36,978 nt of DNA from Chloroflexota bacterium (GTDB lineage Bacteria > Chloroflexota > Anaerolineae > Promineifilales > Promineifilaceae): positions 1 through 36,978 of the forward strand of contig RFGV01000476.1 in assembly GCA_003696605.1 (NCBI GenBank), read 5' to 3'. Position numbers and translations under genes: made by a program. Positions 1 through 36,978 of this stretch are shown here, piece after piece. The notes under the pieces were generated by a model. That model worked only from the letters and a program-made list of their open reading frames with translations, searched no databases and was not told where the DNA came from. How positions within the stretch are numbered: the first letter of the stretch is position 1; each line of letters begins with the position of its first letter.

Positions 1-128
1 AAAAAATTTTGATATTTATGAGTTTAGCACAAATGCCATGAGCAGGCAGATTTATTGCAACTCTGATTTGGCTTTTGCGTATTGTTTTGTGAATTTGAGA
101 TTGAGAATAAGTGTGGAGGTTGTTGAAA

Positions 129-377
129 ATGAGTGAGAAACGTTTGGTTCGTATGCGCAGTGACCGCATGTTTTTGGGTGTTGCCAGTGGTATTGCCCAT
201 TACCTTGATATTGATCCGGTGATTGTGCGCCTGTTGTTTGTCTTACTGGCATTAGGTGGCGGTCATGGCTTGTTGATTTATTTGATTCTGGCGATTATTA
301 TGCCGGAAGAGGGAAGTGTGACGGCTACTGTCAATGGGTTTGACGAAGAAGAAATTGTGGTCAAGGATGCAAGCTGA
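129..377 (+). CDS. PspC-domain small membrane protein
   Basis: This 82-residue protein consists almost entirely of a PspC domain. A basic N-terminus (about residues 1-13) leads into the family's FLGVASGIAHYLDIDP block, which is followed by one hydrophobic membrane segment (about residues 34-58) and an acidic tail. PspC proteins sit in the inner membrane and are associated with envelope-stress responses, but stand-alone short members like this one have no firmly known role. I chose ATG 129 because a clean GGAGG lies at 115-119, nine bases upstream. The GTG at 111, which would add six residues, would place that Shine-Dalgarno inside the gene. No other phage-shock gene is nearby. The family call is firm; the function is inferred from the family only. 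Confidence 0.85.
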   Translation: MSEKRLVRMRSDRMFLGVASGIAHYLDIDPVIVRLLFVLLALGGGHGLLIYLILAIIMPEEGSVTATVNGFDEEEIVVKDAS

Positions 378-444
378 TTGGCTTGTCAGTGGGTTTTGTT
401 GTCTGGCTCTGGTTGTATTCCAATCTCCGACAACCTGAGACGAC

Positions 445-484
445 GGAAGACGGCCGTTTTCACACTGAAATCGGCCGTCTTTCC
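445..484 (+). terminator. Hairpin built from two inverted CGGCCG elements
   Basis: AAGACGGCCG at 447-456 pairs perfectly with CGGCCGTCTT at 472-481 around a 15-base loop, and a T/C-rich stretch follows. It could terminate the PspC transcript. The stem consists of two copies of the dispersed AACGGCCGTT-type element facing each other. The T tract is interrupted, so termination is plausible but not certain. Confidence 0.5.
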
Positions 485-552
485 ATCTTTTTCTCCCCAT
501 TTCTTTCGGTCATTTCCTGCTTTTGAACACTGGTTTTTTCTGTAAAACCATG

Positions 553-558
553 TATAAT
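553..558 (+). promoter_or_regulatory. -10 element of the tRNA-Lys promoter
   Basis: A perfect TATAAT lies 18 bases before the mature tRNA 5' end, so transcription would begin about 7 bases after it with a short 5' leader. No convincing -35 sits at 16-18 bp spacing; the nearest match, TTGAAC at 523-528, is too far away. Confidence 0.55.
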
Positions 559-576
559 CTCCTCGCCAACGCAAAA

Positions 577-652
577 GGCCCTGTAGCTCAATTGGCAGAG
601 CAGGCGACTCTTAATCGTCTGGTTGGAGGTTCGAGTCCTCCCAGGGTCACCA
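577..652 (+). tRNA. tRNA-Lys (CTT anticodon)
   Basis: The sequence folds into a complete cloverleaf of 76 bases. The acceptor stem GGCCCTG pairs with CAGGGTC (one G-T pair), followed by discriminator A and a genome-encoded CCA at 650-652. The D stem is GCTC/GAGC. The anticodon stem GGCGA/TCGTC encloses the loop CTCTTAA, with anticodon CTT at 610-612 that reads the lysine codon AAG. The T stem GGAGG/CCTCC carries the loop TTCGAGT. It stands alone, with its own -10 element and terminator. Confidence 0.97.
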
Positions 653-662
653 GAATAAAACA

Positions 663-692
663 AAAACCGCCCGAAATAAGGGCGGTTTTTTT
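663..692. terminator. Rho-independent terminator after tRNA-Lys
   Basis: AAAACCGCCC and GGGCGGTTTT form a strong stem around a seven-base loop, with a run of T to 692. The A-rich left side also gives a T run on the opposite strand, so it can serve the leftward DUF2062 gene ending at 713 as well. Confidence 0.9.
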
Positions 693-712
693 AATTTTAG
701 AAAATCATATCC

Positions 713-1192
713 TCAGTTGATATTACTTTTTTGGCGATAAGCGGCCACACTGCTTCGTACAATTGCATAACTGGTGCTGGTCAGAAATACAGCAATGATA
801 AAGTTGCCTAGCAGAAAACCAATGGCAAGGGTCGTGGTGGGGTTAGGAACGGCCGTTGCCTGAGCCGATACATGCACCATCCGCCAAATAGCTTGCCCAA
901 TCAAATGACTCAACGCATAAAATGGTGCTACCACCACCACATTCCACACAGCCAACGACGCCAACAATGCCCCCTTATGTAATCGGAACAAAAAAGCAGC
1001 CAATACAGCCAACAACGTATTCACGCCCGGCGTTGGCAAAATACTAATAAACGTTCCCACCGCAAACGCCAGTGCTACCTGTTGTGGCGACGTATCCGCA
1101 TCGGCCAATACCTGCCACTTTTGCCGCAGCCACGCTCCCGAACGTGTTTTTATTCTGCTCCAAAACCGTACTCGTTTGACTTTGTTACTCAT
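713..1192 (-). CDS. DUF2062 family membrane protein
   Basis: The protein is about 159 residues. A basic N-terminal segment rich in Lys and Arg is followed by a DUF2062 core with the signature FAVGTFISILPTPG. Three hydrophobic stretches are visible, two in the middle and one near the C-terminus, so this is an inner-membrane protein. DUF2062 occurs in bacteria alone and fused to glycosyltransferases; its biochemical role is not established. I took the Met at 1192, preceded by AGAAGGA about 12 bases upstream, over the TTG at 1246, which would add an unsupported 18-residue extension. One AACGGCCGTT element lies inside the gene at 850. The family call is good; the function is unknown. Confidence 0.8.
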   Translation of the reverse strand: MSNKVKRVRFWSRIKTRSGAWLRQKWQVLADADTSPQQVALAFAVGTFISILPTPGVNTLLAVLAAFLFRLHKGALLASLAVWNVVVVAPFYALSHLIGQAIWRMVHVSAQATAVPNPTTTLAIGFLLGNFIIAVFLTSTSYAIVRSSVAAYRQKSNIN

Positions 1193-1308
1193 ACCAACAG
1201 TGTATCCTTCTCTAAACTGGCCTGCTGGTTGCTGACCTGACGACAAATCGTCGCCATCCCTACTTGTTTGACGTAATTGACCGCCTTATTCTTTCTGGTA
1301 AATTGGTT

Positions 1309-2586
1309 TTAGTTTGGGTACTCAATCCACCAATCCCGTGTGCCATCTGGCCAAAATGGAGAAATGTCATAGTCTATATTGCTTGCCAGAGAACTGCGGT
1401 AGCGAGAACGGCCGATTGGCACACCAATTGCCTCCACCGGCACACAATCCAGCCCTGGCTCTGTGCATCCAGTTACAATATCTCCATACCGATTAGTAAA
1501 ACCAGTAAAACTAAAAAACCCCGCACGCGCATCACTATCCCACTGACTTCCATCCAATTCACGGGGAATTGTGACCCACACTCGAAAGAGCGCCGCTTCG
1601 GAAGCGTTGCGCTCACACTGAAAATCAGGACAAGCCAGGTCTATTTGTGATTCGTTTGCCGGATCAACACCACCCCAGCCATCCCGGACATGTACCCCAT
1701 AGCCCACCATCAGGCGAGGGACACCTGGAATCAGGTTAAACTGATTGCCTTCGGATTGCCAGGAATCCAGCACCCGGTCACCAGGGGCGCCGTGAATGCG
1801 GTAAGGTTGTTTTTCTGGGGGAGAGGCAGCAAATTCTGGTGGGTCGCCAGGAAGGGGAACGTATATGCCACGGGGGATATTTAGTCGTCCCAGGTCCAGA
1901 TGACCACCACCTCGATAGATGCCACACACCTTGCCACCAAACTGACAAACCCGTGCTTCTATCCACACACTATGAAATCGGGTGAGGGCGCCTGGCTGGG
2001 CAAAAATGCCATGCATTTGTACCCGGGCATCAGTAATGCAATTGTTTGCACCATTGGTAACAAATGTACTGTCAGCATCACAGTTGGCATCACGCACGAT
2101 GAGCCATTTGTAGCCAGCATGTTTGCAATCGTTTTCCAGGCAGGCATCTGGTGCGGGCTGTTCGAAGTTGGCACCTGCTCCGCTAAAGGTTTGCCAGGGG
2201 TAGGAAATCTCGCCGCCAGCCCAGGTGTAGTATTGTGTGCCGAAGATGTCGTCAAGATCGTGGGGATTGGCATGGTGTTCGTGGGTGTAGTGGCAACCAT
2301 ACTCGCTGTTCCAAAGGGAGTGCCAGGCATGGTCGTTGTGTTGTTCGGGTGGGCAGACGGGGGCGCCGGCATAAGGGGGAATAGGTGTGGCGGTGGGTTT
2401 GGGTGTGGCGGTGAGGGGAGGAGTGGTGGGTGATGTGGTGGGTGTTTTGTTGGGGGTGGTTTCTATGGCCAAAACGGCCGTTTGGGTCGCCGTGGCTGGT
2501 GGTATTTCGGGGTTATTCTGGCACCCTGCCAACACAAACCAGATACTTGCTCCCACAAAAAATCTGATAAGGTTTATTCGTTTCAT
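1309..2586 (-). CDS. Secreted lipoprotein of unknown function
   Basis: The protein is 425 residues. A signal peptide ends in the lipobox LAGC (Cys about residue 22), so it is predicted to be an exported, lipid-anchored protein. A low-complexity linker rich in Thr, Pro and Ala (about residues 28-70) follows, then a globular region of about 350 residues rich in Trp, Cys, His and Gly. I do not recognise that region. Near its start is a cluster of His residues (NDHAWH, YTHEHH) and a later set of paired Cys residues, suggesting disulfides and perhaps metal binding. ATG 2586 is preceded by AGGAG nine bases upstream. The gene stands alone on the minus strand between the SIMPL lipoprotein and the DUF2062 gene. 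The linker is GT-rich on the plus strand and produces spurious antisense frames. Confidence 0.8.
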   Translation of the reverse strand: MKRINLIRFFVGASIWFVLAGCQNNPEIPPATATQTAVLAIETTPNKTPTTSPTTPPLTATPKPTATPIPPYAGAPVCPPEQHNDHAWHSLWNSEYGCHYTHEHHANPHDLDDIFGTQYYTWAGGEISYPWQTFSGAGANFEQPAPDACLENDCKHAGYKWLIVRDANCDADSTFVTNGANNCITDARVQMHGIFAQPGALTRFHSVWIEARVCQFGGKVCGIYRGGGHLDLGRLNIPRGIYVPLPGDPPEFAASPPEKQPYRIHGAPGDRVLDSWQSEGNQFNLIPGVPRLMVGYGVHVRDGWGGVDPANESQIDLACPDFQCERNASEAALFRVWVTIPRELDGSQWDSDARAGFFSFTGFTNRYGDIVTGCTEPGLDCVPVEAIGVPIGRSRYRSSLASNIDYDISPFWPDGTRDWWIEYPN

Positions 2587-2663
2587 GTGACAGTCTCCTG
2601 CACTGCGTTTGTGCCAGCCAATTTTTATTATGCGCGCCCAATCTTTCTATTTGACTGTCTGGG

Positions 2664-2700
2664 TAAACAAAAAGGCTGGCAGATTAAGTTTCTGCCAGCC
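2664..2700 (-). terminator. Terminator of the SIMPL lipoprotein gene
   Basis: GGCTGGCAGA (2674-2683) pairs perfectly with TCTGCCAGCC (2691-2700) around seven bases. Read leftward, it is followed by TTTTTGTTT. It lies between the SIMPL gene and the next leftward gene and so separates their transcripts. Confidence 0.85.
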
Positions 2701-2727
2701 GAAAATGTTATTAGATGCTGCTTGTTG

Positions 2728-3492
2728 TTAACGGATGCTAAATGTGACTTGAATTTGGGTTTGGAAGTTCAATTCACCTGGAGAAATACTTGGCTCGGAA
2801 ACGGCCGATTCAGCTATTGCAAACCCACCTCCCATGCCATAATCCATAAGCGGTACAGGCTGGCCGATCACTTCCGTAATTGCCACAACATCTCCCAATT
2901 CCACGCCGGCCAACTCAGCCAATGATTCTGCACGAGCACGCGCGTCATTCATTGCTTCTTCCCGTGCTTGCGCTTCCAGTTGTCCCGGGTCAGACACAGT
3001 GAAGAAAACGCCGTAGATCGTGTTGGCACCAGCTTCCGTCACAGCAGACAATACCTGACCTACCTTGTCAATGTCACGGATAGTTACGTTGACCTGATTG
3101 TTGACCCGATAACCAGCAATTCCCTCTGGTCCCCGGTCGCCATAAATTTGTTCAGCCCACAAGCTGTAATTGGTTGTTTGAATATCTTTCTGATCGATGC
3201 CCAGTTGTTCAAGGGCGTCCATAATGCGTTGGATAGTTGCTTCATTTTCAGCGGTTGCTGCCGAGACAGTGTCGGCAAAAGTTTCTACGCCAACTTGTAC
3301 CTGTGCCTGATCGGGGGTGCCGCTTGCCTTGCCCTGGCCAATCACAGTGATGCCGGCGTTGGGGATATTGGCGGCACTAGCTGTGCTGGCCGTTGTCAGG
3401 CTTTCGGGTGTGCCACTGCATGCAATGAGCAGGACGGCCAGGGCTAGCAGGAAAATAGCGGCAAGGTTGCGTTTGGAAGTTAGTAAATACAT
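2728..3492 (-). CDS. SIMPL (YggE/DUF541) domain lipoprotein
   Basis: The protein is about 254 residues. A signal peptide ends at the lipobox LIACS, followed by a short Ser/Thr/Ala linker, then a SIMPL (DUF541) domain through to the C-terminus. The family's opening strand, ITVIGQGKASGTPDQAQVQVGV, is intact apart from normal variation. It is followed by the long helical part and the closing repeat of Ala/Arg-rich helices (AREEAMNDARARAESLAEL). YggE-type proteins are periplasmic or surface oligomers linked to oxidative-stress tolerance, but their mechanism is not settled. ATG 3492 has an excellent AGGAGG upstream, which rules out the longer frame beginning at 3519. It is transcribed away from aroKB across a 149-bp divergent intergenic region. 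Confidence 0.9.
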   Translation of the reverse strand: MYLLTSKRNLAAIFLLALAVLLIACSGTPESLTTASTASAANIPNAGITVIGQGKASGTPDQAQVQVGVETFADTVSAATAENEATIQRIMDALEQLGIDQKDIQTTNYSLWAEQIYGDRGPEGIAGYRVNNQVNVTIRDIDKVGQVLSAVTEAGANTIYGVFFTVSDPGQLEAQAREEAMNDARARAESLAELAGVELGDVVAITEVIGQPVPLMDYGMGGGFAIAESAVSEPSISPGELNFQTQIQVTFSIR

Positions 3493-3625
3493 ATTTTTTT
3501 GCCTCCTTTGAGATAGCAAGTTTTTGTTTGGGCATGGTTTTGCCCGTATTTCACCTTGTAAGACGCTGGACAGAGAGTAAAAGTTCCCGTTTGGGGAGAA
3601 TTTGTGACGAATTATCTGGTTTCGT

Positions 3626-3634
3626 TGTTATAAT
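3626..3634 (+). promoter_or_regulatory. Extended -10 promoter of the shikimate operon
   Basis: TG-T-TATAAT is a perfect extended -10. Transcription would start near 3641, essentially at the ATG at 3642, so the mRNA may be leaderless. An in-frame ATG at 3633 overlaps the -10 element and would not be on such a transcript. A weak TTGTGA at 3602-3607 is too far upstream to be a standard -35. Confidence 0.65.
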
Positions 3635-3641
3635 GCGGGGT

Positions 3642-5222
3642 ATGAATTTGCCAAATATTGTTTTAACGGGATTTATGGGAACGGGAAAGACGACGGTGGG
3701 GCGGCTGTTGGCGGAACGGCTGGGGTTGAAGTTTGTGGATACTGATTTGTTGATTGAAGCACGTGACGGCCGTTCTGTATCCAATATATTTCGAGAAGCT
3801 GGAGAAGAAGTATTTCGACGGCTGGAAGCGGCCGTTGCTCAGGAGCTGGCAGAAGAGCATGGGTTGGTTATTGCTACTGGTGGTCGTTTGATGCTGGATA
3901 GCCAAAATGCGCTGGCTTTGCAGAAAAACGGCCGTGTGGTATGCCTGGTGGCTGAACCAGAGGAGATTGTGCGGCGGCTGGCAGGGGATACACAACGGCC
4001 GTTACTCAATGTCTCCGACCCGAAAAAACAGGTCAACCAGCTTTTGCAGGCTCGTGCAGCCCGGTACGGCCGTTTCCCCCAAATTACTACCTCTGGCAAA
4101 TCTCCAGAAACAGTAGCGGATGAAATTATCCGCTATCTGGGCGAAAGCAACCTCATTCGTTTGCCTGTTACCCATCCCCAAGGAAGCTATGATGTATTGG
4201 TAGGTGAATGGTTATTGCCTCGGCTGGCAGAACTGGCAGGTGGTGGAAAGCCGATGGCAGTCGTGACAGATGAGAATGTGGGGGCGGAATACGGCCGTTT
4301 CTGTCCACCAAACACACCACTTATCACCATCCCTGCCGGTGAGCAACATAAAAATCTGGAAACTGTACGCACCATCTACAATGCCCTGATAGAAGCCGGA
4401 ATCGACCGCAACAGCACAATCGTCGCTCTGGGTGGCGGCGTTGTCGGAGATATAGCCGGCTTCGTGGCTGCTACCTATCTGCGTGGTGTGCGCTTCGTCC
4501 AGTGTCCCACCACCTTGTTGGCTATGGTAGATGCCAGCGTGGGTGGTAAAACAGGCGTTGACTTGCCTCAGGGAAAGAATCTGGTTGGCGCCTTTAAGCA
4601 ACCCGCTATTGTTATTGCTGATTTGACCACATTAGTTACATTACCATTGGCCGAATTTCGTGCTGGCCTGGCTGAAGTGGTCAAGCACGGGTTGATAGCG
4701 GCTCCTTCTTTGTTCTTCAGGCTGGAAAACATTGACTTGCCAGAAAATTTACCCCTTATACCCGATTTGCAATCGTTGGTTGTGCGGGCAATTACCGTCA
4801 AGCGAAATGTAGTACAGGCGGATCCATTTGAGACGGGTAGGCGAGCTGTCTTAAATTTGGGGCACACGTTTGCTCATGCTATTGAGCAGGTAAGCGGATA
4901 TACGATTCGACATGGCGAAGCAGTGGCAATGGGATTGGTGGCGGCTGCTGCCTTGTCAGCAAAGTTGGGTTTTTGTTCGGCAACATTGCCCGGCCGGATA
5001 ATGGCTGTGCTGGCGCGGCTGGGGTTGCCAGTACGAATTCCGGCTGATTTGTCGCCAAAGGCGTTGCTGGCAGCCATGAATACAGACAAGAAGCGGGTCA
5101 GGGGACAAATGCGGTTTGTTTTGGTGAGGGATGTTGGAGATGTTTTTGTGACGGGAGATGTGCCGGAAACGGCCGTTCTTCAAGTCCTGCATCAGCAGCA
5201 GATAGCAAGAGATGAAAATTGA
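3642..5222 (+). CDS. aroKB: Shikimate kinase / 3-dehydroquinate synthase fusion
   Basis: This two-domain enzyme (526 residues) covers two shikimate-pathway steps. Residues 1-170 are shikimate kinase: P-loop GFMGTGKT at 10-17, shikimate-binding DTD at 33-35, Arg59 in the VFRR segment, and the RPLL arginine. The usual GGG at the substrate site reads GGR (80-82). Residues about 178-526 are 3-dehydroquinate synthase: NAD-binding GGGVVGD near 264, and zinc ligands Glu345 (AEVVKHG), His408 (LGHTFAH) and His424 (RHGEAVAMG). The two reactions are not consecutive in the pathway, since AroB acts early and AroK late. The start at 3642 fits a kinase of normal length and the -10 element just upstream; the frame is open back to 3528, but that region contains the promoter. 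The gene overlaps kptA by 11 bases. The active-site GGR is the only oddity. Confidence 0.95.
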   Translation: MNLPNIVLTGFMGTGKTTVGRLLAERLGLKFVDTDLLIEARDGRSVSNIFREAGEEVFRRLEAAVAQELAEEHGLVIATGGRLMLDSQNALALQKNGRVVCLVAEPEEIVRRLAGDTQRPLLNVSDPKKQVNQLLQARAARYGRFPQITTSGKSPETVADEIIRYLGESNLIRLPVTHPQGSYDVLVGEWLLPRLAELAGGGKPMAVVTDENVGAEYGRFCPPNTPLITIPAGEQHKNLETVRTIYNALIEAGIDRNSTIVALGGGVVGDIAGFVAATYLRGVRFVQCPTTLLAMVDASVGGKTGVDLPQGKNLVGAFKQPAIVIADLTTLVTLPLAEFRAGLAEVVKHGLIAAPSLFFRLENIDLPENLPLIPDLQSLVVRAITVKRNVVQADPFETGRRAVLNLGHTFAHAIEQVSGYTIRHGEAVAMGLVAAAALSAKLGFCSATLPGRIMAVLARLGLPVRIPADLSPKALLAAMNTDKKRVRGQMRFVLVRDVGDVFVTGDVPETAVLQVLHQQQIARDEN

Positions 5223-5778
5223 TTATCGGCGTCTGAGTAAAGCAATGGCGCACGCGTTGCGTCACCGACCTGATTTATACGGGCTGGTACTGGATAATGC
5301 CGGCTGGACACCGTTGCCAGACCTTGTGCGCGGGCTACAAGAGCGAGGCTGGCGACACATAACAGAAACAGATGTGTTACAAGTGCTGTCATTACCGGGA
5401 AAGAAACGATATGAAGTGAAAAACGGCCGTATTCGCGCCCTATACGGTCATTCAATAAAGCAGCGTATTGAAAAAGAAACGGCCGTGCCACCCCCCATCT
5501 TGTACCACGGCACTGCCCCCCAAACAACAAAAACCATCTTGCAAGAAGGCCTCAAGCCAATGAAACGCCAATATGTCCATTTATCAGTAGATATAGAAAC
5601 AGCCATCCAGGTCGGCCGTCGCAAAACCAACCATCCCGCCATCCTCCAAATAGCCGCCCAAAAAGCCCATCAGGCCGGTATCAACTTCTACAAAGGGCAC
5701 GAAGAAATCTGGCTGGCCGACAGCATCCCCCCTGAATTCATAGAGATAATCACCACACACGGAGAAAACAAAACATGA
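5212..5778 (+). CDS. kptA: RNA 2'-phosphotransferase (KptA/Tpt1)
   Basis: The protein is 188 residues, normal for the family. Tpt1/KptA removes an internal RNA 2'-phosphate by transferring it to NAD+, giving ADP-ribose 1'',2''-cyclic phosphate. The N-terminal winged-helix lobe opens with [13 protein letters not shown], where Arg17-His18 match the first two catalytic residues. An Arg-rich strand at about 63-76 supplies the third. The NAD-binding lobe contains LYHGT (about residue 97) and the conserved [16 protein letters not shown], which supplies the last Arg. The start overlaps the aroKB stop by 11 bases, and the end shares ATGA with aroQ, so translation is probably coupled. Eukaryotic Tpt1 acts in tRNA splicing; the bacterial substrate is not firmly known. 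Its place between two shikimate genes is unexplained. Confidence 0.93.
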
Positions 5779-6215
5779 AAATACTTGTAATTCACGGTCC
5801 AAACCTCAACTTGCTGGGCACTCGCGAACCCGAAGTATATGGCTATCATACCCTCGACGACATTAACCAGGCACTCACCAAAGTCGCCGATGCCCACCAA
5901 TCCGTTCTCCGCTTCTTTCAGTCCAATCACGAAGGCCAAATCATAGACGCCATTCATGATGCCCGCGATTGGGCCAGCGGCATCCTCATCAATCCCGGTG
6001 CATTTACCCATTATGCCTACGCATTGCGGGATGCCATCGCCGCTGTCAATTTACCCGTTGTCGAAGTACATCTTTCCAATATCTACGCCCGTGAACCCTT
6101 TCGCCATCATTCCGTACTGGCAGCTGTTTGCCTGGGACAAATCACCGGTTTTGGTTGGCGCAGTTACGTCTGGGGATTAATGGCCTTACTCAATCATTTG
6201 CAGCAACAAGAATGA
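5775..6215 (+). CDS. aroQ: Type II 3-dehydroquinate dehydratase
   Basis: The protein is 146 residues, the standard length. It dehydrates 3-dehydroquinate, the product of the AroB half of the upstream fusion, in the shikimate pathway. All type II landmarks are present: [12 protein letters not shown] at 8-19, catalytic Tyr22, the lid Arg17, the NHEG motif at 51-54, the substrate-binding [17 protein letters not shown], and catalytic His99 in VEVHLSN. The start codon overlaps the kptA stop (ATGA), indicating coupling. A strong terminator follows at 6224-6262, so this is the last gene of the aroKB-kptA-aroQ operon. Confidence 0.97.
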
Positions 6216-6223
6216 AAACACCC

Positions 6224-6262
6224 AAAACAAAAAGAGTCCGGTTTTTCCGGACTCCTTGTTTT
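6224..6262. terminator. Terminator of the aro operon
   Basis: GAGTCCGG (6234-6241) pairs with CCGGACTC (6247-6254) around a TTTTT loop. The A-rich left flank and the CTTGTTTT right flank extend the pairing, so it could act in both directions between the convergent aroQ and metallopeptidase genes. Confidence 0.85.
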
Positions 6263-6286
6263 AGAGGGGGTGTGGCGCCTCACACG

Positions 6287-6394
6287 GCTATGATGCTTTT
6301 GCTGTGCTGGCTTCAATGCGGGAACAATGCTCGCGGCAATGTGGCTACAATGCTTTTGTGAAGGGGCTATCTTTGTATGATGCTCGCTGCAATG
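6287..6394. repeat. Short imperfect direct repeats in a convergent gap
   Basis: In the gene-free stretch 6263-6539, two short blocks each occur twice. GGCTAYRATGCTTTTG is near 6287 and 6343. ATGCTCGCNGCAATG is at 6327-6341 and 6380-6394, a 53-base offset. The copies differ at one to three positions. I see no convincing coding signal; a leftward open frame of 78 codons here lacks a ribosome site and family features. It could be a degraded tandem duplication or a structured RNA. Confidence 0.45.
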
Positions 6395-6436
6395 AATGTG
6401 CAAGGTTGCTTCGATGATGTTCGGCGCCACCCGATT

Positions 6437-6454
6437 CAGGTTAATCCTAACCTG
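6437..6454. other. 18-bp palindrome CAGGTTAATCCTAACCTG
   Basis: Two perfect 7-base arms are separated by 4 bases. It lies between two convergent genes, so it is not an obvious operator for either. The rest of 6455-6539 is AT-rich, with an isolated GAGGAG at about 6504 that has no following start codon in a useful frame. Confidence 0.4.
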
Positions 6455-6539
6455 CCTCTTTTGTAAAATCCCAACCTTACGATTTTCATTACAATCAAAA
6501 ATCGAGGAGTACTATTTTCGTTGTTTTGGGACTTCTTTC

Positions 6540-8114
6540 CTACGAATCGGGCAATTCTGATTCATGAGGGAAAACCCATTCACGGAAAAGGGGAGTGAGA
6601 TCGCAACCACAATTGTTTTCGGCTAACTGTTTAAGTGTGTCAGTTGTGGCGGTTTGCCAGGCGAATTGACGAATGTATTGTTGCAAGAAGCGATCGAAGG
6701 TATCTTCGCCAATCACTTCTGCCAGCCGCTCGAAGAAAAGGGGGCCGCGTCCGTAAACGATTGCGCCATATTCGTTGTCTGCGTATGCACTGACAGGCAG
6801 GCCAATGGGGATGTTGGCATAGTTGGTGCGTGCCCACCGGTTTTCCAGTGAACTGCGAAAGCCTTGTGCGCCATCTGTGCCGTATCGGTCTTGGTAGTAG
6901 AGCAGGGTGGCGTATTGTGTCAGGGATTCGTCTAGCCAGGGTTCGTCGAGTTGGTCGTTGCCCACGAGGCCGTAGAACCATTGATGGGCAACTTCATGGA
7001 CTGTTGTAGATTCTAACAGGATAGTGTTGGGCAGACCGGGAATGTATGAGGTGTTGGGATTATATATGTTTTCGGTGAGGGCGATAATGCCGGGATATTC
7101 GATGCCGAGGGCGGTGGTGGCGGTGGTGACTATATCGAATTCAGTGTATGGGTATGGGGTTTGGAAGCGAGTGTTGAAGATGTTTAGGCTGGTAGCGGCT
7201 GTGGTGAGGGCGGCTTTTGCCCCGTCTTCTAATTCGGGAGGGGCGTAGCTGTGAATGGTGGTTTGGTTGAGGGTTTTGGTGTGGCGAATGAAGCGGGGGC
7301 TGGCAGCGAGGTAGAAGTCGCGCATGGGGCCGGCGACGATGGTGAGTGTGTGGGTTTCGGCCGTTTCTGTGCGGGCTGTTTCTATGCCGCTGGTAACGAT
7401 GGTGGCTTCTTTGGGGGCAGTAACTTGTACCAGGTAGAAGGCTGTATCTGCATATACAACATCTCCTGCTGGTGCGGGCGGTGCTATGTTCCAACCTTCG
7501 TGTTCATCAAAAACGGCAATTTGGGGGTAAAAGTGGGCGAGGGCGAGAATGTCATTAACGTTGGCGAAGACACCATAATTGCGGCCAGTGGTTAGGGGGA
7601 TTTGGGTGGAAAAGTGGAGGCTGATGATTGTGCTTTGGCTGGGTTGGAGTGGTTTTTTCAGGGGGATTTTCAGGATGCTGTTTTGTTCGGACTGGAGGAC
7701 GGCCGTTACTGGCTGCCCGTTTTCCTGTGTTTTGGTGACTTCTATTTTCCCGCCTAGCAAATTGGGGAACAAATGGAAATAAAGCACGTCCAGGGTCTTG
7801 TTTTCTAAATTCGTGTAGTAAAGTTGCATCTGTCCGTCAACGGCTGTTAGTGTATCGTTTAGCGTAAAAACCAGATGGTAAACGGGGAATTGTGGGAGTG
7901 TGTCCAGGACAGGGCGTGCTTCAGCGATTAATCCGGCGGCAAAGGGGGAGCGATCCTGCCAGGCAACGGGGAACAAAGTTGGGGGTAGGATATCTGGTGT
8001 GGGCAAGGTGGCAGGTGTGGCGGGTGTGGGGAAAACGGCCGTTTCTCCCCTGCCGCTACATCCAATCAATAGAATGCTCAATCCAAACAAAAAAAATAAA
8101 AACCGAATTTTCAT
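6540..8114 (-). CDS. M1-family (aminopeptidase N-like) metallopeptidase lipoprotein
   Basis: The protein is 524 residues. A signal peptide ends at the lipobox LIGCS, followed by a Pro/Thr linker, so the enzyme is predicted to be lipid-anchored outside the membrane. An N-terminal beta domain (about 40-260, with YFHLFPNLLGG) leads into the gluzincin catalytic domain. The zinc site HEVAHQW lies near residue 372, with the third ligand Glu in DESLTQYATLLYY about 18 residues later. An upstream acidic/Gly stretch occupies the place of the usual GAMEN exopeptidase motif and reads TALGIEYPGI. It may therefore differ in specificity from true aminopeptidases, as many bacterial M1-like proteins do. ATG 8114 follows a good AGGAGAG; the frame upstream to 8165 is not needed. 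A terminator lies beyond its 3' end. Confidence 0.9.
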   Translation of the reverse strand: MKIRFLFFLFGLSILLIGCSGRGETAVFPTPATPATLPTPDILPPTLFPVAWQDRSPFAAGLIAEARPVLDTLPQFPVYHLVFTLNDTLTAVDGQMQLYYTNLENKTLDVLYFHLFPNLLGGKIEVTKTQENGQPVTAVLQSEQNSILKIPLKKPLQPSQSTIISLHFSTQIPLTTGRNYGVFANVNDILALAHFYPQIAVFDEHEGWNIAPPAPAGDVVYADTAFYLVQVTAPKEATIVTSGIETARTETAETHTLTIVAGPMRDFYLAASPRFIRHTKTLNQTTIHSYAPPELEDGAKAALTTAATSLNIFNTRFQTPYPYTEFDIVTTATTALGIEYPGIIALTENIYNPNTSYIPGLPNTILLESTTVHEVAHQWFYGLVGNDQLDEPWLDESLTQYATLLYYQDRYGTDGAQGFRSSLENRWARTNYANIPIGLPVSAYADNEYGAIVYGRGPLFFERLAEVIGEDTFDRFLQQYIRQFAWQTATTDTLKQLAENNCGCDLTPLFREWVFPHESELPDS

Positions 8115-8189
8115 TTTCTCTCCTGATACATAACATACACCTTGAAACAATTCCTTTCCGTACATAACATATGCCGGGAAAATCGTACC

Positions 8190-8198
8190 TGATATAAT
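8190..8198 (+). promoter_or_regulatory. Extended -10 before the small membrane protein
   Basis: TG-A-TATAAT gives a perfect extended -10, about 60 bases before the start at 8259. It lies in the divergent gap with the metallopeptidase. No clear -35 is seen at normal spacing. Confidence 0.5.
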
Positions 8199-8258
8199 AA
8201 CGCAGGGTAAGGGGAGTATGTGTCATTTTTTACAAACTGCTCAGGTGAGGATAGAACG

Positions 8259-8441
8259 ATGAAAAAACAAGTTTACCGGTTCGCTGTTATATTCCTGGCA
8301 TTGTTTGCTGTTGTCACGCCTGTTCTGGCCGAATCAGCTGATAAATCAGTGAATTTGCCCGGTTGGGTTGGGGGATTATTGGCTGTGATCGCCTTGTTGC
8401 TTCCAATTGCCTTTCGGGTATGGGTAGAACGGAGCGAATGA
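8259..8441 (+). CDS. Small membrane protein, unknown function
   Basis: The protein is 60 residues. Basic MKKQVYR precedes a hydrophobic segment ending in a signal-peptidase-like site (VLA-ES, about residue 24-26), and a second hydrophobic segment (about 36-52) ends in Arg and Glu. It is either an exported single-span protein or a two-span membrane peptide. I recognise no family. ATG 8259 is preceded by GAGG at 8-base spacing, and a perfect extended -10 lies upstream, which supports a real gene despite its size. Its 3' end forms a hairpin (8434-8442 with 8452-8460) that lacks a T run and overlaps the -35 of the next promoter. Confidence 0.65.
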   Translation: MKKQVYRFAVIFLALFAVVTPVLAESADKSVNLPGWVGGLLAVIALLLPIAFRVWVERSE

Positions 8442-8444
8442 GGC

Positions 8445-8473
8445 TTGACAGCTCATTCGCCTCATGCTAACAT
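8445..8473 (+). promoter_or_regulatory. Promoter of the trp operon T-box leader
   Basis: A perfect -35 TTGACA (8445-8450) and TAACAT (8468-8473) are 17 bp apart, with TG one base before the -10. Transcription would start near 8480 and read into the T-box leader. The -35 lies in the loop and arm of the hairpin behind the preceding small gene. Confidence 0.75.
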
Positions 8474-8716
8474 TTTGACTATCAACTGAACAACCAAAGA
8501 CGTTGATTCGGAATAGTAACCGACAAAGCGGGTCTCAGAGAGTTGGCCCTTGGGCTGAAAGGCCAATGTCAGCGCAGTCGGTGAATGGGCCGAGGAGTTG
8601 CTCAGGCGAAATCTGTACAAAGAGGGGAGAGTAGCTTGAGACGGAGGTGCCACCGTTATCTGGGCATAGGTTTCGGCATCTGGTCGGAACTGAAATGAGT
8701 GAGGCTGGCTAATCAC

Positions 8717-8745
8717 AACGCGCTTTCACAAGCGCGTTTTTGTTT
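8717..8745 (+). terminator. Stem III of the T-box, itself terminator-like
   Basis: AACGCGCTT (8717-8725) pairs perfectly with AAGCGCGTT (8730-8738) around TCAC and is followed by TTTTGTTT. Its position just upstream of the T-box is that of Stem III, but the fold has the form of an intrinsic terminator. It may be only structural. Confidence 0.6.
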
Positions 8746-8793
8746 ACAGGCACAGGCTGGCCTAACCAGGGTGGCACCGCGGGAGATTGTTAG

Positions 8794-8834
8794 CGCGCTC
8801 TCGTCCCTGCAAGGGGATGAGAGCGCGTTTTTTT
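8794..8834 (+). terminator. Regulated terminator of the trp T-box
   Basis: Fourteen consecutive base pairs (8794-8807 with 8814-8827, one G-T) enclose a six-base loop and are followed by seven T. The left arm contains the CTCGTCCCT segment that pairs with the T-box when tRNA-Trp is uncharged, so termination and antitermination are mutually exclusive. Confidence 0.95.
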
Positions 8835-8859
8835 ATTTATTCAGGTCTGGAGGAGGTGT

Positions 8860-10230
8860 ATGATGACCGAATCAATTAAGTTTTTACTGGATGAGAATAA
8901 GTTGCCGCGGGCGTGGTACAACATTAATGCTGATATGCCTGTACCACCAGCACCGGTGTTGCATCCGGCTACAAAGGAGCCGGTTACGCCGGATTTTTTG
9001 AGTGTGTTGTTCCCGATGAGTTTGATTATGCAGGAAGTGAGTACAGAGCGGTGGATTGAGATTCCAGAGCCTGTTCGGGAAGTATATAAGCTGTGGCGGC
9101 CAACGCCGTTGTTTCGGGCACGGCGACTGGAAAAGGCATTGGATACGCCCGCACATATTTATTACAAGTATGAGGGTGTCAGTCCGGTTGGATCGCATAA
9201 ACCGAATACGGCCGTTGCTCAGGCATTTTATAACAAAGAGGCTGGTACACAGGCATTGACGACGGAAACCGGAGCCGGGCAATGGGGTTCGGCTTTGGCG
9301 ATGGCTTGCCGTTTTTTCGACCTGGACCTGGAAGTGTATATGGTGAAGGTGTCGTACCATCAGAAGCCGTATCGGCGGATTGTAATGCAGACATATGGGG
9401 CGCAGGTTTTTGCCAGCCCGACAGATCGAACGGAATACGGCCGTTCTGTGTTGGCTCAAGATCCTGATTCCCCTGGTTCCCTGGGTATTGCCATTTCGGA
9501 AGCTGTCGAAGCTGCGGCGACTTCTGGAGGCAAAAAGAAGTACAGTCTTGGTTCAGTGTTGAATCATGTGTTAACGCACCAGACAGTGATTGGCCTGGAG
9601 GCACTGGAACAAATGGAGATGGCGGGTGAATATCCGGATGTGATTATTGGCTGTGTTGGTGGCGGTTCCAATTTTGCCGGGTTTGCGTATCCGTTTTTGC
9701 ATCAAAACCTGACGAATGGCAAGCAAACACGGATTATCGCTGTTGAGCCGTCTTCTTGCCCGACTTTGACACGGGGCAAGTATGCATTTGACTATGGAGA
9801 TACGGCCGAAATGGCGCCAATTGTCAAGATGCATACATTAGGACATACGTTTGTGCCCCCTGCCATTCATGCGGGCGGATTGCGATATCATGGCATGGCA
9901 CCAACGGTAAGCGCATTGGTGGCAGAGGGGTATATTGAGGCGCGGGCAGTGGGGCAATTGGATACATTTGCCGGTGCGGTACAGTTTGCGCGAGCCGAGG
10001 GGATTATTCCGGCGCCGGAGTCGTCGCATGCGGTTCGCGTAGCCATTGATGAGGCGTTGCGCTGCAAGGAAACCGGCGAGCGTAAAGTGATTGTGTTTAA
10101 TCTGTCGGGACATGGTCATTTTGATATGGCGGCTTATGAGGCTTATTTCAGAAATGAGTTGGCAGATTATGAGTATCCGGCGGAAGAAATTGCAGCAGCA
10201 ATGGCGCATTTGCCGTCGGTAGAGATGTAA
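8860..10230 (+). CDS. trpB: Tryptophan synthase beta chain, TrpB2 type
   Basis: The enzyme is a PLP-dependent protein of 456 residues that joins indole and serine to make tryptophan. Length and motifs are those of the TrpB2 branch: [32 protein letters not shown] with the PLP lysine at 114, and a phosphate-binding GGGSN at 267-271. Canonical TrpB1 instead has a HKxNN motif and is about 400 residues. TrpB2 enzymes often do not form a tight complex with TrpA, and no trpA is in this window. It is the first gene after the T-box leader. GGAGG lies six bases before ATG 8860, and a second ATG at 8863 is an equal candidate. An ACGGCCGTT element encodes Thr-Ala-Val right beside the PLP lysine. Confidence 0.95.
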
Positions 10231-10260
10231 ATTGGTTGTAAAACAGCCGCGAGGGAATGG

Positions 10261-11811
10261 ATGATGCTGGATTTGAAGGAAATGAAGGGGAAGGAAACGG
10301 CCGTTTACCACCCTGCTTTGCCAGAATTTCGGGAATTGGCAGCTGGTGAAGCCAACCTGATTCCTGTGTATCGGGAGTTTGCTGCTGATTTGGAAACGCC
10401 TGTGTCAGTGTACTTGAAGCTGATGAATGAAGGGGATGCTTCATTTTTGCTGGAGTCGGTAGAAGGTGGCGAACAGGTGGGACGTTATTCATTTGTGGGG
10501 GTTCATCCACGCGGAATGGTGGCTTTGAACGGCCGTTCTATCACCGAACTCCGTTCAGGCAACACAACAACACGCCCCCTGAATGAGGATGAGGATATTC
10601 TGGATGTGATTAAAGCCGAATTGGCCCGTTTTACCCCCGCCGATGTTCCTGGCTTGCCCCGATTTATTGGCGGTGCAGTTGGCTATTTGGGATATGATGT
10701 CGTGCGGTTTTTTGAAAAATTACCAGAAACGGCCGAAACAGTTCTGGATATTCCCGATGCCATCTTTTTATTCGCCGACACTCTGGTTGTATTCGACCAT
10801 GCCCGACATCGCCTGCTCATTCTGGCCAACGCACGAGTCAATGGCGATATAGAAATGGCTTACGTGGACGCCATTCAACGAATTGAACAAGTCAGCAAAC
10901 GACTATTACGGCCGTTGCCCGCCATCCCCACCCGCCGTTGGGGCACATTACACCCCCCCACCAACGGCCAAAACATCACCGCCAACATGACACCAGAACA
11001 ATACCAGGCCATCGTCCAACAAGCACGAGAATACATCGCCGCTGGCGACATCTTCCAGGTGGTACTCAGCCAGCGATTCAGTCGCCGCACCAACGCCCAC
11101 CCCTTCGCCATCTACCGCGCCCTAAGAATGCTCAACCCCTCCCCCTACATGTTCTACTTCAACTTCGGCTCCCTCGACATGCAAGTCATCGGTGCCTCAC
11201 CCGAAATGCACGTCCGCCTGGAAGATGGCATCGCCAGCATTCGCCCCATCGCTGGTACCCGCCGTCGGGGCCAAACAGAAGCCGAAGACACAGCCCTCGC
11301 CGCTGAACTACTCGCCGACCCCAAAGAACGCGCCGAACACGTCATGCTTGTTGATTTAGGCCGCAACGACTTAGGCCGAGTCAGCGAATACGGTTCTGTT
11401 CAGGTCAAAGACCTCATGGTTGTAGAACGATACAGTCATGTTATGCACATCGTTAGCCATGTAGAAGGCCGTCTCAAGGCAGGTATGGATGCATTCGATC
11501 TTATGCGGGCCACCTTTCCCGCCGGAACAGTAAGCGGCGCCCCAAAAGTACGCGCCATGGAAATCATCGAAGAATTAGAAGGCCAGCGACGTGGCCTTTA
11601 TGCTGGCGCAGTTGGTTATGTAGGGTATGATGGCAGTATGGACACCTGTATAGCCATTCGCACACTACTCATGCAAGGTGATACCATACACGTACAGGCA
11701 GGGGCAGGCATAGTTGCCGACAGTAACCCGGCACGCGAGTACCAGGAATGTGTCAACAAAGCACGGGCTTTACTCGTCGCTGTTGAACGAGCTGAAGCCG
11801 GTCTTTTATAA
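10261..11811 (+). CDS. trpE: Anthranilate synthase component I
   Basis: The protein is 516 residues, normal length. With TrpG it makes anthranilate from chorismate, the first step of tryptophan synthesis. The N-terminal tryptophan-feedback site is intact: LLES at 63-66 and NPSPYM at 292-297. The chorismate-binding half has [20 protein letters not shown], the [14 protein letters not shown] segment and [23 protein letters not shown] precedes ATG 10261 by five bases. It is 30 bases after trpB and shares the T-box transcript, so it is likely controlled both by tRNA charging and by feedback inhibition. Base usage shifts sharply along the gene, from G-rich codons before about 10530 to C-rich ones between 10900 and 11350. 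Confidence 0.97.
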
Positions 11812-11840
11812 TCCCAAATTCCACTGATCAGGAGTATGTT

Positions 11841-12908
11841 ATGAGTAAAAAACGATTACTGACAGGTGATAGACCAACCGGAAGTCAACTCCACTTAGGC
11901 CATTATGTGGGCAGCCTGGCAAACCGCGTGCGGCTGCAAGATGAATATGAAACCTATATCCTTATCGCTGATTTGCACATGTTAACCACCAAAAACACGA
12001 AAGAAGACATTAATGCAGTGCGGGTCAACGCCGTGGAGTTGGTAAAGGACTATCTGGCGGTAGGCATTGATCCTGCCAAAACAACGATTTACTTGCAGAG
12101 TGCTATTCATGCTGTGTATGAGATGAATCTCTTTTTTGAAATGTTGGTTACTGTGCCACGTCTTAGTCGGCTGCCTTCTCTTAAGGATATGGCACGTAAT
12201 GCCCATCTGGCAGAAATGCCCTTTGGTTTGTTGGGGTATCCTGTTTTGCAAGCTGCCGATATTTTGATGCCGCGGGCACATGTTGTACCAGTAGGCAAAG
12301 ATAATGAGGCGCATGTAGAAATTACGCGCGAGATTGCCCGTCGGTTTAATTACCTTTATGGGGAAGTGTTCCCGGAACCGGCATCCATTATCGAGCCGAC
12401 GCTGATTGGCATAGATGGCAAGGCCAAGATGAGTAAAAGTCTGAATAATGCGATTTTCCTGAATGATGATCCCAAGACGGTTGAAAAGAAAGTTCACAGC
12501 ATGTACACAGATCCCAACCGCATTCATGCCAATATTCCCGGACGAGTTGAGGGGAATCCAGTGTTTATTTATCACGATATTTTTAATCCGAACAAGGAAG
12601 AAGTGGAGGATTTGAAGGCGCGGTATCGGGCTGGCAAAGTGGGGGATGTGGAAGTAAAGCAAAAACTGGCGCGTGCGCTTAACAATTTTTTGGATCCGAT
12701 TCGGGAAAGACGGGCACAAGTGGAGGCTGATAAGGGACTGGCAGAACAGGTGATTTATGAAGGGACGGTTAAGGCGAATAAGGTGGCTGAGGAGACCTTG
12801 TTGGCGATGAAGAAGGCGATGGGTTTGACTGGCTTGTGGAACAAAATTAGCCGCAAGGGGCGAGATCGCCTGAAACGGTTGGAGCAGGCCGGTGAAAATG
12901 GGTCTTAA
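11841..12908 (+). CDS. trpS: Tryptophanyl-tRNA synthetase
   Basis: The protein is 355 residues. It is a class I synthetase that charges tRNA-Trp. The HIGH motif appears as HLGH (18-21), after the GDRPTG that binds tryptophan/ATP, and KMSKS is perfect at 196-200. AGGAG lies upstream of ATG 11841, 29 bases after trpE. It sits inside the trp biosynthetic operon, behind a T-box that senses tRNA-Trp charging. The enzyme that charges the sensed tRNA is therefore induced along with tryptophan synthesis. It is one of the few long genes here with no CGGCCG element. Confidence 0.97.
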
Positions 12909-12934
12909 GAGTAGATTGGTTAGGGGTATGGTTT

Positions 12935-13498
12935 ATGGTTGTGGTGATTGATAATTACGATTCGTTTACCTATAACCTGGTGCAGTATTTGGGTGAATTG
13001 GGAGCGGAGGTACGTGTATTTCGTAATGATGAGGTGACGCTGGCAGAGTTGGCGGCGTTGCAGCCGAATAAGATTGTGATTAGTCCGGGACCGGGTGATC
13101 CGGATGATGGGGGGATTTCGAATGAGGTGATTCGGATGTTTGGCCCCAAAACGCCGTTGTTGGGGGTGTGTTTGGGGCATCAGTGTATTGGGGCTGTGTA
13201 TGGGGGTAGGGTGGTGCGTGCGCCGCGTTTGATGCATGGAAAAACTTCGGCCGTTTATCATCATGGTAAGGGGTTGTTTTACGGAGTTCCCAGTCCGTTT
13301 CAGGCTACGCGTTACCATTCCCTTATTGTGGAGGAGCCTTTGCCTGATTGTTTGCAAGTAACGGCTTTTACCCGACATGGAGAGGTGATGGGGTTGCGAC
13401 ACAAGGAGTATCCTGTTGTGGGCGTGCAATTTCACCCAGAAAGTATTTTGACAGAGCATGGCAAACGTATCTTGCAGAATTTTCTGGAAGGGCGTTGA
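12935..13498 (+). CDS. trpG: Anthranilate synthase glutaminase component
   Basis: The protein is 187 residues, a single-domain class I glutamine amidotransferase. It releases ammonia from glutamine for TrpE; in some bacteria the same protein also serves PabB for folate synthesis, which cannot be excluded. It opens with [22 protein letters not shown] and has [11 protein letters not shown], the nucleophile Cys79 in GVCLGHQ, and the His167/Glu169 pair in VQFHPES. The full catalytic triad is present. ATG 12935 is preceded by AGGGG; another ATG at 12928 is out of frame. It lies 26 bases after trpS and 45 bases before the M16C protease gene. Confidence 0.96.
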
Positions 13499-13543
13499 AT
13501 GTTGTTGGTTTGTGTGAGTATTTTGGATTGGCGGAGGTAACAG

Positions 13544-16465
13544 GTGACGGTTTTGCATGGATTCGAGTTGGTGCGGGAGGGGGAGGTGCCGGAGTTGAAT
13601 ACGAAGGCCAGATTGTGGCGGCATGTGCGTACGGGGGCGGAGTTGCTTTCGATGGTGAATGATGATGAGAATAAGGTGTTTGGTATTGCGTTTCGAACGC
13701 CGCCAACGGATTCAACGGGTGTGCCGCATATTATGGAGCATGCTGTTTTGGCTGGTTCGCGCAAGTATCAGGTGAAAGAGCCGTTTGTTGAGTTGCTGAA
13801 AGGTTCGTTATATACGTTTTTGAATGCGTTTACTGCTCCTGATCGAACGGTTTATCCGGTGGCGAGTACGAATTTGCAGGATTTTTATAATTTGGTGGAT
13901 GTGTATTTGGATGCTGTGTTTTTTCCTCTGATTACACCGCATCATTTGGACCAGGAGGGTTGGCATTATGAGCTGGAGAGTTTGGATGCGCCTTTGGTTT
14001 ACAAGGGGGTGGTGTTTAATGAGATGAAGGGGGCGTATTCGTCTCCGGATGGGTTGGTTTACCGGTATGGGAAGCAGGTGTTGTTTCCGGATACGGTGTA
14101 TGCGCATGATTCGGGGGGAGATCCGGAGGTGATTCCGCAACTGACTTATGAGCAGTTTAAGCGGTTTCATGAGGTGCATTATCATCCGTCGAATGCGATG
14201 ATTTATTTTTATGGGGATGACCCGGAGGAGGAGCGGCTGCGATTGTTGGATGGGTATTTGCGGGATTTTGAACGTCGGGAGGTGGCTACGGCCGTTTCTT
14301 CTCAACCCTCTTTTTCATCCCCGCGCCGCCATACTTTTCCTTTTCCAGCTGAAGCCCAAGGGGCAAATGCTGACAAGGGAATTGTGCACATCAACTGGCT
14401 TTTGCCTGAAAATGACGACCCTGAACTGGCAATGGCTTTGCAAATTCTTTCTTATGCTTTGGTTGGCACACAAGCCTCTCCGCTGCGCAAGCGGCTAATC
14501 GACTCTGGCCTGGGTGAAGACTTGACGAGTAGTGGTCTTTCTACTTATTTGCGCCAAATGACTTTTGGGGTTGGTTTGAAGGGGGTACGTGTTGCCGAGG
14601 ATGCTGACCGGGTGGAGCAATTGGTTCTGGATACCCTGGAGGAACTGGCTCAGGAAGGTATTGAGTCAGATATGATTGAAGCGGCGTTGAATACGATCGA
14701 ATTTAATTTGCGCGAAAATAATACGGGGCGGCTGCCGCGGGGATTGGTTCTTATGAACCGTGTGTTAACTTATTGGGTTTACGGCCGTAATCCCTTTGAT
14801 GTGCTTGGCTTTGAGGCGCCCCTGACAGCTGTAAAATCTCGCCTTGCTGCCGATCCTGCTTATCTGCAAACGCTAATCCGCCGCTACTTGCTGGCAAACC
14901 CCCATCGGGTTACGCTGGTGTTGGAGCCAGACCCAACTCTGAAGCAGCGATTGGAAACGGCCGAAAAAGAAAAACTCGCCCAAATCCGCAGCCAGATGAG
15001 TCAGGAAGAACTCCAGGCCATCATCGAAAACACCCGTGCCCTGAAACAACGACAAGAATCCCCTGATCCCCCAGAAAAACTGGCCGCTATCCCCCGATTA
15101 CAACTATCTGACCTTGATCCGGAAATCAAGCGCATTCCTCTTGCTATTTCAGAGGCCGGAAATGCCCCCTTGCTCTATCATGATTTGTTTACCAACGGCA
15201 TTCTTTACCTGGATATTGGCTTCAATTTGCAGGCATTGCCGGTTGAACTGTTGCCATATGTTCATTTATTTGGGGCGTCCTTATTGAAAATGGGTACGGA
15301 AACAGAGGATTATGTCAAATTATCGCAGCGAATTGGACGAAAAACAGGGGGAATATCTACCAGTTATCTGGCTTCAGCTTTGCGCGACCGTGAAGGAACG
15401 GCCGTTTGGATGTTCCTGCGCGGCAAAGCGACCGTTCCCCAAGCCCCTGAACTACTTGCCATCATACGAGACATCCTCCTCACTGTACAACTCGACAACC
15501 AGGAACGATTCCGCCAAATTGTATTGGAAGCCAAAGCCCGTAAAGAAGCCAGTCTCATTCCAGGTGGGCATGGTGTCATCGATCGGCGGCTACGGGCACA
15601 TTTCCATTCTGCCGATTGGGTGTCTGAACAAATGGGAGGCATTAATTACCTCTTCTTTCTCCGTCAATTGCTGGAAGAAATAGATAACAACTGGTCAGCC
15701 GTTCATGCCAGATTGGAACAAATACGGCAGGCACTCATCAACCAGTCTAACATGCTTTACAACGTCACTCTGGACGCAACCAACTGGCAAACATTAGAAC
15801 CACAAATCCAGACGTTTGCTACCTCATTTCCCGTGCAACCCGTTACACACCATTCATGGGACCATACTATTTCCACTACTTGTGAGGGACTTACTATTCC
15901 AGCTCAGGTCAATTATGTCGGTAAGGGGGCAAACCTTTATCAACTTGGCTACAAACTACATGGTTCTGTCGCTGTAATTACCCGCTATTTGCGGACAACC
16001 TGGCTGTGGGAACGAGTGCGGATGTCTGGTGGGGCGTACGGCAGCTTTTGCAGTTTTGACCGGGATACAGGTGTATTGACTTTTCTGTCGTACCGTGATC
16101 CGAATTTGTTGGGCACACTGAATGTTTATGACCAAACGGCCGATTTTCTGCGGCGACACGACCTGACCGAAGATGAACTGACAAAAGGAATCATTGGTGC
16201 CATTGGTGCGCTGGATGGATACCAACTCCCAGATGCAAAAGGTTATACCTCCATGGTGCGTTATCTGATTGGTTCTACCGATGAGAGCCGACAAAAGTTT
16301 CGGGATGAAGTGTTGGGCACAACGGCCGTTCATTTTCGCGAATTTGCCGATATTCTCGACCAGGTACGTCAGGCAGGCCACATTGTTGTGTTAGGATCAG
16401 CCGATGCGCTCACTGCTGCCAACGAACAATTACAGCCACCAATGAAAATGATTCAGGTGATGTAA
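13544..16465 (+). CDS. M16C metalloprotease (presequence-protease-like)
   Basis: The protein is 973 residues, typical of subfamily M16C (PreP/CYM1), which forms a closed chamber and degrades short unstructured peptides. The inverted zinc motif HxxEH is HIMEH at 62-66, in the conserved context TGVPHIMEHAVLAGSRKY. The distal Glu ligand is Glu160 in NEMKGAYS. Four M16 half-domains fit the length, with the non-catalytic half carrying the Arg/Tyr-rich SGGAYGSF near residue 830. The start is GTG 13544 with GGAGGT upstream. No signal peptide is seen, so it is cytosolic. It is inserted between trpG and trpD, and the trpD ribosome site overlaps its stop, so it is co-transcribed. The link to tryptophan is not known. 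The 5' part is strongly GT-rich up to the element at 14289 and C-rich after it. Confidence 0.93.
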   Translation: MTVLHGFELVREGEVPELNTKARLWRHVRTGAELLSMVNDDENKVFGIAFRTPPTDSTGVPHIMEHAVLAGSRKYQVKEPFVELLKGSLYTFLNAFTAPDRTVYPVASTNLQDFYNLVDVYLDAVFFPLITPHHLDQEGWHYELESLDAPLVYKGVVFNEMKGAYSSPDGLVYRYGKQVLFPDTVYAHDSGGDPEVIPQLTYEQFKRFHEVHYHPSNAMIYFYGDDPEEERLRLLDGYLRDFERREVATAVSSQPSFSSPRRHTFPFPAEAQGANADKGIVHINWLLPENDDPELAMALQILSYALVGTQASPLRKRLIDSGLGEDLTSSGLSTYLRQMTFGVGLKGVRVAEDADRVEQLVLDTLEELAQEGIESDMIEAALNTIEFNLRENNTGRLPRGLVLMNRVLTYWVYGRNPFDVLGFEAPLTAVKSRLAADPAYLQTLIRRYLLANPHRVTLVLEPDPTLKQRLETAEKEKLAQIRSQMSQEELQAIIENTRALKQRQESPDPPEKLAAIPRLQLSDLDPEIKRIPLAISEAGNAPLLYHDLFTNGILYLDIGFNLQALPVELLPYVHLFGASLLKMGTETEDYVKLSQRIGRKTGGISTSYLASALRDREGTAVWMFLRGKATVPQAPELLAIIRDILLTVQLDNQERFRQIVLEAKARKEASLIPGGHGVIDRRLRAHFHSADWVSEQMGGINYLFFLRQLLEEIDNNWSAVHARLEQIRQALINQSNMLYNVTLDATNWQTLEPQIQTFATSFPVQPVTHHSWDHTISTTCEGLTIPAQVNYVGKGANLYQLGYKLHGSVAVITRYLRTTWLWERVRMSGGAYGSFCSFDRDTGVLTFLSYRDPNLLGTLNVYDQTADFLRRHDLTEDELTKGIIGAIGALDGYQLPDAKGYTSMVRYLIGSTDESRQKFRDEVLGTTAVHFREFADILDQVRQAGHIVVLGSADALTAANEQLQPPMKMIQVM

Positions 16466-16479
16466 AGGAGGAACACGAG

Positions 16480-17511
16480 ATGCCTTTAAAACCCTACATA
16501 GCCGAAGTCATAAACGGCCGTCATCTCACCCTCGAACAAGCCGAAGCCGCTATGGATATCATCATGACCGGCGAAGCTACCCCCGCCCAAATTGGCAGCT
16601 ACCTGACTGCCCTCCGCATGAAAGGAGAGACCGTTGCCGAAATTGCCGGTAGTGCCCGTTCCATGCGCAAACACGTCGTACCCGTCCAGATACCTGTTGC
16701 CAGCATAGGCGAAATGTTGGTGGACACTTGTGGCACAGGCGGAGATGGCAAACATACCTTCAACATCTCCACCACCGCCGCCTTTGTAGTAGCCGGGCAT
16801 GGTGTGCGCGTTGCCAAACACGGCAACCGGGCAGCCAGCAGCAAATCCGGTTCAGCCGATGTTCTCATGGCATTAGGCGGCAACCTGGACCTGACCCCGG
16901 AGCAAGTTGCCCAGTGTATTACTGAAACTGGAATTGGCTTTTTGTACGCCGTTAAACACCATCCTGCTATGCGCCATGCCATCGGACCACGTCGTGAAAT
17001 CGGTCAGCGTACTATTTTCAATCTGCTGGGGCCGCTGACAAACCCTGCTGGCGCCACCCATCAGCTTATTGGTGTGTATGATCCGGCCTTGACTGAGCCG
17101 CTGGCACGTGTATTAGGTACTCTTGGCAGTCGAGCAGCTTTTGTTGTTCATGGTGCAGATGGTCTGGACGAACTTTCTACAACAGGCGTCAATCGAGTTA
17201 GCCATTTGCATAATGGGGAGGTAACAACATTTGAGCTGAATCCGGCTGACCTGGGATTACCCCGTGCCCGACTGGATGATTTGGTAGGGGGGACGCCAGA
17301 AGAAAATGCCCAGATTACACGAGATATTCTGAGTGGACGGGAGCAGGGGCCACGGCGGGATATTGTTTTGCTGAATGCGGCGGCTGTATTGAGTGTGGAA
17401 TGTGGTGATTGGCAGGCAGGTTTGGCAGAGGCGCGTGAAGCGATTGATAGTGGGGCAGCATTGCGAGTGTTAGATGCCTGGATTGAGATGACGAATCGTT
17501 TTCGTGTATGA
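16480..17511 (+). CDS. trpD: Anthranilate phosphoribosyltransferase
   Basis: The protein is 343 residues. It attaches the phosphoribosyl group of PRPP to anthranilate, the second committed tryptophan step. The N-terminal helical domain is followed by the PRPP-binding CGTGGDG from Cys84, then FNISTTAAFV, KHGNRAASSKSGSADVL, the HPAMRHAIGPRREIGQRTIFNLLGPLTNP anthranilate/PRPP segment and the DGLDELS motif. All are intact. AAAGGAGG lies directly before ATG 16480 and overlaps the stop of the protease gene. PRPP comes from prs, which is also in the window (23248). Confidence 0.97.
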   Translation: MPLKPYIAEVINGRHLTLEQAEAAMDIIMTGEATPAQIGSYLTALRMKGETVAEIAGSARSMRKHVVPVQIPVASIGEMLVDTCGTGGDGKHTFNISTTAAFVVAGHGVRVAKHGNRAASSKSGSADVLMALGGNLDLTPEQVAQCITETGIGFLYAVKHHPAMRHAIGPRREIGQRTIFNLLGPLTNPAGATHQLIGVYDPALTEPLARVLGTLGSRAAFVVHGADGLDELSTTGVNRVSHLHNGEVTTFELNPADLGLPRARLDDLVGGTPEENAQITRDILSGREQGPRRDIVLLNAAAVLSVECGDWQAGLAEAREAIDSGAALRVLDAWIEMTNRFRV

Positions 17512-17554
17512 TGGTTGGTGGGATGGGTGAATTGGTGATTATGAGGAAATGGCA

Positions 17555-18400
17555 ATGAGTGTGTCGAATTTGGCGAAACGGCGCGGTAAGATTTTGGATG
17601 AAATTATGCGGTATCATCGGGAGCAGTTGCCTAAAATTATGCGGGATGTGCCGCTTGAAGATGTGCGGGCGTTTGCTCGTGTTGCCCCCCCACCAGTGAG
17701 TTTGGCGGAGACGTTGGCGTTGCCTGGTGTAACGTTGATTGCGGAATGTAAAAAGGCGTCGCCGAGTAAGGGTTTGTTGGTGCGTGATTATGATCCGGTG
17801 CGGTTGGCGCAGATGTATGTGCAGGGCGGGGCGGGGGCGATTTCGGTGTTGACGGATGGCCGGCATTTTCAGGGTTCGTTGACGGATTTGCGGGATGTGA
17901 AGGAGGCATTGCTGGATGTGCGCTCACCGGTGACGAAACGGCCGATTCCTGTTTTGCGCAAGGATTTTATTTTTCATCCTTATCAGCTTTATGAAGCCAG
18001 GGCAGCTGGGGCAGATGTCGTGCTGTTGATTACGGCCGTTCTTGGTGATAGCGATCTCCGCCAGTTACTGCGGTTGGCACACGAACTCGGTATGGACGCA
18101 TTGGTAGAAGTTCACTCAGATGCAGAACTGGAACGTGCATTGGCGGCAAATCCCCGTATTATTGGTGTCAATAACCGGAATTTACAAACATTTGCAGTGG
18201 ATTTTGAAAATACGGCCCGTTTGCGTGACCGAATTCCTCCTGACGTGTTGGTTGTGGCTGAGAGTGGCCTAAAAACAGCCGCAGATGTGCGCAGGATGGC
18301 TGAAATTGGCGTAAATGGCATTCTGGTAGGTGAGACGCTGGTACGCAGCAAAGATGTACTCCAAACCGTGAAGGCGTTTGTAACTGCTGGAAATAAATAG
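17555..18400 (+). CDS. trpC: Indole-3-glycerol phosphate synthase
   Basis: The protein is 281 residues, a TIM barrel. It closes the indole ring to give indole-3-glycerol phosphate. Catalytic residues are visible: Glu64 and Lys66 in IAECKKASPSKG, Lys136 in LRKDF, Glu in ALVEVHSD, Asn in GVNNRNL and Glu/Ser in VVAESGL. The phosphate loop GILVGETLVRS is complete. I chose ATG 17555, eight bases after GAGG; the ATG at 17549 is too close to it. This is the last trp gene, and a terminator follows at 18425. trpF and trpA would have to be elsewhere. Confidence 0.96.
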   Translation: MSVSNLAKRRGKILDEIMRYHREQLPKIMRDVPLEDVRAFARVAPPPVSLAETLALPGVTLIAECKKASPSKGLLVRDYDPVRLAQMYVQGGAGAISVLTDGRHFQGSLTDLRDVKEALLDVRSPVTKRPIPVLRKDFIFHPYQLYEARAAGADVVLLITAVLGDSDLRQLLRLAHELGMDALVEVHSDAELERALAANPRIIGVNNRNLQTFAVDFENTARLRDRIPPDVLVVAESGLKTAADVRRMAEIGVNGILVGETLVRSKDVLQTVKAFVTAGNK

Positions 18401-18424
18401 TCACTATTGCCAGGCTGACTGAGT

Positions 18425-18449
18425 GGCGGGTCAATCCCGCCTTTTTTTA
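18425..18449 (+). terminator. Terminator of the trp operon
   Basis: GGCGGG and CCCGCC form a six-base stem with a five-base loop, followed by seven T. It closes the transcript that begins near 8480. Confidence 0.9.
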
Positions 18450-18453
18450 TGCC

Positions 18454-18481
18454 TTGACGCCGATTCTAATTGATATAAAAT
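18454..18481 (+). promoter_or_regulatory. Promoter of the metal-uptake operon
   Basis: TTGACG (18454-18459) and TAAAAT (18476-18481) are 16 bp apart. The predicted start, near 18488, lies inside the left arm of the palindrome that follows, so a bound repressor would block initiation. Confidence 0.65.
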
Positions 18482-18508
18482 CTCAATTGATATAAAGTAT
18501 CAATTGAG
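18482..18508. promoter_or_regulatory. 27-bp palindromic operator, probable Fur/Zur-type site
   Basis: CTCAATTGATA (18482-18492) and TATCAATTGAG (18498-18508) are perfect inverted arms separated by TAAAG. A third partial copy, AATTGATATAAA, lies 17 bases upstream at 18468-18479, about one and a half helical turns away. It ends eight bases before the ATG of the metal-binding lipoprotein. The Fur-family gene at 21246, at the end of the same operon, is the obvious candidate regulator, by inference from position. Confidence 0.7.
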
Positions 18509-18516
18509 GAGCATGT

Positions 18517-19512
18517 ATGCACTATTTTGGAAAAGAAAATAAAGGCGGCAGGTGGCACAAAATTATTTGGGGAGTGGGCTGTATGGGTGTATTAGTGGTG
18601 CTGTTAGCCGCTTGTGGACAGAAGCCAGCAGCCAGTGATACCAATATGCTGACATTGCCTGCTTTGTCGCCAGTAGAGCGGGAAGGGAAGTTACAGGTTG
18701 TGGCAACAACGAGCATTATTGGGGATGTGGTGGCACAGGTGGGTGGAGATTTGATTGAGTTGACGACGTTGGTGGCGGCTGGTCAGGATCCGCATGGATA
18801 TGAGCCGTCAGCGCAGGCATTAACGGCCGTTGCCAATGCTGATGTGATTTTTATCAATGGATACGATCTGGAAGAAGGATTATTACGAACATTGCAGAAC
18901 ACAGCCGAAGATGTGCCTTTTGTGCCGGTTTCAGCCAATATTTCGCCGCGTGTATTGGATGGCCTGCCTGATCCCCACACATGGCTTGACCCGCACAATG
19001 TCAAGCAATGGGTGGAAAATATTGAGCAAACATTGAGTGCTCTGGATCCGGAAAATACGGCCGTTTACCAACAAAACGCCACTCGCTACCAGACACAACT
19101 TGACCAGCTTATTACCGAAATCGAACAACAAATTAGCCAGATACCACCGGAACGGCGGCTTTTGGTAACCAACCATGACGCGCTAGGGTACTTTGCCGAC
19201 CGTTATGGCTTCACTATTATTGGCACAGTGATTCCTGCCAGCAGTTCCCTCGCCGAGCCATCTGCTGCGGATTTGACCCAGCTTGTCAACGATATGAAAG
19301 AAGCTGGAATCTGTACACTTTTTGTCGAAAGTTCAGTAAATGACCGACTGGCACGAGCAGTTGCTGCCGAATTGAACTTTTGTGATGAGGTGCAAGTGCT
19401 TACTTTATACACAGGAGCAACAGGATTGCCGGGTAGCGGCGCGGAAACCTATCTGGGTATGATGCGGGCAAATGTGACGGCAATTGTTTCTGGATTGGGG
19501 AAGAAATCATGA
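18517..19512 (+). CDS. Metal ABC transporter substrate-binding lipoprotein (ZnuA/TroA family)
   Basis: The protein is 331 residues. A signal peptide ends at lipobox LAAC (Cys33), so it is a lipid-anchored receptor that hands a divalent metal to the permease. The cluster A-I fold is clear from VVATTSIIGDVVAQVGG, followed by His93 in DPHGYEPS, His154 in DPHTWLDP and His220 in TNHDALGYF. Three His ligands favour zinc over manganese. The fourth ligand, usually Asp in a Y(S/T)D(S/A) motif, is Gly300 in LYTGATG. There is no His-rich loop. The stop overlaps the ATPase start by four bases. A second ATG at 18513 is out of frame. Regulation is likely by the overlapping palindrome. Confidence 0.9.
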   Translation: MHYFGKENKGGRWHKIIWGVGCMGVLVVLLAACGQKPAASDTNMLTLPALSPVEREGKLQVVATTSIIGDVVAQVGGDLIELTTLVAAGQDPHGYEPSAQALTAVANADVIFINGYDLEEGLLRTLQNTAEDVPFVPVSANISPRVLDGLPDPHTWLDPHNVKQWVENIEQTLSALDPENTAVYQQNATRYQTQLDQLITEIEQQISQIPPERRLLVTNHDALGYFADRYGFTIIGTVIPASSSLAEPSAADLTQLVNDMKEAGICTLFVESSVNDRLARAVAAELNFCDEVQVLTLYTGATGLPGSGAETYLGMMRANVTAIVSGLGKKS

Positions 19513-20402
19513 CGACAATTGCGAAAAAACTCAGGGGTAAGGGGATTGCTCATGAACCGGGAGCACCGACGCTGACATTGGAGAATGTGACGGTTGCCTA
19601 TGTGAGTGGGGCGTCTAGCCGGGCATTGCGGCGAGTGAATGGAACGGCCGAAACACCACACGCACTGGAAAATATCACCTTTGAAGTATTTCGTGGTGAG
19701 CGGGTAGCCATTGTGGGGCCAAATGGGGCAGGCAAGAGCACCTTGCTCAAGCTCATCGCGGGAGTATTGCGCCCGACTGAAGGGGAAGTGCGGGTATTTG
19801 GCCATGGACCGGCAGGGCATATTTGCATAGGTTATGTGCCCCAACGGAGTCAGATCGATTGGTCGTTTCCTGTAACAGTGGAAGATGTGGTGATGATGGG
19901 GCGCGTAGGGCAGATTGGGCTGTTTCGCTGGCCACGGCGGCAGGATTGGGCAGTCGTTCGTCAGGCGTTGGCTCGCGTGAACGCTTCACATCTGGCGGGC
20001 AAGCAGATTGGGGAGCTTTCAGGAGGGCAACAGCAACGGGTGTTTATTGCGCGAGCGTTGGCGCAGGAGGCGGAGTTGTTGTTGCTGGATGAGCCTTTGG
20101 CGGGGTTGGATGCGCCCAGTCGAGAGGCGATTTTTCAGATTTTAGATTCGTTACGGCCGGATGGTGTGACGGTGTTGATGGCTACCCATGATTTGAATGT
20201 GGCCGCAGAGCGGTTTGAGCGGGTGATGTTGTTGAATCGGCGAGTGGTGGCGTTGGGGCCAGGAACGGCCGTTCTTACGCCAGATCATCTTTTGCAAGCC
20301 TATGGCGGTCATGTGCAATTTATGGGCGAAGGAGCCAACACAATGATATTGGCTGATACATGTTGTGATCATGGCGAATTGCCACTCAATAAAAGAGGGT
20401 GA
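19509..20402 (+). CDS. Metal ABC transporter ATP-binding protein
   Basis: The protein is 297 residues. It is the ATPase of the zinc/manganese-type importer. Motifs in order: Walker A GPNGAGKST at 70-78, Q-loop YVPQRS, signature LSGGQQQR from 170, Walker B LLLLDEP with D-loop AGLD near 193, and H-loop ATHD. Between the first strand and the Walker A there is an extra stretch of about 20 residues (VSGASSRALRRVNGTAE), which carries one CGGCCG element. The C-terminus ends in a short Cys/His segment (DTCCDHGE). It starts inside the lipoprotein stop codon (ATGA) and ends one base before the permease start, so the three are tightly coupled. Confidence 0.95.
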   Translation: MTTIAKKLRGKGIAHEPGAPTLTLENVTVAYVSGASSRALRRVNGTAETPHALENITFEVFRGERVAIVGPNGAGKSTLLKLIAGVLRPTEGEVRVFGHGPAGHICIGYVPQRSQIDWSFPVTVEDVVMMGRVGQIGLFRWPRRQDWAVVRQALARVNASHLAGKQIGELSGGQQQRVFIARALAQEAELLLLDEPLAGLDAPSREAIFQILDSLRPDGVTVLMATHDLNVAAERFERVMLLNRRVVALGPGTAVLTPDHLLQAYGGHVQFMGEGANTMILADTCCDHGELPLNKRG

Positions 20403-20403
20403 A

Positions 20404-21237
20404 ATGGATTGGTTGCTTGTTCCGCTTCAGTATGGTTTTGTCCAACGGGCAATTTTAGCCGCAGTTGTTGTTGGGGTTGTGTGTTCAGTATTAGGCACAT
20501 ATGTGGTTTTGCGTGGGATGGCTTTTTTTGGTGATGCATTGGCGCATACTATTTTGCCAGGTGTTGTTGTGGCTTTTTTGTTAGGTTGGCCACTGGCTCT
20601 GGGGGCATTGATAATGGGGATTGTGACGGCAATTGGTATTGGTGCACTCTCTGATCAGGGTGTTTTGAAAGAAGATACGGCTATTGGGGTTATATTTGCT
20701 GGCGCGTTTGCGCTAGGGGTCGCATTGTTGTCCCTTACGGGTAATTATACGGTTGATCTGGCGCATTTTCTTTTTGGCAATTTGTTGGGGGTGTCAGCTG
20801 GGGATTTGCGGCTCATTATTGTTTTGGGTGGTTTTGTGCTGCTGGTAATTTTTCTGTTTTACAAGGAGTTTTTGGTTATTTCGTTTGATCCCATTTTGGC
20901 AACGACATTACGTTTGCCGTCTGATTTTTTGCGGTATTTGTTGCTGGTGTTGATGGCGGTTACGATTGTGGTTGCGTTGCAGGTGGTGGGTATTGCCCTG
21001 ATGATGGCCATGTTGGTCACACCGGCGGCGGCGGCTTCGTTGTTGGCACGGCGTTTGCCGGTGATGATGGGGATTGCGGCGGTGATTGGGGCGTTTTCGG
21101 GAGTGGCTGGTGTGTATGGGTCGTATTATTTGAATGTGGCGTCGGGGGCGGCTGTGGTGTTGGTGACAACGGCCGTTTTCTTGCTGACGTTTTTGTTTGC
21201 GCCCCAACGTGGTTGGGTTTGGCGATTTGCAAGATGA
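20404..21237 (+). CDS. Metal ABC transporter permease (ABC-3 family)
   Basis: The protein is 277 residues with seven to eight hydrophobic segments. The ABC-3 landmarks are visible: YVVLRGMAFFGDALAHTILPGVV early on, SFDPILATTLRLP in the cytoplasmic loop, and ALMMAMLVTPAAAASLLARRLPVMM near the C-terminus, which contacts the ATPase. It forms the membrane channel with the preceding ATPase and receptor. I chose ATG 20404, with GAGGG in the end of the ATPase gene; the longer frame from 20365 would add 13 hydrophilic residues and overlap the ATPase gene. Confidence 0.94.
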   Translation: MDWLLVPLQYGFVQRAILAAVVVGVVCSVLGTYVVLRGMAFFGDALAHTILPGVVVAFLLGWPLALGALIMGIVTAIGIGALSDQGVLKEDTAIGVIFAGAFALGVALLSLTGNYTVDLAHFLFGNLLGVSAGDLRLIIVLGGFVLLVIFLFYKEFLVISFDPILATTLRLPSDFLRYLLLVLMAVTIVVALQVVGIALMMAMLVTPAAAASLLARRLPVMMGIAAVIGAFSGVAGVYGSYYLNVASGAAVVLVTTAVFLLTFLFAPQRGWVWRFAR

Positions 21238-21245
21238 GGTGAGAT

Positions 21246-21680
21246 ATGGATGACCAATTGGGCGTTTTCAGTAACCGATTGCAACAACATGGCTATCGTC
21301 TGACAACTGCCCGTCGGGTGATTTTGGAGGCGTTATTGGCTTCTGGTGGGCATATTACGGCAGATGGTTTGGTAGAGGTGGTGCGGCAACAGTCGCCAGG
21401 TATTGGACGTATGACAGTGTACCGTACGCTGGAGATTTTGAGTGAACTGGGGTTGATTCGGCCTGTTTATCAGGGTACAGGTGCGGCACATTATATTTTG
21501 ATGGAGAATGGACACCATCACCATTTGGTTTGTTCGGGGTGTGATCGGGTGATTGAGTTTGATGAATGTGTTTTGGAGGAAATGGGGCGGTTGATTAGTG
21601 GTCGTTTTGACTTTCAGATTCAGGGGCATGTGGTGGAGTTTTTTGGTTTGTGTGCCGATTGTCGGCGAGTGTCGGCATAG
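21246..21680 (+). CDS. Fur-family metalloregulator (probable Zur)
   Basis: The protein is 144 residues, normal for the Fur superfamily. The N-terminal winged helix has RLTTARRVILEALL and the recognition-helix segment MTVYRTLEILSELGLI. The dimerisation half has a HHHHLVCSGC stretch, with structural-zinc pairs Cys96/Cys99 and Cys136/Cys139. Which metal it senses cannot be read from motifs alone. Co-transcription with a three-His metal receptor makes a zinc sensor the best guess. It lies eight bases after the permease stop with GAGGTGAG upstream, as the last gene of the operon, which would allow autoregulation through the palindrome at 18482-18508. Confidence 0.92.
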   Translation: MDDQLGVFSNRLQQHGYRLTTARRVILEALLASGGHITADGLVEVVRQQSPGIGRMTVYRTLEILSELGLIRPVYQGTGAAHYILMENGHHHHLVCSGCDRVIEFDECVLEEMGRLISGRFDFQIQGHVVEFFGLCADCRRVSA

Positions 21681-21718
21681 GGGTTGGGTGATTGTTCGTA
21701 AAACAGCCCGGCTGACGG

Positions 21719-21724
21719 TATAAT
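21719..21724 (+). promoter_or_regulatory. -10 element before the B12-binding protein gene
   Basis: A perfect TATAAT lies 73 bases before the ATG at 21798. The best -35 candidate, TTGTTC at 21692-21697, is 21 bp away, longer than usual. An AACGGCCGTT element sits in the leader at about 21738. Confidence 0.5.
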
Positions 21725-21797
21725 TCTCCGATGGTGGAACGGCCGTTTTTACCGGCCTTTCTCAAAATATTGAATCCTGATGGCTGGAGAGTGACAA

Positions 21798-22208
21798 ATG
21801 GAAGGTTCCCACAAACCACGCATTTTGATAGCCAAACCCGGACTTGATGGACATGACCGGGGGGCCAAAGTTGTTGCCCGTGCATTGCGCGATGCGGGAA
21901 TGGAAGTGATTTACACTGGTTTGCGGCAAACACCAGAGATGGTGGTGGAAGCTGCTTTGCAAGAAGATGTGGATGCCATTGGTTTGAGTATTCTTTCTGG
22001 TGCACATATGCCGTTGGTAGCCCGCATTATGGAGCTGTTGGCTGAACACGATATGTTGGATGTGCCTGTTTTCCTGGGTGGTATTATTCCTAATGATGAT
22101 GTGCCAAAGCTAAAGGAAATGGGGGTGAAAGAGGTGTTTGGCCCAGGTGCGAGCATGGAAGAGATTGTCAAGTTTATCTGGGAGGCGGTTGGTGCAAAAG
22201 CTGATTGA
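21798..22208 (+). CDS. B12-binding subunit of methylmalonyl-CoA mutase (small subunit)
   Basis: The protein is 136 residues and consists only of a cobalamin-binding Rossmann domain. The base-off B12 motif DxHxxG is Asp17-His19-Gly22 in PGLDGHDRG. It is followed by the SxL and GG landmarks, [10 protein letters not shown] and [10 protein letters not shown]. This is the stand-alone C-terminal domain used by split methylmalonyl-CoA or related acyl-CoA mutases. The large catalytic subunit is not in this window, so the exact substrate is open. It overlaps the MeaB gene by 17 bases, which strongly supports the mutase link. GGAGAG precedes ATG 21798. Confidence 0.92.
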
Positions 22209-23193
22209 GCAAGCATTGGCCGGTAATCAGCGGGCAATTGCTCGCTTGATTACGCGGGTTGAGAATAGCGAAGAGATGGCGGAAACGGCCGTTTCGGCTT
22301 TATATCCCCATACTGGCCGGGCACACATCGTTGGCATTACCGGCTCTCCAGGTTCTGGCAAAAGCACATTGGTCAACGAATTGGCCAAAGCGCTGCGCAA
22401 ACGAGACCAGTTAGTAGGTATTGTCGCCGTTGACCCTAGCAGTCCTTTTACCGGAGGCGCGTTGTTAGGAGATCGCGTGCGTATGCGCGATCTCTCTGGC
22501 GATAAGGGGATTTTTATTCGCAGTATGGCTTCCCGTGGCAGTTTGGGTGGCCTGGCACGGGCTACATCTGCTGTTATCAAGGTGTTGGATGCTGCCGGAT
22601 ATGACACTATTTTGGTAGAGACGGTAGGTGCTGGCCAGGCAGAAGTAGATATTGCCAGCACAGCACACACCACTTTGGTAATCGAAGCACCTGGCATGGG
22701 AGATGATATTCAGTCTATCAAGGCCGGTATCCTCGAAATCGCTGATATTTTGGTCGTGAACAAGGCAGACCATCCTGGTGCATCCCGTACAGTCCGTTCC
22801 CTCAAGACCATGCTGCAACTTGGTCAGGGAATGTCTGTGCGCCATCATGGCCGCTTGATGCATGTGCGGGCAGTTTCGCCTAATGGTAATGAAGGGGCAT
22901 GGAAAGTACCAGTACAGGAGACAGTGGCTGTGAAAGGGGAAGGAATAGAGGCTTTGCTGGATACAGTTTTGGCGCATAAGGCGCATTTGCAGGCTACAGG
23001 GGAATGGTTGGAACGGGAAAAGGTGCGTAGTCGTCAGGAGATGGAACAATTGTTGCAGGCACGGTTGATGGCACGGCTGGAGATGAAGGTGCCGGCTGAA
23101 GAGCAGATGGCGTTGATAACGGCCGTTGCTGAGCGGAAAATTGACCCATATACGGCCGTTTCCCAACTATTCACCCTTATTTCCAGCCACTAA
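22192..23193 (+). CDS. meaB: MeaB/ArgK-type GTPase chaperone of B12 mutases
   Basis: The protein is 333 residues. This G3E-family GTPase protects and reloads cobalamin in acyl-CoA mutases. It has P-loop GSPGSGKST from about residue 51, [16 protein letters not shown] (switch I and magnesium site), [12 protein letters not shown] (switch II/III region), and base specificity NKAD. A C-terminal helical dimerisation arm has the usual length. The start is taken as GTG 22192, six bases after GGAGG. The frame is open to a TTG at 22138, but those residues lie inside the B12-domain gene and do not resemble the family. Two AACGGCCGTT elements lie close together at the 3' end (about 23119 and 23152). Confidence 0.95.
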
Positions 23194-23247
23194 AAGTTAC
23201 ATTCATTTATGCACAGTTAAAACAACAACAATTTCGGGAAGAGAAAA

Positions 23248-24192
23248 ATGCCTTACGGAGATATCAAACTATTTGCCGGATCTGGTTGTCCAGAACTGGC
23301 ACAACGCATATCAGACTACATCAACATCCCCCTCAGCGGATGGGACATTATCGACTTTCCTAACGAAAACGTCTTTGTCCGATTACACGGTAGCGTACGA
23401 GGACAAGATGTTTACATCATCCAAAGCCACAGCCGCCCCGTTCACCGTAATATCATGGAACTCCTCATTGCCATCGACTGTCTCAAGCGAGACTCAGCCG
23501 GGCGCATAACCGTTGTTATTCCCTACATGGCCTACTCCCAAAGCGACAAAAAAGACCAGCCTCGCGTACCCATCACCGCTCGTTTGTTAGCCGACATGAT
23601 CGAAGTTGCTGGTGCTGACCGCTGGATGACTATCGATCTCCATGCCGAACAAATCCAGGGATTCTACAAGATACCAGGTGACTCTCTTACAGCCTTTCAC
23701 ATTCTGGTAGATTACTTCAACAAGAAAAACCTGGATGCCGTGGTTGTTACGCCCGACCTTGGATTTGCCAAAAAAGGACGCAACTTCGCTGCCGGACTTG
23801 ATTTGCCACTTGCGTTTGTAGAAAAGCGACGCGTTGGCAACCAGAATGTGCGTGAAGCCCTGACACTCATCGGTAACGTAGAAGATAAAGACGTTATCAT
23901 CGTGGATGATTTGGTTGATACAGCAGGTTCAATTCAGCAGGCTGTGAACCTGGTCAAACAATGTGGCGCCAAAGACGTTTATGTTACCTTTACCCACCCG
24001 GTCCTTTCTGAACCAGCTACTGAACGGTTGCGCGAATTGCCTATCAAGGAAATTGTTACAACCGATACAATTCCGATTCCTCCCGAAAAAATGTTACCCA
24101 ACATTACAGTGTTAACTGTGGCCGAATTATTAGGAGAAGTGATTTTGCGCTCTCACGAAGGGCGTAGCGTGGGTGAATTATTCAATGAATAG
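23248..24192 (+). CDS. prs: Ribose-phosphate pyrophosphokinase
   Basis: The protein is 314 residues, the normal length. It makes PRPP from ribose 5-phosphate and ATP for nucleotide, histidine and tryptophan synthesis (TrpD in this window uses PRPP). The PRPP loop is VDDLVDTAGS at 219-228, and the catalytic flexible-loop segment is VEKRRVGN. The metal/ATP segment TIDLHAEQIQGF is present. The ATP-binding YARQDRK of classical enzymes reads YSQSDKKD here, closer to the variant seen in the phosphate-independent plant class. GGAAGAG precedes the ATG. It stands alone between meaB and secA. Confidence 0.95.
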   Translation: MPYGDIKLFAGSGCPELAQRISDYINIPLSGWDIIDFPNENVFVRLHGSVRGQDVYIIQSHSRPVHRNIMELLIAIDCLKRDSAGRITVVIPYMAYSQSDKKDQPRVPITARLLADMIEVAGADRWMTIDLHAEQIQGFYKIPGDSLTAFHILVDYFNKKNLDAVVVTPDLGFAKKGRNFAAGLDLPLAFVEKRRVGNQNVREALTLIGNVEDKDVIIVDDLVDTAGSIQQAVNLVKQCGAKDVYVTFTHPVLSEPATERLRELPIKEIVTTDTIPIPPEKMLPNITVLTVAELLGEVILRSHEGRSVGELFNE

Positions 24193-24228
24193 CGTTAACG
24201 CAATATTAAGACAACTCAAATATACTTT

Positions 24229-24273
24229 AGATCTTGCATAAACATCAGATACACTCTGATATGTTGCAGATCT
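24229..24273. other. Imperfect inverted repeat in the secA leader
   Basis: AGATCT at 24229-24234 and 24268-24273 bracket two further complementary segments (AACATCAGA near 24241 and TCTGATATGTT near 24255), giving a long imperfect hairpin. It ends 24 bases before the secA start. A weak -10 candidate TATACT lies at 24221-24226, so the hairpin would be at the 5' end of the secA mRNA. It could regulate translation or be an operator. Confidence 0.5.
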
Positions 24274-24297
24274 CTACGGTAAAGACGGATAAACCAA

Positions 24298-27200
24298 ATG
24301 TTTAAGAAACTGATAACCAAAATTGTTGGCGATCCTACACAAAAACTGTTGGATGAACTCCAGCTAATTGTTGATGAAGTTGGTGGTTTGGAGGCCGAAG
24401 TACAAAAGCTGACTGATGAGGAATTGCGGGCAAAAACGGCCGAATTCAAACAACGCCTTGAAGATGGCGAAACACTCGACGACATTTTGCCCGAAGCCTA
24501 CGCCGTCGTCCGCGAAGCCTCACGCCGCACGACCGGCCTGCGTCACTACGACGTACAGATCATGGGTGGTATCCTCCTCCACCGCGGCGAAGTCGTAGAA
24601 ATGCGTACTGGTGAAGGTAAAACACTTGTCGCCACCCTCCCCCTGTACCTCAACGCCCTCACAGGTCGCGGTGTACACCTCGTTACTGTCAACGAATACC
24701 TTGCCCGGCGTGATGGCGGCTGGATGGGCAAAATATTTACCTTCCTTGGACTTACAGTTGGTTGCATCGGCCCGCAACAATTTTCTGCCCTCTATGACCC
24801 AGACTACGTAAACCCGGGCGCCGAACTGGAAGACGAACGACTTGTTCACTGGCGCCCATGCACCCGCCGCCAGGCCTACGAAGCAGACATTACCTATGGC
24901 ATCAGCAGCGAATTTGGCTTTGACTACCTGCGTGACAACATGGCAACCAGCAAAGATCAGCTAGTTCAGCGCGAACTGTACTACGCTATCATAGACGAGG
25001 TGGACAACGTACTCATTGATGAAGCCAGAACACCCCTGATTATTTCTGGTCCTGCCCCCCACACCGGCAAAGATTATGTCCGTTTTGCCCAGTATGTGCG
25101 CAACCTGAAGCCTAATACGGCCGAAGAGGACGAAGAACCAAACGGTCACTACGACATCGACGAAAAAAGCCGTTCCATCAGCCTTACCGACTTGGGTATA
25201 GCCGAAATCGAAAAACGTATCCCTGAAATTAACGTCGAAGCTGGTGATAGTTTATACGATCCCCGCTTTTATCACCTGACTTACTATCTGGACAACGCCT
25301 TGCGTGCCCAATATCTGTACAAGCGGGATGTGGATTACGTTGTTCAGGATGGCCAGGTCATCATTGTAGATGACTTTACCGGTCGTCTTATGCCTGGCCG
25401 ACGCTATTCCGATGGCTTGCATGAAGCGATTGAGGCCAAAGAAGGTGTGCAAATCAAGCGGGAAAGTATTACCGTTGCCACAATTACTCTGCAAAATTAC
25501 TTCCGTTTATATGAAAAACTAGCTGGTATGACTGGTACAGCATTAACTGATGCTGAAGAATTTCACGAAATTTATGGCCTGGACGTAACCCCTCTGCCTA
25601 CCAATGTTCAATACATCGTAGAAAAAGGCACGATGGGACTGGTGGAAAAACGGGAAAAAGTGGACAATGCCGAAGCAATTTCTTATGTCGATCCGCAGAC
25701 CAACGAGCCAGTTTTCTTTAAGCGGGTCGATTTTCCTGATCAGGTTTATGCAACGGCCGAAGCCAAAGACAAGGCAATTGTAGAAGAAATCAAACGCATA
25801 CACGCTACAGGACGGCCGATTCTGGTAGGCACCACTTCTGTCGAACATTCCGAAAAAATCCACCGAATGCTTGAAAAAGAACGCATCCCCCACCACGTCC
25901 TCAACGCCAAACGACACCAACAAGAAGCACTCATCGTCGCCCAGGCTGGCCGCAAAGGAGCAGTTACCATCTCCACCAACATGGCTGGTCGTGGTACAGA
26001 CATCTTGCTGGGTGGCAACCCGGAAGGCCTTGCTTCTGAAGCCATGGAAAAGGAACTGTTTGACCGCAACTTGTTGACCCAGCTTGCCCACCGGTTACTA
26101 ACCGAGTCAGAAGAAGCTGCTCGCCAATTTGCCCAAAAACACCCCAAATTAAGCGAAGACCTGGTAGATGGTTTGCTGGCTCTCAAGCAGCAATACGACG
26201 AAGCCCTCAAGGAAATTGAAGAAGTCCAGGTTATTGGTTATCTGGCACGCACGCTCCAAGAGCCTTACAACATTGACTACAACGATCTGATTACCGTGTT
26301 GCGGTTTGTCCGTAGCGGCTTTTTGAGCGAGGCCAGAGAATACTTGGAAGACCTGAACAAAGATTCTGCCCTGGTTGAAGAGGCGGTACGATTATGGAAT
26401 ATTTACAGCCGTTATCAGGCTGTTCATGATACGCCGCCCAAGCTGGCCCAATTCCTGGCTGAGATGCTCTTTGAAAAACATTACAATGCCCGGGCGGCAC
26501 TGGTAAGAACCGTCTTGGCTGGCGAATTAGAACAAGCACGAGAGATTACAAAAACAGTGCCCGGATTGCCCGAAAACCTTATCAATATGATTCGGGAAAT
26601 TCAGACACAAACTGAACGGGAAAGAGAAGAAGTGCGTCGGCTTGGCGGGCTGCATGTCATTGGCTCAGAACGGCATGAATCACGCCGTATTGATAATCAG
26701 TTGCGTGGTCGGGCTGCTCGTCAAGGTGATCCTGGTTCTTCCCGCTTCTTCCTGTCGTTGGAAGATGATTTGATGCGCCGATTTGGTGGCGAGCGTCTCA
26801 AAAGCTTTATGGCACGAACGAATGTGCCAGAGGATATGCCCATTGAAAACCGGTTGCTGGATCGCATTATTGAAAGTTCTCAGGAGCGGGTTGAAGGATA
26901 TAACTTTGATATTCGTAAAAACGTCGTGGAATATGACGACGTGATGAATAAGCAACGGCAGGCTATTTACAAGGAGCGCCGCGCTATTCTTATGGGTGAG
27001 GCGGTTGACCTTGATGAGAAGGTAGAAAAGGCATTTGTAACGGCCATTGAAGAACTGGTAGATAATTATATTGAGCATTATACCGACTTTATGCGCCGGG
27101 AGATTGAACGGGCAATTGCTGACTTTAGCACAGAAGCAACGGAAACGGTGCATATTGGGGGGGTAATCGGCCGTTTACGGGGATTGTTGCCGGATATCCT

Positions 27201-28212
27201 GAAACTGGATCGAGCAGAACTGGCGGAAATGTCGCCAGAAGAACTGGCTAATCGCTTGATGCTGTTGGTTTATGAAAATGAAGAGCGGGGAGATAATTTG
27301 CAACAGCTTTTGCAAGCGATGGGCCGGTTTTTGCCCTTGCTGATGCCAGTACCTAATCTGGCCAGTCTGGCAACTCGCCGGTCAGGGCAGTTGCAGGCCA
27401 AAGAGAACGCTCGTTTGGATTATCTGGCTAATGTAAGGCAATTTTTTGATGAATTTTTGGCAAACCATATTGAGGCGGGCGAACGAGAACGACTCTGGCA
27501 AGAGGCCGAAGAAGCCATTAATGAGGCGTTTGCTCAATTCTCAATAGAAGGTTTGTCATTGAAGAATGCGAAAGAGCGACAGGCACGTTTCCGGCAGCGG
27601 GTAGATGCAGCGATGCGTGATTTGTTGCTGGCTGGTCTGGCTACGCTGGAGAGCGACCAGTTGGTTGAGGCGTTGATTGAGTATGTGCGTACTCAACAAC
27701 AAAAATGGCGTGAGCAGATTGGTGAAGAGGAGTATCGGAATTTTCAGCGTTTGCTCTTGCTAGACGCGATTGACCGGGAATGGCGGGATTATTTGACGGC
27801 AATGGATGACTTGCGCCGAGAGATTGGCCTGGAGGCTGTGGGGCAGCGTGATCCAAAGGTGCAATATAAACGTCGTTCTTATGAGATGTTTGCCGATATG
27901 CGGCGCAATATTGATCGGAATATAGTGGAGCAGTTTTTCCAGAAGATTGCTCAACATCAGGCGTTTATTCAACAGCAGCAAGCGCAAGTGGCGTATCAGT
28001 TGCAGATGCAAGAAGCTGGTTATCAGGTGGTTCGGCGTCAGGGTGGCAAGGGGACGGAGTTGCGCCGTGATATGCCGAAGGTTGGCCGTAATGACCCATG
28101 TCCTTGTGGTAGTGGTAAAAAGTATAAGCATTGTCATGGTAGAGCGTCGAAGGCTGCGCGAACGACGACGAATGGGGGAGAACGGCCGAAAAGTCGAGCA
28201 CGTCGTCGGTAG
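24298..28212 (+). CDS. secA: Preprotein translocase ATPase SecA, enlarged
   Basis: The protein is 1304 residues, against about 800-900 for most bacterial SecA. It is the motor that drives proteins through SecYEG. All core motifs are present: Walker A MRTGEGKT (102-109), DEVD (233-236), [13 protein letters not shown] in the crosslinking region, [10 protein letters not shown] (from about 560), and [27 protein letters not shown]-terminal zinc motif is present at Cys1268, Cys1270, Cys1279 and His1280. Between GRGTDI (about 565) and [12 protein letters not shown] (783) lie about 215 residues where E. coli has about 50, so an insertion of about 160 residues interrupts the second nucleotide-binding domain. 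More extra length lies in the helical C-terminal third. The Cys-His tail suggests SecB or ribosome contact. A terminator follows. Confidence 0.96.
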
Positions 28213-28237
28213 ATAGGGGCTGATATTGTTCCGTGGA

Positions 28238-28276
28238 GGGCAGCGTACATGTGATGTGTACCTGCCCTTTTTTCTT
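28238..28276 (+). terminator. Terminator of secA
   Basis: GGGCAG pairs with CTGCCC, and GTACA with TGTAC, with a bulged C between, followed by six T. It lies 26 bases after the secA stop. The remainder to 28411 is AT-rich with no gene that I can support. Confidence 0.88.
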
Positions 28277-28411
28277 GAGATATACGCTCTTTTTACGATT
28301 CTTTCACCGCTTGAGATTGACGTTGGTGATAAAACATGCTTTGATGGTAGAGATGGATGGGGTTTTCTGGTAGCATTGTTGTTGGTTGTGGGCAATAAAT
28401 ATAAATTCCTA

Positions 28412-28439
28412 TTTGATATTTGGGATTTTCTCTACATAA
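28412..28439 (+). promoter_or_regulatory. Promoter of the multi-GAF histidine kinase
   Basis: TTGATA (28412-28417) and CATAAT (28434-28439) are 16 bp apart, each one mismatch from consensus. Transcription from about 28446 would leave only about eight bases before ATG 28454, with no Shine-Dalgarno, so the message may be almost leaderless. Confidence 0.6.
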
Positions 28440-28453
28440 TTTAAGTTGTTGCT

Positions 28454-31400
28454 ATGCCAAAAGAAAGAACGCATCTTCACGCTTTGCAAGCATTAAGGGA
28501 AGCAATTGGTGCAGTGGAGTCTTTTGACTCTCTGCGCGATGTTGTGTTGCAATTTTCTAAAGAGTGGTTGATGGTAGATGCGGCCACGGTGTCGCATACG
28601 GCCGTTTCTGCTCCCAATGGTTCTTCGGAGAGCGCGATTAAGCTGGCTTTGCCGATAGGACAAACGGGTTACTGGTGGGTGATTGAGCGCGAACGGCCGT
28701 TTTCCGATAGTGAACTCTTGCTTGGTGAAACAGCTGCTGCCTTGTTGGCAACCGCCCCTCTTTTCCAACCCGCTTCCCAACCCACAGCTACCCAACGTGA
28801 ATTGTTGCGGTGGGTTAGTCAGGCAATTGCTGCCCAACGCCGTTTTGACGATGTCATGCATTTTGTAGCAGCTCAATTTGACAGGGCGTTCCCCAATACA
28901 GGGGCAGTATTGCTTTTGGTCGATCACAAGGTTGGTCGCCTGAAAGTGCAAAGCGTGTTGCGGCCTATTAAAACGATCAATCCGGCCGTTGATCGCGAAA
29001 TAAAAAATGTATTGAAGACAGGCCAAACGGCCGTTTTTGCTGAAAATGCGCCTCCCTATGTGATTGTGCCCGTCCAGATAGGCACGCAAACAGAAGGTGT
29101 ATTGTGTGTTAGCTACAATGATTCTTTCCTTGTCCCTCCGGGGCACATAACCGCGTTGGAACTGCTGGCTGAGTATATTGGTATCCTTTACGGAAATAGC
29201 CGCATTTTGGCCGAAACCTGGCAGCGAACATATCAACTGGAAACGATTTACCGGGTTACAGAATCTGCATTGCCATTACGGCCGTTAGAGCCAACCCTGG
29301 CAGAAATCCACAAACAACTGGTTACATCTTTTAAAGCCCCGATTTGCTTTATTGCCCTTTATGATCCTGATACGGAGATGCTCAGTTTCCCGCATATTGT
29401 CTATCGGGACAAGGTGATTCAGCAAGAACCAATACCCTTATCTGACGGACACAGTTTGGTAGCCTGGGTGGTGCGTAATAACCAGCCGTATGTGACAGAT
29501 GACTGGCTGACAGATGATAAGCCGGTTGAAGGAGTTATTTTTGATGATCCACCCCGTTCCGTAATTTGTGTGCCGATGCACGTGGGGGATGAGGTGGTTG
29601 GGGCGATTTCCATTCAGAGTGATGAGCCTAAAGCGTATGGTGCAGCAGATTTTCAGACATTAACGGCCGTTGCTTCCCACATAGCCGTTATTATCAAAAA
29701 TGCACGCTTGTATGCTATTACTCGTGAACTTGTTGAAAAAAGCGTTCATGACTATCAGATTGCTGTTTCGTTGCGACAGGCTATTGCCAGCATCAGCAGC
29801 TCGTTAGACCAGCAGGTAATTCTGGATAATTTGTTTACGGCCGTTACCGAACTGGTGCCTTATGATGTCGCTTTTCTCTTTTTGCGGCGTGATAGCACAT
29901 TACGCCTGGTTGCCATCCGTGAAGGACAAAATCAGCCAGCCAGTAACTGGTCTCTGCCCGATGTGGAAAAACGATGGTTAGAGAGTGAATTGTTACAAGT
30001 GCTTCAGGCTGTCAATGCACCTGTATTGCTGCCCCATACAAAGGAAGATGATCGCTGGCCTCAATTTGACTATACTGAGGCAATCCAGTCTGGTTTAGGT
30101 GTGCCGCTGCGAGTGGGTGATACCCTGATGGGGATTTTGTTGTTGGCCAGCTACAAGCCTAAAGCGTTTGGCAATCAACAAGAGTGGCTTGTTAGTTCCC
30201 TGGCTGCACATACGGCCGTTACCCTGCAAAACGCAGAATTGTATCATCGTACCCAACAGCAACTGGCCGAACTGACAACCCTTTATCAGGCCAGCGCCAC
30301 CATGACAGCCGACCTGGACCAGGATTTTGTGTTACAAACGGTCGTTTCAGAAATGGTGCGCGCACTCAACGTGGATAGCTGTACAATTTTGGTCTGGGAT
30401 GAAGTTCAGCATAGCCTTACACCAGCGGCCCACAAAAACCAGCTTTATCCTGCAGAACGGCCGATTGAGGGAGAAAATAGTCCCATCGGCCTGGGAGCAA
30501 TTGATAACCTCGAACAATACCAGATTATTCAGAAGGTACTTCGAAGCAAAGAAATACATAACCTGCAACTGGAAACGGCCGAAACTCCCGAAGTAATCAC
30601 CTTATTAAAAGCTGCCCGCCTCAAATCCTTGCTATTAGTACCACTTGTAAGACGCGACAAAATATTTGGATTATTGGCAATGGGGCAAATGACCCGTGCC
30701 CGTACATTTAGCCATAGTGAATTCCGACTGGCACAAAACCTGGCCGGTCAGGCAGCTGTTGCCCTCGAACACGCCTACCTCTATGCTCAGGCACAACGCC
30801 GGGTAGAAGAACTGGCTACATTCCACAACATTGTTTTGCAATTAAATACCCCACTCAAACTCACTGCTGTTCTTGATGCAATTACCGAATCTGCCCTCAA
30901 GCTGGTCGAAGCCAGCAATCTGCACATTTTCCTTTACAATACCGAAACAGGTGAGTTTGAATTTGGTTCAGCCTTGTGGCGGGATGGTCGGCGTGAGCCG
31001 GCTGTAAGCGAACCACGCCCTTCAGGTTTAACGGCTACAGTCGTGCGCCGTGGTGAACCAATTGTCATTAATAATGCTGCCGAACATCCCCTCTTCCAGT
31101 CCGGACAGGCATCCGATTGGGGAATTTGTGCGATAGCCGGTTTTCCTTTGCGGTATGGTGACAAAATTTTGGGGGCGTTTACAGCCACTTATCTCTACCC
31201 ACATTCTTTCACTGAAGATGAATTATTGTTGCTCAACTTGCTGGCCGATCAGGCGGCCGTGGCCGTGAGGAATGCGCGCCTGTTTGCCGATTCCCAACGC
31301 CGTTTGCGGGATATGTCGGCCCTGGTGGATATGGCCAAGCAGATTACCGGCAAGCTCAAATTGCAGTCGGTGTTGCAAACTACTGTGCAGATTCTCAAGG

Positions 31401-32560
31401 GCTTGCTAAATGCTCGTGCCAGCACAATTACCATGCTTTCTGAGGACAAAACGGAATTGGTGGTAGCAGCGGCGGCTGGTGTGAACCCAGAGTTCCATCA
31501 GGCACGAATGAAGCTGGGCGAAGGCGTATCTGGTGAAGTGGTGCGTCGGGGTGAGCTAATTTACATTCGTGACTCGTACCAGGAGCCAGACTTTCTCTTT
31601 TTCAGTGAGGTGGTGCGTAGTTTGCTGGTTGTGCCACTTATTATTCGTGATGAGCCGATTGGTACGCTGACAGTGGACAGCGACCAACCGAATGCATTTA
31701 GCGAGTCGGATATCCAGTTGATGACGATTGCCGCAGCACAGGTAAGTATTGCTATTGCTAATGCTCGTTTGTTTGAGGAATTGGAAAAGCATGCGGAAGA
31801 GTTGGCGGCTGCGTATGAAGAACTGAAAGAGAGTGACCGTCTGAAGGATGAGTTGGTGCAAAATGTGTCGCATGAGTTGCGTACGCCGTTGACGTTTGTT
31901 AAGGGGTATGTGGATTTGTTGATGGAAGGGGAGATGGGGCTGGTAACTCCTGAACAGCGAGAGGCATTGCAGATTGTTTCGGATAAGACGGATGAAATTA
32001 CGCGGATTATTGATGATATTATCACGTTGCAACGGATTGATTCCGGAAATTTGCATCTGGAACCGGTGAAGATGTCGGATGTGTTGAAAACGGCCGTTGC
32101 TGCTCATAGTTTGGTAGCCAATAAGAAGGGACTCAAGATTGTCCATGATCTGCCAGAGTATGAGTGTGTCGCCATGATAGATAAGGGACGAATTAATCAG
32201 GTGCTGGATAATCTGATTAGCAATGCCATGAAATTTAGTCCAAATGGCGGCACAATTGCTGTTTCCATGTTCGAAAAAGATGATTGGGTCTGCGTGATTG
32301 TTAAAGATCAGGGGATTGGCGTACCTAAGGACAAGCAAGAAAAAATATTTGAGCGTTTCTATCAGGTTGATGGCTCATCCCGGCGTCGATTTGGTGGCAC
32401 AGGTATTGGTTTGGCTATTGTCAAGCGAATTATTGATGCACATGGTGGCAAGATTTGGGTGGAAAGTGAAGTTGGTAAAGGGAGTACATTTTATTTTACA
32501 GTTCCCCGAGCAAAACAGGCTGTTGATGAGTCGGAGACAATTTTTGAGTATTCAGAGTAA
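28454..32560 (+). CDS. Soluble hybrid-sensor-type histidine kinase with about six GAF domains
   Basis: The protein is 1368 residues and has no membrane segment or signal peptide. A degenerate GAF-like region (10-110) is followed by GAF domains at roughly 115-265, 265-425, 435-605, 610-790, 795-955 and 965-1115. A short coiled linker (LEKHAEELAAAYEELKES) leads into the kinase core. The phospho-acceptor is His1140 in SHELRTP, the N box has Asn1253, and ATP-binding boxes DQGIGVP and GGTGIGLAIV are intact. There is no receiver domain and no response-regulator gene nearby, so its partner is unknown. None of the GAF domains shows an obvious Cys for a bilin at the classical phytochrome position, so ligands are unknown. 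Nine or more CGGCCG elements fall in this gene. The kinase call is firm; the signal is not known. Confidence 0.95.
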   Translation: MPKERTHLHALQALREAIGAVESFDSLRDVVLQFSKEWLMVDAATVSHTAVSAPNGSSESAIKLALPIGQTGYWWVIERERPFSDSELLLGETAAALLATAPLFQPASQPTATQRELLRWVSQAIAAQRRFDDVMHFVAAQFDRAFPNTGAVLLLVDHKVGRLKVQSVLRPIKTINPAVDREIKNVLKTGQTAVFAENAPPYVIVPVQIGTQTEGVLCVSYNDSFLVPPGHITALELLAEYIGILYGNSRILAETWQRTYQLETIYRVTESALPLRPLEPTLAEIHKQLVTSFKAPICFIALYDPDTEMLSFPHIVYRDKVIQQEPIPLSDGHSLVAWVVRNNQPYVTDDWLTDDKPVEGVIFDDPPRSVICVPMHVGDEVVGAISIQSDEPKAYGAADFQTLTAVASHIAVIIKNARLYAITRELVEKSVHDYQIAVSLRQAIASISSSLDQQVILDNLFTAVTELVPYDVAFLFLRRDSTLRLVAIREGQNQPASNWSLPDVEKRWLESELLQVLQAVNAPVLLPHTKEDDRWPQFDYTEAIQSGLGVPLRVGDTLMGILLLASYKPKAFGNQQEWLVSSLAAHTAVTLQNAELYHRTQQQLAELTTLYQASATMTADLDQDFVLQTVVSEMVRALNVDSCTILVWDEVQHSLTPAAHKNQLYPAERPIEGENSPIGLGAIDNLEQYQIIQKVLRSKEIHNLQLETAETPEVITLLKAARLKSLLLVPLVRRDKIFGLLAMGQMTRARTFSHSEFRLAQNLAGQAAVALEHAYLYAQAQRRVEELATFHNIVLQLNTPLKLTAVLDAITESALKLVEASNLHIFLYNTETGEFEFGSALWRDGRREPAVSEPRPSGLTATVVRRGEPIVINNAAEHPLFQSGQASDWGICAIAGFPLRYGDKILGAFTATYLYPHSFTEDELLLLNLLADQAAVAVRNARLFADSQRRLRDMSALVDMAKQITGKLKLQSVLQTTVQILKGLLNARASTITMLSEDKTELVVAAAAGVNPEFHQARMKLGEGVSGEVVRRGELIYIRDSYQEPDFLFFSEVVRSLLVVPLIIRDEPIGTLTVDSDQPNAFSESDIQLMTIAAAQVSIAIANARLFEELEKHAEELAAAYEELKESDRLKDELVQNVSHELRTPLTFVKGYVDLLMEGEMGLVTPEQREALQIVSDKTDEITRIIDDIITLQRIDSGNLHLEPVKMSDVLKTAVAAHSLVANKKGLKIVHDLPEYECVAMIDKGRINQVLDNLISNAMKFSPNGGTIAVSMFEKDDWVCVIVKDQGIGVPKDKQEKIFERFYQVDGSSRRRFGGTGIGLAIVKRIIDAHGGKIWVESEVGKGSTFYFTVPRAKQAVDESETIFEYSE

Positions 32561-32616
32561 CGGCACTTTTTGCCTTCGGCCGTTACGGCACAGTAGTTTG
32601 CGTGCTGGAAGTTTTT

Positions 32617-33732
32617 ATGGTTGAGTTTGATTTTTTCAGGACTGATGTGACACAAATTGATTCCCGCTTGACCCCCGAAATTTTGAAAGCGATGCCTAAA
32701 ATTGATTTGCATCGCCACCTGGAAGGCTCTTTGCGGTTGGAAAGTTTGATAGAAATTGCTCATAAGTACGGTTTGGATTTGCCCGCAAAAACTCCGGAAC
32801 ATTTACGGCCGTTTGTGCAAATTACCGATGATCCCCCTGACCATGAAATATTTTTAAGCAAGTTTCAAGTTTTGCGTAATTTTTATCGGAGTCGGGAAGC
32901 TGTGCAGCGCCTGGCTTATGAAGTGGTTGCAGACGCCGCTGCCGATAATGTGCGTTATCTTGAACTGCGTTTTAGTCCACAAGCGCTGGCCAATGTGCGA
33001 GGGTTTGCGCTGGACGATGTTACAGACTGGGTTATTGAGGCGGTTCACCAGGCGGAGTCTGATTTTAAGATTCAGGTGGGTTTGATTGTTACGCTGGTTC
33101 GACATGAACCAATTGAGCAGGCCTGGCAGGTGGCCGAAGTTGCCATTAGTCGGTGTGGTAAAGGTATTGTTGGGTTGGACCTGGCAGGGGATGAGGTGAA
33201 GTTTCCTCCTGGCCCATTTGTTCCTATTTTTCAGAAGGCGAAGGAGGCCGGGCTGGGTATTACGATTCATGCAGGGGAGTGGGCAAGTGCGCGGAGTGTG
33301 AAGCAGGCAGTGCGGGAATTGTATGCAGATCGAATTGGACATGGTGTACGGGCTATTGAGAACTCGGAAGTGGTGAAGCTGATTCGGGATCAGGGGGTGG
33401 CGCTGGAAGTGTGTCTGACGAGTAATTTGCAGACGGGGGTTGTGCGGAGTATGGGGCATCACCCGTTGGTGGATATGCTGGATTTGAATTTGTTGGCCAC
33501 TTTAAATACGGATGATCCAAGTGTGAGTAACAGTACGTTGACGAATGAGTATCGGGTGGCGGTGGAGTGGCTGGGGATAGGGTATGCTGAGTTGCGGCAG
33601 ATGATTTTGACGGCGGCTGCAGTGGCGTTTTTGCCGGATGGGGAGCGACAAAGATTGGTGGCTTATTTTGAGCGTTTGTTGCCACCTGACTTGACAGTGG
33701 AAAACGGCCGATTTCCTTTTTCTCCTCGTTAA
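32617..33732 (+). CDS. add: Adenosine deaminase family amidohydrolase
   Basis: The protein is 371 residues. It deaminates adenosine (or a related adenine compound) in purine salvage. The metal and catalytic residues are present: His32 and His34 in LHRHLEGS, His218 and Glu221 in HAGE, His242 in GHGVRAI, and Asp299-Asp300 in NTDDPSVSN. The LHxHLEGS opening reads LHRHLEGS. The length and motif set match Add more closely than AMP deaminase; some members of this clade act on adenine or modified adenosines. ATG 32617 has GGAAG five bases upstream; the frame is open to a GTG at 32602. It is 56 bases after the kinase and ends 46 bases before the convergent minus-strand gene. Confidence 0.92.
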   Translation: MVEFDFFRTDVTQIDSRLTPEILKAMPKIDLHRHLEGSLRLESLIEIAHKYGLDLPAKTPEHLRPFVQITDDPPDHEIFLSKFQVLRNFYRSREAVQRLAYEVVADAAADNVRYLELRFSPQALANVRGFALDDVTDWVIEAVHQAESDFKIQVGLIVTLVRHEPIEQAWQVAEVAISRCGKGIVGLDLAGDEVKFPPGPFVPIFQKAKEAGLGITIHAGEWASARSVKQAVRELYADRIGHGVRAIENSEVVKLIRDQGVALEVCLTSNLQTGVVRSMGHHPLVDMLDLNLLATLNTDDPSVSNSTLTNEYRVAVEWLGIGYAELRQMILTAAAVAFLPDGERQRLVAYFERLLPPDLTVENGRFPFSPR

Positions 33733-33778
33733 CTTGCCCGGTTGGCCTTATTGCAGCGCGAGTATGTTGGGCAGTTGG

Positions 33779-34435
33779 CTAACGGGATTCCCATTCCTTT
33801 AGTGCGCGCTTGATGAGCATTTTGATGGTAACGTCTTCTATTTCCGATGGTCGGGTGTAAAATTTGCCATCCACCTCAATACGTAAGCCGCCTGCTGGAT
33901 CTTCGACCAAATGAATACTGCGCGAAGCAGTTTGGGGAGTAGCCTGTACATGCTTTTGTAGAATCTGATCGATTTGTTGGATGATGGTCAGGGAAGAAGT
34001 CGGCCGTTCTTCTGGGGAGGGAATCATTGGTTTGATGGACTCTACATCAACTTTGGGTTTGGGCACAAGGCCAGACAGGGGAAACGGCCGTTGTTCTCGT
34101 GGCATTGATTTCAACGCATCCCGTTTCAACTCCATCTCGGCCAAAAGGCGCCGCTGTTCTGGGGTTTCTTCTGCTGTTTTGGGCATAGCGGGTTGTTGTG
34201 ATCGGGGTTTGGAAGTGGATGCTCCGCTTACCGGAGGGACGAGTCCCGTCTCTGCCAGCACTTCATATCCACCGGCAAATGTAACCAGTTCAGCAATAGC
34301 AGCCAACAACCGTCGTCGATCACTTTCCCCTTCAATTTCCGAAAGGTGAGTATAACGTCTGCCATTGACCTCCACCACCATTTTGCCTAAAGGTGGCAGA
34401 CGAATGATGCGCATAACTTCCATTTCATTTTGCAT
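33779..34435 (-). CDS. Unknown protein with a duplicated terminal domain
   Basis: The protein is 218 residues. I recognise no family. The first about 50 residues and the last about 50 residues resemble each other. IRLPPLGKMVVEVNGRRY and THLSEIEG at the start match IHLVEDPAGGLRIEVDGKFY and TRPSEIED at the end, each followed by a basic helix. The two copies are joined by a Pro, Gln and Glu-rich, probably flexible linker (about 65-165). No signal peptide or membrane segment is present, so it is cytosolic. GAGGA lies before ATG 34435. The gene begins 35 bases after the mutM stop on the same strand and is likely co-transcribed. Binding of two like partners would be a reasonable guess, but nothing shows which. 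Confidence 0.75.
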   Translation of the reverse strand: MQNEMEVMRIIRLPPLGKMVVEVNGRRYTHLSEIEGESDRRRLLAAIAELVTFAGGYEVLAETGLVPPVSGASTSKPRSQQPAMPKTAEETPEQRRLLAEMELKRDALKSMPREQRPFPLSGLVPKPKVDVESIKPMIPSPEERPTSSLTIIQQIDQILQKHVQATPQTASRSIHLVEDPAGGLRIEVDGKFYTRPSEIEDVTIKMLIKRALKEWESR

Positions 34436-34470
34436 GATGCATTCCTCATAAAGCGGTTTTCAAAAGGTTA

Positions 34471-35292
34471 TCATTTTACTGCTAACGGTTGACAAGTGGC
34501 GCAAAAGTGGGTACTGCGGCCACCCAGACGAATGCGACGAATGGGTGTGCCACAAACATAACAGGGCATATCAGTGCGCCGAAACACAGCAACAGCGTTT
34601 TGCATATCCCCTTTGCTGCCATCTGGTTTTACATAAAGGTCAATACTTGCCCCTTCGCGTTCAATACCCATTTGCAATACTTTTTGGATAGCAGCGTGAA
34701 GTCGAATAATTTCCGTGTCGGTGAGGGAATCGGCCGTTCTTTGCGGGTGCAGACCAGCATAGAACAACGCTTCATCTGCATAAATATTCCCAATACCGGC
34801 CACAAAAGTCTGGTCAAGCAAAAGTGGTTTTAAGGCTCGTTTACGATTTTGCAAACGAGTACGCAACACCTCTGGTGTAAAAGCTTCCGCCAAAGGTTCT
34901 GGGCCAAGTTTTCCTACCACTTGTTCCGGGTCACTGACCAGATACACACGACCAAATTTTCGCTGATCTCGAAAACGGAGTTGGCAGTTATTATCTAACT
35001 CGAAAATAGTATGCACGTGTTTATGAACAGATGCCTGGCGTGGTACAACAGCCAAATGACCAGACATTTTCAGATGAATAATCAGGGTGTCATATTGCAA
35101 CTGAAAGAGTAAATATTTTCCGCGCCGTGTTAAATCTATGAACTGCTGCCCGCAGATGCGAGATTTGAAGTGTGAAAATGAGGGGGTAACAATAGTAGGC
35201 GGCCAATTATTCCAGACGTCCACAACAGAACGGCCGATTATTAGAGGGCGTAGTGCGCGGGCTGTCGTTTCCACTTCTGGTAATTCAGGCAT
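34471..35292 (-). CDS. mutM: Formamidopyrimidine-DNA glycosylase
   Basis: The protein is 273 residues, the standard length. It excises 8-oxoguanine and ring-opened purines. The mature N-terminus PELPEVET carries catalytic Pro and Glu. A conserved Lys sits in the RRGKYLLFQL segment. The helix-two-turn-helix has GIGNIYADEALFYAGLHP. A zinc finger of CYVCGTPI with HFCATC closes the protein. All key residues are present. It faces away from the unknown gene at 35447, across a 154-bp divergent gap. Confidence 0.97.
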   Translation of the reverse strand: MPELPEVETTARALRPLIIGRSVVDVWNNWPPTIVTPSFSHFKSRICGQQFIDLTRRGKYLLFQLQYDTLIIHLKMSGHLAVVPRQASVHKHVHTIFELDNNCQLRFRDQRKFGRVYLVSDPEQVVGKLGPEPLAEAFTPEVLRTRLQNRKRALKPLLLDQTFVAGIGNIYADEALFYAGLHPQRTADSLTDTEIIRLHAAIQKVLQMGIEREGASIDLYVKPDGSKGDMQNAVAVFRRTDMPCYVCGTPIRRIRLGGRSTHFCATCQPLAVK

Positions 35293-35418
35293 AAATCAAT
35301 TATACCTTGAAAAATGGAAGAAGTTAGCGAAAATATAACAAAGAAAGCGACTCTTTGGCTAGCCTCATCATCAAAAAAATACTGTACCATTCAGACCAAA
35401 AATCGGGTAAGATTATCT

Positions 35419-35424
35419 TATAAT
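35419..35424 (+). promoter_or_regulatory. -10 element before the 35447 gene
   Basis: A perfect TATAAT lies 22 bases before the ATG. The predicted start near 35431 leaves about 16 untranslated bases without a good Shine-Dalgarno. No -35 of quality is seen. Confidence 0.5.
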
Positions 35425-35446
35425 AGAAGCCAGATGGACCAAACGT

Positions 35447-36124
35447 ATGTATCCCGAAGATCGCGTTTTAGTTGTTTACGTTCCCACACCATCCGATTTT
35501 GAGATATTGCAAAGGGAACATTGGTATCGGATTCCGGTGCGTCATGCGCCAAAGGGGTTGTATGCAGAATATTATGCATTTTATTTTGGGCGTCGTTTTG
35601 GGGCGCAAAAGTGGGCGATCCATTACTATGCGCGCAGGTTAGGGCATGAACTGGCGCGGAGACGGGAATTGCTCCCACACGAACCAGACCACCCGCGAGC
35701 GGATGAGTTGTATTACAAAGTGCAACTTGGTCCTTTGCAGAAGCTGAAACGGCCGATTCCCAGTCTGCGCTGGCGCCGAATAGTATTTTTGCACACGACC
35801 TGGGACAGATTTCAGGATGCGACTGAGATAAACGATTTGTTCGTAGATGGAGATGGATACGTCGATCGGCTGTATGCTACCCTGAAGGAGCAAGGAATTC
35901 AGGCAGAGAGGAATTATCGGATTCGAGAACAAGGAAAAGAATATTTAATACCATTAATGATTCCATGCCAAAACGGCCGTGTCACCCTTACCCATCACCC
36001 GGCTACCAACCACACCCAACTTCAACAACAACTAGCAGACATTATGGAACAAATAGCCAGTTTGGGCGGCGTACTTCCCCAAAATCAACACAAAATTAAC
36101 GGTAAAAAAACTAAAACTGATTAA
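35447..36124 (+). CDS. Unknown protein, possible degenerate nuclease fold at the C-terminus
   Basis: The protein is 225 residues. I do not recognise a named family. Residues about 1-140 are rich in aromatic and basic residues, with the blocks REHWYRIPVRHAP, YYAFYFGRRFG, ADELYYKVQLGPL and TTWDRFQDATEINDLF. The last third, from VDRLYATLKEQGIQAERNYRI to IPLMIPCQNGRVTL, follows the pattern of DUF559/Vsr-type PD-(D/E)XK nucleases, with a helix, then ExxYxI, then two strands ending in C-x-x-G. The expected Asp and Glu/Lys positions are Pro and Thr, so it would be inactive if related. It has its own -10 element, and the P-loop kinase gene begins nine bases after its stop. The fold comparison is weak. 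Confidence 0.75.
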   Translation: MYPEDRVLVVYVPTPSDFEILQREHWYRIPVRHAPKGLYAEYYAFYFGRRFGAQKWAIHYYARRLGHELARRRELLPHEPDHPRADELYYKVQLGPLQKLKRPIPSLRWRRIVFLHTTWDRFQDATEINDLFVDGDGYVDRLYATLKEQGIQAERNYRIREQGKEYLIPLMIPCQNGRVTLTHHPATNHTQLQQQLADIMEQIASLGGVLPQNQHKINGKKTKTD

Positions 36125-36132
36125 GATTATAA

Positions 36133-36846
36133 ATGCACAACAGCAAACAACGCATCACAATTATTGGAAAAAACCTCATGTTACTGCATCGTATTGTTGA
36201 AGACATTGATACATACATTCCCCAAGCACCATTTGCCCGTATAGGTGGTAGTTTACTTATGATGGTTGGGTTGCCAGGCACAGGCAAATCCTCCGTTGTG
36301 GAAAATCTGCGCAAGATTCTCCCTTGCGCCGTTATTAGCACCGACAGTGTGCGCCTGCAAATGCGTCGTCAGCCGACCTATACAGCCGCAGAAATGGCTC
36401 TTGTTTACGAAGTATGTTATGCTATCATCGAAACGCGCCTGAAAAAAGGCCAGCGTGTTGTGTTTGATGCATCTAATTATCTGGCTGCCCGGCGGGAACA
36501 CCTGCGGCGAATCGCGGAGCGGATAGGTGCGCCTGTAGCGGTTTGTTACGTTCAGGCAGCTCAGGAAGTGATTCGTGATCGTCTGGCACGACGTGCAAGT
36601 GGCAATCGGCGTGATGGGGATTTGTCGGATGCTGACTGGTCGGTTTATAAATGGATGGTAGAAGCTCAGGAACCGGTCAGTGGCGAACATTTGATTTTGG
36701 ATACGACCAATACCCCACCAGATGTACTGGCCCGGAAATTATATCGCTATTGGTTGCAGTGTGAAGTACGTGCCTCAACTAACCCTGATTTACAATCCCT
36801 TGGCTGGGCCGATCAATTTGGTCGCGCCGATAATGCTGGTAGCTGA
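36133..36846 (+). CDS. P-loop kinase of the polynucleotide-kinase/zeta-toxin type (AAA_33)
   Basis: The protein is 237 residues. Walker [10 protein letters not shown] lies at about 46-54, an ISTDSVR segment follows (the substrate/phosphate-acceptor loop of this family), then VVFDASNY (Walker B-like), and an Arg-rich lid with [16 protein letters not shown]. This is the signature of small ATP-dependent kinases that act on nucleic acid ends, small metabolites or cofactors; the substrate is not evident. The start is uncertain: no clear Shine-Dalgarno precedes ATG 36133, and ATG 36178 is a shorter option. The last 29 codons overlap the next gene in another frame. Confidence 0.85.
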
Positions 36847-36978
36847 TTACTGGCGTTCTTTGGGTTGGGGGGTAGCTATTCAACCCACACAGGCACCAGG
36901 TCATGCGACAGAGTTGGCTCAGGCTGCGGCGGCAGCTGGGCATGCACTCGTATTGGCGGCGGGGGGGGATGGCACGTT
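36761..36978 (+). CDS. Diacylglycerol-kinase-like lipid kinase, 5' end only
   Basis: The second forward frame reads [10 protein letters not shown] shortly after the start, then [13 protein letters not shown] and VLAAGGDGT at the window end. These are the opening NP-x-AG strand, the region preceding the nucleotide site, and the GGDGT nucleotide-binding motif of the DAGK catalytic domain (YegS/DgkB type), which phosphorylates lipids such as diacylglycerol. The start is either GTG 36761 or GTG 36770; both fall inside the P-loop kinase gene, an overlap of 77-86 bases. ATG 36833 is too late because it would cut off the NP strand. The rest of the gene lies beyond the window. Confidence 0.8.

Follow-up and report, generated by a model that had tools for sequence, protein, structure and literature searches.

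A candidate two-gate tRNA-Trp T-box with a terminator-like hairpin nested in Stem III, upstream of a trp operon in Chloroflexota

The window, a stretch of 36,978 nucleotides from a Chloroflexota bacterium, contains an operon for tryptophan synthesis and tRNA charging in the order trpB2-trpE-trpS-trpG-(M16 peptidase)-trpD-trpC, preceded by a T-box leader (Table 1). The original prediction, which had been made from the sequence alone, was right in naming trpB2, trpE, trpS, trpG, trpD, and trpC, but omitted the M16 peptidase gene in the gap between trpG and trpD. A locus of Chloroflexi isolate Ww555 (L107) has the identical order trpE-trpS-trpG-M16-trpD-trpC; it was the only one with an M16 match among 110 loci, most of which end before that point. 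The placement of the window outside the Firmicutes agrees with the nearest named TrpS loci, which belong to Chloroflexota (Caldilineae and Anaerolineae MAGs), and with the gene order shared with L107; the most probable class is Anaerolineae. TrpS itself (11841-12908) is approximately 74% to 77% identical to copies in MAGs of Armatimonadota, Latescibacterota, and Poribacteria, which suggests transfer between phyla. Because the Armatimonadota and Latescibacterota copies also reach at least 74% to 75% identity, TrpS alone is a poor marker of lineage.

Table 1. Features of the T-box leader and of the trp operon downstream, in window coordinates
Feature	Position	Strand	Basis
Promoter-like TTGACA-17-TAACAT, TG before second hexamer	8445..8473	+	Consensus scan, 10/12 matches
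T-box leader, Stem I to 3' side of antiterminator	8494..8811	+	RF00230, 107 bits (cut-off 93)
Specifier codon UGG (Trp) in Stem I specifier loop	8586..8588	+	Sequence and Rfam alignment
Stem II, S-turn signatures (GAA ... AGUA)	8600..8640	+	Rfam alignment
Stem IIA/B pseudoknot: CGG...CCGUUA (F-box), GUGCC...GGGCAU	8641..8667	+	Rfam alignment; pseudoknot pairing by eye
Purine string GAGUG (RRRxG) plus A	8697..8702	+	Motif definition from PMC7583486
Stem III 5' strand AGGCUGGCU, with second UGGC at 8706-8709	8702..8710	+	Fold
T1, nested terminator-like hairpin AACGCGCUU-UCAC-AAGCGCGUU with U-tract UUUGUUU	8717..8745	+	z -3.4; covariation
Stem III 3' strand, followed by conserved AA at 8764-8765	8755..8763	+	Fold; alignment A2
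T-box AGGGUGGCACC, with UGGC (8772-8775) matching tRNA-Trp 3' end GCCA	8768..8778	+	Sequence, Rfam alignment, tRNA
T2, main T-box terminator: 17-pair stem and U-tract	8792..8836	+	Hairpin 8792-8829; z -4.8
trpB2 (TrpB-like PLP enzyme)	8860..10230	+	NF009057, 747 bits
trpE	10261..11811	+	TIGR00564, 585 bits
trpS	11841..12908	+	TIGR00233, 322 bits
trpG	12935..13498	+	TIGR00566, 241 bits
M16 peptidase, PreP type, 973 aa, between trpG and trpD	13544..16465	+	PF08367, PF22516
trpD	16480..17511	+	TIGR01245, 417 bits
trpC	17549..18400	+	NF001377, 307 bits

The T-box proposed for this site was borne out by the Rfam covariance model RF00230, which matched the forward strand with 107 bits (gathering cut-off, 93; E 7e-23) in an alignment spanning all 219 model positions. 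Its predicted extent, 8507-8836, was accurate at the downstream end, where the U-tract runs to approximately 8836, but began 13 nt late. The promoter-like pair adjoins the leader on its upstream side. The sequence of the specifier loop is GUGAA-UGG-GCC, in which relatives' Trp leaders retain GAAUGG, and that of the bulge is AGGG-UGGC-ACC. The RRRxG-Stem III-AA discriminator motif is present (GAGUG at 8697-8701, AA after Stem III), and antiterminator and terminator are mutually exclusive (AGGG...UCCCU in the model match versus the T2 hairpin). The predicted fold of the full 343-nt leader beat all 100 shuffled versions (z -4.2), and z was -0.4 for the entire Stem III region. A single RF00230 match was found in the window, without the second complete Stem I/specifier/antiterminator unit that would characterize a tandem T-box. 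The full-leader fold also uses a 9-nt complement between 8646-8654 and the bulge (8770-8778), which we did not retain as a conserved device, because the GCCACC stretch in relatives varies with its partner in the Stem IIA/B pseudoknot (e.g., in L268, by eye), and not with the bulge.

Control by tRNA-Trp had been predicted from a TGG specifier ahead of the trp genes and trpS and from a TGGC bulge that would match a discriminator G. The genome contains a tRNA-Trp gene (G000:C585, 352-426) with anticodon CCA, the only one for this amino acid among the 30 tRNA matches scanned out of 39 in the genome, and this gene ends in ACCCCCU-G, making G the discriminator. The GCCA end of this tRNA, when uncharged, can pair with the UGGC bulge, the variable fourth letter of the bulge, C, facing the discriminator G. 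As predicted, the specifier, the bulge, the tRNA, and the operon are in agreement with control of synthesis and trpS by tRNA-Trp. Six T-boxes were found in the genome, 5 of which score over the RF00230 cut-off; a T-box with a long Stem II insertion (L006:152-441; G000:C35) lies just below it with 91.8 bits. The genome also encodes a tRNA-SeC (G000:C332:18434-18527), which adjoins genes for tRNA-Cys, tRNA-Gly, and tRNA-Phe.

T-boxes were found in all 59 of the 59 relatives searched, in 56 of them over the cut-off. Wels et al. (2008, PMC2494555) describe T-boxes of Dehalococcoides, also of the Chloroflexi, that are linked to trpE and to a trpB-like gene, and T-boxes of this phylum appear again in a 2013 report (PMC3766115). 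Given the 59 relatives and the Dehalococcoides report, a T-box outside the Firmicutes is not unusual in itself, and the Trp T-box as such, a known regulator already reported in the phylum, adds little. The Dehalococcoides Trp T-boxes have the phylum and the association with trpE and a trpB-like gene in common with the leader studied here; unlike that leader, they are described in the available account with no mention of a second terminator.

A second terminator-like hairpin, T1, is present in the window leader and had been overlooked when the T-box was predicted. The hairpin (8717-8738) sits in the loop of Stem III, ahead of the antiterminator and the bulge, and RNA polymerase would therefore meet T1 before T2. 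Each of these 2 terminator-like sites has a U-tract. T1 has the form of an intrinsic terminator, in which a GC-rich hairpin is directly followed by a U-tract, and it appears in the predicted folds of both the full leader and a leader cut at T1 (252 nt), the latter having an unremarkable fold overall (z -1.2). By a terminator score, the T1 of the window reaches 14.6, and 77% of 114 T1s score above 0 (23% below). Across 104 leaders, the mean hairpin energy is -12.8 kcal/mol, with 7.5 U in 9 nt.

At the corresponding place, the Trp leaders of relatives have a hairpin with a different stem sequence, a UCAC loop, and a U-tract. Among 15 seed sequences, the covariation score of T1 was 0.340 versus 0.212 in shuffles, 4 pairs were changed on both sides (13 cells versus 3.5 in shuffles), and slid structures collapsed. 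We built a covariance model (R1) of the purine string, Stem III, T1, and the bulge from 15 sequences and searched 396 genomes of the class with it. In 98 leaders, which were aligned to R1 and are hence fitted to it, 13 of 15 pairs were changed on both sides (164 such cells versus 44 in shuffles), 92.8% of cells were paired, and the covariation score was 0.421 compared with at most 0.093 for slid structures. Since such compensatory stem changes occur in many families, the T1 hairpin is under selection.

Many families of the class conserve T1 in their Trp leaders, and a few relatives have lost it (L070, L092, L095, and L097). A set of 40 distinct Trp leaders, collected independently of the T1 model, comprises 24 with T1 and 16 without; the T1s of L072, L094, L254, and L264 were added by eye. 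One T1 call (L112) was dropped as spurious, and L217-1457 was left out as a coding false positive. From the best R1 sites in the 396 genomes, 110 loci were taken, and 104 of these were recognized as T-boxes, all 104 with a UGG specifier (96 by pattern, 8 by eye). Six loci had no recognized T-box row (L223, L238, L261, L265, L283, and L284); L223 and L238 also have UGG and T1, L283 and L284 have T1 in sequences that end before the specifier, and nothing was found in L261 and L265. A promoter-like pair similar to that of the window lies upstream of 46 of the 106 T1-bearing leaders with enough upstream sequence. R1 matches occurred in 301 of the 396 genomes, an upper bound on prevalence, because T1-less trpS leaders also reach 39 to 43 bits (L329 and L333). 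In 400 genomes drawn from the phylum, R1 matched at E 1e-6 or better in 40, of which 38 belong to the same class; of the 2 outside it, G430 (L340) has T1, and the other is G492. By eye, a T1-like hairpin in Stem III was absent from all 41 other T-boxes or look-alikes matched by pattern in the loci collected earlier, 3 of which the hairpin scan had flagged. Within this sample, T1 is specific to Trp leaders.

The presence of T1 is associated with the genes that follow. All 24 T1-bearing leaders in the set of 40 precede trpB2 (20), trpE (3), or trpS followed by trpB2 (L104), and the 16 T1-less leaders precede trpS (11), trpB2 (3), or trpE (2). For 10 of these 11 trpS leaders, no further trp gene was found in the available 1.9 to 7.2 kb; the remaining one, L102, precedes trpS-trpB2. 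Among 94 leaders selected with R1, the first gene was trpE in 35, trpB2 in 29, and trpS in 25, with none seen in 5. Within 1.5 kb, trpB2 was found in 5 of the 25 trpS-first leaders; when sequence further downstream was fetched (leaving out L282), trpB2 was the next gene in 18 of 19, the exception being L299, with none in 7 kb. In addition, stand-alone trpS leaders without T1 were found in 10 genomes, each of which has another Trp leader that bears T1, followed in 9 of the 10 by a visible trpB2 or trpE. T1 is kept mostly on biosynthetic operons. We rejected a strict tie, as this is a trend and not a rule: L299 has T1 before trpS only, L102 is T1-less before trpS-trpB2, and 5 further T1-less leaders in the set of 40 precede trpB2 or trpE.

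Two short elements around T1 are conserved along with it. The conserved T1 loop is UCAC or UCAU, and GUGA at 8699-8702 is complementary to UCAC. The purine string (RRRxG) is assigned to the charging sensor (PMC7583486). A UCA[CU] hairpin sequence together with a GUG[AG] flank was found in 107 of the 117 T1-bearing leaders whose flank could be read, or 108 when counting L286, which has UCAC and a misread flank; L288 was counted as lacking the flank. Exceptions to the pairing are seven GUGA leaders that lack UCA[CU] and L072, which has a GAGA flank and no UCUC. The match is weak by itself, since by our own estimate, approximately 3 of every 10 random 4-mers would find a pairing partner within the conserved stretch of 13 nt. 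UCAC or UCAU is not a general habit of terminators, however, given its occurrence in 75 of 114 T1 loops versus 7 of 129 other terminator-like hairpins. A change from GUGA:UCAC to GAGA:UCUC is what pairing between loop and purine string predicts. A GAGAG-flank pattern gave 22 matches in the 396 genomes, of which 8 carry T1 and 14 were unrelated by eye; all 8 of the T1-bearing GAGA-flank leaders have UCU[CU] (7 UCUC, 1 UCUU), and L323, found via R1, combines a GAGA flank with a UCUC loop as well. This GAGA:UCUC class may derive from a single evolutionary event. Some genomes contain 2 T1-bearing Trp leaders (L315 and L328 in G408; L321 and L330 in G415), of which the GUGA:UCAC leader precedes trpB2, and the GAGA:UCUC leader precedes trpE (L328) or trpB2 (L330).

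The second element is the additional UGGC in the 5' strand of Stem III, which reads ARGCUGGC in T1-bearing leaders. Its positions carry 1.7 to 2.0 bits in 117 T1-bearing leaders versus 0.00 to 0.41 bits in 16 T1-less leaders, and the facing positions of the 3' strand are far less conserved. This UGGC has the letters of the true bulge and likewise matches the GCCA end of the tRNA.

In T-box regulation, uncharged tRNA stabilizes the antiterminator, which lets RNA polymerase pass the terminator. Judging from the sequence comparisons, we consider it reasonably likely that the leader is a two-gate tRNA-Trp transcriptional T-box, with 2 terminator-like hairpins in series, the first nested in the Stem III loop. 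Uncharged tRNA-Trp, bound at Stem I and the bulge, would favor the antiterminator and allow polymerase to pass T2 into trpB2-trpE-trpS-trpG-M16-trpD-trpC, and T1 would stop part of the transcripts early. The discriminator requires the purine string (GAGUGA), and the T1 loop may pair with it, thereby steadying T1 and keeping the purine string unavailable until the tRNA docks. Biosynthetic operons would then be under tighter repression than the T1-less stand-alone trpS leaders of the same genomes, and T1 probably makes these operons harder to induce than trpS. T-boxes serve as a model of how RNA senses RNA, and their mechanism has been described for leaders with a single terminator; if the two-gate reading is true, one tRNA signal would yield 2 response thresholds, through the presence or absence of T1 between leaders of one genome.

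The second UGGC would fit a further proposal, which we consider unlikely, that the leader checks tRNA charging twice, with 2 acceptor-end checkpoints on one decoding stem that serve as proofreading for biosynthesis and not for stand-alone trpS. With polymerase at T1, the GCCA end of the Stem I-bound tRNA would pair with the upstream UGGC, and the purine string would dock on this GCCA:UGGC duplex instead of on the T1 loop, causing T1 to fail. The same tRNA end would then shift to the true bulge, and T2 would be defeated.

Alternatively, T1 could be passive or constitutive and have no sensing of its own, acting either as a fixed attenuator or as a pause that gives rare tRNA-Trp time to reach Stem I before T2. 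Consistent with this, no leader-encoded antiterminator of T1 was found when both of its arms were compared with the upstream and downstream leader (RNAduplex, native versus swapped), and the arms paired no better with their own leader than with other leaders (mean ranks 0.47 to 0.57), a result that also counts against the two-gate reading. A pairing between the 5' arm of T1 and the 3' arm of T2 was dropped, being absent in L078 (by eye). The hairpin also forms in the truncated and the full leader predictions and is confined to Trp leaders in our sample. Nevertheless, a passive T1 leaves unexplained the conserved loop and the second UGGC, as well as the lack of T1 in stand-alone trpS leaders reading the same tRNA; for a pause in particular, a hairpin directly followed by a U-tract has the look of a terminator and not of a hairpin pause. 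We therefore regard a passive T1 as doubtful. No conserved Trp-rich reading frame, as sought for a leader-peptide attenuator, was noticed by eye in the Trp leaders.

T1 could also be a decoration of Stem III that reinforces the fold of the discriminator, its U-tract being incidental and causing no termination. Stem III contributes to the sensing of aminoacylation, and translational T-boxes have been reported with insertions there (both in PMC7583486). Against this, the U-tract is kept across the 104 leaders while the stem sequences change freely, and Stem III is a plain hairpin in other T-boxes of the lineage, making such a decoration quite improbable. That the leader is an ordinary tRNA-Trp T-box in which T1 is a lineage relic, such as a duplicated T-box terminator, might be read from AGGCUGGC(C)UAA and AGGGUGGCACC/terminator, which look like a partial repeat by eye, and from the few losses of T1, but is very hard to reconcile with the compensatory stem changes in the 98 leaders across many families.

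The two-gate leader, as we prefer to read it, shares with class I transcriptional T-boxes (RF00230) the Stem I with specifier, Stem II, Stem IIA/B, Stem III with purine string, UGGN bulge, and antiterminator/terminator, and adds to these the terminator-like hairpin nested in Stem III, with its UCAC loop and U-tract, and the second conserved UGGC. The trpX T-box of Streptococcus suis (PMC9382623) has the UGG specifier, the UGGC bulge, and tryptophan-controlled transcriptional attenuation in common with it; in the part of that report available to us, one terminator is described, and the operon encodes a transporter. Tandem riboswitches, including T-boxes with ppGpp or SAM-I riboswitches, also combine more than one regulatory platform in a leader, each with its own sensor domain according to the available text (PMC9481103). 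In the window leader, by contrast, a single Stem I/II precedes both hairpins, one of which lies within the sensor of the other. In the open-licence literature, including the available text of PMC3766115, PMC2494555, PMC7583486, PMC7778990, PMC9481103, and PMC9382623, we found no account of a T-box whose Stem III contains a nested terminator.

Another T-box of this genome, a Leu T-box with specifier CUC (L005:1399-2469; G000:C327), precedes genes for an alpha/beta-hydrolase and leuS. Its Stem III loop holds a complete tRNA-Ala(GGC) gene at the place where the Trp leader has T1, and a tRNA-Ala(CGC) gene lies just upstream of the T-box. We found no report of a Leu T-box with a nested tRNA gene in the open-licence literature. 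Processing of the tRNA-Ala would split the Leu leader in two. The nested tRNA-Ala(GGC) was found in all 20 loci considered (L360-L379), which comprise this one and the 19 best-scoring matches in relatives, and a leuS-like sequence was found in 18 of the 20. One of these loci (L365) has a promoter-like TATAAT within the Stem III loop.
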